From Marinobacter antarcticus (GTDB taxonomy: Bacteria > Pseudomonadota > Gammaproteobacteria > Pseudomonadales > Oleiphilaceae): DNA of 64,000 bases. Each line of letters begins with the position of its first letter. The stretch's first letter is position 1. The stretch spans positions 23,034-87,033 of the forward strand of contig NZ_DRGY01000152.1 of assembly GCF_011049865.1 (NCBI RefSeq). The letters run 5' to 3'. Position numbers and translations under genes: made by a program. The notes beneath the pieces are model-generated. The model ran no database searches. It was not told the origin of the DNA and saw nothing but the letters and a program-made list of their open reading frames with translations. This document shows, piece by piece, positions 1 through 64,000 of this stretch.

Positions 1-1116
1 CGACTCATAAACTATCTGAGCGGTTCGCGCTTTACCATTGCCCGGCTTGGGAGCGACCAATTTGTTGTTGTTGAGAAAGCACTCAAAGATGGTTTCCAGG
101 CGGCAGACACAGCAGAAGCTATTCTGGCGGGAATCAGCGAGAACATGGGAATGGAAGGCCTGAACATTTCCACCACCGCAACGTTGGGCATTGCACTCTA
201 CCCATCCGACGCTATCCAACCGGACAGGCTGCTCCAGAGCGCCGAGCAAACCATGATGCTGGCCAAGCAGAAAGGCCGGGATCACTTCCAGTTTTATGTC
301 GCAAGCATCGATCAGGAAATACGCGACCGCAAACAGTTGGAGAAAGATCTTTCCCAGGCTCTGACTCTTAACCAGTTCTATCTGGTGTACCAGCCTCAGA
401 TAAACCTGGAAACAAAACGGGTTATCGGAGCCGAGGCGCTTCTACGCTGGGACCATCCCGTGCGCGGCCTGGTGCCGCCGGACTACTTTATTCCGGTCGC
501 GGAAAACAACGGCTCCATTGTAGAAATCGGTCAGTGGGTAATGGATCAGGCTTGCCTGCAGGCAAAACTCTGGGCCGATAAAGGCCTGTACCTGCGCATT
601 GCGGTAAACCTGTCTGCCGTACAGCTACGCCAGGAGCGCATTGTCGATGACATTCTCAACACGCTGAAGCGCCATGACATTCCCGCTGGCCGCCTGGAAC
701 TGGAAGTCACGGAGACCAGTTTTATGACGAACCTTTCGGATGCGGTCGCCAAACTGCACGCATTGAACCGTGCCGGCATCAGCATTGCCGTGGACGATTT
801 TGGCACCGGCTATTCATCTCTTACATACCTCAAAAAAATGCCGGTACAGCACCTGAAAATTGACAAGCAATTTATACGGGATCTTCTGATTAACGAAGAG
901 GATACCCAAATTGCCAACACCATTATCGACCTTGGCAAAAGTCTCAACCTTACGGTGGTTGCAGAGGGCGTGGAAACAGCAGAGCAGGAGTACTACCTCA
1001 GCCAGCGGGGGTGCAAGCTGGCACAGGGGTATTTCTTCAGCAAACCTGTGCGCCCTTCGGATTTTGAGACATTTGTTCAGGGATTCCACCAGAAAATCGT
1101 AGAAAATAACGCCTGA
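1..1116 (+). CDS. Truncated (5' end outside window) degenerate-GGDEF + EAL domain c-di-GMP phosphodiesterase
   Basis: Frame open from base 1; ARLGSDQF in place of GGDEF; EAL motifs EALLRW, DDFGTGYSS, KIDKQFI, AEGVET intact. Confidence 0.9.
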   Translation, partial: RLINYLSGSRFTIARLGSDQFVVVEKALKDGFQAADTAEAILAGISENMGMEGLNISTTATLGIALYPSDAIQPDRLLQSAEQTMMLAKQKGRDHFQFYVASIDQEIRDRKQLEKDLSQALTLNQFYLVYQPQINLETKRVIGAEALLRWDHPVRGLVPPDYFIPVAENNGSIVEIGQWVMDQACLQAKLWADKGLYLRIAVNLSAVQLRQERIVDDILNTLKRHDIPAGRLELEVTETSFMTNLSDAVAKLHALNRAGISIAVDDFGTGYSSLTYLKKMPVQHLKIDKQFIRDLLINEEDTQIANTIIDLGKSLNLTVVAEGVETAEQEYYLSQRGCKLAQGYFFSKPVRPSDFETFVQGFHQKIVENNA

Positions 1117-1152
1117 TCCACTGTCCGGATTCATTACCTGTGAGGAGTTGCC

Positions 1153-1740
1153 ATGGGCACTACCATTATCGGCCTGATCGTTATTGCCATCGTGGCAATC
1201 TATCTGGTTTTCATCTACAACCGCCTGGTGTCTCTGCGTAACCAGTTCAAAAACGGTTTTGCACAGATTGATGTCCAGCTCCAGCGCAGGCACGATCTTA
1301 TTCCCAACCTGGTCGAAGCGGCGAAGGCCTACCTGGTGCATGAGAAATCAACCTTGACTCAGGTTATGGAAGCCAGAAACAACGCCGTCAGCGCCCAGAA
1401 AGATGCGGCCAAAGATCCCGGAGACGGTACCAAAATCCAGCGCCTTGGCGGAGCCGAGAATCTGCTCACCAAAGCCCTGGCCAACTTTTACGCGGTGGCA
1501 GAGAACTACCCGGACCTGAAAGCCAATGAAACCATCCAGCAATTGATGGAAGAGCTGTCAAGCACCGAGAACCGGGTGTCCTTTGCCCGTCAGGCCTATA
1601 ACGACGCTGTGATGACTTACAACATCTTCCGCGAACAGTTCCCCAACAACGTGATTGCCGGCATGTTTGCGTTCAAGGAAACTGCTCAGCTAGAGCTTGA
1701 GTCTCCCGAGGCCCGTCAAGTGCCCAAGGTGGCCTTCTGA
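1153..1740 (+). CDS. lemA: LemA family protein
   Basis: N-terminal TM then YNRLVSLRNQFKNGFAQIDVQLQRRHDLIPNLVE, typical LemA. Confidence 0.92.
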   Translation: MGTTIIGLIVIAIVAIYLVFIYNRLVSLRNQFKNGFAQIDVQLQRRHDLIPNLVEAAKAYLVHEKSTLTQVMEARNNAVSAQKDAAKDPGDGTKIQRLGGAENLLTKALANFYAVAENYPDLKANETIQQLMEELSSTENRVSFARQAYNDAVMTYNIFREQFPNNVIAGMFAFKETAQLELESPEARQVPKVAF

Positions 1741-1751
1741 GGCGCTGACGC

Positions 1752-3674
1752 ATGGCTCATCCGGGTTTTTTCCAGCGCCAGGCGAGCGCCCGACGAAACA
1801 CCAGCCTGCTGGTGTTTCTCTTTCTCACTGCCGTAGTGCTTATCACGCTCGCGGTGTGCCTGGTGGGTTATTTCACAACCCGCAGCGAAACCTCCGGTCA
1901 ACCTTTCCAGTACTGGCTGGTGTCCAGCCACGGGCTGATCACCGCCGCAACGGTGGTTGTCCTTATAGGTATGGGCTCGCTCATACGCTGGGTAGATCTT
2001 GCGGGCGGTGGGAGCCGCGTGGCAAAAATGGTGGGCGCACGACCCATTGACCCGGACACCCGCGACGGCGATGAGCGCAAGCTACGCAATATTGTTGAAG
2101 AAATGGCCATTGCCAGCGGCGTACCCGTGCCCGAACTGTACATCATGGATAACGAGACCGGCATCAACGCATTTGTTGCCGGTTACACCCCGGGCTCTGC
2201 CGTTATGGTTGTCACCCATGGCGCAATCACCCAACTAACCCGCGACGAACTCCAAGGGGTTGTCGGCCACGAATTCAGCCATATCTTCAACGGAGACATG
2301 CGCCTGAACGTGCGCCTGATTGCCCTGCTTTCCGGTATTTTGATGATTGGCCAAATCGGCAGTTTTCTGCTTCACGCATCGTTTTACAGCGGTGGGCGAA
2401 CAACCGCGCGCAACCGCGACGGGCGAGCTCAGGCCTTGATGGGGTTTCTGGGTATCGCATTGTTTGTTATTGGCTACGTAGGCGTGTTTTTCGGGCGCCT
2501 GATTCAAGCCGCCGTGTCGCGCCAGCGGGAAACCCTTGCCGATGCATCGTCAGTTCAGTTTACCCGCAACCCGGACGGGATTGGCGGCGCCCTGTTCAAA
2601 ATCGGACTGCGAAGCAGCTATCTTGATACCACCGGCCATGCCAATGACATGAACCATATGTGCTTCGGGGAAAGCGCACGTATGAAGTTTACCGCGTTGC
2701 TCGCCTCCCACCCCCCCATTGAACAACGTATCAACGCGATTCAACCGGGGCTTTTGGCTCGCCTGAAAAGCCGCCTCCGGGATACTGAACCCGGCGATGA
2801 CCTGCGTTCGGCAACCGCCGGGCCGCGGCCGGCAGGCACCTCAGGCTTTGCTGGGAGCTCATCCATACAAACGCTTTCCGAGAGCGTGGGCACGATAAGC
2901 TCAAAGGGCGAAGATTTTGCCATTCATCTGCTGCAGCGCTTGCCGTCAACGTTTCGCAATTTGCTCTACACACGAGCCGGCGCCATTCAACTGTGCTACG
3001 CCATGCTCATCAGCGAACTGGCCGAACACACACAAGCTGAACGCCTCGGGTTACTGCGCAATCATTCGTTGTTCGGCGCGCAACCGGACCTCCTCGCCAA
3101 ACTCCTTCCGACACTTCAGGGCCTTGGGGAGGCTGTGCGCTTTCCTGCCCTGGAACTCGCCATGCCAGCGCTGCGCAAACTGGACCCGGACGAGCGCGCG
3201 GAACTGGCTGAAAATGTACGGCTGCTGGTGGATGCCGACAACCGGGTTACGTTGTTTGAACTGGCTCTGACCAGCTTCCTCTCCCGCCACCTGGGCGCCG
3301 AGGCGGGCCGGGTAACGCCCGTGCGCTACCGTCGTTATAACGCAGTGATGCCGGCACTGCAGAGGCTCTTGAGCCTGATGGCAAGAGCGGGCGCGCGTGA
3401 CAACCGCGATGCAGGCGCGTTGTACCTTGAGGCCATAGCGGGCTTCGCCAACCGCGGGAACCACGATTTCCCGATACTGGCCAAGGTTACGATGCGAGAG
3501 TTACAAGAAACGCTGACGGCGCTGAATGGGCTTTCACCCCTGCTGAAGCCCGCTGTTATAGATGCCTGCGGGCATTGCATTACCTACGATAGCGTTATTG
3601 ACGTGCGGGAATACGAACTGATGCGGCTCGTGGCGGACCAGCTCGATTGCCCGATGCCGCCGATGACCGTTTGA
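1752..3674 (+). CDS. M48 family (HtpX/Ste24-like) membrane metalloprotease with C-terminal extension
   Basis: HEFSH zinc motif, TM segments; directly downstream of lemA. Confidence 0.88.
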   Translation: MAHPGFFQRQASARRNTSLLVFLFLTAVVLITLAVCLVGYFTTRSETSGQPFQYWLVSSHGLITAATVVVLIGMGSLIRWVDLAGGGSRVAKMVGARPIDPDTRDGDERKLRNIVEEMAIASGVPVPELYIMDNETGINAFVAGYTPGSAVMVVTHGAITQLTRDELQGVVGHEFSHIFNGDMRLNVRLIALLSGILMIGQIGSFLLHASFYSGGRTTARNRDGRAQALMGFLGIALFVIGYVGVFFGRLIQAAVSRQRETLADASSVQFTRNPDGIGGALFKIGLRSSYLDTTGHANDMNHMCFGESARMKFTALLASHPPIEQRINAIQPGLLARLKSRLRDTEPGDDLRSATAGPRPAGTSGFAGSSSIQTLSESVGTISSKGEDFAIHLLQRLPSTFRNLLYTRAGAIQLCYAMLISELAEHTQAERLGLLRNHSLFGAQPDLLAKLLPTLQGLGEAVRFPALELAMPALRKLDPDERAELAENVRLLVDADNRVTLFELALTSFLSRHLGAEAGRVTPVRYRRYNAVMPALQRLLSLMARAGARDNRDAGALYLEAIAGFANRGNHDFPILAKVTMRELQETLTALNGLSPLLKPAVIDACGHCITYDSVIDVREYELMRLVADQLDCPMPPMTV

Positions 3675-3689
3675 AAAAATGCGTTGATA

Positions 3690-5645
3690 TTATTCCAACA
3701 GCCTACTTTGCCCCGTGTTAAACAAAACGTCGATATCCGGATTTGTGTTCATCTCCGGCAAGCCAAGCTTATCGCGAATATCAAGATTGACGTTCCACAG
3801 TTTGTTGAACTTCTCAGACGTCGCCGCAATCGCATCACCCTTACCCAGAATGATCTTCGGGCGAAGGAACACCAGCAGATTACGCTTTATCCGACGCTCG
3901 GACTCCGACGAGAACAAACGGCCAAGGTAGGGAATGTCTCCCAGAAAAGGCACCTTGCTCGTGTTTACCTGGTAATCCTCACGGGTAAGACCGCCCAGTA
4001 CGATGGTTTCGCCATCGTCCGCCAGCACGGTGGTTTTGATTTCACGCTTGTTGGTCACGATATCAGATGCATCTTCAATGCTGTCAGCAACGCTTTCCGT
4101 GGTCTGTTCCACAACCAGCCTTACAAGACCGTCTGCGCTGATGGTCGGGGTCACCTTCAAGGTAAGGCCAATATCACGGCGCTCGATCGTGGTAAACGGA
4201 TTGGTTAAGCCGTCTCCGGCAACGCTCGACTGCCCGGTTCGGAACGGCACGTTCTGGCCCACAATAATTTCCGATTCCTGGTTATCCAGGGTAATGATGC
4301 TCGGTGTTGAAAGCAGGTTAGCTGCAGCTGAGGTGGAGAGTGCCTGCAATAGAACACCCCAACTCACGCCGTTTTTATTTCGCTGCCCGGCGCCTATCGT
4401 AATACCCCCTGCCGCCGGGGCAATGGCAGACCCACTCAGAATGGCACCGAGAACGTCGCCCAAGCTGCGACCGACGTTACCAAAGTTTGTTCCTATTATT
4501 GGCGATGAGCCTCCGGACTCATCGCCCGCGGCCAACTGAACGCCGAGATCCTGGCCAATCTCATCGCTTATTTCCACGATAGCGGCTTCAATCAACACCT
4601 GGGCACGACGCACATCGAGCGCCGCAACAATCTGTTCGGCCTCCTGCATCAACGAGGGCTCACCGCGAATCACCAAGGCGTTCAATCCTTCGTCTGCAAA
4701 CACCGCAAACTGGCCCTGAGGCTTCTTGCTGGTGCCACCAGCGGCCGTGCCCCCACCAATTTCTTTGGCAAGCTCACCCATCACACCTTTGAGGATCTCG
4801 GTCAGATTTTTGGCATCAGCGTGTTTGAGGCGGATAATCTTGGTTGCGCCGCCGCTGGCGGAGGGCTGATCAAGTTGCACAATCAGCCCGCGCATCTTGT
4901 CCCGGAAGGATTGGTCGCCCCGGAGAATAAGCCGGTTGCTGCGCTCATCTGCCGTCACACTGTATTTTCTGGCGGCGTTGTCGTTGCCAGAGCGGCCTAA
5001 CTCGTCAGGCGCCAACTCCTGCAAAAGAACCACCATATCGCCAACCCAGGCTTCCTTGAGTTTGATCACTTCTACTTCGTATTTAGGGGGCTTGTCCAGA
5101 TCCCGGACAATCTGCTCGATGCGCTGAATATTTGATGAGTGGTCGCTGATGATTAACGCATTCGCGGCTGCAACACCTGCCAAATGACCATACTTTGCCA
5201 CCAGGGGCCGGAGTATAGGCACCAGCTCCAGCGCGTTAGCGTTGTCAACCTGGATAACCCGGGTAATGAGCTGTTCAGAGGGAATGGTGGAGAAGCGGCC
5301 AAGGGATTCAGCCGACTGTTTTGCGTCTACCTGCTGAACTATCTTTATGATTTCTTCGCCGGGAATGGCGGTAAACCCGTGAACATTCAACACCGCAAGA
5401 AACAGATCGTAAATTTCGTTCTTGTCCATCGGAGCACTGGAAAGCACGGTGACCTTACCTTTCACCCTGGGATCCACTACAAAGCTATAACCCGTGATGT
5501 CCGCCACCTGGGTAACAAAGGCACGAATATCAGCGTCTTTCAGATTCAACCTCCAGGTTTCCTCCTGGGCGTGCGCCATCGACATCAAAGGCAAAAGAAC
5601 AAGCAGAGCCAGGGCTCGCAGAAAGTTAGTCTTGTAGTTATACAT
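3690..5645 (-). CDS. gspD: Type II secretion secretin GspD (track start at 5687 is probably too long)
   Basis: Signal peptide MYNYKTNFLRALALLVLLPLMSMAHA, N0/N1-N3 repeats, secretin domain VPFLGDIPYLGRLF. Confidence 0.93.
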   Translation of the reverse strand: MYNYKTNFLRALALLVLLPLMSMAHAQEETWRLNLKDADIRAFVTQVADITGYSFVVDPRVKGKVTVLSSAPMDKNEIYDLFLAVLNVHGFTAIPGEEIIKIVQQVDAKQSAESLGRFSTIPSEQLITRVIQVDNANALELVPILRPLVAKYGHLAGVAAANALIISDHSSNIQRIEQIVRDLDKPPKYEVEVIKLKEAWVGDMVVLLQELAPDELGRSGNDNAARKYSVTADERSNRLILRGDQSFRDKMRGLIVQLDQPSASGGATKIIRLKHADAKNLTEILKGVMGELAKEIGGGTAAGGTSKKPQGQFAVFADEGLNALVIRGEPSLMQEAEQIVAALDVRRAQVLIEAAIVEISDEIGQDLGVQLAAGDESGGSSPIIGTNFGNVGRSLGDVLGAILSGSAIAPAAGGITIGAGQRNKNGVSWGVLLQALSTSAAANLLSTPSIITLDNQESEIIVGQNVPFRTGQSSVAGDGLTNPFTTIERRDIGLTLKVTPTISADGLVRLVVEQTTESVADSIEDASDIVTNKREIKTTVLADDGETIVLGGLTREDYQVNTSKVPFLGDIPYLGRLFSSESERRIKRNLLVFLRPKIILGKGDAIAATSEKFNKLWNVNLDIRDKLGLPEMNTNPDIDVLFNTGQSRLLE

Positions 5646-5677
5646 CTGGCGATTTCTTCCTGTATCGATGAACCCGG

Positions 5678-6538
5678 TCAGCGCCACTGCTCGGGTATGG
5701 CATAGCTTATGGTAAAGATAGACCCGTCACGTTCAATTTCTATATCCAGACTGGCCTGGCCGCGCCAACTTTCCAGCAGCGATCTGTCCTGTTGCACATC
5801 GCCCAGGCGCTGGCCATTGATGGCCGTAATCACGTCTCCGGCTTTCAGATTCACCGCGTTCAGCATGGCGCTGGAGCCGTCGTATACGTAGCCCGAACCG
5901 CCGCTGGCATCAACGGGGCTGAGACCATAGGGCGTGAGCGCAGCCGCGCCGGCGCTGTCCAATTGTTGTCTGGCGTTCTCAAGAAACACATCCGGCGATG
6001 ATTCTGCCGGCTCCTGAGCCACCTCTGCAACCATTGTTGAAATATCGTCTTCTTCAAAGGTCAGTGACTCGTAACGGCCACTGCGGCGAATCAGTATGCG
6101 CCCCGGTTCCACCTCTGCCAACTCGGCGTTACCCGGCAACAAATCGCCAACCCGGTACCACGCGGTTTCACCGTTGCTTCCGGCCACTATAGCACCTGAG
6201 CTTGCCGCACGCTGTCCTACCAGAACACCTTCAAGCTTAAGCCGCAGCCCGGTTTCCGGGGCAGATTGTTTCACCGCCTCCGCGACCTTCCCCTGCGTTT
6301 CGGGCCGGCCAAAGAACTCATAGTTGGCCAACGGATAACCACCAGAACTCCCGAACGCCGGCGAACCGGATGAACCCGCAGCCGGTGCAACCGCAACCGG
6401 TTTGTCCTTCCAGGCAAAAAGCCAGGTTGCGTTCGCCAGAAAAATACCCAAATAGATAACCAATCCGACAAGCAACAGGTTAGCGACCGCTCTGGCAATT
6501 CGGTGCTGGGCACCGGCAGCCGGCATGGAAATCATCAA
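5678..6538 (-). CDS. gspC: Type II secretion protein GspC (PDZ-containing)
   Basis: N-terminal TM, HR domain LKLEGVLVGQRAASSGAIVAG, C-terminal PDZ-like LKAGDVITAINGQRL; upstream of gspD. Confidence 0.88.
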   Translation of the reverse strand: MMISMPAAGAQHRIARAVANLLLVGLVIYLGIFLANATWLFAWKDKPVAVAPAAGSSGSPAFGSSGGYPLANYEFFGRPETQGKVAEAVKQSAPETGLRLKLEGVLVGQRAASSGAIVAGSNGETAWYRVGDLLPGNAELAEVEPGRILIRRSGRYESLTFEEDDISTMVAEVAQEPAESSPDVFLENARQQLDSAGAAALTPYGLSPVDASGGSGYVYDGSSAMLNAVNLKAGDVITAINGQRLGDVQQDRSLLESWRGQASLDIEIERDGSIFTISYAIPEQWR

Positions 6539-7326
6539 CGCGCCCCAGGCAGCAGTGGCTGCTTCACGCGGAACACCACATCATCAGGACTGGCGGAATC
6601 TGGCCAGGGCTGCCCGGCAAGATCAATCATGCGTTTGTATACCCGCAGCTCCATCATGCCATTCCAGAGAATACTGGCCTGTGCCGCAGGCCCGTTGCCT
6701 GCCTGCTCCGCAACAACCAGGGCGACACCGCCCTCTGTGGTGTCCATATTTGCCCGCATGGGCGGAAACTGTGCTTGCCCTGTCTGATTGCCCATGGGCC
6801 AGCTCACAGTGCCCCCAGCCCATCGGGCGATGCCATCGGCGCGCACAACACGATCGTCTGCCCACTCCAGCTCTAGGCGATCAATGCTCACATCACCTTC
6901 AATCATTGCACCTCCGCTGCGCCGGATCAGATCGTCAAACTCCGCCACCATGATATTGCCACGGGCGTTCAGGCGAGCGTTTGCGGGCCACCCCAAGACA
7001 AGGTCACCGGAAACATTCGACCGCAGCGATTCGACCGACACCTGCGCAGGCTGCTCCAGAGTGGTAATAGAAGGCCAGCCGAGTTGCCAATCAACACGAA
7101 CGGGAAAACCGGCCACCACAATGCCGGCCGCACCATCCCATACCTTGCCCGCGACCTGCTGCACCTGAACCTGGGGTGGAAGAGCAATGTGCGGCGAAGC
7201 CTGCTGCCAAACCCAGCCAGCGGGAATAAAAACAACCAGTGCACCGAGATAGACAAGCACCCCGAGCAACACAAGCAGCAATACCTTGGCGGGGCGAAGA
7301 AAAGGTTTGGAATCAGCGTCACTCAT
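6535..7326 (-). CDS. gspN: Type II secretion protein GspN (start at MSDADSKPF preferred over 7392)
   Basis: Single N-terminal TM, GspN-like; 4-bp overlap with gspC. Confidence 0.8.
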   Translation of the reverse strand: MSDADSKPFLRPAKVLLLVLLGVLVYLGALVVFIPAGWVWQQASPHIALPPQVQVQQVAGKVWDGAAGIVVAGFPVRVDWQLGWPSITTLEQPAQVSVESLRSNVSGDLVLGWPANARLNARGNIMVAEFDDLIRRSGGAMIEGDVSIDRLELEWADDRVVRADGIARWAGGTVSWPMGNQTGQAQFPPMRANMDTTEGGVALVVAEQAGNGPAAQASILWNGMMELRVYKRMIDLAGQPWPDSASPDDVVFRVKQPLLPGAR

Positions 7327-7400
7327 TCGGTTGCACACAGACAGTTGACCGGTAGCCGAGTCTAGCAAACGCGTTAGCCAAGTACATGACAAAAAAACAA

Positions 7401-7438
7401 AAAAACCCCGCGCCAGTGTGAACCAGCGCGGGGTTTTT
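7401..7438 (-). terminator. Intrinsic terminator of groEL (GC-rich hairpin with A/T tracts on both sides)
   Basis: aaaaaccccgcgc-cagtgtgaacca-gcgcggggttttt. Confidence 0.85.
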
Positions 7439-7454
7439 AAGAGTATGGCCGGCG

Positions 7455-9122
<1,668 letters not shown>

Positions 9123-9182
9123 TTAAACCGAATTCGTTGAATCAATCGGATAAATGACTGTTCGTGCGAATGGCTTCCGCGA

Positions 9183-9470
9183 TCACTCAAGCACGCCGTA
9201 AATGTCGCTTTCGCTCATGATGAGCAGCTCTTCGCCGTCGATTTTCACTGTGTTGCCGGCATACTGGCCAAACACCACGGTGTCACCCGCTTTCACTGCC
9301 AACGCGCGAGTCTCTCCATTGTCGAGGATGCGACCGTTACCAACGGCAATAACCTCACCCTGGGAGGGCTTCTCTTTAGCGTTACCTGGCAGCACGATGC
9401 CACCGGCGGTTTTCTCTTCTTCTTCCTTACGGCGTACAACGACACGATCGTGTAGCGGACGAATCTTCAT
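9183..9470 (-). CDS. groES: Co-chaperonin GroES
   Basis: [40 protein letters not shown]. Confidence 0.99.
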
Positions 9471-9613
9471 TGCTCGGCTTCTCCAATAGTCAGATTAATG
9501 TGGCAATGACATTTGCTGTTGTGGCCGGACTGTTGTTGCAGTCCGACAAAATTGCCTGGCCGTTAACCTGCTGTTTCCAGCCGGTATCAGCCTACGGCGA
9601 ACTTGTGAGATGT

Positions 9614-9641
9614 ATGTGGGGCTGCCACTGGGGTTTTCAAC
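9614..9641 (-). promoter_or_regulatory. Candidate sigma-32 (heat-shock) promoter for groESL
   Basis: On minus strand GTTGAAA-N13-CCCCACAT, close to the consensus CTTGAAA-N13/14-CCCCATNT. Confidence 0.65.
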
Positions 9642-9660
9642 ACCCGACACCATAAATTTT

Positions 9661-10167
9661 TTACTTTTTATCTAGGCGATCGTGGGTGGTTTTCGTTTCA
9701 TCCCGATACTCACCCTCGATAATATCGCCGTTGTCATCCCTGTCGAACGGACTCCGGCGACCGAAGGGATCGCCACCCGCCCCTGCACGAAAGTTAAACC
9801 CGCTGTTTCCGCCAGAAACCACCATTTTCTTCATTGCCAGCGCGGCCAGCCAGTGGCGCGTAAAAGGAATCAGGCAAACAAATCCAAAGGCATCGGTAAT
9901 AAACCCGGGGGTCAGCAGCAGCACACCGCCAACCGCGAGAATCAGCCCTTCTGCAACCTCCTTGGCGGGCAACTCGCCGCTGTTCAGGCGCTGATTGGCT
10001 TTCAGCAGTGTTGCCAAACCCTGTTGGCGAAGCAACCAGGCACCCGCAACCGCCGTTAACAGCACGATTCCGATGGTGTTGAACACACCAATCACGCCGC
10101 CTACCTGAATAAGCACCGCCATTTCGGCGATCGGAATGATAATAAACACAAACAGTAATATGGGCAT
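9661..10167 (-). CDS. fxsA: FxsA family membrane protein
   Basis: MPILLFVFIIIPIAEMAVLIQVGGVIGVFNTIGIVLLTAVAGAWLLRQQG, FxsA-like. Confidence 0.9.
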   Translation of the reverse strand: MPILLFVFIIIPIAEMAVLIQVGGVIGVFNTIGIVLLTAVAGAWLLRQQGLATLLKANQRLNSGELPAKEVAEGLILAVGGVLLLTPGFITDAFGFVCLIPFTRHWLAALAMKKMVVSGGNSGFNFRAGAGGDPFGRRSPFDRDDNGDIIEGEYRDETKTTHDRLDKK

Positions 10168-10374
10168 CAGGCCCTCGCGATCAGGACGTGTTCATTTCAA
10201 GGCCGGGTACACACAGCCTTTCCAGCAATACCTTCTCTTTAGTTTAGGGCAAAACATAAAACTTCAAGATTGCGTGAGGCAATGACTGGGTAATGACTAA
10301 AAATGGCAAAAATACTTTACAAAAATGGAAAATTCAATAAAATGTAAAATAAATTAGCCATAATAGCCGTCGAC

Positions 10375-10617
10375 ATGGACTACCAATCTTTAAGCCAGAC
10401 AATATCAACCCTACGCCACCAACAAGGGGTGTCTCAGCAAAAAATGGCTGAACATCTCGGCATCTCTCGCGCCACAATCAACGCGCTTGAGAATGGCCGA
10501 TCGGGCGATATTGGTATCCGAAAAATCATGAAGGTTCTGGATTACCTGGGCAAAGAACTGGCCATTCGGGATAAATCTCCCTTTCCCACTCTCGAGGAGC
10601 TACGAGATGAGCACTGA
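10375..10617 (+). CDS. HTH XRE/HipB-type antitoxin-like regulator
   Basis: HTH: RHQQGVSQQKMAEHLGISRATINALENGR; overlaps hipA-like gene by 11 bp. Confidence 0.85.
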   Translation: MDYQSLSQTISTLRHQQGVSQQKMAEHLGISRATINALENGRSGDIGIRKIMKVLDYLGKELAIRDKSPFPTLEELRDEH

Positions 10618-11773
10618 GCTGACCGTGTGCGTTGAGGGTCACCTGGCCGGCAAGCTGTTTTTGGAGACACAAGACTTCGTATTCCGTTATAGCGAAGCGA
10701 CGCCCACTGATCAGTTCGTGTCATTGACCATGCCCGTGCGCCGAAAAGATTACAACCACCCTCGACTGCACCCGATATTCGAGATGCATCTGCCCGAGGG
10801 CTACCTGCTTTCGATTATCAAAAAACAGTTCGCCAAAATCACAGATACCAACGACTTCGGGCTTCTGCAGTTGCTCGCTCCCAACGTTCGCGGGCGCGTT
10901 GAATACATCCGCGATGGCCAATCCGAAACATCAACGCTTCATCTGGACACACTTCTGCATTCCGATAACCCAGCGCTGTTTGAAGAACTGGTTTCACGGT
11001 TTGCATTGCGTTCTGCGCTCAGCGGCGTGCAACCCAAAGTGCTGGCGCAACTTGAGAACAAGGCGACTCTGCGTCTGGACGATTTCATTGTTAAAGCCTG
11101 GGGGCCTGACTACCCCGCCCTCGCCCTGAACGAATACTGCTGCATGTTGGCCTGCCACTACGCGGGAATCCCGGTGCCGGATTTTTATCTGTCCGACGAC
11201 GAATCCCTGTTCATCATGAAGCGATTTGATCTCAGAGACGACGGAAGCACGCTGGGCTTTGAGGATATGTGTGTTCTTCAGGCAAAGCAGCGGGAAGACA
11301 AGTACACCGGCAGCTATGAACAAGTCGCAAAAACAATAAAGACGTTTGTCAGCCCTGAAAACAAGCAGGCATCGCTGGAACAGTTCTTCAAAATGCTGGT
11401 GATCAGCAACGTAATGCAAAACGGGGATGCACACCTGAAGAACTTTGGTCTGGTTTACGAGAGTGTCACCTCCGTCAGACTTGCACCGGCGTACGATATC
11501 GTTTGCACCACAGCCTATATAAACCTGGATATTCCAGCTCTAACACTCGCAGGCAGCAAAAAATGGCATTCCCGCACGCAACTTGAACGCTTTGGGGTAC
11601 AGGCCTGCGATCTGACGGCATCCAAAGCCAACGTGCTTTACGAAGAGTGCCGACAAGCTCTGAAATTGTTATTGCCTTACCTCACCACCCGACTTGCTCA
11701 GAGCCCGAACAGTGCGCAACGGATGGTGCTTGAACACCTGCAGATTCTCATTGCCAACGAAACCGGCGCATAG
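10607..11773 (+). CDS. HipA-like serine/threonine kinase toxin
   Basis: SGVQPKVLA, NGDAHLKNFGL, LAPAYDIV motifs. Confidence 0.9.
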   Translation: MSTELTVCVEGHLAGKLFLETQDFVFRYSEATPTDQFVSLTMPVRRKDYNHPRLHPIFEMHLPEGYLLSIIKKQFAKITDTNDFGLLQLLAPNVRGRVEYIRDGQSETSTLHLDTLLHSDNPALFEELVSRFALRSALSGVQPKVLAQLENKATLRLDDFIVKAWGPDYPALALNEYCCMLACHYAGIPVPDFYLSDDESLFIMKRFDLRDDGSTLGFEDMCVLQAKQREDKYTGSYEQVAKTIKTFVSPENKQASLEQFFKMLVISNVMQNGDAHLKNFGLVYESVTSVRLAPAYDIVCTTAYINLDIPALTLAGSKKWHSRTQLERFGVQACDLTASKANVLYEECRQALKLLLPYLTTRLAQSPNSAQRMVLEHLQILIANETGA

Positions 11774-12092
11774 ACACCCGGCCATTAACGACATCTACCC
11801 CTTCGGCCTTCAATAAGCTTACTTGCTCGCAGTAAATCTCTGAACCTTCCGGAAAAGCGATCTGACCGTTGCTGCGGATAACCCGGTACCAGGGCACGGA
11901 ATGGCCCTGCGGAAGCTTGCCAAGCGCACGGCCTATATAACGGGCCTGGCGCCCGAGACCTGCCATATCCGCAACCTGGCCGTAGCTTGCAACCTTGCCC
12001 GGCGGGATGGCGAGCACAACCTGCCAGATTTTCTGATCCTTTCCCGGTTCTGTTTGCTGCTCCATACACCCTACCCGCTTGTCGTCTGCCAA
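11748..12092 (-). CDS. atl: Alkyltransferase-like protein (MGMT family, Cys replaced by Trp)
   Basis: MGMT-like HTH fold; VPWYRVIRSNGQIAF in place of PCHRV. Confidence 0.88.
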   Translation of the reverse strand: MADDKRVGCMEQQTEPGKDQKIWQVVLAIPPGKVASYGQVADMAGLGRQARYIGRALGKLPQGHSVPWYRVIRSNGQIAFPEGSEIYCEQVSLLKAEGVDVVNGRVSMRRFRWQ

Positions 12093-12107
12093 GTTTCTAT
12101 GCTGTCT

Positions 12108-13490
12108 TTATCGGGCGGATATTGAGTGATGGGGAGCCAATGCATCCAACCTCTCGCCCTGACGAATCAGGAACAGCGCCAGAAGAATCGCGGGTATGCC
12201 CATCAAGCCCGACACCAGGAAAAATTCCGCGTACCCATAACCCGCCACCACAATGCCTGAGAACCCACCCAGAAACTTTCCGGGCAGCGTCATCAACGAA
12301 CTGAACAGCGCGTACTGCGTGGCGGTGAAAGAAGCACTGGTCATGCTGGAAAGCCAGGCAATCAAGGCCACATTGGCAATGCCACCGCTGAGATTATCGG
12401 CACTCACCACCGCCGCCAGAGTCATCAAATCCGGCGGATATTGAGCCAGAAACACAAACAAAAGGTTCGTTGCCGCCGTCATGATTGCGCCCGCCAGCAG
12501 GATCTTCCTTGTACCGTAACGCACCACCAACACACCACCGGCCAACGAGCCCGCGATGGTCATGAAAAAGCCAAAAATTTTGGTGACATCCGCCACCTGG
12601 GTTTTGCTGAACCCCATAAAATCCAGATAGAACGGGTTAGCCATCACGCCCATTGCGATATCAGAAACGCGATAAACGGCCACCATGATCAGGATCGCAA
12701 CGGAGAGCTCTTTGTAACGGTGGAAAAAATCCAGAAAGGGGCCGGCGACAGCGGCATAAAACCACCCCGCAAAGCGCGCCAGCCGCGGAGTCAGATGATT
12801 GCGCTTGGCCGCTTCCTGTTCTATTTTGAGGGCAATATCCTGAGCTGCAGAATAATGATTCACCTTTGGCTCCCGCACGATCAGCACGGTTAACGCACCC
12901 ACACCCACCAGCGCTGCCATCACTTCATAGGACACCTGCCAGGACCAGAACTCCGCCAGGTAAAGCGCCCCGGCACCGGCCACCAACAGCGCCAATCGAT
13001 ACCCGAAAATATAGGTTGCGGCCAGGGCTGCCTGAAGCCGCTCTTCGGCAATTTCGATGCGATAAGCGTCAATGGCCACGTCCTGGGTTGCCGATGAAAA
13101 CGCCACCAACAACCCGCAAAGTGCCATGGTTTCAGGCACCGCAATGGCGTCTACATGGGCCATCAGATACAGACCGGTGGCAATACCCACCTGTGCCAGC
13201 AATATCCAGCTACGGCGTTTGCCCAACAGTTTGTCCAGCACCGGCAACTTTAATCGATCAACCACCGGCGCCCAGAACACCTTGATGGAATAGGTTATTC
13301 CCAGCCAGCTAAAGAACCCGATGGTCGCGGTTTCTACGCCAACATCGGCAAGGCGAGCATTCAACGTGGAGAAAACCAGCAAAAACGGCAACCCGGCAGA
13401 AAAACCGAGAAACAGCAGTGCAATCACCTGCCAGCGCGTGTAGGTGTGAAGCGTATCCCTGATAAGGGCCAGGCGGGTGCCGGTTGAAAT
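12108..13490 (-). CDS. ampG: AmpG-type (PAT family) MFS muropeptide permease; probable start upstream of the track's GTG at 13427
   Basis: LFLGFSAGLPFLLVFSTLNARLADVGVETATIGFFSWLGITYSIKVFWAPVVDRLKLP; frame continues open to the yajQ stop. Confidence 0.82.
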   Translation of the reverse strand: MSTGTRLALIRDTLHTYTRWQVIALLFLGFSAGLPFLLVFSTLNARLADVGVETATIGFFSWLGITYSIKVFWAPVVDRLKLPVLDKLLGKRRSWILLAQVGIATGLYLMAHVDAIAVPETMALCGLLVAFSSATQDVAIDAYRIEIAEERLQAALAATYIFGYRLALLVAGAGALYLAEFWSWQVSYEVMAALVGVGALTVLIVREPKVNHYSAAQDIALKIEQEAAKRNHLTPRLARFAGWFYAAVAGPFLDFFHRYKELSVAILIMVAVYRVSDIAMGVMANPFYLDFMGFSKTQVADVTKIFGFFMTIAGSLAGGVLVVRYGTRKILLAGAIMTAATNLLFVFLAQYPPDLMTLAAVVSADNLSGGIANVALIAWLSSMTSASFTATQYALFSSLMTLPGKFLGGFSGIVVAGYGYAEFFLVSGLMGIPAILLALFLIRQGERLDALAPHHSISAR

Positions 13491-13505
13491 GGTGGAGCCT
13501 CCCGT

Positions 13506-13988
13506 TCAGTCGCGAAAATTATTGAACTGCAGAGGTACTTCCAGCTCGGTCTCTCTGAGCAAGGCAATGGCGGTTTGCAGATCGTCCCGCTTCTTCCCGT
13601 TTACCCGAACCTTGTCGCCCTGAATACTGGCCTGCACTTTCAACTTGGCATCCTTGATCATCTTTACAATTTTTTTTGCCATGTCTGCCTCAATACCCTG
13701 TTTCAACAGCAGGTGCTGCTTCACAAGCTTGCCGGCCTTGCTTTCGCCGTCTTCTTCCAGGGCGCGGCCGTCTATATTGCGCTTGGCAAAGGCCATTCGC
13801 AGCATATCCATCAGTTGCTCAAGCTGAAATTCCTGGGGCGCACTGATGGTAATGCCCTTGTCATCCTGCTCGATATCCGCATCCACATTCTTGAAATCCC
13901 AGCGATTGCCGAGATCCCGCTTGGCCTGATCCACCGCATTGGTGACTTCGTGCATATCAATTTCAGAAACAATGTCAAAAGAAGGCAT
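13506..13988 (-). CDS. yajQ: YajQ family nucleotide-binding protein
   Basis: MPSFDIVSEIDMHEVTNAVDQAKRDLGNRWDFK. Confidence 0.97.
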   Translation of the reverse strand: MPSFDIVSEIDMHEVTNAVDQAKRDLGNRWDFKNVDADIEQDDKGITISAPQEFQLEQLMDMLRMAFAKRNIDGRALEEDGESKAGKLVKQHLLLKQGIEADMAKKIVKMIKDAKLKVQASIQGDKVRVNGKKRDDLQTAIALLRETELEVPLQFNNFRD

Positions 13989-14103
13989 GATCGTTATTCT
14001 CCTGGAGCGGCAGCGCGTATACTGGCTGCTTTAGAAATAGGGGCAAGCATACCAAGCCCCGGTCATCCCCGCATCTGACAATGGACTGCAAAAGTAGACA
14101 ATC

Positions 14104-15075
14104 ATGCCAAATCTGGATCTTGCAATACTGGTAGTAGACGACGCGAAATTCAGCAGTATGGTTGTTGGCCGCACCCTGCGAAATGCCGGGTATCGCGACG
14201 TACGCATCGCCAATGACGCGCCTGCGGCTCTCGAACTGATGGATCAGCGCCCGGTAAGCGTGTTGATCGCCGACTGGCTGATGCCCGAAATGGACGGTCT
14301 GGCATTAACCGATCAGGTACGCCAGCAGGACGAGCAAAACAACCACTATACCTACGTGATGCTGCTGACCGCCCGGGAAAACGTGGAAGCCCTGGCGGAA
14401 GCCTTTGACCGGGGCGTGGACGATTTCGTTTACAAATCCGACATGAGCAAGCAACTGATCCCGAGGATTTTTGCCGCAGACCGCATGGCCGAGCGCCAAA
14501 ACACGCTGCTGCGCGCTAACGCCCTGCTTATCGAGAACAACCGCGAGCTGGAATCGAACAGCATCATCGATGTTGAAACCGGTCTTAGCAACAACCGCTA
14601 CGGCCGGGACCGACTGAGCAAAATACTGCGCCACGCCGAATCCCGGGGTGGCGCATCGGCGTATGTGCTGTGTGGCATTCGTAACTGGCAGGAGCTGAAA
14701 CGCAAACACCCGCCCACCGTAATGACCGAACTGTCTGTGGGTATTGCTCGCAGGCTCAGCACTCTGATTCGCCCTATCGATGTTCTGTGTCGGGTTGGCG
14801 ACAACCAGTTTGCCATTATCGCCTATTTCCCGAACAGTGATCACTGCACAACAACCGCCTTTCGCCGGCTGTTTGATGGCGTTAATCACAAGGCGCTAAA
14901 AACCACCATTGGCTATATTTCGGTAGAGGCCGGCCTGGTGCTTTGCAAAGCCGACGCTCAGAACGGAATGCCCTCTGTTCAGGATATGGAACAGGCTGCA
15001 GTGCAAGGCCTGGCAGAGGCCTATGAAACTAGCCGGTTTACCGAAACCGCACCCAAAATGGGAACGAGCGCCTGA
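14104..15075 (+). CDS. Response regulator: REC domain + degenerate GGDEF domain with retained RxxD
   Basis: REC VVDDAKFS...LIADWLMPEMDG; C-terminal RPID-VLCRV-GDNQF. Confidence 0.85.
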   Translation: MPNLDLAILVVDDAKFSSMVVGRTLRNAGYRDVRIANDAPAALELMDQRPVSVLIADWLMPEMDGLALTDQVRQQDEQNNHYTYVMLLTARENVEALAEAFDRGVDDFVYKSDMSKQLIPRIFAADRMAERQNTLLRANALLIENNRELESNSIIDVETGLSNNRYGRDRLSKILRHAESRGGASAYVLCGIRNWQELKRKHPPTVMTELSVGIARRLSTLIRPIDVLCRVGDNQFAIIAYFPNSDHCTTTAFRRLFDGVNHKALKTTIGYISVEAGLVLCKADAQNGMPSVQDMEQAAVQGLAEAYETSRFTETAPKMGTSA

Positions 15076-15167
15076 ACTCGCAGAACAATTCGTAACACCA
15101 GGACACACATCACGCACAGACACAGCAAGTCGCAGAGCCTATTCTGAGATTGTGGATTTAAGCAGTA

Positions 15168-15263
15168 TCCCACATGGCGGAGGAGCCGTGTTGTACCTCC
15201 GCCACCAAATGGGACATCCACGGAATTGACGAATTTTTTCAGACACCTTCGTTGGTCTTTTTT
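15168..15263 (+). ncRNA. Possible small structured RNA / structured 3' UTR ending in a U-rich terminator-like hairpin
   Basis: TCCCA..TGGCGGAGG-(12 nt)-CCTCCGCCA..TGGGA hairpin, several GGA motifs, then AGACACCTTCGTTGGTCTTTTTTG. Confidence 0.3.
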
Positions 15264-15277
15264 GTTTGTTCCTCTTT

Positions 15278-15303
15278 AGGCCAGCTTCTTAGCTGGCCTT
15301 TTT
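15278..15303 (+). terminator. Intrinsic terminator (plus direction)
   Basis: AGGCCAGCT-TCTT-AGCTGGCCT followed by TTTTTG. Confidence 0.8.
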
Positions 15304-15321
15304 GTTTGTGCGCCATGCACT

Positions 15322-15357
15322 AAAAACAAAAAGGCCAGATGGCAATGCCACCTGGCC
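15322..15357 (-). terminator. Intrinsic terminator of argG
   Basis: Minus strand GGCCAGgTGGC-att-GCCAtCTGGCC then TTTTTGTTTTT. Confidence 0.8.
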
Positions 15358-15397
15358 CAGAAACCCTGATCTCAAAAACCCTGATCTCAGAACCGAC

Positions 15398-16609
15398 TCA
15401 GAGCTTGCGCCCTTTACCGGCAGCAATCCTCAATCGCAGAGCGTTCAGCTTGATAAAGCCTTCCGCATCTTTCTGATCGTAGGCGCCGTGATCTTCTTCG
15501 AACGTCGCGATTTTTTCGTCGAACAGTGAATCGTCAGACTTACGGCCAACCACGTCAACATTGCCCTTGTAGAGCTTGAGGCGAACGGTTCCGTTCACGT
15601 AGGCTTGGGTCTGATCGATCAGTGCCTGCAGAGCTTCACGCTCCGGGGACCACCAATAGCCGTTGTAAATAACCTCGGCGTAACGCGGCATCAGGCTGTC
15701 TTTCAAATGCGCCACTTCCCGATCCAGCGTGATCGATTCGATGGCACGATGCCCCCGCAGCATGATGGTGCCACCCGGTGTTTCGTAACAACCACGGGAC
15801 TTCATGCCCACGTAGCGATTCTCAACAATATCCAGGCGGCCAATACCGTTGTCACCGCCAACCTTGTTCAGGTGTTCCAGCACTTCGTGTGCCTTCATCT
15901 CCTGACCGTCGACAGCAACAATGTCGCCCTTGAGATAGGTAAGCTCGATGTACGTCGGTTTATCCGGTGCCGCTTCCGGAGACACACTCCAGCGCCACAT
16001 ATCTTCCTCGGCTTCCGCCCAGGGATCTTCCAGATTCATGCCTTCGTAGGAAATGTGCAGCAAATTGGCATCCATGGAATAAGGCGACTTGCCCTTCTTC
16101 ATATCCACCGGAATGTCGCGTTCTTTGCAATAAGTAAGAAGCTTCTCGCGGGAATTCAGATCCCACTCACGCCAGGGCGCAATAACCTTCACACCCGGCT
16201 TCAGTGCATAAGCACCCAGCTCGAAGCGCACCTGGTCATTACCTTTGCCGGTTGCGCCGTGGGAAATGGCGTCTGCTCCGGTCTGGTTGGCAATATCGAT
16301 CAAGCGCTTGGCGATCAAGGGGCGTGCAATCGACGTACCCAGCAGGTACTCGCCTTCATACACAGTGTTCGCACGGAACATCGGGAATACGTAATCGCGC
16401 ACAAATTCCTCGCGCAGATCCTCAATGTAGATTTCCTTAACGCCCAGCGCTTCCGCTTTTTTACGCGCCGGCTCAACTTCCTCGCCCTGGCCTATATCCG
16501 CGGTGAAGGTTACCACCTCACAGTTGTAGGTATCCTGCAACCACCGAACAATAACGGAAGTGTCCAGGCCACCTGAGTAGGCCAGCACCACTTTTTTAAT
16601 ATCAGACAT
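15398..16609 (-). CDS. argG: Argininosuccinate synthase
   Basis: [44 protein letters not shown]. Confidence 0.99.
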
Positions 16610-16701
16610 GTCTAGCTCCAGACTGAACAGAATGGATGTATCGAAAAGAAGGGCGATATTGTACGGGAGTGCGGGGGAGTTGGCTATTGCACGCTACTTC
16701 T

Positions 16702-16726
16702 CCCCTCTCCCGTTGCGGGAGAGGGG
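16702..16726. repeat. REP-like perfect hairpin CCCCTCTCCCG-TTG-CGGGAGAGGGG
   Basis: 11-bp perfect inverted repeat; shares CCCCTCTCC/GGAGAGGGG core with 25451-25478. Confidence 0.6.
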
Positions 16727-16765
16727 TTGGGGCGGTCCGACGCTTCGGGAGGGGGTAAGTTCAAA

Positions 16766-17167
16766 TCAACCAATCTGGGCCGACTGCTCCACAGCCTCTT
16801 CGCGAATGCCATCCCAGCCGCCTTTGATGGAGCGCAGCAGGTCTGCTACCTCATCCAGCTTGGCCACATCATTTTTGGCGTTCGCTTCAAACAAGGTGCG
16901 CTCCATGTAGTCATACAGAGCTTCCAGCCGAACGGCCAGATCACCACCCTTTTCGAAATCCAGAAAGCTGCGCAGGCCGCCCACAATTTCCATGGCTTTG
17001 GAGATCAGTTTTCCCTTTCCCGCATAGTCCTTCGCCTGCATGCGGGCCTTGGCCATATTGATTCGCTCAAGTGCGCCGTTATACAGCAACTGAATCAGCT
17101 TGTGCGGATCCGCATCGGTGATGCTGGTTTGGGTATTTACACGTTGGTAAGCTTGTAAACCGTTCAT
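16766..17167 (-). CDS. fliS: Flagellar export chaperone FliS
   Basis: YQRVNTQTSITDADPHKLIQLLYNGALERI. Confidence 0.95.
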   Translation of the reverse strand: MNGLQAYQRVNTQTSITDADPHKLIQLLYNGALERINMAKARMQAKDYAGKGKLISKAMEIVGGLRSFLDFEKGGDLAVRLEALYDYMERTLFEANAKNDVAKLDEVADLLRSIKGGWDGIREEAVEQSAQIG

Positions 17168-17221
17168 ACTTAACCTCGTTTATCACCGGCCACGCCGGAA
17201 TTGTCTAAGCGTTAGTCGGAA

Positions 17222-19213
17222 TTATTTCTTGTTGAAATTCTGAGGAGCCAGCGCATCGAGCTGCTGGGTCACGTAATCTCGGGTGTTATTAAGCCGGGAA
17301 ATCAGCGAGTCGGCGGAGCTGAACTGCTTCACCAAGCGCTCTCGGTATGATTCAATTCTCACGTCCAGCTTTACCTGGCTCTCCTGAATTTTCTCCAATT
17401 CACGGTTAAGGCTGCTGGTACGTGTGTCAAGCTTGCCTTCGGCGCCCACAAAGCTGTTGACCAGATCAACCGTACTCTTGCCAATGCCCTGTACAAAATT
17501 GATGGAACCACGATTGCCGGTCTGGTCGCCCAGAACACGCACCTGCAACCCAGAGGCCGGGCCGTTGTCTGCGCCAAGATACAACACCTGGCCATCACCC
17601 TTGGCTACCTGGCCGCCGATGGTGCCAGCAATATCCTGACCGTCTTCCCCGCTCGCCACAGAGAGACCAAAAGCCGTACCGCTTTCCACAGACGTGACGC
17701 TAACGCTCGATTCGGCACCGTATTTGCCAGAGGTAAACGTTAGCTTGTTATTGCTATCCAGCCCCACTTGCACGGCTTCGCCAGAGTCACTTAAACCCGC
17801 GTTAATGCCGCTATCCAGTTGCGCCTGAATATCAGCCACCAACGCTTCGCGAGAAACGCTCGCCCCCTGGGCAAGCTTCAGATTTACCGAAATGTCGCGG
17901 TTAATCTCGAGTGTGAACTCATCATTACTGTCATCGATCGTGACCGTGTCGGCCACCCCGGAGCCACCAACCAACTTGCCCTGTGTGGCCACCTGGGTAA
18001 CGTTTATATCGTACTTTCCCGCCTGGGTGTTGGTGCCGCTGCGCACAAATTCTACTTGGCCATCAGTCGCCCGGCCCTGTTCTGCAAACAGTGCCGTCAC
18101 ATCATCCGGGTTGTTCTTCAGCTCAGTCTCAAATTTTTCACGGTCGAATTCCAAAGCGCCTGTGCTGGGATCCGTAGAAATTCCAACGTCTGCGAGGCTG
18201 CGCACATTGGCGTTTTCAAGGCCCGGCACCACGCCGGTAAGCACCTGTCGCAGTTGCCCTTGAAGCGCTCGCACAGTGCTGTCGCCGGTGAGCAAACTGC
18301 CCACACCGGCCTCGCTGTTGAACCCAGCCAAACTGTCTATGGTAGATTGCAGCGCATTAAACTTGTCTACAAAGCCCTGCACCCGGTCTGTGACCGCCCC
18401 TAAATCCTGGCTGACTTTTACCGTGGAAGTGCCGATGTCCTTGATGCTGAACGACAGGCCATCAATGACATTCTCAAAATTATTGGTAGAACGGGTTACT
18501 TCAATGCCGTTGATCTTCATTACCGCATCGGCAGCGGCAATGGTTTCATCAAAGCCCGCGCCTGCGCCCATGTCTGCGTTAAAGGCAAAACGCGACAAGC
18601 CGGCGCCGTCGAAATCGGTGTCATCGCTATCGTTGGCTGTAATGCTCACGGCGTTGGCGGTACCCGTTTCATCCGCAGAAAGCACAAGCTGAAAGCCGCT
18701 GCCGGTATCAATCACACCCGCAGACACACCTGCACCGGCATCATTAATGGCGTTGGCTAAGCCTTGCAGAGAATTATTGCTGCTATCGATGGTGATCGTG
18801 GCGGCTTTATCGCCTACCGACAGGGTCAGCGTACCCTCGCCAACCGGCGCTGTATCACGATCCGCGAACACATCGCGCGATGCCAATGCCTGGGCGGAGG
18901 CCAAGCTGGTTACATCCAGGCTATAGCTGCCGCGACTGGCTTTTGTGCTATCCACTGAAACGCCAATGTCTTCATTGGAGGAGGTCGCGGAAAACGCCTT
19001 CAGGTTGTCTGCAGCACTCAGTTGGCGCATCGGCAGGCGCAGTTCGGTAATAGCGCTGCGCAGCTTGCCATAGGCAGACAGCATTGCTTCTGATTGCTGG
19101 GTTTTATTGGCCAACCGGCTGTCAGTTGGCGCGCGTTCTGCCGCAACCAACTGATCCACAAGATCGGACGTCAACACGCCAGACCCAATCCCCAGTGATG
19201 AAAGACCTGCCAT
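17222..19213 (-). CDS. fliD: Flagellar filament cap FliD
   Basis: GIGSGVLTSDLVDQLVAAERAP...; FliD N- and C-terminal domains; upstream of fliS. Confidence 0.95.
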   Translation of the reverse strand: MAGLSSLGIGSGVLTSDLVDQLVAAERAPTDSRLANKTQQSEAMLSAYGKLRSAITELRLPMRQLSAADNLKAFSATSSNEDIGVSVDSTKASRGSYSLDVTSLASAQALASRDVFADRDTAPVGEGTLTLSVGDKAATITIDSSNNSLQGLANAINDAGAGVSAGVIDTGSGFQLVLSADETGTANAVSITANDSDDTDFDGAGLSRFAFNADMGAGAGFDETIAAADAVMKINGIEVTRSTNNFENVIDGLSFSIKDIGTSTVKVSQDLGAVTDRVQGFVDKFNALQSTIDSLAGFNSEAGVGSLLTGDSTVRALQGQLRQVLTGVVPGLENANVRSLADVGISTDPSTGALEFDREKFETELKNNPDDVTALFAEQGRATDGQVEFVRSGTNTQAGKYDINVTQVATQGKLVGGSGVADTVTIDDSNDEFTLEINRDISVNLKLAQGASVSREALVADIQAQLDSGINAGLSDSGEAVQVGLDSNNKLTFTSGKYGAESSVSVTSVESGTAFGLSVASGEDGQDIAGTIGGQVAKGDGQVLYLGADNGPASGLQVRVLGDQTGNRGSINFVQGIGKSTVDLVNSFVGAEGKLDTRTSSLNRELEKIQESQVKLDVRIESYRERLVKQFSSADSLISRLNNTRDYVTQQLDALAPQNFNKK

Positions 19214-19254
19214 ACCAATGCCTCCTTTAAGGGGCCAATCGCTTTATACTGTCT

Positions 19255-19281
19255 TTAACGGCCGCAAGCGGCAAAACTTTG
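19255..19281 (-). promoter_or_regulatory. Candidate sigma-28 (FliA) promoter for fliDS
   Basis: Minus strand CAAA-N15-GCCGTTAA (consensus TAAA-N15-GCCGATAA). Confidence 0.6.
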
Positions 19282-19448
19282 CCCACTTTACCGTATAATT
19301 TTGTAACCTGGGACAACGCCCAAGCTCCTTGCTCGCAGGCTTATGATGTAAAAGCCAAAAAGCAGAACACCGCCGGCCCCTTGCAGGTGCGGCGGTGCTG
19401 TACAACCATTGCTAACATCAGAACAAAAGCGGTAACAATCTGCGCTTT

Positions 19449-19886
19449 TTACACTTTGATGTTAAACAACGTCAGCGGTTCGTCCTGATGCAATTTCTCT
19501 GCCAACCTCACCGCCACTTCATCCGGAATCTGGCGAATCACTTCCCGGGTTTGTTGGTCAACCACCCGAACGATGGTTTGCCCGCGGTCGTTATCCACCT
19601 CAAACTGCAAATCCCGCTGGACGTTCTGAACGTAATCGTTCAGTTGCGAAACCGCTGCATTCAACTCTTCCCGTTCAGCCTCATTTTGCTTCTTGAGCTG
19701 TTCTGCTTTGGAAACGCTTTGAACGGAAGGTATTGGTTTTGCAACGGCCTCGGATCCAGCCGATAAAGAAACAAGCTCGGAGGCATTCCTGCCTTCGGCC
19801 TGAGATGACGACATTGCCCTAGCCGGCGCTTGCGCACTGGCGCGAACCGGTTTCAGATCCGGGCTATTCAGGTTAACGTCATTCAT
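19449..19886 (-). CDS. flaG: FlaG family flagellar protein
   Basis: LNDYVQNVQRDLQFEVDNDRGQTIVRVVDQQTREVIRQIPDEVAVRLAEKL. Confidence 0.93.
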   Translation of the reverse strand: MNDVNLNSPDLKPVRASAQAPARAMSSSQAEGRNASELVSLSAGSEAVAKPIPSVQSVSKAEQLKKQNEAEREELNAAVSQLNDYVQNVQRDLQFEVDNDRGQTIVRVVDQQTREVIRQIPDEVAVRLAEKLHQDEPLTLFNIKV

Positions 19887-19917
19887 AGCTCACCTCACTG
19901 TCCTGAAACGGCTTAAA

Positions 19918-19939
19918 GCCGGAACCCGAGGGTTCCGGC
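19918..19939 (-). terminator. GC-rich hairpin downstream of fliC (weak terminator/attenuator)
   Basis: GCCGGAACCC-ga-GGGTTCCGGC perfect stem followed on minus strand by TTTAAG. Confidence 0.5.
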
Positions 19940-19955
19940 CGTTACCGCTAATCCC

Positions 19956-21437
19956 TTACTGAAGCAGAGATAGAACCTGCTGCGGGCGGGCGTTGGCCTG
20001 CGCCAGTACCGAGATACCAGCCTGCTGCAGTACCTGGGACTTGGACAGCTTCGCTGTTTCTGCGGCGAAGTCGGCGTCCAGAATACGGCTGTTAGCTGCG
20101 CTCAGGTTCTCTACAGACGTCCCCAAGTTGGCAATGGTAGATTCAAAACGGTTCTGAATCGCACCCAAATCACCGCGCAATCCATTGACAGACGTCAGCG
20201 CCGAGTCAATGCGTTTGATTGCATCGTTGGCGCCTGCAACATCGCTGATGTCTACATTGCTAAGAGTCGAAGTGTCCTTGGAAATGACCGATCCCGAGAA
20301 GCCCAGTGCCGCTGCGTCAGCCGCGATTTCGATGGACTCAGATGCGCTCAACGTAACCGTGCCAACATTGGTATTGCCGGCGCCCGCTACAGCACTCGCC
20401 GTAGTTCCCAGCACAGAGTCGTTGGTACCAACAGCAAGCCCGCCAGCAACCGTAACTGCCGGAGTTCCCGCACCTTCAGTGAGCGCCTGATTCACGGTAA
20501 TGTCGCGCCCATCAACGGAGGTCAACGTTAGAGTTCCGGCATCCAATGACGCTGTCACACCGGTTTTGCTCGATGCGTCGTTGACAGCATTCTTCACTTG
20601 CTCAGCAGTTATACCCGCCGTTAGATCGGTAGTGGCGAATATAGTTTCACCGTTTATATCCAACGCGTAGGTGTCGGCATCATCACCTGAAATCGCAGTT
20701 AGGTCATATGACGCTGTATTCTGCGCGCTAACAGTCAACCCGGAAATTCCCGCGCTTTTTATTGATTCAGCTTTTGCGTAGGCGCTGCTCGCTGATTGGC
20801 CAGCTTCAGTACCAGCAACCGAACTGCCGATATTATAGGTTTCGCCAGATCCGACTTGAATTGTGCCGGTTCCTGACAAGCCAGTGCCGAAGGTGCCCCT
20901 TGCACCGGTGCCTTCTGCAATCTGCCCGATTTGGTTAGCTCTGGTTCCCTGACTGAGGTTTACAGAAATTGTCTCACCAGCGTTCGCGCCTACTTGGAAG
21001 TCTGCCAGTCCAAAGTTACCATCCAATACTTTCAAACCGTTAAACGAAGTCTGCGATGCAATGCGGTCGATTTCTTCAATGCGCTGGCTTACTTCCTGGT
21101 TCAGTGCGGAGCGATCCGAGGCGCTGTTTGTCGCGTTAGCAGACTGAACAGACAACTCACGAATACGCTGCAGGTTATTGGTGATCTCATCCAAGGCGCC
21201 TTCGGCAGTTTGTGCTAGAGAGATACCGTCATTTGCGTTGCGCTGAGCAACGTTGAGACCAGAAATCTGCGATTGAAAACGAGTTGAAATTGCAAGACCG
21301 GCGGCATCGTCTTTCGCCGAGTTAATCCGCAAGCCAGAAGACAACCGCTGAAGCGCCTGATCATTAATGCTTTGAGATTTGCCCAATTGGTTCTGAGCGT
21401 TCAATGAAGCGACGTTAGTGTTAATTCCGAGAGCCAT
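19956..21437 (-). CDS. fliC: Flagellin (first copy)
   Basis: [52 protein letters not shown]-terminus [23 protein letters not shown]. Confidence 0.97.
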
Positions 21438-21526
21438 AATGCTTCCCCTTCGACAGAAGTCGTTATTTCATGGAAAAGGTCTGGCGTCCGTTTTTTAGGT
21501 TTGGAAGCGCCGCCTTGTTGAAATAC

Positions 21527-21553
21527 TTAACGGCAGCACAGTCAGGTGCTTTA
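21527..21553 (-). promoter_or_regulatory. Candidate sigma-28 (FliA) promoter of fliC
   Basis: Minus strand TAAA-N15-GCCGTTAA, near-perfect consensus. Confidence 0.8.
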
Positions 21554-21803
21554 GAAAAAGAACGGAGGATTTTGTAAAGGAATGTAAAATTCCATAAAAA
21601 TATAAATAACTATATGTTTTTAAATATTTTTTTATTTTTAATGTATTTTAAAAAAATACGATGATTACAGAGTGAGCCACCGAAAAAGCGGCAACCTCCT
21701 TCCTGCCAATGCTGCCGAAAATCTGGCAAACGCGTACAAAACCCGCCCTCCTAAAAAGCAAAAACATCACACAATCAGCGAGTTGAACTAAAGATCCAAA
21801 AAC

Positions 21804-21819
21804 TGGCACACACTTCGCT
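21804..21819 (+). promoter_or_regulatory. Candidate sigma-54 (RpoN) promoter of second flagellin
   Basis: TGGCACacactTCGCT, GG-N10-GC spacing; consensus TGGCAC-N5-TTGCW. Confidence 0.55.
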
Positions 21820-21921
21820 TTACCTCATCAAAACGGTCCTTTAACGATTCTTTGCCGGTATGTTGCCCTAAGCACTATAAGAAGCAGCGTGGCCCGGCAC
21901 CTCTGAGTAGGGAGATTAGAT

Positions 21922-23388
21922 ATGCCTCAAGTCATTAACACCAACATTGCCTCACTGAACGCGCAGCGTAACTTGAACGCTTCACAAACTCAGGCCAATA
22001 CGGCTCTGGAGCGCCTGTCTTCAGGTTTGCGCATTAACTCGGCGAAAGACGATGCCGCCGGTCTTGCCATTTCGGAACGTTTCCAATCACAGATTGCGGG
22101 CCTGAACCAGGCGCAGCGAAATGCCAACGACGGCATCTCCCTGGCACAAACTGCCGAAGGCGCCATGGATGAGATCACCAATAACCTGCAGCGAATTCGT
22201 GAACTCGCCGTACAGTCAGCCAACGCGACCAACAGCATCTCTGATCGCCAGGCCCTGAACCAGGAAGTACAGCAGCGGGTTGATGAGATCAACCGTATCG
22301 CAAGCCAAACCTCGTTTAACGGGCTCAAAGTGCTTGATGGAACGTTTGGAACGCAAACGTTCCAGGTGGGAGCCAACGCGGGTGAAACAATCGGCATCAG
22401 CGGGCTGGATTCAAGAGGCAGCCAACTTGGCGCAACGATAGGAACCACAACCGGCTTTGCATCGAAAATAGTGCCTTTCCAGAACGAAACAAACGCAACG
22501 GGTCTTGATTATTCAACCGTCGTTACCGCATCGCTGGAAATTGATGGCAACCCGTATACCGTTACCACGACGGCTGGCGACGACATTGCCTCCCTGGCCG
22601 CAGATATACAGACCGCAATAGCCACAGACTTTCCGGACATTGCCGTTTCCGGGGATACCGGATCCGACACCCTGACATTTACCAACAGCTCAGGCGAAAC
22701 CGTACCCGTGTCACTCGATTTGACCGATGCCGACGGGCCTCCGGCTAGCACGTTTACCCAAGCGCTTAAATCGGAAGGTGGCACCCTTTCTGACTATTTC
22801 AAGTCAAACCAGTCAGCGGCTGTGGATTTCACCATAAACGGCGTTTCATTTTCATCTGCAGACGTCAGCTCACTTAACGATCTGGTCGGTGCAATCAACG
22901 CCAAATCAAACGAAACAGGCGTAGAGGCGAACCTCGACAGAACGAACAGTGAAATCGTTTTCTCATCTCAGTTCGGGGGCGACATCGACGTTCAGGTCAC
23001 GTCCGATCTTAACGGCGATGCTGCTAACGATATTGATCTGACGGGATCGTATACCGCTGCGAACAATACCGTTTCGCTCAACAACACGGACATATCGACG
23101 CCAGACGGGGCCGACCGCACCATGGTCTCTATTGATTATGCGATCGATAAGATCAACGGCTTTCGCGCCGAACTCGGTGCGGTCCAGAACCGCTTCGAAT
23201 CCACCATTGCGAACCTGGCAACAACCGCAGAGAACCTCTCTGCCTCTAACAGCCGAATCCGCGACGCCGACTTCGCCGCCGAATCTGCCGAACTGGCTCG
23301 TACTCAGGTACTCCAGCAGGCCGGTCTATCGGTATTAGCCCAGGCTAACGCGCGGCCACAGCAGGTTCTCCAGTTGCTGCAAGGCTAA
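21922..23388 (+). CDS. Flagellin (second copy, divergent from first)
   Basis: [62 protein letters not shown]-terminus [24 protein letters not shown]. Confidence 0.97.
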   Translation: MPQVINTNIASLNAQRNLNASQTQANTALERLSSGLRINSAKDDAAGLAISERFQSQIAGLNQAQRNANDGISLAQTAEGAMDEITNNLQRIRELAVQSANATNSISDRQALNQEVQQRVDEINRIASQTSFNGLKVLDGTFGTQTFQVGANAGETIGISGLDSRGSQLGATIGTTTGFASKIVPFQNETNATGLDYSTVVTASLEIDGNPYTVTTTAGDDIASLAADIQTAIATDFPDIAVSGDTGSDTLTFTNSSGETVPVSLDLTDADGPPASTFTQALKSEGGTLSDYFKSNQSAAVDFTINGVSFSSADVSSLNDLVGAINAKSNETGVEANLDRTNSEIVFSSQFGGDIDVQVTSDLNGDAANDIDLTGSYTAANNTVSLNNTDISTPDGADRTMVSIDYAIDKINGFRAELGAVQNRFESTIANLATTAENLSASNSRIRDADFAAESAELARTQVLQQAGLSVLAQANARPQQVLQLLQG

Positions 23389-23402
23389 CGACAAGCGTCA
23401 AG

Positions 23403-25415
23403 ATGAGGTATCCCATGCACGCCAAGCATCACATTCAGGAATCCAACTCCCAACCGGGGCACGCGGCTCGCCTGCTTCTGCAGGCTAACCTTGCCTACGG
23501 TGAGTCAAACAGCAACGGCCTCAGTCATATTCAACGCCTGCAGGCCCGACAGGAATGCCGTGTGTACCTGGAAGAGGTGATTGCGCTTGAACCAAACAGT
23601 GCCGTTGCCTTGGGGTTGCTGGGGCGTGTCGAAATGGACGACGGGCAACTTGAAAATGCACATGGGCTTTTCAGCGCTAGCCTGGAAGCTCAACCGAATC
23701 AGGCACAGCAGTATGCCAACCTCGGATACTGGGCGCTTAAAACCGAACGGCCGGCCTTGGCAGAACAGCACTTCGTGCAGGCGCTGGACTGCGACCGGCA
23801 ATCCGCCGCCGCTTTTTGCGGCGTGGCCCACGCCAAGCGGCTGCAGGGGCAATTTGATGTAGCCTACCTGCACTATCGCAGGCTTCTGGAAGCGGGTACG
23901 GAGTGGGATTCGGTTTACAGCGGCATGTTCACGTGCGCTCAACACCTCGCGGTCAATAAAGCCGACAGCGATCTGGCTCTGGACGCGATTGCTCTGCTCA
24001 AGCACGAAGGCCTGCCCCATCAGGAGATCGGACGGTTTGTCGGTGCCATTATCCGTCAGCAATACAACCTGGATAATCCTGAGGCAGAGATCGTCCTGGA
24101 GGCGGCCAGTAACGATGCACTTCTGATTCTGGCACTGCAAAAAACGCTCATGCCAGATCCTGCCGTGGAAGAGCTTGTGGCCATGCTGCGCCGCGCCATT
24201 CTGGCGGAAGTCGCACAAACCGTTGAGCTTCGCGATGAACTGCAGCCACTTACACTTGCGATCGCACAGTATGCAGACCGCACGGGCTACGCGCTGGCAG
24301 CCGAAGATGACGAAGAGCGGCTGGTAGAGACCGTCAATAGCAGCCTCAAAGCACAAATTGTTATGGGCGAATCTCAGGAAGCCTTGACTGGCTCGCTGAT
24401 GATCAGCGCCATGTACGGCGCCCTGTTTCATCAAGATTTTGCAGTGCAGCTCGGACAATGGAACCCGGTGGACTGGCCGCTGGCACTTCAGCCAGTTCTG
24501 GCCGCCAGCTATTACCATCGGTCCGAAGAAGAAGACATCAAACAGTGCTTTGATGAAAAAGCGGACGAGCTTTGCCTGGATAGAACCGACGTTCCGCAGG
24601 CCTGGCCTGCCTGGTCAACACTGGCCTATCGCGCTGAAACCAGTCTGAAGTCGCTGATGGCAGCGGAGTTAGGAATAGCCACAGACAAGCTCCCGGACAC
24701 CTTGCGCATCATGGTGTGCGGCGCCCAATCGGGCCAGCGGGCTATGGAACTGGCGCGGTACCTGGCAGATGTGGAAGTCATTGCAGTGGATGAATCCCTG
24801 GCCAACATCGCCAAAGCCACCCGCATGGCGGCCGAGTCCGAGACCCGCAATATTGTGTTCTGGCCCTGGTCCATCGCTCAGCAGTTTGTAGCGGATGGCC
24901 ATCAGGTACACTGGATAGAAGTCGGCCGCCTGCCCTCCCCAGCCATGACCGAACTCTCACTGGCCGCCCTGGTGAACAGCGCGTCCGGTTCAGGCGCCGT
25001 CGTTCACCTGCATACCGCCATCGCAGAACAGACAGCCGGCGACCAGCAAATGCGCAAACTGATTACCGAACACGGCCTGCAACCAACCCGCTCTACGCTG
25101 CGCCAACTCCGCCGGATGGTGCTAACAAACCGACAAGATGTGACTTGGCAGGCGCTTGCCAATGAAGACGATTTCTACAGCCTGGGCGGATGTCGCGATC
25201 GCTGGTTTAAGCCGCAAGATGAGACGCAGCTTAAGGATCTGATGGCGATGGTGAGCAACGAAGTGGAATGGAAGCTGGTAAAGGCCCGTGACGAAGATGG
25301 CCACAGCCTTGCCACTAAACCCGTGCAAACGCAGATCCAGGCGGAGGCGCTGGGCAGCGAGGTGCAGAGTTTGATGGGACAGAACCTCAGTGTGTACTTT
25401 CAGCGGCGGCGGTGA
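23403..25415 (+). CDS. TPR-repeat protein with C-terminal class I SAM-methyltransferase-like domain
   Basis: Several TPRs (e.g. AVALGLLGRVEMDDGQLENAHGLFSASLEAQPNQ), then LRIMVCGAQSGQRAMELARYLADVEVIAVDESLANIAKA. Confidence 0.7.
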   Translation: MRYPMHAKHHIQESNSQPGHAARLLLQANLAYGESNSNGLSHIQRLQARQECRVYLEEVIALEPNSAVALGLLGRVEMDDGQLENAHGLFSASLEAQPNQAQQYANLGYWALKTERPALAEQHFVQALDCDRQSAAAFCGVAHAKRLQGQFDVAYLHYRRLLEAGTEWDSVYSGMFTCAQHLAVNKADSDLALDAIALLKHEGLPHQEIGRFVGAIIRQQYNLDNPEAEIVLEAASNDALLILALQKTLMPDPAVEELVAMLRRAILAEVAQTVELRDELQPLTLAIAQYADRTGYALAAEDDEERLVETVNSSLKAQIVMGESQEALTGSLMISAMYGALFHQDFAVQLGQWNPVDWPLALQPVLAASYYHRSEEEDIKQCFDEKADELCLDRTDVPQAWPAWSTLAYRAETSLKSLMAAELGIATDKLPDTLRIMVCGAQSGQRAMELARYLADVEVIAVDESLANIAKATRMAAESETRNIVFWPWSIAQQFVADGHQVHWIEVGRLPSPAMTELSLAALVNSASGSGAVVHLHTAIAEQTAGDQQMRKLITEHGLQPTRSTLRQLRRMVLTNRQDVTWQALANEDDFYSLGGCRDRWFKPQDETQLKDLMAMVSNEVEWKLVKARDEDGHSLATKPVQTQIQAEALGSEVQSLMGQNLSVYFQRRR

Positions 25416-25450
25416 GTAGAACACCCCCCTCGAATGATCGGACCGCCTCA

Positions 25451-25478
25451 GGCCCCTCTCCCTCACAGGAGAGGGGCC
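25451..25478. repeat. REP-like/terminator hairpin GGCCCCTCTCC-ctcaca-GGAGAGGGGCC
   Basis: 11-bp perfect inverted repeat between convergent genes. Confidence 0.6.
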
Positions 25479-25487
25479 AACATTCTT

Positions 25488-26951
25488 CTAGATATAAGGA
25501 ATCAAGGATTCCCCATACAAATGCAGATCCTCCAGAATCTGCTGGTTGTGCGGCGTCAACTCCGGATCGCTGGCCAGTCTCTGTAGCTCAAGCCCAAACG
25601 CCTCAAGCGAGAGCCAACCTTTTTTCGGGGCCATCAATCGTTGAGTGCGAAACGTTTCCCAGCGCTCACTTTCTTCGCTGGTAAGCGAATCCGGGTAGTT
25701 ACGAGCGCGATAGCGAAACAGGAGTTCCTGCAGGCCTTCATCTTTGAAGTTAAAAACCTCATCCACCAGCGCTTCCGGCGGCGTTTTCAACACGCGATTC
25801 AGCTCACTGCGATCCGCCGGAGAAATAAAACCGCCTGCGTAGAGCTGTTCGTCTGGATCGGTCAGGTCGCTTTCATGGGGCTGATCGAACGCCTCTGCAA
25901 TTCTCTCCTGCAGGCCTTGGGATTGTCTCAACAGCGCGAGATTGGCGCGAAGCGTTTCACCGTTCAGCTCAAGCTCTTCCAACCTTTCAGCAGACAGCGT
26001 GGTGAGCATGTTAGCAGGCGCCAGCACCGGGCATTTATTCAGCTGCACGCTTTTCAGGGGAAACCGCTTCGTGTCTCCCAACTGCGCCTGAGAGGTAAAT
26101 ACCCGCTCGCGTATCTGCTCCGGCGTGGCGTTAATCAACTCGCTCGGGTCTTCGCGCAGGTCGTAAACAATCACCAGGTTTTTGTTCGTGGGGTGTTCGG
26201 CCAGCGGGGCAACCATGGCGCAGCAGCCGCGAGTGGCCGGGTATTTGGCGGAAATGTGGAATACCGGCTTCATGGCGGCGGTGTCCAGCATGCCCCGGGC
26301 GGAGTGTTTGTCTTTGTTGTTCAGAACAAAATCGAACAGCTTCGGCTGTTTTTCCCGGATCAGTTTCGCAACGGCCAGGGTGGCCTCCACATCCGACATC
26401 GCATCGTGCGCGGCTTCGTGTGCGATGCCGTTGGCGGTGGTCAACGCTTCCAGCTTGAAACTGGGGCTGCCATCGTCTTTGCGCGGCCAAACAATGCCTT
26501 CAGGCCGAAGCGCATAGGTTAGCCGCACCATGTCAATAATGTCCCAGCGGGAGTTATCGTTCTGCCATTCCCGGGCGTAAGGATCACGCAGGTTGCGGTA
26601 GAGGGTATGGCGAGTTACCTCATCATCAAAGCGCAGGCTGTTGTAACCCACCACACAGGTGCCCGGCTGGCTGAAGGCTTCGTTAATCTGCGCGATAAAC
26701 TCAGCTTCCGGATAGCCCTCCTCCATGGCTTTCTGGGGGGTGATGCCGGTTATCAGGCAGGCTTCCGGTGACGGCAAATAATCGTCTGTCGGCTTGCAGT
26801 AAATAACCAGAGGCTCCTCAATAATATTGAGATCCGCATCGGTTCGCACACCGGCAAACTGCGAGGGCCGGTCATGAACCGGGTCGACGCCAAACGTTTC
26901 GTAATCGTGCCAATAAAAAGAGCGGATCAAAGCCAGGCTCCAACAGGTCAT
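25488..26951 (-). CDS. sbcB: Exodeoxyribonuclease I
   Basis: SFYWHDYETFGVDPVHDRPSQFAGVRTD; ExoI family. Confidence 0.97.
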   Translation of the reverse strand: MTCWSLALIRSFYWHDYETFGVDPVHDRPSQFAGVRTDADLNIIEEPLVIYCKPTDDYLPSPEACLITGITPQKAMEEGYPEAEFIAQINEAFSQPGTCVVGYNSLRFDDEVTRHTLYRNLRDPYAREWQNDNSRWDIIDMVRLTYALRPEGIVWPRKDDGSPSFKLEALTTANGIAHEAAHDAMSDVEATLAVAKLIREKQPKLFDFVLNNKDKHSARGMLDTAAMKPVFHISAKYPATRGCCAMVAPLAEHPTNKNLVIVYDLREDPSELINATPEQIRERVFTSQAQLGDTKRFPLKSVQLNKCPVLAPANMLTTLSAERLEELELNGETLRANLALLRQSQGLQERIAEAFDQPHESDLTDPDEQLYAGGFISPADRSELNRVLKTPPEALVDEVFNFKDEGLQELLFRYRARNYPDSLTSEESERWETFRTQRLMAPKKGWLSLEAFGLELQRLASDPELTPHNQQILEDLHLYGESLIPYI

Positions 26952-27172
26952 TGAGTAAGGTCAAGCCGACCGATTCTAGCCCAGCGCCGGCATTCAAGTA
27001 CATCCACCCCCGCAAACTGCCAGATTAATGAACACAAACTATCCAACACCTCACTCGCAATGGCAGGTAACAATCCGTTACACTCACCCACACCAAAGCA
27101 CCTAAAAAATGTAGTTTATGTGTACATATTTTTGCGTGCTGCTATAATAAATGAAAAGTTATTCAATTCTTT

Positions 27173-28216
27173 TTGGCCACAGCCATGACCACACGCATAC
27201 TTATCTGCGACGATTCCGCCCTCGCCAGAAAACAAATGGCCCGGGCCCTGCCCGTTGGAATGGCCGATCAAATCCTGTTTGCCAATAACGGGGTTGAAGC
27301 GCTCACAAAGCTGCGCGCCCACGAGGCCGACCTGATGTTTCTGGACCTCAACATGCCAGAGATGGACGGCTACGAAGTTCTGGAACGGGTGCTGGCAGAA
27401 GACCTGCCCATCATGACCATCGTGGTGTCTGGCGATATACAGCCAGAAGCCCGTGAACGGGTGCGCAAGCTCGGCGCCATCGATTTTATAAAAAAACCTA
27501 CCGACCTGGCTCTGGTGCTCAGCCTGCTCGCCGATTACGGCTTCTACCGCCCGGGGGATCTTGAAAACGCAGCGCTGAGCGATGGCGCGCTCAATGTTGG
27601 CAACGAAACCCAGGCCCGGGAAATCTCGGTTTCATTGAACGACTACCTGCAGGAAGTTTCCAACGTTGCGATGGGGCGTTCATCCGATCTGCTTGCCCGG
27701 CTGTTGCGGGTATTCGTGAAGCAGCCCATTCCGAAAGTCGATTTTATTGCCAACTCCGAACTCCACATGGTTATCTCGGCCGCCCACAACAGCGATACCT
27801 ATTCTGCCGTGTGCCAGGGTTTCACCGGCGCGGGCATCGCAGGCGAAGCACTTCTGCTGTTTGCAGACGCCAGCTTCCAGGAAATGGCCGAACTCCTCCA
27901 CTACGATGCCATTGATGGCGAGTCCGTCAACGTGGAAGTGCTGATGGATATGTCCAGCATCCTGTTCGGAGCCTTCCTAAAAGGCATGGGTGATCAGCTC
28001 GATCTCAAACTCGGCCTTGGCCATCCCAGCGTGTTGGGTCAGCACCGACAAATCACCGAACTGCTCGAGCATCAGAACTCCCGGGAAGAACAACTTCTGT
28101 GCATTGAAATCAGCTACGCACTCGAAGAGCGGAACATACAATGCGACATGCTGGTTTTGCTCACAGAAGATTCGGTGCCCTATCTTGAACAACGCCTCCA
28201 ATACCTGGTGGAATAA
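27173..28216 (+). CDS. Response regulator with CheC-like C-terminal domain
   Basis: REC ILICDDSALARKQ...MFLDLNMPEMDGYEVL; C-terminal NVEVLMDMSSILFGAFLKGMGDQL CheC-like. Confidence 0.85.
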   Translation: MATAMTTRILICDDSALARKQMARALPVGMADQILFANNGVEALTKLRAHEADLMFLDLNMPEMDGYEVLERVLAEDLPIMTIVVSGDIQPEARERVRKLGAIDFIKKPTDLALVLSLLADYGFYRPGDLENAALSDGALNVGNETQAREISVSLNDYLQEVSNVAMGRSSDLLARLLRVFVKQPIPKVDFIANSELHMVISAAHNSDTYSAVCQGFTGAGIAGEALLLFADASFQEMAELLHYDAIDGESVNVEVLMDMSSILFGAFLKGMGDQLDLKLGLGHPSVLGQHRQITELLEHQNSREEQLLCIEISYALEERNIQCDMLVLLTEDSVPYLEQRLQYLVE

Positions 28217-28219
28217 ACC

Positions 28220-29176
28220 ATGACCACAAACGAATCTGAAGCTCAATCCTTCCACTGGCTGGTGGATATGCTGGAATCCGTCGAAGTGGGTCTGGTGGTG
28301 CTGGATCTGGAATTCCGGGTGCAGGCGTGGAACAGCTTTATGGAGAACCACAGCGGCATCACCTCCAGTAAAATTCGAAACCGCGTCTTGTTTGAGTTAT
28401 TCCCCGACATACCCCAGGCCTGGCTTACCCGCAAAGTGGACGCCGTCGCCTTACTGGACACTCGGGCATTCACCTCCTGGGAGCAACGGCCCTACCTGTT
28501 TCAGTTTCGCAATACCCGCCCCATCACCGGCACTGAAGATTATATGTACCAGAACCTCACCATCAGCCCGCTTTCCGGCAGCACCGGGCAGGTAGAGAAG
28601 GTGTGCCTCATGGTTTACGACGTAACCGATATTGCCACCGGCAAACGAGCGCTTGAGCGGGCCAACGAACAACTTGCCAAACTCAGCATGACCGACCGGT
28701 TAACCGGCCTGTTGAACCGGGGCACCTGGGAGAACCTGGTCGACGCGGAGTTCGAACGATATCGCCGCTACAGTCAGGCAACCAGCCTGGTTATGTTTGA
28801 TATCGACTTCTTCAAAAAAGTAAACGATAGCCACGGTCACCTTGCAGGGGATGAAGTCATTAAACATACCGCCGCAACGGCCAAAAGCAATTTACGACAA
28901 TCCGACAGTATTGGCCGTTATGGTGGCGAGGAATTTGGAGTGGTGTTACCAGAAACCGATGCGGAAGGCGCTCGCATAATATGTGAACGAATACGGGAAA
29001 GCATTGAAAATAGCTTGGTGCAAACGGCTATCGCACCTATCAGTTATACGGTGAGCATAGGCATTGCACAACTGAACGATACGGCTAAAAGCTATATGCA
29101 ATGGATGCAACAGGCAGACGACGCTTTGTACGCGGCTAAGGAAGGCGGAAGAAATTGCGTCGTCGTTTTTGAATAG
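28220..29176 (+). CDS. PAS-GGDEF diguanylate cyclase
   Basis: RYGGEEFGVVLPETD active site and RQSD I-site 5 residues upstream. Confidence 0.93.
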   Translation: MTTNESEAQSFHWLVDMLESVEVGLVVLDLEFRVQAWNSFMENHSGITSSKIRNRVLFELFPDIPQAWLTRKVDAVALLDTRAFTSWEQRPYLFQFRNTRPITGTEDYMYQNLTISPLSGSTGQVEKVCLMVYDVTDIATGKRALERANEQLAKLSMTDRLTGLLNRGTWENLVDAEFERYRRYSQATSLVMFDIDFFKKVNDSHGHLAGDEVIKHTAATAKSNLRQSDSIGRYGGEEFGVVLPETDAEGARIICERIRESIENSLVQTAIAPISYTVSIGIAQLNDTAKSYMQWMQQADDALYAAKEGGRNCVVVFE

Positions 29177-29210
29177 TTATGTTGAGTTATCATTCGAAAC
29201 GTTTTAATCC

Positions 29211-29253
29211 AAAAAAAAGAGGCCAGATGCTGTAAACATCTGACCTCTTTTAA
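29211..29253. terminator. Bidirectional intrinsic terminator
   Basis: AAAAAGAGGcCAGATG-ctgtaaa-CATCTGaCCTCTTTT between convergent genes. Confidence 0.85.
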
Positions 29254-29266
29254 AATACTTAGCAGA

Positions 29267-29635
29267 TCAATTTTGCTGCCAGCTCTGTACCGCTTCTTTG
29301 CCGTGCTTTTCACGCCACTCATTCAGAACCTTATGGTTACCGCCGCGGGTTTCCACCACTTCACCGGTTTTGGGGTTCTTGTAGGTTTTCATAGGGCGCT
29401 TGGCACGTGTGCTGGTGCTACCTTCGGCCTTGGCACCCACAATGGTGGGATCAATGGCGGCCAGAATCTGAAGCACATGCTTCGGAGACTTGTCATATTC
29501 ATTCATCAACTCACGAATGCTGTTTTCAAACGCCAGTTCATGCTTTAGCGCCTGATCCTGTTCCAGTTGATTGATCTCAGCTGCAAGCTTTTCCATAAGC
29601 TGCTTCTTCTGGTAGTAGTCGTTAATCTTTGCCAT
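29267..29635 (-). CDS. MvaT/MvaU-type H-NS-like xenogeneic silencer
   Basis: C-terminus KTYKNPKTGEVVETRGGNHKVLNEWREKHGKEAVQSW, MvaT AT-hook-like motif. Confidence 0.88.
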   Translation of the reverse strand: MAKINDYYQKKQLMEKLAAEINQLEQDQALKHELAFENSIRELMNEYDKSPKHVLQILAAIDPTIVGAKAEGSTSTRAKRPMKTYKNPKTGEVVETRGGNHKVLNEWREKHGKEAVQSWQQN

Positions 29636-29888
29636 GGAATTAAAACCTTATGTTTTCAGTGAGCTCTAAAACCTAAACCGGGCCATAGAACATAGCGCCA
29701 TTCGGCTCAAGGGAATTTTAAAATCAAATGAATAGTAATTCATTAAGTTATATATGGCAAAGACTATTCATTTGGCCGGTCTTAATTGCAAGGCTTAGTG
29801 TATTACGTACATTGATTACGGGATATACCTACACACTGATAACGCATCACAAACCTTGTATTCAGTGCGCATGTAAGCCTATGAGAAA

Positions 29889-31829
29889 TCAAATAGGAAG
29901 CCGGTGTACCTTCCCCGTGGCGTCATGAGCGACGGGGACATCATGTCCACCGTTACACCACACAAGGTCGGCCACATTGCCATTCGGTGTAAATCCCGTG
30001 GGCGCACTTTTCAACGTTTCAACAATCTGACTGCAATCAAATTCCTGACTGGCCCGTGACAGTTTGCTCAACACAATTTCCAAATCTTCCCAAGCCATCG
30101 ATACTTCACGCGCCATCATAATACGAGGATGAGACGTACCTTGGGGATTGTCACCAATCAGCAGCTCTTCAAAGAGTTTTTCCCCTGGCCGCAATCCTGT
30201 GAAAACAACTTCGATGTCTCCTTCTGGTTGCTCCAGCGTTTTTTCCACAAGCCCCATCAGATGAATCATCTTGCGCGCCAAATCCGCAATCTTCACCGGC
30301 TCGCCCATATCCAACACAAACACCTCACCACCGCGGCCCATACTGCCGGCTTGCAACACCAGCTGGCTGGCCTCAGGGATGGTCATGAAATACCGGATGA
30401 TATCCTTGTGCGTTACCGTAATCGGCCCGCCGTCGCGAATCTGATCGCGGAACAAAGGCACCACGGAACCGGAAGAACCCAATACATTGCCAAAACGCAC
30501 CATCGAGAAAATCGTTTTATTCTGACGCTGCGCCAAACCCTGCAGAACCAACTCCGCCATCCGCTTGCTCGCGCCCATTACATTGGTCGGGCGAACTGCC
30601 TTATCGGTTGAGATCAGAACAAACCGCTCAACGCCGGCCGAGATAGCCGCCTCTGCCGCATGCAAGGTGCCAAACGTATTGTTCTGAACCCCTTCAATCA
30701 CGTTGTGTTCAACCAGCGGCACGTGCTTATAAGCAGCCGCATGGTAAACCGTCTGGATCTGGAAACTGCGCATCACCATTTCACACCGACGACGATGAAC
30801 CACGCTACCAAGCAGGGGATGAATCTCGACATCCAGCCCCTCAATCCGGTTAATAGCCTGCAACTCCCGCTCAATGGCGTACAGGGAAAACTCGGATTGC
30901 TCAAACAAAACCAGAACCCGCGGCCGGTGATGAATGATCTGCCGGCAAAGCTCCGAACCAATAGAGCCGCCAGCGCCGGTTACCATCACGGCTTTTTTAT
31001 ACAAACTGGACGCAACCTGAGCGTTATCGGGCCGCACAGGGTTTCTACCCAACAAATCCTCGATTTCCAAATCCCGAATGTCGTTAATCCGGGCCTGACC
31101 CGCAACCACTTCCGACATGGACGGAACCGTCTGAACCGGCAGTTTGAGCTCTTCCAAACGTTTAAGAAGCTGCCGACGATCAACCTGCTTATCGGCATCT
31201 AACGCCAACAGCAACCGCTTTACACCGTGAACACGCACAGCTTTCTCGAGATGATTCAAGGCAAACACCGGCACGCCGGCAATAAGGGCCTTGTGGTTAG
31301 CAGGCAACAAACCAATGAACACCACCGGTTGGTACTCAGTACCGTGTTGCAAGGCTTTAGCTAGTTGAGCGCCCGTTTCACCAGCGCCCACAATTGCCAC
31401 CAACTCCTTACCCCGGTTAGATGTGTGATGCACCAGCATGCGCACGCTCATGCGGCTGCCGCCCACAAAGATGAACGCCAGCGCCGCATAGATTACGGGA
31501 ACGGAACGTGGAACCTGAACCTGAAGGCTGTAGCCAAGAATAATCAGCAGCAAAGCGGAAGCGCCGACGCCCATGATGATCGTAAGGAACGCTCGGTCGC
31601 TCATGTAACGCACAACGGCGCGATAAAGGCCCAAGCGAACGAAAACACCCAAAGTGAAAACGACCGTGAGCGCGGTCACCAGTAATTGGCCTTGGTCAGG
31701 CAACCATAGGCTCTGATCTAAACGTAGTGCGAAAGAGGCCCAAAGCGCGAAGGAAAGGGCAATCGTATCTACCGACAAAGAAACCAGACGTTTCTGGAAA
31801 CGCGACAGCTTTAGAAACGATTTAAACAT
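29889..31829 (-). CDS. UDP-GlcNAc 4,6-dehydratase, PglF/WbpM family
   Basis: N-terminal TM domain; VTGAGGSIGSELCRQI; YHAAAYKHVPLVE. Confidence 0.93.
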   Translation of the reverse strand: MFKSFLKLSRFQKRLVSLSVDTIALSFALWASFALRLDQSLWLPDQGQLLVTALTVVFTLGVFVRLGLYRAVVRYMSDRAFLTIIMGVGASALLLIILGYSLQVQVPRSVPVIYAALAFIFVGGSRMSVRMLVHHTSNRGKELVAIVGAGETGAQLAKALQHGTEYQPVVFIGLLPANHKALIAGVPVFALNHLEKAVRVHGVKRLLLALDADKQVDRRQLLKRLEELKLPVQTVPSMSEVVAGQARINDIRDLEIEDLLGRNPVRPDNAQVASSLYKKAVMVTGAGGSIGSELCRQIIHHRPRVLVLFEQSEFSLYAIERELQAINRIEGLDVEIHPLLGSVVHRRRCEMVMRSFQIQTVYHAAAYKHVPLVEHNVIEGVQNNTFGTLHAAEAAISAGVERFVLISTDKAVRPTNVMGASKRMAELVLQGLAQRQNKTIFSMVRFGNVLGSSGSVVPLFRDQIRDGGPITVTHKDIIRYFMTIPEASQLVLQAGSMGRGGEVFVLDMGEPVKIADLARKMIHLMGLVEKTLEQPEGDIEVVFTGLRPGEKLFEELLIGDNPQGTSHPRIMMAREVSMAWEDLEIVLSKLSRASQEFDCSQIVETLKSAPTGFTPNGNVADLVWCNGGHDVPVAHDATGKVHRLPI

Positions 31830-33006
31830 CGGCGAGCGTTGCTTGCGTCATGATGCTTGCCAACACATTACACGTCTTATCAATTTCTTCGTGTCTTAAC
31901 GTCGGGTGAACTAAAAACATCAAACTGATCTCCCCAAGTTCGTGAGCAACAGGCAACGGTGTTTCCGGTCGCCAAGCTGTACCTTCAAATGCTTTCTCAA
32001 GATACACCTCAGAACAAGAACCTGAAAAGCATGGTACTCCTGCGTCTACAATCGCACTCTGTATCCGATCACGGCTCCAGCCCTCTGCCAACCTTTCAGG
32101 CTCTATAAAAACGTAGCACTTATACGCGGCATGTTCGACATCAGCGGATATGGTCGGTACCCGCAAGCCGGGCAACGCTCGCGCACAATCCCAAATCGCT
32201 TTGGCATTCCGCTGGCGCGCTTCCCGCCACTGCGGCATACGGGAAAGCTGAATACGCCCTATTACACCCTGCATTTCCGTCATACGCCCGTTAGTTCCGA
32301 AGCTCTCGTGCAACCACCGAAAACCTGGCGGATGCTCACGCTCATAAACAGCGTTCCAGCTCTTACCATGATCTTTAAACGACCACATGCGTGACCACAA
32401 GTTACGATCATTACAGGTAACTGCACCACCCTCGCCCCCGGTGGTCATAATCTTGTCCTGGCAAAATGACCAAGCACCGGCGTGACCGATAGAACCTACA
32501 GAACGGCCTTTATATCGCGCCCCATGAGCCTGGGCGCAATCTTCGATGACAAACAGATCGTGCTTCCCGGCCAGATCCATAATTGGATCCATATCGCAAG
32601 GCCAACCTGCAAGATGCACGCAAATCACTGCGCGGGTTCTATCGGTCACAACAGCAGCAATGCTTTCAGCGGTTACATTCTGGGAGTCTGCATCGACGTC
32701 CGCAAAAACCGGAACAGCCCCAGCCAGAACAATGCTGGATACTGATGCAAGAAACGTTCGGGAAGTGACCACTACCTCGTCGCCAGCACCGATGCTCAAA
32801 CCTTGTAAAATCAGATCCAAAGCGACCGTACCGTTAGAAGTTGTTATGGCGTATTCGCTATTTGAAAATATAGCGAATTCCTTTTCAAACTCCCGACATT
32901 CCTGGCCTGTCCAGTAATTTACTTTATTAGAAAGCAACACGCGGGAAACCTCAGTCGCTTCTTCCTGAGTGAAAGATGGCCAAGGTGAAAAGGGAGCGTT
33001 TAACAT
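31822..33006 (-). CDS. PLP-dependent aminotransferase, DegT/DnrJ (PglE-like)
   Basis: FAIFSNSEYAITTSNGTVALDLIL; FCQDKIMTTGGEGGAVTCND. Confidence 0.9.
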   Translation of the reverse strand: MLNAPFSPWPSFTQEEATEVSRVLLSNKVNYWTGQECREFEKEFAIFSNSEYAITTSNGTVALDLILQGLSIGAGDEVVVTSRTFLASVSSIVLAGAVPVFADVDADSQNVTAESIAAVVTDRTRAVICVHLAGWPCDMDPIMDLAGKHDLFVIEDCAQAHGARYKGRSVGSIGHAGAWSFCQDKIMTTGGEGGAVTCNDRNLWSRMWSFKDHGKSWNAVYEREHPPGFRWLHESFGTNGRMTEMQGVIGRIQLSRMPQWREARQRNAKAIWDCARALPGLRVPTISADVEHAAYKCYVFIEPERLAEGWSRDRIQSAIVDAGVPCFSGSCSEVYLEKAFEGTAWRPETPLPVAHELGEISLMFLVHPTLRHEEIDKTCNVLASIMTQATLADV

Positions 33007-33059
33007 CTTTGAATCCTTAAAAAACGAAATATTGAAGCCCCGACAAGACAAGCCAAAAT

Positions 33060-33686
33060 TCAGATCGAAAGAGAATGAGCGGGATTGCCTATCATAGTTG
33101 AACCTGCAGCTATATCTTGAAGCACGACTGCGCCCATGCCAATGATGCTATTATCACCAACACACACTAATTGCCGAAGGCTTGCGTTGGCGCCGACCCA
33201 AACGCTATTACCCAGTCTAACACCACCGGCTAAAATCGCTCCGGGACTGATATGACAAGCACAGCCCAGAATACAATCGTGCTCAACCACGGCATTAGTA
33301 TTCAAAATAACACCGGCACCAACATTGGCTCCAGCGTTCACAACAACTCCAGCAAAAACGACCGTTCCTTGTTCAATTGATGCCCGTATACTTACAGTAG
33401 CGTTAGGATGCACAACGGAGACAACTCTACCTCCTTTTTCAATGAGTAAATCCAGCTTTTCCCAACGTATAGTGTTATTGCCAATACCTACCAGAACACC
33501 TTCAAAGTCAGAGAGACTCCTCAAGAGATCACTAGTCGTGCCAATAACAGTCCAAGGGCCATTATCTAAAACAGTTGGCCAGGCATCATCAAAAAATACA
33601 ACATCTTGCCAGCCTGCCGCTTCCGCAGCATCGGCTACAACCTTTCCGTGGCCACTGGCACCGAGTATGGCTAGACGCCCAAGCAT
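33060..33686 (-). CDS. NeuD/PglD-family sugar O/N-acetyltransferase
   Basis: LAILGASGHGKVVADAAEAAGW; left-handed beta-helix hexapeptides. Confidence 0.9.
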   Translation of the reverse strand: MLGRLAILGASGHGKVVADAAEAAGWQDVVFFDDAWPTVLDNGPWTVIGTTSDLLRSLSDFEGVLVGIGNNTIRWEKLDLLIEKGGRVVSVVHPNATVSIRASIEQGTVVFAGVVVNAGANVGAGVILNTNAVVEHDCILGCACHISPGAILAGGVRLGNSVWVGANASLRQLVCVGDNSIIGMGAVVLQDIAAGSTMIGNPAHSLSI

Positions 33687-33729
33687 TTATATTTCCTCAA
33701 CGCGAAATTAAGATTCCAAAACCTGAACT

Positions 33730-34329
33730 TCAAGAGTCTGAACTGCCGGTAAACTTACTCATCGTTGCTTCGCCTTCACCAGTAATTCCATCTCTAACCA
33801 AAACCTTTTTGACGGTCAGAAACAATATTTTTATATCAAGCCAGAAGTTGCCATTATCCACATACCATACGTCCAACTTGAACTTTTCGTCCCAGGAAAT
33901 AGCATTACGACCGTTTACCTGCGCCCATCCCGTCACACCCGGGCGAACGTCATGACGTCGGTACTGTTCTTTTGAATAAAGCGGAAGGTATTCCATCAAC
34001 AATGGGCGAGGACCAACAAGGCTCATGTCACCCTTAAGCACATTCCAAAGCCCTGGCAGTTCATCCAGACTCGTTGATCGCAGAAATCGACCGAGAGAAG
34101 TCATTCGTTCCGAATCCGGTAATTGGTTACCAAATCTATCAACTGCCTTATTCATGGTGCGAAATTTGATCATCTGAAACGGAATACCATTTTTCCCTGG
34201 ACGAGCTTGGCAGAAGAAAATGGGTGCGCCAAGATTGAGGCGAATGGCCAAGACCAAAAGAAAAAGCAGTGGTGAACAAAGTACCAAGACTGGCAGTGAC
34301 AATACTAAATCAAACAACCTCTTGAACAT
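33730..34329 (-). CDS. Bacterial sugar transferase (PglC-type initiating phosphoglycosyl transferase)
   Basis: MFKRLFDLVLSLPVLVLCSP; KFRTMNKAVD; RSTSLDELPGLWNVLKGDMSLVGPRPLL. Confidence 0.93.
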   Translation of the reverse strand: MFKRLFDLVLSLPVLVLCSPLLFLLVLAIRLNLGAPIFFCQARPGKNGIPFQMIKFRTMNKAVDRFGNQLPDSERMTSLGRFLRSTSLDELPGLWNVLKGDMSLVGPRPLLMEYLPLYSKEQYRRHDVRPGVTGWAQVNGRNAISWDEKFKLDVWYVDNGNFWLDIKILFLTVKKVLVRDGITGEGEATMSKFTGSSDS

Positions 34330-34330
34330 C

Positions 34331-35554
34331 TCAGGTTCCTTCAAACAGGATGTCTTCAAAGTCTTTGCAGAGCTTTTCGTAAGACCTATTACCTAACAGC
34401 CACTCTCTCCCGAGCAGCCCTATCCGATCACGCTCATCGTTTGACATAGATGCATATCTCTTGAGCTCACTCACAAGAGCCTTAACATCCCCAGATGGGA
34501 CGAAAGACCCGCTTCCTGCCTCCGAAACCATTGACGGGTAACCAGAGTAAGAAGCTACAACAGGCTTTCCAGAGAACATGTAATCTATTAACTTGTTTAA
34601 AGATTGGCCGTACGCCCACACCTTTGAGGGGAAGGTGGAAAAATACACAATGTCACACAGAGAGAGAACTGATTGAACTTGGTTTTTAAAGACCTTGGGG
34701 GCGAAGACAACATTAGGTAAATCTCCGTATTTCTCTATATATTCTTGCTTTAAAGGGCCATCTCCCACAACAACGAATTCAATATTGCTTTCATCTTTCA
34801 TTATCTCCGCTGCTTTAAAAAATACATCAAGAGCATTAGTAATACCAATAGTTCCTGTATGTACAATTTTTAACTTTTCGCTCGAAAGATAGCTTTCGAT
34901 ATATAAGTCATCTAGAGAGCTAGCATTAACCAACTGTTCTTCAAAAACTCCCATAGGAACGCAGTACACCGGGGCCGCTATCTTGGTTACTTCCTGAACA
35001 TGTTGTTGTAAATTTGGCATGGTTCCGATAATGGCATCAGATTTTTTATAGCCAAGCCTCTCGACAAATGACAAGAAGTATACTAAAGGATTGTTTGGGC
35101 TGACACCGCCTTCTTCAACGATGGTTAAAGGCCAAATATCGCGAATTTCAAAGATAAGTCGACATCCATATTTTCTTTTCAGAACCAGACCATTCAAAAT
35201 CGTTAACAGTGAGAGGCTTGAAACAACTATGACGTCAGGCTTAGGAATTTTGGATTTATCCAGCCAAAACAATCCCCACTCAAAGTGAAACCAACTTAAT
35301 ATTCTAAAGATCGACTTTGCTACGCTATATTTTAAAGTTCTTATCCAGATTACAGTTACACCATCAATCGATTGTTGTAATGTTTTTAGGGCCAACTCCG
35401 GCATCTTCGCCAGGCGATTAGAGTCGGAGGTGATAACCACTGGCTTATATCCAAATTGAGCCAAACCAGCTATAAGAAACCATCCTCGACCACCCGGTGT
35501 TGACTCTGACTTTGATTCAAAATACTTCGATATATACCAGACTACCTTAGTCAT
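34331..35554 (-). CDS. Glycosyltransferase family 4
   Basis: LKIVHTGTIGITNALDVFFKAAE, GT4 C-terminal fold. Confidence 0.85.
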   Translation of the reverse strand: MTKVVWYISKYFESKSESTPGGRGWFLIAGLAQFGYKPVVITSDSNRLAKMPELALKTLQQSIDGVTVIWIRTLKYSVAKSIFRILSWFHFEWGLFWLDKSKIPKPDVIVVSSLSLLTILNGLVLKRKYGCRLIFEIRDIWPLTIVEEGGVSPNNPLVYFLSFVERLGYKKSDAIIGTMPNLQQHVQEVTKIAAPVYCVPMGVFEEQLVNASSLDDLYIESYLSSEKLKIVHTGTIGITNALDVFFKAAEIMKDESNIEFVVVGDGPLKQEYIEKYGDLPNVVFAPKVFKNQVQSVLSLCDIVYFSTFPSKVWAYGQSLNKLIDYMFSGKPVVASYSGYPSMVSEAGSGSFVPSGDVKALVSELKRYASMSNDERDRIGLLGREWLLGNRSYEKLCKDFEDILFEGT

Positions 35555-35569
35555 AAAATCAAAACCACT

Positions 35570-37384
35570 TTAATAGAGCCGAGGGATGGAGTTAACAATC
35601 TTAATTACATCCGTAAAATTCAAATCGAGCACGTCTAGATACCATCGTATATTCTCATATCGAGGCTGATTTTCATCGGCGACCAATTCGATGGCCCGGT
35701 CACGGGTTATTTGTCCCTCACGGATTTGATTACTCCTAAACGTATCGTGCTCTGTGAACCCCGCCACCAGATAGTAGATATAGTTATAAAATGCGGCGGT
35801 ACCATCGCCAATACGCCATGTAGTATTAGTGTCCACCGCTATTTCCCAATCATACTCATCAATTAATGTACGATCAATTAACTCTTCATCCCAACGCCAG
35901 TAATCGAATATGTGATAGTAGTCTTTCTTTTCGGTAAAGCTTCGATGGTACTCACCAGAAAGAGTATCCCAAAGTGAAGAGTTGAAATACCCGGGACTTT
36001 TAATCATTGCTTTGAATCGAAGTTTTTGATACTCGAGCTGCTTCTGCCAACCATGACTGTAGACTCGCTCCTCCTCAAAGTCAGGCGGGACACCCAGAAA
36101 CCCCGCTTTGAAATGGGTAACTTCAAGTGGATTTACACCCCAGAGGTTAAGATCAATACCTGTCTGTTTTTTAACAGATTCAACGTGCCTAAAGAAATGC
36201 TTATCACCAGCCGTCAGAATACTTATCATCCCCAAGTGTGGCGCCTTGAGCCACGCTTTAAGGTTCCTTTTAATATTCTCTCGCTTTTTGATAATATCAT
36301 CTGCGATGATGATATTTTCAACTCCCAACTCGGCACACATCCGACTAATATTTCGCCTTCCAAGGTCTGTAACCATACCCCAATCATAAGTATAAGTGAT
36401 TGGGGTCATACCAAGCTCTTTAACTATCAGATGAAGACCATAGCAACTGTCCCGACCACCAGAGAACGGAACAATACAATCGGGAGCACCATCACGGCGG
36501 TACTGCTTTAGCAGGTCAAAAATTTCTTTCTTCGGCTTAGGCACATTGCGCAGTTGGTAATTATTGCAGTAGTTACATACACCCTCTTGATCAAAAGTAA
36601 TGTAAGGCATTGTTTCCGGTAAAATACATTTTGAGCAACGTTTAAGCTCAGGTTTAGGATAAAGCAGTAACGCCTGTTCCGAGTCGATTTGAGAAAATTT
36701 TGGTATTAGATTGACTCGGTCGTCTTTATTTTCTTTTAGCTCGATTTTTTCATTTATTGGAATATCAACATGTACTTCGTCATTGATGACTTTTTTAACT
36801 TTCTCACACTCCAAAACGGAAAGTGGATACTCTTCGGATGAAAAATAAAAGTCGCTATTCTTATAGCCAATGTACAGACTGCCATTATTCGAAAATACCA
36901 CCATTTTCCCAAGCTTGGGCACCACAATTGCTGCCGAAATCACACCTTTACATAGCGCAAAAACTTTTTCGGAAACACCAATTAAACTACCTGTTTTAGC
37001 GATGTGCAACTCCGCAATAGCGGCGATAACCTCTGTATCAATCTCCTGATGCCTAGTTGCTCCTATTTCATCCCAGACAGCCTCATCGTTAACGACAATA
37101 CCATTGTGAATAACACAGATGCCATTTCTGATCACCGGCTGATTATCGCCAAGACCATTGGTTATCAATCGGCTGTGCCCCAAGGCAACTCTGGCGCCCT
37201 TAAGTTTCACCTTCTGCAGTAAATCTTTGATGTCACTGCCTGCGCGATAAATCTGGTACTCCGAGTGTTTAGCGAGCATAAGCCCACTTGAATCACGGCC
37301 CCTTTGTCTTGCGTGCTCTGCAAGAAATTTTAAATCCTTTGCGTCAACTTTAGTTAAAGAAGAAATTCCAAATATTCCACACAT
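35570..37384 (-). CDS. Fused class II glutamine amidotransferase + WbpG/PP-loop N-acetyl sugar amidotransferase-like protein
   Basis: N-terminal MCGIFGISS (Cys2 nucleophile); middle CSKCILPETMPYITFDQEGVCNYC; PP-loop PFSGGRDSCYGL. Confidence 0.85.
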   Translation of the reverse strand: MCGIFGISSLTKVDAKDLKFLAEHARQRGRDSSGLMLAKHSEYQIYRAGSDIKDLLQKVKLKGARVALGHSRLITNGLGDNQPVIRNGICVIHNGIVVNDEAVWDEIGATRHQEIDTEVIAAIAELHIAKTGSLIGVSEKVFALCKGVISAAIVVPKLGKMVVFSNNGSLYIGYKNSDFYFSSEEYPLSVLECEKVKKVINDEVHVDIPINEKIELKENKDDRVNLIPKFSQIDSEQALLLYPKPELKRCSKCILPETMPYITFDQEGVCNYCNNYQLRNVPKPKKEIFDLLKQYRRDGAPDCIVPFSGGRDSCYGLHLIVKELGMTPITYTYDWGMVTDLGRRNISRMCAELGVENIIIADDIIKKRENIKRNLKAWLKAPHLGMISILTAGDKHFFRHVESVKKQTGIDLNLWGVNPLEVTHFKAGFLGVPPDFEEERVYSHGWQKQLEYQKLRFKAMIKSPGYFNSSLWDTLSGEYHRSFTEKKDYYHIFDYWRWDEELIDRTLIDEYDWEIAVDTNTTWRIGDGTAAFYNYIYYLVAGFTEHDTFRSNQIREGQITRDRAIELVADENQPRYENIRWYLDVLDLNFTDVIKIVNSIPRLY

Positions 37385-37433
37385 AGTAAAACTACAACCT
37401 TTTCACTCAGAGATTTCACAGATAGCCCGATTA

Positions 37434-38546
37434 TTATGTATGGTTCGGGCTAAAGCGCGGCGTCAAAAAATCGGGTATATGATCGGCTTTTATGGCTTCT
37501 ACAATTCGTTGCGAAGCCTTTCCTCCGCCATACAACTGCTTCGTATCTTCAACCTTCCGCCCATAGTTTTGCAGTGCTGCAGTTACAATTTTCTGCGTAT
37601 CCGAACCAACCAACTCATTAACACCAGCCTCAACCAGTTCGACCCATTCAGTCTGATCGCGCATAGTCACGCAGGCTTTACCAAAGAAAAACGCCTCTTT
37701 TTGTACTCCTCCGCTATCAGTTAATACCAACTGGCAGTGGCTCAAAAGCCAAATCATTTCAAAATATCCTATAGGATCAACTAGGTGTATTTTTAACTCC
37801 AATCCATGCTGGCTAATAAGTCTGCGGGTGCGGGGGTGCAGCGGCATTATAACGGGTGCTTGTTCATTGTGGATCTGGTTTAGCGATTTCACGATATTTG
37901 CTAGGCGTTCGGGATTGTCCGTATTTTCGGCACGGTGGAGAGTCGCAAGGATGAAATTTTCCGGAAAATCACCGACTGCAGGGGCTGCAGCGTTTTCCGC
38001 AAACAACAAGGCGGCGTCCTGCATCACGTCCCCCACCTGAAGCACTTTCGCGGGTTTGTCAGTAAAGCCTTCCTTTTCTAGATTTCTGACGGCAGTATCT
38101 GATGGGCAAAACAACAGATCACTAATCTGGTCAGTAAGAATACGGTTGATCTCTTCGGGCATCTCCATATTGAAGCTCCGAAGGCCCGCTTCTACATGGG
38201 CAACGGGAATGTGGAGCTTGGCCGCAGCAAGCGCCCCGGCCAAGGTAGAGTTGGTATCACCATAAACCACCACGCGGTCGGGTTTAATTTTCAGCAGGGC
38301 GAGCTCAATTTCCATCAGCATTCGGCCAGTCATTTCGCCGTGACCGCCCCCGTGTATATCCAACTGAATATTAGGCCTGGGGATACCTAACTGGTTAAAG
38401 AATACGTCCGACATATTTGCGTCGAAATGCTGGCCGGTATGAAGCAAAATTTCTTCAATGCCATCGGTTTGTTGAATGGCGCGAGAAACAACGCTGGCCT
38501 TTATGAATTGAGGACGGGCTCCAATGATCGTAAGGATTCGTTGCAT
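37434..38546 (-). CDS. wbpI: UDP-N-acetylglucosamine-type 2-epimerase (WecB/WbpI family)
   Basis: TIIGARPQFIKASVVSRAI...LLHTGQHFD; VYGDTNSTLAGALAA; LTDSGGVQKEAFFFGK. Confidence 0.88.
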   Translation of the reverse strand: MQRILTIIGARPQFIKASVVSRAIQQTDGIEEILLHTGQHFDANMSDVFFNQLGIPRPNIQLDIHGGGHGEMTGRMLMEIELALLKIKPDRVVVYGDTNSTLAGALAAAKLHIPVAHVEAGLRSFNMEMPEEINRILTDQISDLLFCPSDTAVRNLEKEGFTDKPAKVLQVGDVMQDAALLFAENAAAPAVGDFPENFILATLHRAENTDNPERLANIVKSLNQIHNEQAPVIMPLHPRTRRLISQHGLELKIHLVDPIGYFEMIWLLSHCQLVLTDSGGVQKEAFFFGKACVTMRDQTEWVELVEAGVNELVGSDTQKIVTAALQNYGRKVEDTKQLYGGGKASQRIVEAIKADHIPDFLTPRFSPNHT

Positions 38547-38555
38547 ATAGTGTCT

Positions 38556-39662
38556 TTACTCAGCCAGTGAATTATAGAAATCGAGAAGCTTCTGTTCTTC
38601 AATACCCCAGTTAAACTTCTCCAACACCGCCTTCTGACCGTTGAGACCCATCTGCTCTGCTTCCTCGGGGTAAGTTACTAGATAGTCAATCGCTCCGGCA
38701 ATGGCCAGTGGATCGAGTGGATCGACGCAAAGGCCACAATTATTGCCTTCGATGATTTGCTTCCAGAGGGGAAAGTGCGAGCCAATAACCGGCACACCAG
38801 CACTCATGTACTCGAACATCTTATTCGGCTGGGCATCGATATGGTTCGGCGAAGGCAGAAAAGTCACCAAACCGCCTACACAATAGGAAAGAAGGTCACG
38901 CACTTCTCCTCGTCCTACAAAGCCATGCACGTCCACTTGTTTCCAGCCCTGATCAATCTGAGCTTCTTTCTCGTCAGCCAGATTGCTGAACTTGCCAGCC
39001 AACTGCAAACGGGCGCCAGATTGAACGCGCCCCATAGCCTGAACGACCTGCAAGATTCCTCGAAGCCGCCCGATACCCCCAACATAAGCAACCTGCTCCT
39101 CCTTCTTCGACCAGTCCACCGCTCCACTAGAAAGCTCGCCTAACAATGGGTAGTTATTAATGTCTACCGAGCGCACACCCATGGCGGTATACTTATCACG
39201 AATGTAGGGAGTTGCGGCAATCACCGCATCCAGCTTGCGGCAAACCCAACGTTCGTATACCGCAAAGGTTTTCGACAGCAACCACAGCGCGGGCTTGTTT
39301 AAATAAGGCTTGCCCAATAATTGCTTGGAAACATCCTCATGAGCGTCGAAGATAACTGTTTTGCCCTGTTTTTTTAGCTTCAGACCAATAGGAAGCAACT
39401 CTGGATCGTGAAGATGGTAAACCTCCGCATCTAACTCAAGCGCTTTCGCAAACACCCGTCCGGGTGCATTGCGGATTCGATCTAAACGGCCTTTTGAAGC
39501 ACCGACATCGCAGATCGCAATGCCGTTTTTGGTTTCAATGCCCTTACCGTCCGCTACGACTAAGTAAACGGTATGACCATAATTAACGAGAGAGGTACAT
39601 TCCTTAAGGAAAATTCGAGTGTCGAAACGGGGATGAACAGAGGTGAGATGGACTATTTTCAT
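38556..39662 (-). CDS. Glycosyltransferase family 4 (WbpH-like)
   Basis: [38 protein letters not shown]. Confidence 0.88.
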
Positions 39663-39701
39663 TTGACGTCGAATTGCTCCTTTCACCTGACGAGTATCAG
39701 T

Positions 39702-40853
39702 TTACGAGTAAACCTTGATTCTTTTTCCGGTCATCCGAGTAACGAACGACTGAAGTCGCTTCAAGAATTTATACTTCTTTTCCCAAGTTGCAAATTCATT
39801 ATATTCATGAATCGGAGCTTCCATCAACTCGTTAAACTCTGCGCGATTGATACGTAATTTTTTACAGAAGTAGGATATATCTATTTCAAGCTCGTCATCA
39901 TTATAGAGTGGTTCTTTCATTTTTGTAAGTGCATCTTCACGCGTCATTTGCCCCGAAACTATCAAGCTCGAATAATGCGGCCTTCTTTTATCATAACCAA
40001 ACTTAGTCGGAAGATAATAGTTCTGGAAAAATTTGGTAAACAAAGACTCTCCGTGTTTACGAGGATAAGGTTTGTATCCAACAGTTTTTTCAAGCTCAGC
40101 CAGCGCCTCAATTTTGTCGTAAGGCATGTAATTTAACGGCCGTACTGTGCGCATTTTTTTTATAAACGGGTACCAAATATAACATTTAAAAAAACTTATA
40201 GTTTTATATTGTCTGAGCTTCCTCTCGCCAAAACGACTATGTATTGCGTTCAAGTTAATCGCATCCATAGCGCTGCCATGCCATGCCTTTGGAAAAATAC
40301 CTTCCGTTGCCAAATTACCTCCGGATAAAATGTAACGAATCCGATGCTTAGTAGCAAAATGATAAAGGCTAGCAAAAAAAATATGGTCTTGGGGCACATC
40401 CTGGTTAGCAACTCCTGCCCGCAAATAGGCGAGATGCAAATCCCGCATATCCTGCCAATCGACGACATGGGTGTGTAAATCAAAATCACAGTGTTTGACT
40501 ACCGCTTCTATATTTGCGACCGCAAGCTCGCTGTTCCAACCGGCATCGACATGCATTACAAGTGGGCGCAAACCTAATTCCTTTACCCTCAGCGCAAGAT
40601 ATGAACTATCAACACCACCACTCAAACCAAGTATGCAATCATACTCCTGATCTTTGCCTGCGGCTTTAATATCCAAAACGGCTTTTTTTAGTAATTCTTG
40701 TCCCTTCTCGTTTGGAAACCAATTTTTTCGCGAAACACTTTCGAACTCAACACAATGATTACACACCCCATCTTGACTGAATTCAATTTCGGGGTCTGAT
40801 GTATCCATAACGCAACTGGAACATATCTGAACATAGTCACCGCTTGAAGTCAT
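39702..40853 (-). CDS. wbpG: N-acetyl sugar amidotransferase, WbpG family
   Basis: CSSCVMDTSDPEIEFSQDGVCNHC; LGLSGGVDSSYLALRVKELGLRPLVMHVDAGWNSELA. Confidence 0.92.
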   Translation of the reverse strand: MTSSGDYVQICSSCVMDTSDPEIEFSQDGVCNHCVEFESVSRKNWFPNEKGQELLKKAVLDIKAAGKDQEYDCILGLSGGVDSSYLALRVKELGLRPLVMHVDAGWNSELAVANIEAVVKHCDFDLHTHVVDWQDMRDLHLAYLRAGVANQDVPQDHIFFASLYHFATKHRIRYILSGGNLATEGIFPKAWHGSAMDAINLNAIHSRFGERKLRQYKTISFFKCYIWYPFIKKMRTVRPLNYMPYDKIEALAELEKTVGYKPYPRKHGESLFTKFFQNYYLPTKFGYDKRRPHYSSLIVSGQMTREDALTKMKEPLYNDDELEIDISYFCKKLRINRAEFNELMEAPIHEYNEFATWEKKYKFLKRLQSFVTRMTGKRIKVYS

Positions 40854-40910
40854 AAATTATCCTAATGAACGTTGGTAATTACTTTAATTAGCTATTCTCG
40901 AAATTAGACA

Positions 40911-42215
40911 TTACTTTCTAGCGTTCAGGAAATTTCCATAGCCATTGATCGACGCCAAAATAAAGATAATACCCATTCCAGATGAAACAAGTACAGTAGT
41001 AGCATTTTGCTCAACGACAAGAATACCAAATGCAAAGCCGATAAAAATGAACAACGGGTTTTTTCGGCATGAATAAATCGAATCAACAACTCCCAAAAAA
41101 CTTACAACAACGAAAGTAATGAATAAGTACGCCAAGATACCGCCAGAAGCCAACTGATACAAAAATGTATTTGTATTAGCATTAAGTCCTTCGTGACCCA
41201 AAAAGCTTTCTCCGACAACAAAACTGACTGGTCTATCAGAAGCAAAACCATTCCAAATGCTCCAACCAGACTCGGCACCATTCGATATAAATTCAAAGTA
41301 AGCTGACACCAAAAAAGGTGGGACTGTAAAAGCTCTTCTAATAATATAATCGGCAACAAAAGAGTAATTAAAAAAGTAAGTCTCTAACAAAAAAACTAAA
41401 AAAGCACAGTAAATGGCAAATAATAAAAGATTTAGTGCTTTATTCAAGTTATTTTTTCCATAATAAAAACCAACTAAAGCTGATAATATCAAAATAAACA
41501 AGGGGGCCTTCACGCCAATCAGGTAGAAGAAAGCCAACCAACAACTGAAAGCAATAAACAACCACAAAATACGGAACTTTAAACCTGCGAAAAACGCTAG
41601 CATAGGAATAAAGCCGTTCATAACCCAAGAATTTAGGTAGGCGAAAACTGATCCTGTGGGGTATAACTCGCGGCCTTCCAAACGGCGAATGTAAGACGTC
41701 GCCATATCAAATCCTGCCGACTCTGTAGGATTGAAAAGTCCAAAAAAGACGACGGCCAAACAAATGATCAAAGCTATGCCAAGGACCATCCAATTGCCCA
41801 GCAATTTTGGAATCCGCAAAGGATAATGTAAAGCAATAACACCTACGCATCGAACGAGCAGCAAGGGAGTTAACAGCACGAAAAAGGAAATCCAATATAT
41901 ATATGTATCATCAAACCCCCTCATAGGATATAAAACTGAGTAGGGAAGGAGAACGAACAGCGAGTGGAAAATAACAAAAAAATCAGAAGGTTTTACAATG
42001 ACTTTCGATGAAACAATAAAAATTATCAATAGAGAGCTCATAGCATTTACGATATACTCGAGCTTAAATGAAAATGTAAGATACCCAAAATATGCATTAG
42101 CTTCGGCTAACTGAAGATAATATGCCATCAGTATCCCTAATGGAATTAAAAAGAAGCCGGTCAAAATAAATAGTTTTGTGGATAAATTTTTCATCGAAAC
42201 AATTGGCTTATACAT
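40911..42215 (-). CDS. wzy: Polytopic membrane protein, candidate O-antigen polymerase
   Basis: About 10 hydrophobic segments, position within the O-antigen cluster, low family conservation. Confidence 0.6.
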   Translation of the reverse strand: MYKPIVSMKNLSTKLFILTGFFLIPLGILMAYYLQLAEANAYFGYLTFSFKLEYIVNAMSSLLIIFIVSSKVIVKPSDFFVIFHSLFVLLPYSVLYPMRGFDDTYIYWISFFVLLTPLLLVRCVGVIALHYPLRIPKLLGNWMVLGIALIICLAVVFFGLFNPTESAGFDMATSYIRRLEGRELYPTGSVFAYLNSWVMNGFIPMLAFFAGLKFRILWLFIAFSCWLAFFYLIGVKAPLFILILSALVGFYYGKNNLNKALNLLLFAIYCAFLVFLLETYFFNYSFVADYIIRRAFTVPPFLVSAYFEFISNGAESGWSIWNGFASDRPVSFVVGESFLGHEGLNANTNTFLYQLASGGILAYLFITFVVVSFLGVVDSIYSCRKNPLFIFIGFAFGILVVEQNATTVLVSSGMGIIFILASINGYGNFLNARK

Positions 42216-42951
42216 GAAATTTTGGATAATTAATTAACACTGCACGGTGTTTTCCATGAAATACAAACATGCTACCAGCAGCTACTGCTGATGCTCCACC
42301 TTCGCTTATCCCTTGGTTCAAGTGTTCAACAGTTCCGGCCCCGCCACAGGCAACTATGGGTACGTTTACGGCTTCCGCAATTTTACGTATCAGCTTTAAA
42401 TCATATCCATTCATCATACCATCACGATCGATGCTGTTTATAAAAATCTCTCCTACCCCGGCGTTTACAAGCCCTATAGCGTGGTCAACAGGGTCAAGTC
42501 TTGTATCCTTACTACCGGAATGGCTCATGACTGTGTATCCCCTCAAAACTGTTTTTTTTACATCTATTGCTCCAACTATAGCTTGACTACCAAATACTCT
42601 TGACGCGTCTGAAATAACTTGGATTGATTCAAATGCAGCGGTATTCACTACAACCTTTTCAATCCCACAACGAATGAGACGGGTTATTTGTTGAAGCGTT
42701 CGGATACCACCTCCATAAGCCATTGGCATAAAGGCTTCGCCAGCTACCTCTTCAATCAAATCGTAATTTGGTTCGCGCCCCTCTCGTGATGCGTCGATAT
42801 CGAGTATAACAACTTCATCCGCTTCCTTATCGCTAAATATGCGCACAGCATTAATCGGATCTCCAATATAAACAGCATCCTTAAATCTTCGAGTTTTGAC
42901 TAAACCATTATCACTTACCAACAGGCATGGAATCACACGCGCACGATACAT
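42208..42951 (-). CDS. hisF: HisF-like cyclase paralogue serving the amidotransferase (HisF2/WbpG partner)
   Basis: ARVIPCLLVSDNGLVKTRRFKDAVYIGDPINAVRIFSDKEADEVVILDIDAS. Confidence 0.92.
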   Translation of the reverse strand: MYRARVIPCLLVSDNGLVKTRRFKDAVYIGDPINAVRIFSDKEADEVVILDIDASREGREPNYDLIEEVAGEAFMPMAYGGGIRTLQQITRLIRCGIEKVVVNTAAFESIQVISDASRVFGSQAIVGAIDVKKTVLRGYTVMSHSGSKDTRLDPVDHAIGLVNAGVGEIFINSIDRDGMMNGYDLKLIRKIAEAVNVPIVACGGAGTVEHLNQGISEGGASAVAAGSMFVFHGKHRAVLINYPKFHV

Positions 42952-43563
42952 TTATTCACCTTTCACAAAAGCAGAAAGTAGTTGCTTGCCGAACCTGTGG
43001 CTCTTCTCTGGGTGGAATTGAACCCCAGCAATGTTGCCCCGTGCAACCCCGGCAGCAAAATCTATTCCATAGTGAGCAGTGAGTAGGATATCGCTGGGGT
43101 TCCGCGGGGCCATATAGTAACTATGCACAAAATAAAACCGACTTTTCGGTTCCATAGAAGCGCACATAGGATTCTGAAGATCTCTATTGGACACCTCATT
43201 CCAGCCCATGTGGGGTACACGCAACCCAGGAATCTCCGGAAACCTAAGCACGTCGATATTCAACCAACCCAAACCGTTCTCAACGCCCTCCTCACTGCCA
43301 TTGCCAAGCATCTGTGCGCCTACACAAACACCAAGAACCGGCACTTTCTGTTTCAACGCCTTCTCTTCCAAAACCGGAATCAAGCCACTATTGCGAAGAT
43401 TTTTCATACAGGCATCGAAAGAACCATTGCCGGGTAATATAATTTTTTCTGCTTTCTCGATATCATCTTCTCGAGCGGTAATGTTACTGCGAACGCCAAT
43501 ACGCAGCAACATATTAGCAATTGCGTTAATATTCCCAATATCGTAATCAATTATGGCAATCAA
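42952..43563 (-). CDS. hisH: HisH-like class I glutaminase paralogue; probable TTG start overlapping the wzx stop
   Basis: LIAIIDYDIGNINAIANMLLRIG; GVCVGAQMLG (Cys), FHPEKS (His/Glu). Confidence 0.9.
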   Translation of the reverse strand: MIAIIDYDIGNINAIANMLLRIGVRSNITAREDDIEKAEKIILPGNGSFDACMKNLRNSGLIPVLEEKALKQKVPVLGVCVGAQMLGNGSEEGVENGLGWLNIDVLRFPEIPGLRVPHMGWNEVSNRDLQNPMCASMEPKSRFYFVHSYYMAPRNPSDILLTAHYGIDFAAGVARGNIAGVQFHPEKSHRFGKQLLSAFVKGE

Positions 43564-44789
43564 CGATTTACCCCTAAACTGAAACGGTAAGACATCAACA
43601 GATAGATTGCATACAAAGCACCATATCCCCAACTAAATGTTTTCAAAGCAACTTCATATCCCGACAACGTTGTCAGAGAAAAAGCTGTCATTCCAAGTAA
43701 GCCAATCTGCCAAATAAGATCAAGGTGTTGCTTCTCAGCTATATAAACCATATAGCTAAGAGGACTGGCAACAAAACGCAGAGCGAACAGCGGCAACATC
43801 CAAACCGCAATTACACCTGCTTGAGCCCATTCTCTTCCAAATGCAAGAATAAACAAAGGCTCGCTGGCAAAGAACATAATAAAACAAAATATGAAGGAGC
43901 CAAAAGAAAGCACATTAAAGGTTTTAACGTATTCTTCTCGACATTCGCCACGGTCAAAATAACTTGTAGCAGCGTGGCGTTTAAAAACGTCCAAGACAGA
44001 TTTTCCAAGCAATCCGATGGGTGCTCCGAGCACCTTCATTGTCATTGCTAACATTCCAGAGATATCTGCCCCAAATCGAGCAGTAACAATTAGAACTGGC
44101 AACTGAGCGGCGCCAGTATTTATAAAATCAGCTGGGAGTGAAAATATAGGGAATCGACGTTGACGCTTCCAAAAGCTTACAACGCCCAACCAAATTCCAT
44201 TTTTTGGTAGATCCGTCAACGGCAGCATACAGAATGATAAAACAAGTGCTAGTATCAAGCCGAGCAAATGAGCCAATGCCAACACGGAAGCTGTTGAAGA
44301 AAAAAGGCCGCCTATAATCTGAAAAAGTGTAATGAGACCAGCCTGCGCAATCCGCATGTAAGAAAGCTTACGATACTCACCCTCCGCAGCCGCCCACGAC
44401 TGCCATATATTGTTGGTCGCCAAAAATAGTGCGGCGGGAAGCCACACCAACACGAGTACAATTGGGTATCGGGCGAGCAGGTCTGGCAGGAAAAAAACCC
44501 CACCGAAGACGACGATTGTAAAAAAAGCACTCACGAACCCAGTCACTACCAAAGTCGATAACACTGCTAACCGACGCTCCACCCCGTCTTTTTCAATAAC
44601 CAGCGCCATGTCGTATCGACAAGTCAATAAAACAGCAAGCAGCATAACAAGTCCAAGCCAAGCAGAGAACATACCGAACTCGGCGGGTGCATAGAGCCGT
44701 GCAATAACAAGCGACCCCAGCACGGGAATTAGTTGAGCAATGACTGACCCCGTAAGCACGGACTTTACACTTCTCCAATAATTTGTCAT
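43560..44789 (-). CDS. wzx: Wzx-type O-antigen flippase
   Basis: Polytopic; GSVIAQLIPVLGSLVIARLYAPAEFGMFSAW, polysaccharide export family. Confidence 0.88.
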   Translation of the reverse strand: MTNYWRSVKSVLTGSVIAQLIPVLGSLVIARLYAPAEFGMFSAWLGLVMLLAVLLTCRYDMALVIEKDGVERRLAVLSTLVVTGFVSAFFTIVVFGGVFFLPDLLARYPIVLVLVWLPAALFLATNNIWQSWAAAEGEYRKLSYMRIAQAGLITLFQIIGGLFSSTASVLALAHLLGLILALVLSFCMLPLTDLPKNGIWLGVVSFWKRQRRFPIFSLPADFINTGAAQLPVLIVTARFGADISGMLAMTMKVLGAPIGLLGKSVLDVFKRHAATSYFDRGECREEYVKTFNVLSFGSFIFCFIMFFASEPLFILAFGREWAQAGVIAVWMLPLFALRFVASPLSYMVYIAEKQHLDLIWQIGLLGMTAFSLTTLSGYEVALKTFSWGYGALYAIYLLMSYRFSLGVNR

Positions 44790-44905
44790 CTAAAGCTATC
44801 TTTTTATTGATTTAGTAAATCGATTTTTCGAAGCTTCTAATTCTTAGGTCCGCAGAACATAATCATTCAACAACAACGACTGTAACCGAAAAGGAAAAAT
44901 TAATT

Positions 44906-46795
44906 TCAATGAAGACGACCTTTCGGATGAGAATATTTGTTATTAAAAATTGAATTTTTTATTACACTCTTTGCCTGTTTAGCATATTCGATAATACCGA
45001 TTTCGTTTATGTGATTATTATCATAGTAAACTGGCTCTCCTTGATAAATTGGTGCTTTCTCAAATATTGGTAAATTATCAAAACCAAGGTAATCCAATTT
45101 AGGTATTTCCTCTGCGAATTTTCTCAAAAGTCGATTCGTCCGCACATAGTCAGGATTACGCTGCGACTCAACGACTAATCCCAAATTATTGAATCTAAGA
45201 ACGCGCAGTGGATTACTATTTAATAACGGCTCTTGTCCAATGATGTAAACATGTGTTCCGTTTGACGTAATCGTTTGGAAAAACTCAACCAAGGCGCTCT
45301 CAAAGTCTTTGCTTTTCAACTGCCAGTTCCACAAGGCTGCAAGAAACACAATTTTAGCCTTCGCCAGATGCTCATTGGCGATCTTAATTTGGTCTTGGCA
45401 TTGCTGGTGTGCCCACTCAGCAATGCGCTTATAATCGAAATCTGGAATAGTCACGCAACTGCTAGCCGTGATTATTCGAGCTTTAAAGCCGAGCTCTTTG
45501 CCAAGGTAAGCGAAAAAGTTGTTTAGCATTGCTGCGTGGGAGTCACCCAGTACCAGCACCTCTCTATCGCTGCTCAGGTCACCTTGGAGACAGTCACTTA
45601 CAATTTTACCGTGACAGATACCGGCCGGGTCTGCATAGCGCTGATACTCAATTGGTAACTGTTCGGGCGTAAAGGCTTCATTCACATTAGCCATTACTTG
45701 TGAGGTGCCGAGGACTGCTGTAGTTAGTAAAAACCAATTTAGTGCCTGCCTCTTGTGAACGTGCTCTGTCCGGAATGGCCGCTCTAACCAGTAGTAAGAA
45801 ACCATTGATAATAGAAATGTCAGGGCAATGAATAGCAGACTAAACGATAAGTCCAACACTTCAGATCCGGTGTAGTAGCGTAAAAAAGCGAGCACCGGCC
45901 AGTGCCAGAGGTAAAGCGAATAAGACAATGCCCCAATCCATACAAGAGCTCTATTTGATAGCAAACGCGCAGTAAGTCCCTTCGAAGTACCGATAAGCAG
46001 AAAAACTGTGCCCATTATCGGCAACAGCGCCGGTAAGCCTGGGAAGTGGCCGAGTTTGGGTTGGGCGATGGCCGCCAATAGAATAACTAATAAACCTGAG
46101 CTGCTGAGCCACTGGGTTATTCTGCCCCTCTCCCTCCAGGTTGTTGAGGTTACAAACAGCGCTGCAAGGCAACCTGCAAAGAACTCGGGCAGGCGAGCGT
46201 ACAGGCTATAATAGGTGGCTTGCTCAATTCCCAAAAATCGCAGCCTGTATTCGGCCAGCAGCGTGCAGCCAACCAACAATGCAACCAGCGTATATTTAAG
46301 GGTTTTAATGGGTAGCAGCAGTATCAGTAGCGGAGCCAGCAGGTAAAACTGGATTTCAACCGCCAGCGACCAAGTGTGCAGTAGGGGTTGTTCGTGATTA
46401 GCTGGGGCAAAATAATCGCCAAAACCCGCGAAATAATCGTTGCTTGTGAACCAGGCGGCTTTCTCCAGCCCGTCCTTGAAGATGTTGAAATCCTTCGGGA
46501 TGAAGAATACAGCACCTGCAAACGCTACTAACACCAGCATGAAAAAGTAGGCCGGAGCGATGCGCTTAAGGCGACTACTATAAAAATACTTGAATGTGGC
46601 ACTCAGGGTATAGCCAGGCTGAGCTTTTTTCTTCAACAAAATACTGGTGATCAAAAAACCTGAAATCACCAAAAATACATCCACACCGATGAACCCCCCT
46701 GGCAGCCACGTGGGATTGTAGTGAAAAACCATCACAGCAAGCACCGCGATGGCTCTTAGTCCCTGAATATCGGAGCGGTAGTGGGTTCCACTCAC
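44906..46795 (-). CDS. OafA/YrhL-type acyltransferase with C-terminal SGNH domain
   Basis: YRSDIQGLRAIAVLAVMVFHYNPTWLPGGFIGVDVFLVISGFLI; LVLGDSHAAML. Confidence 0.93.
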   Translation of the reverse strand: MSGTHYRSDIQGLRAIAVLAVMVFHYNPTWLPGGFIGVDVFLVISGFLITSILLKKKAQPGYTLSATFKYFYSSRLKRIAPAYFFMLVLVAFAGAVFFIPKDFNIFKDGLEKAAWFTSNDYFAGFGDYFAPANHEQPLLHTWSLAVEIQFYLLAPLLILLLPIKTLKYTLVALLVGCTLLAEYRLRFLGIEQATYYSLYARLPEFFAGCLAALFVTSTTWRERGRITQWLSSSGLLVILLAAIAQPKLGHFPGLPALLPIMGTVFLLIGTSKGLTARLLSNRALVWIGALSYSLYLWHWPVLAFLRYYTGSEVLDLSFSLLFIALTFLLSMVSYYWLERPFRTEHVHKRQALNWFLLTTAVLGTSQVMANVNEAFTPEQLPIEYQRYADPAGICHGKIVSDCLQGDLSSDREVLVLGDSHAAMLNNFFAYLGKELGFKARIITASSCVTIPDFDYKRIAEWAHQQCQDQIKIANEHLAKAKIVFLAALWNWQLKSKDFESALVEFFQTITSNGTHVYIIGQEPLLNSNPLRVLRFNNLGLVVESQRNPDYVRTNRLLRKFAEEIPKLDYLGFDNLPIFEKAPIYQGEPVYYDNNHINEIGIIEYAKQAKSVIKNSIFNNKYSHPKGRLH

Positions 46796-47871
46796 TGTGT
46801 GAGTGCCGCCGAGATCTTCCTCTGTTCATCCTCTGTCAGGTACGGATGCATTGGAATGCTCATCACCGCTTGTGCCATTGAATCCCCTACAGGCAACGTC
46901 GCGCGCTCGTCCAGTACTGCAGGTTGTTTGTTCAAAGGGATCGGATAATGCACTGCTGTCGGAATCCCGACATCCTTGAGTTTTGCCTGGATTCCATCCC
47001 TACCCTGCACCCGAATGGTGTACTGCGCCCACGCAGACCTGTTATGAGACTCCACGTGAGGCGTCTCATCAAATCCAGCGTTGTTCAGCAACCGGGTATA
47101 GATTTCTGCTACTTTGTTACGCAACTGAACTTCTTCATCCAGTAATTCCAGTTTTGGCAATAGAATTGCGGCCTGCAAAGTATCCAGACGGCTGTTCACA
47201 CCCACACGTACATGGTGATAACGACGCTCTTGGCCGTGGCAGGCGATCTGTCGCAAAATTTTAGCCAGCTCATCATCATTGGTAAACATGGCCCCGCCGT
47301 CTCCGTAGCAACCAAGGGGTTTACTGGGAAAAAAGCTGGTAGTGGCAATGGTGGAAAGATTGCAGGATTTTTTACCTTTGTAGCTGGCCCCGAAGCTTTG
47401 TGCGCCGTCCTCAATGACCGGGATGCCGTGCTTATAGGCGATGGCGTTAATTGCATCAAAATCCGCGCACTGACCATAAAGCGATACAGGAATGATGGCT
47501 TTGGTTCGCGGGGTGATTGCCGCTTCCAGTTTAGTTGGGTCCAGATTGTAAGTACGTGGATCGATGTCCACGTAAACAGGCTTGGCACGCAACAACGCGA
47601 CAGTTTCTGCGGTGGCTATGTAGGTAAAGCCCGGGGTAATAACTTCGTCTCCCGGGCCAATACCTAGCGCCATCTGAGCAATCTGTAGGGCATCTGTGCC
47701 GTTGGCGCAGGTGATGCAGTGTTTTGCGCCAGTGTAAGCAGCAAGCTTTTCTTCCAGTTCAGTTACTTCCGGGCCCAGGATGTATTTGCCGTGGGCGAGG
47801 ACTTTCTGGATGTTGGCGTCAATTTTATCTTTAATCCTGGCTTGTTGTGCTGCCAAATCAATGAATTGCAT
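46792..47871 (-). CDS. wbpE: UDP-2-acetamido-2-deoxy-3-oxo-glucuronate aminotransferase (WbpE-like)
   Basis: MQFIDLAAQQARIKDKIDANIQKVLAHGKYILGPEV; SFFPSKPLGCYGDGGA. Confidence 0.93.
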   Translation of the reverse strand: MQFIDLAAQQARIKDKIDANIQKVLAHGKYILGPEVTELEEKLAAYTGAKHCITCANGTDALQIAQMALGIGPGDEVITPGFTYIATAETVALLRAKPVYVDIDPRTYNLDPTKLEAAITPRTKAIIPVSLYGQCADFDAINAIAYKHGIPVIEDGAQSFGASYKGKKSCNLSTIATTSFFPSKPLGCYGDGGAMFTNDDELAKILRQIACHGQERRYHHVRVGVNSRLDTLQAAILLPKLELLDEEVQLRNKVAEIYTRLLNNAGFDETPHVESHNRSAWAQYTIRVQGRDGIQAKLKDVGIPTAVHYPIPLNKQPAVLDERATLPVGDSMAQAVMSIPMHPYLTEDEQRKISAALTQ

Positions 47872-47929
47872 TAGAAAAGAGCTCTTTTAGCCACTAAAAA
47901 TACGAAAGAGTACAAACACAAAAGCCAAT

Positions 47930-49470
<1,541 letters not shown>

Positions 49471-49473
49471 TTA

Positions 49474-50784
49474 TTACGCCTTAACAATGTGTTCAGCTGG
49501 CTCGCGGTATTTGCCACGGCTGTCGATAATTAGCTTGGCATGTTGTTTGATCATGTCATAGTCGAAGCGGTCGTGATCGGTTGCCAACAATACCGCATCG
49601 AAGGTCGCAAGATTTTCAGCAGTCAGTGGCTCACTGGAGAGCTTGAAACTGTACTCACGCATTTTCGGGAATACGGGCACATGGGGATCCGAATAGGCCA
49701 CAATTGCGCCTTTGCCTTGGATCAGCTCCATGATTTCTACTGCAGGAGACTCCCGCATGTCGTCCACGTTCTTTTTGTAGGCAATGCCCAACACAAGCAC
49801 CCGGCTGTTCTTTAGGGCTTTGCCAGCATCGTTCAAGCCGTCCATCAATTTGCTAATCACGTATTCGGGCATACCCCGGTTTACCTCACCCGACAGTTCG
49901 ATAAAACGGGTGTTCAGCCCGTATTCGCGAGCTTTCCAAGTGAGATAGAAGGGATCTATGGGAATACAATGGCCACCCAGCCCCGGCCCCGGATAATACG
50001 CAGTGAAACCGAACGGTTTAGTCTTGGCCGCGTCTACCACTTCAAAAATATCGATGCCCATGCGATCAGCCACAATCTTCATTTCGTTGACCAAACCGAT
50101 ATTTACTGCGCGGTGTATGTTCTCTAATAACTTGGTCATTTCTGCGGTTTTAGTGGAACTAACCGGCACAATTTGGTCGATGGCGGGCTCATAAAGGGCA
50201 ATGCCTACTTCCAGGCAAGCGGCGGTATGGCCCCCAACCACTTTAGGGATTGTGTGGGTTTTAAAAATCGGATTACCTGGGTCTTCCCGCTCCGGTGAAT
50301 AAACCAGAAATATATCTTCGCCTACCGTAAGGCCGCCTTCTTCAGCTCTTGGCAGCAACTCTTCTTCGGTGGTACCAGGATAAGTTGTACTTTCAAGCGA
50401 GATCACCTGCCCTTTTCGCAGGTACGGCTTGAGAGCGTCCATGGTATTGGTGACGTAGCTTATGTCTGGCTCGCGGTATTTGTTCAGAGGTGTAGGCACG
50501 CATAGAATCAATGCGTCACAGTCGCGGGCCCTGCTAAAGTCAGTAGTAGCCTCGAAACCACTCTTGAAAGCACTCGCCACCAAGTCTGATGAGATATGTT
50601 CAATGTAGCTTTTGCCGGCATTCAAGAGATCAACTTTTGCGATATCTATGTCGATACCGATTACTTTACATCCGACGTCAGCATATCGCAGCATTAGCGG
50701 CAAACCGACATAGCCAAGGCCTGCAATGCCTATTACGGCCTCTTTGTTTTTTAGCTTCGAAAGTAAAACTTCTAGAGTCGACAT
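49474..50784 (-). CDS. wbpA: UDP-GlcNAc 6-dehydrogenase (WbpA-like)
   Basis: [51 protein letters not shown]. Confidence 0.93.
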
Positions 50785-50841
50785 AGGGTTCTCTGGTTCT
50801 CTGGTTCTGAATTTTGTATGTTTCTAAGTCGCATGTTTTGG

Positions 50842-50853
50842 CACGCTACCGCC
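50842..50853 (-). promoter_or_regulatory. ops element (RfaH recruitment site) in the leader of the wbp operon
   Basis: Minus strand GGCGGTAGCGTG, exact match to known ops core; lies between wzz and wbpA. Confidence 0.85.
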
Positions 50854-50910
50854 CCACCGACCAAGCCTCAGCGTTTTAAGGTCACAGGAATAATAAGCAC
50901 ACCGACGAAA

Positions 50911-50941
50911 CGAAAAGCGTCACCGAGTGATGAACGCTTTC
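50911..50941 (-). terminator. Terminator-like hairpin downstream of wzz, upstream of ops
   Basis: Minus strand AAAGCGT-(loop)-ACGCTTTTCGTTT. Confidence 0.45.
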
Positions 50942-50950
50942 AATTCGTCG

Positions 50951-51730
50951 TCACTGAGCGCCGTCACTCGCCAGGCGATCTCTCACTGAAGACGCAAACT
51001 CACTCATAAAAGTCACCAAAACGCCTATCATGAGCCCCAACAACACTGCCAACGCCATAATCAAACTGCGCTTCGGGGCTATTTTTTCAGCGCTTTGACG
51101 GCTGGTAACGAGTAGTTCAACGTCATCAAGACCCACGAGCTGAAGCTCAAGCTTCGAACGATTCTCAATTGCACTGGCAATTGCTTCACCGGCATCCTTT
51201 TCACCTTTCAGCAAGTCAACAGTCCTTCCCAGTGATTGTATCTGGCTCTCCAGACTGGCTTGCTCTACTTTTACTAGGCGCCCTTGAGAGTCAGCAACTT
51301 TGGCTATCAACGCTTCATGAACAGCTTTTACGGATTTACTATTTTCAGCCGTAGTACTGCTGTTGAATTGAATAAGGCCGGTATCTTCAGGATTACTGAA
51401 GGACACATCAAAAGGCATTTTTTTATCATGCTCGGCTCGATAAGCCGATTGCGCCTCCGGCAACCAACGATTTTCCAGTGTTGCAATTGCCGTTGTAGGC
51501 GGCTGAACAAAGGTGCCGCCGTCTTTTTGGGCCACCTGAACCAGGCTAACGTATTGGTATTCGTTCGGTGTTAACAGCGCGTAGGCCAAACCCGCAAGCG
51601 TAATTGCAACGAAAACGGCGTAGAAGGCCCGGCGCCTGCGAATAAAGATCGCGGCAAGATCGACCAGGCTGATCTCATCAGAATAGTCTGTCCGGTGATT
51701 GTTAGGAGAAGTCATTTGTTGATCTTGCAT
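50951..51730 (-). CDS. wzz: Wzz-family chain-length determinant
   Basis: EISLVDLAAIFIRRRRAFYAVFVAITLAGLAYALLTP, C-terminal TM. Confidence 0.88.
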   Translation of the reverse strand: MQDQQMTSPNNHRTDYSDEISLVDLAAIFIRRRRAFYAVFVAITLAGLAYALLTPNEYQYVSLVQVAQKDGGTFVQPPTTAIATLENRWLPEAQSAYRAEHDKKMPFDVSFSNPEDTGLIQFNSSTTAENSKSVKAVHEALIAKVADSQGRLVKVEQASLESQIQSLGRTVDLLKGEKDAGEAIASAIENRSKLELQLVGLDDVELLVTSRQSAEKIAPKRSLIMALAVLLGLMIGVLVTFMSEFASSVRDRLASDGAQ

Positions 51731-51862
51731 TAACGTCGAGTCCCAAAAATAGCTTGTGATCTGGGCACGTGATTCAGCTAAATCAGATGCCAGCTTTATT
51801 CGGACTGTATTCTACAGATTCCGCCTACTAATTTCCGTCATCAGATAAGGAAATTCCCCGAT

Positions 51863-52342
51863 TTAACGTTTTATCGCCGAAACCGGCACCTTCACCCGCT
51901 GATGCTTTTGCATAAAGCTAATGAGCACGATGGCCCGCTCTTCGCCATCATACGCCTGAAATACTGCATTGATGCCTTCAAACGCCCCCTCACTCATTTG
52001 AACCGCTTCGCCATGCTTGAGCCCGCCCTGCTGCGTAATGGCATTCAGGCTGTCTTTGACGTGCTGAATAATTTCATCGGAGATGGCTGCCGGCTTGTTC
52101 GCAAAACTGACAACCCTTAGAACGCCGCGGGTTGAGCGAATTTTTGCCCAGTTGGGATCGGTCTGTTCGAGATTGACGAACATATAACCACGAAACAGTG
52201 GTTCAAGCTTTTGGGCACGTTTTCCGGATTTGATTTTTTCTACCTGAACTTTCGGGTAGAAGCAGTCAACGTCCTGATTCTGCAGGTGGGCAAGCGCCCG
52301 ATCGCCTTGTGCGGGCTTGTGCTGGAGAGCGTACCAAGTCAT
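51863..52342 (-). CDS. rfaH: RfaH-type NusG paralogue antiterminator
   Basis: MTWYALQHKPAQGDRALAHLQNQDVDCFYPKVQVEKIKSGKRAQKLEPLFRGYMFVNL. Confidence 0.92.
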   Translation of the reverse strand: MTWYALQHKPAQGDRALAHLQNQDVDCFYPKVQVEKIKSGKRAQKLEPLFRGYMFVNLEQTDPNWAKIRSTRGVLRVVSFANKPAAISDEIIQHVKDSLNAITQQGGLKHGEAVQMSEGAFEGINAVFQAYDGEERAIVLISFMQKHQRVKVPVSAIKR

Positions 52343-52388
52343 ACGGTTCCGATGTCAGTTAGTGGGGAACGTTGATTCTAAAAGCGCA

Positions 52389-53165
52389 TCAAAAATACCA
52401 GTTTCCTGCCGCAATAAAATACGGGTTTAGCACATTCTCTTTGCCGTACTGCAAAGGCGCGCCTTCCAAGGTGTGTACGTTACCGCCTGCGGCAAGCAAC
52501 ACGGCGTGTGCGGCGGCGGTATCCCACTCGCAGGTAGGGCCCATGCGCGGGTATATGTCGGCCTGCCCTTCGGCTATTCGGCAAAACTTGAGCGAGCTGC
52601 CAGCCTGGACTGTTTCATGGGCGCCCAGCGATTCGATGAAAGCGCGGGTTTCATCATTCAGGTGGTTCTTGCTCGCAACAACGCGCCTGGTTGTTTGCGG
52701 TTGCGCCACTCCGATGCGTTGAATTTGCCCTGCCTGGTCACGCTTGCTGGCGCCCTCCCCTTTGATGCCCCAGAATGCCTCTTGCAGCGCCGGGGCCGTG
52801 ACAACACCCATCACCGGTTCGCCGTTCTCAATCAAAGCAATATTGACTGTGAACTCCCCGGAGCGCTGGGTAAATTCTTTGGTGCCATCAATGGGATCCA
52901 CCAGCCAGAACCGCTGCCAATGTTTGCGCTCATCCCACGGGGCCTGAGCGCCCTCCTCTGAGAGGATTGGAATATCCCGGCTGATGTGTCGCAGGCCTTC
53001 CAGAATAATGTCATGGCTGGCCACGTCTGCTGCGGTGATCGGCGATTGGTCTTCTTTATAGCTCACGTTGAAATCCGATTGGTAAATGCGCAGCACCTCC
53101 GCGCCGGCCCTGTCGGCTATTTTGAGCACGTCTGCAAGAATTGAGCTGTGGTGCATGGTTTGCAT
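52389..53165 (-). CDS. cysQ: 3'(2'),5'-bisphosphate nucleotidase CysQ
   Basis: LVDPIDGTKEFTQRSGEFTVNIALIENGEPVMGVV; WDTAAAHAVLLAAGG. Confidence 0.94.
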   Translation of the reverse strand: MQTMHHSSILADVLKIADRAGAEVLRIYQSDFNVSYKEDQSPITAADVASHDIILEGLRHISRDIPILSEEGAQAPWDERKHWQRFWLVDPIDGTKEFTQRSGEFTVNIALIENGEPVMGVVTAPALQEAFWGIKGEGASKRDQAGQIQRIGVAQPQTTRRVVASKNHLNDETRAFIESLGAHETVQAGSSLKFCRIAEGQADIYPRMGPTCEWDTAAAHAVLLAAGGNVHTLEGAPLQYGKENVLNPYFIAAGNWYF

Positions 53166-53326
53166 CCTGTCTCGCTTTTGGTGTTTTAGGCTATTAATCA
53201 AAAGAATCAATCAAGAGTATCAAATAGTGAGCCCCTGCCCCACGCAAGCTTTCCCCAGCGGGCGCTTTCAGGCAATCTGGTCGATCTGATTCCCCGAACG
53301 CTCTAGCCCTAACAGATAGAAGGCTG

Positions 53327-55597
53327 TTGTACATGAAACGTCACTCTACCGGAGGCACGGCCGGCTTATTTTTGGGCTCATGGCGCTGTAACCCCGGGCT
53401 CGCTGCCCTGGCGCTTGGTGCAATTTTGCTAATGATCGCAGCCGGTTCAGTTCAAGCCCAGCCGTTTACGCTGCCGGGCATACCCGGGTTTTCAGCGCAA
53501 ACGCAGGAGCCAGAGAAGGCGTCGCCTGAGGAGCTGGAAGCCTCACTGAATACCACAATACAAGCCCTGCAAGATGATGAGAGCCGGGAATCTCTGGTCA
53601 AGCAGCTCAAAACCATACAGCAAGGGCTGCAGGCGGAATCGTTGCAAGCCGCCAATGAATCGGCCGTTGACCACGGGCTGCTGGGTGCGCTTGCCAATTT
53701 TTTCGGCGAAGCGGCCAATCCCGACAGCTCCGAAAAAACCTCTCTGGGCAAGTGGAAGTCGAATTTTCGCAACGCTTATCTCGCGGCTGAAAAACTCTTA
53801 ACCGGGATGTCGTTTCGCGTATTCGCCGAAACCATAGCCGGCGTTACCGTATGGTTGATCGCACTGTGGGGACTTTCCCGTCTGGCTCGCTTGCTGTACG
53901 CATGGCAGGGCTGGCCGGTGCAGATGCCAAGGCAGCCCAGGCCGTGGATGCTGATCGCGCATCTGGCGCGGCGGCTTTTGCCCTGGCTGATTACCTTTAC
54001 AGCGCTTTTAGCCGGCCTGCCGACGTCGGGCATGTCGGAAGCCGCTCAAAACACCGTGCTTATTCTGGCCTACGCCGCTCTGAGCGCCCGAGGCCTGACC
54101 ACATTCTTTGATGTGACCATTTCTGTTTTCTCCAGCGGCCATCGCCTGACCGCCGTTCTTATCCTTCGCCGCAGAATGCTGGTGCCGCTGTTCATCATCG
54201 GCGTGCTATTCGCCCTTGAGGATGCTTTGGGTACAAGCGAACTCACCGACCAACTCGGCGTGGAACTGGCCAGCGCGCTTGCGCTGACCTTCAGCATAAT
54301 CGCCGCCCTGCTGAGCTTTTTCCTTATCGTTCGAAACCGCCGGCCGGTTACTCACCTGATTCGCAACCGCCCTTACACGCAACGCCAGAACCAGGGTGTG
54401 TGGCGGGAAGTGACCGCCCTTCTGGCCCGGCTTTGGCATATACCCATGCTAGTGGCTATCAGCGCCTCGGTGGTCGCTGTTTTTGCAAACGGCGGAGAGG
54501 CCGATGCGGCGCTGGGCAAAGCCATGATCTGCGCGCTGCTGCTTGCAGCAACACTCGCGATTCAGGGCCTGATTGGCATTCAGGAAACTCGGCCCAAACA
54601 CCACGCACTGAGTAAATTCAGCGGAAGGCTGGTGCGCTTCGGCTACCGTTTGGTGCAAACCGCTGCGTGGCTGATTTTCTTTGAACTGGTGTTGCAGATA
54701 TGGGACTTGTCGCTACTGGGTTTGGCAGGCAAACCGCCGGTGAGCATTGGCCTGGCGGGCAGCGTGGTTGGCGTGATCCTCACGTGGCTGATTGCCAATC
54801 TTGTCTGGATTTTTGTGGATGAACTTCTGGAGCGGGCGTTGCACGGCGGAGATCGCAAAACGCGAATCAACCCGGCAAGGGCTCAAACCATTGTGCCCAT
54901 TGCAAGAAACACACTGCTGGTCATCATCATAATCGTCGCTATATTAGTGGGGCTCTCTTCCTTAGGCGTCGACGTAACGCCACTGCTGGCGGGTGCCGGC
55001 ATCATCGGCCTGGCGGTCGGTTTTGGCGCCCAGACTCTGGTTCAGGATTTGATCACCGGCTTGTTCATTGTGGTTGAAGACTCCATGTCAGTTGGCGATT
55101 TTGTGGAGATCAACGGTTTTATGGGAACCGTGGAAGGCTTCAACTTGCGCACCGTGCGGCTACGGGACCTTGAAGGCGTTGTTCACCACATCACTTTCAG
55201 CAAAATCAGCTCCATTCACAACATGTCGCGGCAGTTTGGTATTGCGCTGATCAAGATCCGGATTCCGAGAGAACTGCCCATTGATGACGCCATACTGTTA
55301 ATGACAGAAACCGCAGAAGAGCTGCGCACGCAACCGGATATGCGATGGCTAATCTGGTCGCCGCTTGAAATGCAGGGCATTCACTCATTTGAGGAAGGCT
55401 GCCCGGTGTTGCGGATGCGAATGCGCACAAAACCCGAGTGCCAGTGGGATGTTTCCCGGGCGTTTAATCTGTTGCTTAAGCGCAACATGGAAGAGCGCTA
55501 TATTGATGTTGCGGCACCGAGGATTAGTGTGCAGATGGATGCGGAAGGGGGTGGCCGTTCGTCGGTTATAGAGGGGCGGCATAGTCCTGAGGCCTGA
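53327..55597 (+). CDS. Large MscS-family mechanosensitive channel
   Basis: GLAVGFGAQTLVQDLITGLFIVVEDSMSVGDFVEINGFMGTVE, MscS core. Confidence 0.93.
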   Translation: MYMKRHSTGGTAGLFLGSWRCNPGLAALALGAILLMIAAGSVQAQPFTLPGIPGFSAQTQEPEKASPEELEASLNTTIQALQDDESRESLVKQLKTIQQGLQAESLQAANESAVDHGLLGALANFFGEAANPDSSEKTSLGKWKSNFRNAYLAAEKLLTGMSFRVFAETIAGVTVWLIALWGLSRLARLLYAWQGWPVQMPRQPRPWMLIAHLARRLLPWLITFTALLAGLPTSGMSEAAQNTVLILAYAALSARGLTTFFDVTISVFSSGHRLTAVLILRRRMLVPLFIIGVLFALEDALGTSELTDQLGVELASALALTFSIIAALLSFFLIVRNRRPVTHLIRNRPYTQRQNQGVWREVTALLARLWHIPMLVAISASVVAVFANGGEADAALGKAMICALLLAATLAIQGLIGIQETRPKHHALSKFSGRLVRFGYRLVQTAAWLIFFELVLQIWDLSLLGLAGKPPVSIGLAGSVVGVILTWLIANLVWIFVDELLERALHGGDRKTRINPARAQTIVPIARNTLLVIIIIVAILVGLSSLGVDVTPLLAGAGIIGLAVGFGAQTLVQDLITGLFIVVEDSMSVGDFVEINGFMGTVEGFNLRTVRLRDLEGVVHHITFSKISSIHNMSRQFGIALIKIRIPRELPIDDAILLMTETAEELRTQPDMRWLIWSPLEMQGIHSFEEGCPVLRMRMRTKPECQWDVSRAFNLLLKRNMEERYIDVAAPRISVQMDAEGGGRSSVIEGRHSPEA

Positions 55598-55686
55598 GGG
55601 TACGCTGCGGAGACAGAGGCTGTGGTCGCCGGAGACTTTACAAAGGATCAAGCCCCTCTTTTGCTGTGCCTGTCCATGACCACTTA

Positions 55687-55706
55687 TAGCAACACATTTG
55701 TTGCTA
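55687..55706. promoter_or_regulatory. Palindrome TAGCAACA-catt-TGTTGCTA upstream of second hipBA (candidate autoregulatory operator)
   Basis: 8-bp perfect inverted repeat about 65 bp upstream of the antitoxin start. Confidence 0.45.
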
Positions 55707-55769
55707 TTACTTTTCAAAGCATCTAATATGTTTCTTATTACTTAAAAAGCAACTTATGCGTTTACATAA

Positions 55770-56126
55770 ATGACCCCACTACTGCAACAACTCAAACATC
55801 GACGATTAACGCTCGGCCTCAAGCAACGCGATATGATGCTACGCGTTGGGGTCTCGCGCCAACAGTACCAACGCTTGGAATCCAAGGGAAATCCCAGGCT
55901 GGATACTCTGGAACTGATAGCGAAAGGCCTTAACAGCACACTCATGCTTATCCCCGAAGATAAGCTCAGCGCGGTTCGCGCCGTGCTGGAGAAAGAAGTT
56001 GGAAATTCTGATATGGGTTCACCCACACCGGATAAATCGCCAGAATCTGCCAAAGATAACAGGAAACAAAGCCTGGTTGATAACCCATGGCAAGGTTTAC
56101 TGGGGGAAGACATTGATGAGCGATGA
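55770..56126 (+). CDS. HipB-like HTH antitoxin
   Basis: LKQRDMMLRVGVSRQQYQRLESKGNPRLDTLELIAKGLNSTLMLIP; 11-bp overlap with hipA-like. Confidence 0.85.
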   Translation: MTPLLQQLKHRRLTLGLKQRDMMLRVGVSRQQYQRLESKGNPRLDTLELIAKGLNSTLMLIPEDKLSAVRAVLEKEVGNSDMGSPTPDKSPESAKDNRKQSLVDNPWQGLLGEDIDER

Positions 56127-57384
56127 TTTCACGGAAGAAGTGAGCGCACTCCGCTTGACGCTGCACGGTAAACTGGTTGGCTACCTGGCCGGTTTTCAGG
56201 GCGGGCGCAATGTTTTAAGCTTTGCTGAGAGCTTCCGAACAGATACGAACCGTCCCACATTCAGCTTGATTACTCACCCGGTATTCCCACACGCAGAGAA
56301 ATTGATTGCCGAAGCCTGGACAAGAACTCAAAAACTGCATCCCGTACTGTCTAATTTGCTTCCCGAAGGGGCGTTGAGAGCGTTAGTTGCGCAAGGGCTC
56401 AAAGTTCACACCGATAATGAATTCCACATTTTTTCTCATCTGGGGGAAGACCTGCCAGGCGCTTTAGTAGCCGAGCCCATGAAGCCAGAAGATGTACCAA
56501 AGAGTGTTCTTGGCACTCGTGGCAACGCCAGAGCCGTTACGTTTCAGAAAACCTCTTCCGGCAATAAGTTTTCTCTGGCCGGTGTTCAAATGAAGTTTTC
56601 AATGAAAGCCATTGATGGTCGTTACACTCTTTCAAAAGGCAATATTCTGGGCGACTGGATTGTTAAAACACCGTCTACGTTACACAGAAATGTACCAGCC
56701 AACGAGTTCACCGCCATGACGCTGGCGGCACTCGCCGGAATCAATATTCCTGACATCGAACTGGTTGAATTAAGCAACCTGGACAACCTCCCCCAGATAA
56801 ACCTGCCCGATGAGAAACAGGCTTTTGCGATCAAGCGCTTTGATCGCGACAATGGCACCCGCATCCACATGGAAGACTTCGCCCAAGTGCTAATGAAGTA
56901 CCCTCACGAGAAATATAATTCGGCAAGTTATGAACAAATCGGCCGAATTCTCTACAAATTTTCCGGCGACGGGCTAGTCGATGCGCAACAATTCGCCAGG
57001 CGATTGCTGGTAAATATTCTTCTCGCTAATGGCGATGCGCACCTAAAGAACTGGAGCCTGCTTTATTCCGACCAGGTTACCCCCCGGCTCTCGCCTGCCT
57101 ACGATATCGTCACAACCAGCGTTTACATTGAGAATGAAACACAATACGCGCTCAACCTGGCAAAAACCAAAGACTGGTATGGCGTTTCATATGCGCATTT
57201 CCAATCCTGGGCTGGCCGGTCCGACATTCCGTGGAGAGCAATTAAGCCACACCTGGATGACACAATGGAAAAAGCAAGAGATCTGTGGCCAAAGGCCATC
57301 GGAAACCTACCTATGAATGAAGGCCACAAGCGAAAGCTCAAAAAACACTGGAGCAAACTGGAAAGCGATTTTCGTATTCTGTGA
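56116..57384 (+). CDS. HipA-like kinase toxin (track start 55999 is too long)
   Basis: MSDDFTEEVSALRLTLHGKLVGYLAGF; LAGVQMKFSM; NGDAHLKNWSLLY; LSPAYDIV. Confidence 0.92.
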   Translation: MSDDFTEEVSALRLTLHGKLVGYLAGFQGGRNVLSFAESFRTDTNRPTFSLITHPVFPHAEKLIAEAWTRTQKLHPVLSNLLPEGALRALVAQGLKVHTDNEFHIFSHLGEDLPGALVAEPMKPEDVPKSVLGTRGNARAVTFQKTSSGNKFSLAGVQMKFSMKAIDGRYTLSKGNILGDWIVKTPSTLHRNVPANEFTAMTLAALAGINIPDIELVELSNLDNLPQINLPDEKQAFAIKRFDRDNGTRIHMEDFAQVLMKYPHEKYNSASYEQIGRILYKFSGDGLVDAQQFARRLLVNILLANGDAHLKNWSLLYSDQVTPRLSPAYDIVTTSVYIENETQYALNLAKTKDWYGVSYAHFQSWAGRSDIPWRAIKPHLDDTMEKARDLWPKAIGNLPMNEGHKRKLKKHWSKLESDFRIL

Positions 57385-57450
57385 AATAGGGGCATTACCA
57401 AGACCGTGTTACCGGGCGCAGTTACGAGCATCGACGGGCCTGGATTGAGG

Positions 57451-57660
57451 ATGAATGCACAGGTCATTTTTGGGAAAGCAGATTCAAATTCCAGGCATTA
57501 GACACAGAAGAAGCCCTCCTCGCCTGCATGGCCTATGTAGACCTGAATCCCATACGGGCTGCCATGGCAGATACTCCAGAAACGCCGGAACGACAAACGC
57601 GGGGCCATTGATGAAAAAGCGCTGCCCATTCTACAAAGGCTGAACCTGGACCCAGGCCGC
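57451..57660 (+). pseudogene. Internally deleted remnant of the RAYT-like transposase at 58768-59619
   Basis: 57451-57589 matches 59118-59255 and 57586-57660 matches 59466-59540, with an intervening deletion. Confidence 0.8.
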
Positions 57661-57880
57661 TTAGTCTCCCCCATTCCTTGATCGGCAACCCATCGGCACC
57701 TCTGCCGAGAACGCCCCCTGCCTGAAATTCGGTGATTCCGACGTTTTGCACCGGAATGCCGCCGTGAATTGACCGTAACTCCGAAATAGACGCATCAGAA
57801 ACGACAAAGGCCCGAAGTTCGAAACCGTCGGGCCTTTGGGTATCACGTCAGGCTATGCTGTGCCTGTCCATGATCACTAT
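57661..57880. repeat. Direct repeat copy 1 (about 210 bp) containing the GGCCCGA hairpin and GCTGTGCCTGTCCATGA tail
   Basis: Closely similar to 59619-59833. Confidence 0.85.
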
Positions 57881-57953
57881 TTTGAGTTAGATTGTTGGCG
57901 TCTACACTCAGACTCGTATATTCTTTGTATATACAACTGGATTAAGGAATACA

Positions 57954-58238
57954 ATGACACTCAAATGCTCATCTGCAGTAAAGCAGAAGCTGGCCGAGAA
58001 GCACGGCGTCAGCTTGGAAGAGATTCAGCAGTGTTTTGCTAACCGAGAAGCTGGTCTACTTGAAGACACACGAGAGGATCACAAGACCGACCCAGCAACA
58101 CAGTGGTTTATTGCTGAAACGGATTACGGTCGCCTCCTAAAGATAATATTTATCCTCAAGAATGGCGATATTTTATTAAAGACGGCGTATGGCCCGAACG
58201 CGAAAGAAGAAGCCATCTACGCAAAATACGCCCACTAA
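57954..58238 (+). CDS. Small BrnT/DUF4258-like toxin candidate
   Basis: 94 aa, ATQWFIAETDYGRLLKIIFILKNGDILLKTAYGPNAKEEAIYAKY; paired with downstream small gene. Confidence 0.6.
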   Translation: MTLKCSSAVKQKLAEKHGVSLEEIQQCFANREAGLLEDTREDHKTDPATQWFIAETDYGRLLKIIFILKNGDILLKTAYGPNAKEEAIYAKYAH

Positions 58239-58293
58239 TCAGTGATAGTCGCAGAAAGTAAGTGAAGAAATCCGAAGCGACGGGAGAGTTAAT

Positions 58294-58632
58294 ATGAGCA
58301 AGAAAACAGTAGGGACCTCGGAAGCCTGGGAAGAAGGCGACTTGGGCCAAAACGAAGAATTTGTCCGTGTATCCAAAAACGTTGACGATACCGCGCTGAA
58401 TGAAGCTGCCGGCCTACAGCCAATCTCTATTCGTTTGCAAAAATCACTGATTGAAGATTTCAAGATGATCGCGGAGATCAATGGCATTGGGTACCAGCCT
58501 TTGATTCGCCAGGTGTTGAAACGGTTTGCGGACTCAGAAAAGCGACGGATACTGCGTGAAAAATCTGCAGAAATACGTGCTCTTGGGGATGACGATCCTA
58601 ACGGCGGTGAAAACAAGCAGGCGTTTGGGTAA
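58294..58632 (+). CDS. CopG/BrnA-like antitoxin candidate
   Basis: 112 aa, LQPISIRLQKSLIEDFKMIAEINGIGYQPLIRQVLKRFAD, RHH-like segment. Confidence 0.6.
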   Translation: MSKKTVGTSEAWEEGDLGQNEEFVRVSKNVDDTALNEAAGLQPISIRLQKSLIEDFKMIAEINGIGYQPLIRQVLKRFADSEKRRILREKSAEIRALGDDDPNGGENKQAFG

Positions 58633-58649
58633 CTCGGAGGGTAATCCCC

Positions 58650-58773
58650 CCAATATAAGCCGATATTGCTTATTCACTCGAATAGAGCACAACCCAGCCA
58701 ACTTTCCACCAAGATGCTCAAAACGGTTTCCTGGCGGGCGCGTTCGCCATACTGTTAACCAAATTCCTTGCAA
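58650..58773 (-). pseudogene. Truncated HigB/RelE-type toxin remnant
   Basis: Minus-strand peptide RPPGNRFEHLGGKLAGLCSIRVNKQYRLI resembles the HigB core, truncated. Confidence 0.5.
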
Positions 58774-59619
58774 ACATCAACAGAAGTCTGGATTGAAGAG
58801 CGCACACGCCTTCTGTCATCCGTGTTTTCAGTGGATATCGCAGCCTATGCGGTAATGTCTAACCACTATCATCTGGTGGTAAAACTCAGCCCGGATGAAG
58901 TGGACTCCTGGGGCAATGATGAGGTTCTGGCGCGCTGGTGCAGTCTTTATAAGGGGCCACCACTGGTGCAGCGTTATTATCGGGGGGATCACCTCTGCCC
59001 AGCCGAACTGCGTCGAATCGATGAATACGCAGAAACCTTCCGCCAGCGATTGGGAGACTTGAGCTGGTTTATGAAATGTCTGAATGAAGCTATAGCTCGA
59101 CAGGCCAACAAAGAAAATGAATGCACAGGTCACTTTTGGGAAAGTAGATTCAAATCCCAGGCATTAGAAACAGAAGAAGCTCTGCTCGCCTGCATGGCCT
59201 ATGTATACCTGAATCCCATACGGGCTGCCATGGCAGATACCCCGGAAACGTCGGATCACACCAGCATCAAAGAACGCATCCAGCCTGCCTTTAATCTGGC
59301 TGAAGCGATTGCGGGGCAAACGGAGCAACAGGCTTTAACGGAATTTGCGATGCCGCTGAAACCTCTGCTGGCTTTCGAAGGTGTTATCCGCAACAGCGTT
59401 CAGCGCAGGATACTGTTCAGCTTTGAAGATTATCTTGAACTGGTAGACTGCACCGGACGAGTCAGCCGGAACGACAAACGCGGGGCCATTGATGAAAAAG
59501 CGCTGCCCATTCTGGAAAGACTGAACCTGGACCCAGGCCGATGGTGCCATCGGGCGACGGCGTTTGAGGACAGCTATCAGGATTATCGAGCCCCCGCTGG
59601 CCGGGGACAAGCGGCCTAG
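58768..59619 (+). pseudogene. REP-associated (RAYT/Y1_Tnp family) transposase, apparently 5'-truncated
   Basis: YAVMSNHYHLVVKLS (HUH motif), [30 protein letters not shown]-terminal part of the family domain missing. Confidence 0.75.
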
Positions 59620-59833
59620 ACTCCCCCATCCCTTGATCGACAACCCATCGGCACCTCTGCCGAGAACGCCCCCTGCCTGAAATCCAGTGATTCCGGCATT
59701 TTCCACCGAAGTGCTGCCGTAGATTGGCCATGAGTCCGAAATAAACGCATCAAAAACGACAAAGGCCCGAGGGTCGAAACCGTCGGGCCTTTGGGAATCA
59801 CGCCAGGCTAAGCTGTGCCTATCCATGATTAAT
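59619..59833. repeat. Direct repeat copy 2 with GGCCCGA hairpin
   Basis: Closely similar to 57661-57880. Confidence 0.85.
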
Positions 59834-59843
59834 TCCGAGGGCC

Positions 59844-61319
59844 CTACTCTGGCATTTGGCTCGGACGGCGAGGAAAGTTCCCGTGAAACCAAAACCTGGG
59901 CAGAGCTCCAGTTGGCACATTATCATTATAATAGTTTAGGTCCCTCTCCATAGCTTTGTGATACGCCACCACTTCGTTCAACCAATAGTAGCATGGCACG
60001 CTTATTAGCAGCCCAACCAACGCGGCTGCAAAAGCTCTGGCTTTAGGGTGCCTGGGCGTGACTTTCGGAACGTTTGGTGTAATCAGTGCCCAAAACACAC
60101 AAAGCACTAGAAAGCCGATTAACATCGAGCCTGGCGCCATAAATACGGCAGAAACACCGGCATGTAATAGAGCAGCTGAAACCGATGCAGTAAAAGCCGC
60201 AAGCGGCAGCGCAAGATCATTATTTTCATCAGCACGCACTTCATTCCGCCGCTGCCAGAAAAGTCGCACTGCCTGGCCCACCAGCACTAAAAGAGCACCC
60301 ATTAGCAACCATCCATACTCTGCCGCCCACATCAAATACATATTGTGAGGATGGCCAAACTTGGGAGACCGCTGGTACTCCTCCGTCAATATTTCATGCG
60401 TTAGCCACGATTGAGGCCCCATGCCAAACGGAAAATTCTTCAAACTCATTTGCCACGCTTCAAGAAACAGAGGCATCCGGCCAGATGTGTCTGCCTTCAG
60501 CGCGCGAAGACTAATTTCATCTAGCAACAACCAGGGGACAACCACGGAAAGGAGTAGCCACGCAATTACGCCATACGCCAAATAACGTAAAAACACCTTC
60601 AACCAAGGTAGCGCCGGGCGACCAATCAACATAGCAGCAATAAAAACTCCAAACGCGATTCCCAACATAGTTCCCCGAGAAGACGAAAGGAACACAATCC
60701 ACCACCAAAGTGCCGCTCCCAAAGCAACAAAAAAACGCCATAGCCTTTGGTTTCTAAGCGGGCCCACAAGCACGGCTAGGGGAAGCAATGGAAGCAGCCA
60801 CGTGGCGATGTGACTCCAATAGCGAATACTTACAAAGCCCCAGGGAATAAAGTTCGAAAGGTTTGCTACCCGATCAGAGAGTGCAAAAAAATAAACCGTT
60901 ATAGTGGCGCCGCCATAAAAGGCAGTTGTGACCGCTGCGACACTGACGAAAACTACGACCCAGTATTGCTTCTGTTGGCCATTTCTCGGCAAGCTACCGA
61001 CCAACACAAAGCCAAGAAAAAATGCTGCATACATTCCAGGGTCTGTCCAATTATGAGGAACTTCACCAAAAGGCAATGCCAATATGATAAATCCACCCGC
61101 AATGAAGACGGCAGGCCACATACGCGCGTGCAGAGCCCAGCCGCGCTGATAAATCCCCCCCCCTGCCGACAGACTAACTAACAACCCCAATAAGCCTACC
61201 AACAAATACCGCTGTGACGCATAACCACCGACTGGCAGCGATAGAAAATCTGCAAATAAAACGCTGACAAACTCCGCGGCGACAAGTAACCAAAGAGTTG
61301 CATTCCAAATTCTCTGCAT
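59844..61319 (-). CDS. O-antigen ligase / oligosaccharyltransferase-like membrane protein (Wzy_C/WaaL superfamily)
   Basis: Polytopic; PLFLEAWQMSLKNFPFGMGPQSWLTHE...GHPHNMYLMWAAEYGWLGA-like ligase motif; start MQRIWNATLWLL preferred over 61490. Confidence 0.85.
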   Translation of the reverse strand: MQRIWNATLWLLVAAEFVSVLFADFLSLPVGGYASQRYLLVGLLGLLVSLSAGGGIYQRGWALHARMWPAVFIAGGFIILALPFGEVPHNWTDPGMYAAFFLGFVLVGSLPRNGQQKQYWVVVFVSVAAVTTAFYGGATITVYFFALSDRVANLSNFIPWGFVSIRYWSHIATWLLPLLPLAVLVGPLRNQRLWRFFVALGAALWWWIVFLSSSRGTMLGIAFGVFIAAMLIGRPALPWLKVFLRYLAYGVIAWLLLSVVVPWLLLDEISLRALKADTSGRMPLFLEAWQMSLKNFPFGMGPQSWLTHEILTEEYQRSPKFGHPHNMYLMWAAEYGWLLMGALLVLVGQAVRLFWQRRNEVRADENNDLALPLAAFTASVSAALLHAGVSAVFMAPGSMLIGFLVLCVFWALITPNVPKVTPRHPKARAFAAALVGLLISVPCYYWLNEVVAYHKAMERDLNYYNDNVPTGALPRFWFHGNFPRRPSQMPE

Positions 61320-61360
61320 TACGTCCTCTGGCCAAAGGGTTAAGCATTGTGTATAGAGTG

Positions 61361-61388
61361 GAGAGAAAAGCTCAAAAGCTTTTCTCTC
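61361..61388. repeat. Perfect 12-bp inverted repeat GAGAGAAAAGCT-caaa-AGCTTTTCTCTC
   Basis: Read directly between pilA and the ligase-like gene. Confidence 0.6.
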
Positions 61389-61483
61389 ATCCACAAACAA
61401 CAGATGCGATTCATCACAGGCGACGCGGACGCAAATGGAGGGGCTAGATTTTGCTTTCCCATGGCTTTTGCATACACACCAGA

Positions 61484-61527
61484 ACGGCAAAGGCCCGGGG
61501 TCGAAACCTCCGGGCCGTTTGTAATCA
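61484..61527 (-). terminator. pilA terminator-like hairpin, third copy of the ACGRCAAAGGCCCG..CGAAACC.. repeat family
   Basis: acggcaaaggcccggggtcgaaacctccgggccgtttgtaatca. Confidence 0.6.
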
Positions 61528-61556
61528 GATACGCTAGTCCCTAAATGTGATTGTTC

Positions 61557-62042
61557 TTAAGATGCAGGACAACCCGAGGGGGCAAATGATTTTTTGAACG
61601 CTGCTGCACTGCCACCATCTACTTTGCACGTGTAAGCGCCTTCTGCAGTGCGCGTCAGGATCACTTTTGTACCTTTGATACCAGAACTCACATTATTATC
61701 TAATGTAGCTTCAAGTGTCTTGCCACCAGTGCCATCAATATTGATTGTAGGTGCGGCCGCAAAAAGATCGGAAGACGTATAACCGAGCTCGTCAGCAGCA
61801 CTAGTATAACTTGCACTGGCGTCGTCGATTGCGCTTGGATTATTGCCTCTCAGAAGCTCTTCTTCTATTGCTGTTTTCAAAGCAGACACTTCGCTAACCG
61901 CTCGGGTAATCTGCGACCGAGCAATATAATCCTGATACTGCGGAATAGCGATAGCCGCCAAAATACCAATGATCGCAACAACGATCATCAATTCAATCAG
62001 CGTAAAACCCTTCTGAGCATGATTAATTTTCATGTTCTTCAT
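61557..62042 (-). CDS. pilA: Type IV major pilin
   Basis: [35 protein letters not shown]-terminal Cys pair; ends GCPAS. Confidence 0.95.
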
Positions 62043-62137
62043 ATTCGACCTCTGCTTTTGTCGTTAAGAAATCTGAGATGGCCCGGAGTCGGTGGAGTTA
62101 ATCCCGCGACCAGTTTTACTGAGCCTGAAGTTCATAA

Positions 62138-62153
62138 AGCATCTAGCGTGCCA
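62138..62153 (-). promoter_or_regulatory. Candidate sigma-54 promoter of pilA
   Basis: Minus strand TGGCACgctagATGCT, GG-N10-GC spacing, about 95 bp upstream of ATG. Confidence 0.6.
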
Positions 62154-62425
62154 ACCATGAATCCAACCCCATAAACCGCCAAGAATCAGTCAACTAAGCC
62201 ATACACTAACGCCTGACACGACACTTCTAACTTGCATACGTAAAGCCCCTCCCTGTCACCCACTGACAAACTTTGTCACTCACCCTGCTCAACCTTCCGC
62301 CTGAACAACTCCAATCCCTACCCCAAACCAACACACACCTTTCCAAACCCAGACCAGCCATCTAAACTCTCCCCAATCAACACAACCTCATTTCAGTAAC
62401 CTGGGCAGCGCTCTTTACCTAACTT

Positions 62426-64000
62426 ATGGCTACTAATCAAAACAACATCACGCTTACCGGTCTGGCCCGTCGCTTTGTGGATGACGGGCTTCTCGAAGAG
62501 GCCGTCGCCAAGGATGCTTTTTTACAGGCATCCCAGAACCGTATTCCGCTGATTACTTACCTTACCCAGAATAAACTGGCAGACAGCTCCAAGCTGGCTT
62601 TTTCGGCGGCGATGGAGTTTGGGGTGTCGGTGCTGGATCTCTCGGCATTCTTACCGGAAATGATGCCGGAGAAGCTGGTCGACGAGAAGCTGGTGCGAAA
62701 GCACAACGCTCTTCCGCTTTATAAGCGGGGCAACCGACTGTTTATTGCGGTATCTGACCCCACGAACATTCAGGCCTTGGATGAAATCAAGTTCAACACC
62801 GGCCTGAGCACCGACCCCATTCTGGTTGACGATGCGAGGCTCCGCGAAGCGATCGATAAGTATCTGGAGTCCCACGACACCAGCATGGGCGATCTGGATG
62901 ATGCGGACCTTGACGGTGTGGAAACCGAGGGCGGCGAGCACGACGATGAAGACGTTGTTACTACGAACGATGTAGACGACGCACCTATCGTAAAGTATGT
63001 AAACAAAATGTTGCTGGATGCCATTCGCGGGGGCGCCTCGGATGTGCACTTTGAGCCTTATGAAAAAATTTACCGGGTTCGCTCCAGAACTGACGGTATT
63101 CTGAAGGAGATGTCTCGCCCCTCCATCAAGCTGGCACCCAAGATTTCGGCGCGCATAAAGATTATGGCCCAACTGGATATTTCCGAGCGCCGGGTGCCTC
63201 AGGATGGCCGTATCAAGATGAAGCTGTCCAAAACCAAAGCGATTGATTTCCGGGTTAACACCTTGCCAACGCTTTGGGGTGAGAAAATCGTTCTGCGGAT
63301 TCTGGACCCCAGCCAGGCCAAGCTGGGCATTGATGCGCTGGGCTATGAGGAAGATCAGAAGAAGCTGTATATGGATGCGCTGGCCCAGCCACAGGGCATG
63401 ATTCTGGTTACCGGGCCAACGGGCTCCGGTAAAACCGTGTCGCTCTATACAGGTTTGAACATTCTCAACACGGCGGATATCAATATCTCCACAGCGGAGG
63501 ACCCCGCCGAGATTAACCTTGAGGGCATCAACCAGGTTAACGTAAACAACAGAGTTGGTTTGGGTTTCGCGGAAGCGCTGCGGGCTTTCCTTCGCCAGGA
63601 TCCAGACGTGATCATGGTGGGTGAGATTCGGGATCTTGAAACCGCCAATATTGCCATCAAGGCCGCGCAAACCGGTCACCTGGTTCTCTCTACCCTACAC
63701 ACCAACAGTGCGGCAGAAACTCTCACGCGAATGATGAACATGGGCGTGCCGGCATTCAATATTGCAACGTCGGTAAGCCTGATTATTGCCCAGCGGCTGG
63801 GCCGAAAACTGTGCAGTGCATGCAAACAGCCAGGCGATGTGCCGAAAGAGGTGCTTTTGTCCGAAGGGTTCACACAGGAACAAATTGATACAGGCTTTAC
63901 GTTGTTCCACCCCAAGGGCTGTGATAAATGCAATGGTGGGTACAAAGGCCGCGTCGGGATTTACGAGGTGGTGAAGGTAACTGGAAAGCTGGCCAGCATG
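62426..64000 (+). CDS. pilB: Type IV pilus assembly ATPase PilB (runs off window end; absent from ORF track)
   Basis: MATNQNNITLTGLARRFVDDGLLEEAVAKDAF...; Walker A GPTGSGKTVSLYT; QDPDVIMVGEIRD; tetracysteine CSACKQ...CDKCNGG. Confidence 0.97.
   Translation, partial: MATNQNNITLTGLARRFVDDGLLEEAVAKDAFLQASQNRIPLITYLTQNKLADSSKLAFSAAMEFGVSVLDLSAFLPEMMPEKLVDEKLVRKHNALPLYKRGNRLFIAVSDPTNIQALDEIKFNTGLSTDPILVDDARLREAIDKYLESHDTSMGDLDDADLDGVETEGGEHDDEDVVTTNDVDDAPIVKYVNKMLLDAIRGGASDVHFEPYEKIYRVRSRTDGILKEMSRPSIKLAPKISARIKIMAQLDISERRVPQDGRIKMKLSKTKAIDFRVNTLPTLWGEKIVLRILDPSQAKLGIDALGYEEDQKKLYMDALAQPQGMILVTGPTGSGKTVSLYTGLNILNTADINISTAEDPAEINLEGINQVNVNNRVGLGFAEALRAFLRQDPDVIMVGEIRDLETANIAIKAAQTGHLVLSTLHTNSAAETLTRMMNMGVPAFNIATSVSLIIAQRLGRKLCSACKQPGDVPKEVLLSEGFTQEQIDTGFTLFHPKGCDKCNGGYKGRVGIYEVVKVTGKLASM

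Follow-up and report, generated by a model that had tools for sequence, protein, structure and literature searches.

The 64,000-nucleotide stretch of Marinobacter antarcticus DNA analyzed here (the window) probably carries a functional antitermination module, the Marinobacter version of RfaH-ops, with the regulator gene and its target at the same locus (Table 1). The mechanism is ordinary and already known; the linked, single-target form is unusual. The locus is best read as a local RfaH-ops circuit, because the linkage and the co-occurrence of the two components across the family are very strong. To that extent, the self-contained circuit proposed in an earlier reading of the DNA from its letters alone (the sequence-only reading) is supported, and the genome has no second copy of either component. 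RfaH in this genome probably has one target.

Table 1. Features of the rfaH-ops locus, in window coordinates
Feature	Position	Strand	Description
rfaH	51863-52342	minus	159 aa; ORF and family model
wzz-like chain-length determinant (PF02706)	50951-51730	minus	between rfaH and ops
Hairpin between wzz and ops	50903-50950	minus	∼20 bp stem, -24.2 kcal/mol, z = -4.5
Relict ops-ORF start, GTG ACC TTA AAA CGC TGA	50868-50885	minus	relatives have ATG ACC TTA AAA CAC TGG
Extended element around ops, GGTCGGTGGGGCGGTAGCGTGCC	50840-50862	minus	nearly invariant in relatives
ops, GGCGGTAGCGTG	50842-50853	minus	exact enterobacterial 12-mer, wbpA leader
wbpA-type nucleotide-sugar dehydrogenase	49474-50784	minus	first gene after ops
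Putative ops-headed polysaccharide operon	29889-50784	minus	∼20.9 kb, wbpA to wbpM-type dehydratase

An Exact ops Element and a Genuine RfaH

The sequence-only reading had found an exact enterobacterial ops core in the minus-strand leader of wbpA, with an rfaH-type gene about 1 kb upstream, and both identifications are borne out. The wbpA start lies 58 bp downstream of ops, and the 12-mer contains the C3:G8 pair, the flipped T6, and the T11-G12 pause signal, bases whose roles have been described (PMC5995543). A pattern search of the window found no second exact copy of GGCGGTAGCGTG, and the genome-wide search for further copies that the same reading had proposed returned this one exact copy in 3.93 Mb. 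The 12-mer alone is not beyond chance genome-wide, because this genome also holds two copies of a reversed control pattern. What does go beyond chance is where the 12-mer lies, in a leader next to rfaH, and that relatives conserve it. All 23 bases of the extended element match the consensus of the relatives exactly, while the flanks have changed.

The rfaH gene lies 1,009 bp upstream of ops and is single copy, being the sole match in the window genome. Its product scores 159.8 bits against the NCBIfam equivalog TIGR01955 (cut-off 144.5) and 142.2 bits against NF006534 (cut-off 124), and falls below the cut-offs of the NusG, UpxY, and LoaP models. The closest solved structure is that of E. coli RfaH, for which the residues that contact DNA and those that maintain autoinhibition have been assigned (PMC7593976, PMC5995543, PMC13015549). 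The ops-binding residues of the E. coli protein are K10, H20, R23, Q24, and R73, with R23 forming part of the T6 pocket. Window RfaH keeps K10, H20, Q24, and R73, and has asparagine (N22) in place of R23, so ops recognition probably differs in detail from that in E. coli. The autoinhibition residues E48, I93, F130, R138, and L142 are all identical.

This pattern extends to the 48 RfaH proteins that we aligned (E. coli numbering). Q13, R16, Q24, T72, R73, E48, F130, and R138 are kept in 48/48, K10 and L142 in 47/48 each, I93 in 45/48, and H20 in 41/48; the R23 position is asparagine in 47 of the 48. For the C-terminal domain (residues 111-159), which in RfaH is expected to form an alpha-hairpin in the free protein, AlphaFold2 with 48 rows predicts short helices and no barrel strands, at low confidence (pLDDT ∼38-67).

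ops Accompanies rfaH across the Family

Our survey comprised 163 genomes of the family, 109 with rfaH and 54 without. The 16-mer GTGGGGCGGTAGCGTG occurs exactly in 103 of the 109 rfaH-positive genomes and in 1 of the 54 rfaH-negative genomes (Fisher p ∼8e-35, a value inflated because the genomes are related). Within the genus the corresponding counts are 97/99 and 1/25, and the lone rfaH-negative genome with the 16-mer is 62% complete. Among the listed genomes, an exact ops lies within 2 kb of 52 of 83 rfaH genes. It is downstream on the same strand in 47 of these linked cases and upstream and divergent in five; neither of the two orientations with ops reading toward rfaH is seen. The flanks are conserved as CGGTGGG-ops-CCTGA, although the flanking bases were not part of the search pattern. 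In a scan of named-species genomes, the element is found almost wholly in Marinobacter; the other carriers are Tamilnaduibacter, Halospina, and a few bins of poor classification. From these sequence comparisons, we regard the rfaH-ops link as biological.

Second, divergent rfaH copies occur in some Marinobacter (G025, G044, G069, and G097; L156, L161, L171, and L169), and in L169 and L168 an ops with one mismatch, TGCGGTAGCGTG, is located 148 bp downstream. The Marinobacter rfaH-ops-wzi locus is also carried by contigs binned as Rhodopirellula (L213) and Halomonas (L210), which looks like mis-binning.

The Region from wzz to the wbp Operon

The largest gap in the same-strand run from wbpA to the wbpM-type gene is 116 bp, at 44790-44905. 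The run encodes a WecB-type epimerase, WbuX amidotransferases, HisH/HisF-like partners, an initiating sugar transferase, and a PseC-like aminotransferase, and the wbpA start has a weak Shine-Dalgarno sequence (-2.9 kcal/mol). Two WbuX-family sugar amidotransferases are present in this one cluster (35570-37384 and 39702-40853); the former has a glutamine-amidotransferase-like N-terminal half and lies beside separate HisH/HisF-like genes.

The sequence-only reading also described a terminator-like hairpin between wzz and ops and suggested that wzz and the wbp operon may be separately transcribed. The hairpin is real, as its z score attests, but it makes a poor intrinsic terminator: there is no clean U-run after it, and the terminator scan did not pick it up. 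Separate transcription is not established, given this poor terminator and the absence of the promoter conserved in the relatives (see below), which is missing from the window leader. Across the window genome that promoter has only two-mismatch matches (12, versus 6 for a reversed control), none of them near the locus, and a promoter scan found no sigma-70-like promoter on the minus strand of the wzz-ops region. The gap between wzz and ops is 97 bp in the window versus 187-325 bp in relatives of the same gene order, and the long hairpin was not seen in the gaps read from six relatives.

In Most Relatives ops Lies within a Coding Sequence

In most Marinobacter, ops is preceded by a start codon in the arrangement ATG-(32 nt)-ops, and the open frame encodes a signal peptide, MT[LS]KHW[AT]LVGGAVACL. 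This ORF continues into either Wzi (∼495 aa; PF14052, 6e-87) or a YjbH-like protein (∼690 aa; PF06082, 6e-22), and its first 16 codons are common to these two unrelated proteins. Within Marinobacter wzi, ops falls inside codons 11-15. In other relatives, ops precedes wzz in a leader that is not translated, or it sits in a micro-ORF of 18-24 codons. Because the known RfaH sites are in untranslated leaders, an ops within coding sequence is unusual. Mainly open-access literature yielded nothing relevant on ops in coding sequence or on RfaH in Marinobacter, and an ops within coding sequence with its start codon upstream is undescribed in the literature searched.

We measured constraint in 64 wzi genes that were identified from the similarity of their proteins. 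An exact ops is present in 63 of them. Invariance of at least 98% is reached by just 5 of 80 four-fold synonymous columns, and all five fall in the ops codons and their conserved flank (GGT GGG GCG GTA GCG); the median invariance of the other four-fold columns is 0.55. Because near-invariance of synonymous columns is confined to the ops codons, ops is under DNA-level constraint within the coding sequence. In the one exception (L251), wzi is not behind ops, the ops sequence is lost, and the protein reads SGALVC. Other signal peptides are found in wzi genes not headed by ops.

The start of the ops-ORF is almost without a Shine-Dalgarno sequence (mean duplex energy -0.9 kcal/mol, n = 59), compared with a mean of -4.6 kcal/mol for rfaH starts (n = 112). 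In most relatives, a promoter of nearly constant composition, TTG-N3-N16-TA[AG]AAT, lies ∼103-112 nt before this start. A leaderless mRNA was rejected because in most relatives the best promoter match keeps a nearly constant distance of 94-116 nt from the start. We also considered an RNA hairpin, CACUGG/UCGGUG (-20 to -2), upstream of ops. It pairs in most sequences, yet it was dropped because the changes are mostly one-sided G-U, the minimum-energy folds differ, and covariation gives no support. A separate conserved leader motif, ACA[AG]GGAY followed by a AGTTGGGA block, precedes the ops-ORF start by 50-71 nt in L061, L077, L128, and others. It is present at 37 of 83 ops sites, versus 0.8% of shuffled leaders, and was not seen in the window leader; we take it to resemble a CsrA/RsmA site.

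The Window Leader as a Probable Remnant

In the window, the frame of the ops-ORF is broken (GTG...TGA), and wzi has no match anywhere in the genome. The leader thus looks like a relict in which ops has been kept, and since ops lies within coding sequence in most relatives, it is probably a remnant and not purpose-built. The rfaH-ops arrangement is genus-wide; the sequence-only reading had missed both this and the coding position of ops in most relatives.

On the RfaH tree, the window falls in a group of 13 that includes 11 members of the coding type (fork support 92). Over the tree as a whole, the state has to change ∼16 times, with no fewer than 7 of these changes forced by well-supported branches, versus 17.3 for shuffled labels. 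As this is hardly fewer than for shuffled labels, the sequence behind ops appears to have been exchanged often, with ops like a joint. The wzi behind ops is itself broken in L105 (G074) and L129/L272 (G089), possibly another early stage of the decay seen in the window.

Proposed Mechanism and Alternatives

For pausing, recruitment, antitermination, ribosome bridging, and the activity of the window copy, our model draws on E. coli RfaH (PMC5995543, PMC11001881, PMC7593976). RNA polymerase would pause at ops while transcribing the leader, and RfaH made 1 kb away would bind the exposed non-template hairpin and stay on the polymerase. The bound RfaH would keep NusG and Rho off, with transcription running through the 21-kb wbp operon, and bridging between RfaH and S10 would let translation run through it too. 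The window would be a derivative in which the ops-ORF decayed, wzi was lost, and ops was kept before wbpA, giving the E. coli-like order of ops and then start.

Alternatively, with wzi and the leader promoter lost, the window ops could be a silent leftover, and wbp would now depend on read-through or on a promoter located downstream of ops, independently of RfaH. The missing promoter of the relatives, the failure to find a minus-strand sigma-70-like site in the region, the broken ops-ORF, and the hairpin upstream of ops are all consistent with such a leftover. We nevertheless consider it unlikely: the extended element retains the exact consensus amid changed flanks, rfaH is intact and the genome has no other extended ops site, and several relatives without the ops-ORF likewise keep ops.

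Two further readings concern the element itself, and we find both highly improbable. As the element is translated in most relatives, conservation of GTGGGGCGGTAGCGTG might reflect the amino acids of the signal peptide only, with no DNA signal. Invariance of synonymous third bases only at the ops codons argues against this, as do neighboring amino-acid changes (GGT to TGT or AGT) that spare the 16-mer, the retention of GTGGGGCGGTAGCGTG at ORF-less sites, including wzz-first leaders, and its disappearance with rfaH. That the 12-mer is a chance match, with the adjoining rfaH acting elsewhere in trans, would fit the ∼1-2 chance copies per genome indicated by the reversed-pattern control, but is contradicted by the linkage, the orientation, and the extended conservation in >100 genomes.

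Within the RfaH-ops module that we favor, the Marinobacter ops may be dual-coding, serving RfaH as DNA and the ribosome as signal-peptide codons; the window would then be a naturally occurring knock-out, its coding half lost and its DNA half kept. We put this forward tentatively, as an idea that may well prove wrong. If it is true, the start, which lacks a Shine-Dalgarno sequence and lies ∼42 nt upstream of the pause base T11, would already be out of the polymerase, and ops-bound RfaH would have to bring the ribosome to this upstream start, which turns the E. coli model around. The published view places ribosome capture in the interval from ops to a start codon farther downstream (PMC11001881), a picture that does not cover the reversed order of start and ops in most relatives. 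The relatives with a fixed upstream start and those with a broken ORF, together with the window, are ready-made variants for testing Shine-Dalgarno-less ribosome recruitment by RfaH, and clean single-target RfaH genomes become available.

Comparison with Known Systems

E. coli rfaH is not linked to its several targets, in which ops is followed by the start codon at a distance of no more than 100 nt (PMC7593976, PMC11001881). The E. coli and enterobacterial rfb, rfa, hly, and tra systems involve the same curated family and the same 12-nt ops, and the E. coli RfaH operons likewise include a long surface-polysaccharide operon whose first gene has a weak or no Shine-Dalgarno sequence. The window shares the E. 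coli order of ops and then start, but its rfaH adjoins one target; in most Marinobacter relatives, by contrast, the start precedes ops by 32 nt, and ops itself is translated. JUMPstart is a 39-bp enterobacterial leader element whose upstream half precedes ops, whereas the upstream block in Marinobacter, CCTNAAAnCACTG...GGTNGGTG, looks by appearance like its own.

The Klebsiella cps locus has JUMPstart/ops in promoter P2 upstream of wzi, the first gene of the transcript (PMC3438125). There, ops precedes wzi as in the Marinobacter relatives, but rfaH is elsewhere in the genome, whereas in Marinobacter ops is inside the wzi codons, with rfaH as the usual neighbor. UpxY, TaA, and other NusG paralogs are encoded in their own operons, and monomorphic RfaH homologs beside LPS operons (PMC7593976, PMC13015549). 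In these cases, as in Marinobacter, the antiterminator gene lies beside the long operon that it presumably serves. For the monomorphic homologs, a cis-acting mode that does not need ops has been proposed, and those tested miss some ops-binding residues (PMC7593976, PMC13015549). Marinobacter RfaH, in contrast, keeps most of the ops-contact residues and all of the autoinhibition residues checked, with a real ops nearby. An RfaH with apparently ops-dependent residues beside its target blurs the proposed division of RfaH into metamorphic proteins acting in trans and monomorphic ones acting in cis (PMC13015549).

Adjoining the locus, at 55770-57384 on the plus strand, an HTH gene overlaps a HipA-like kinase ORF, a possible HipBA-type toxin-antitoxin pair.
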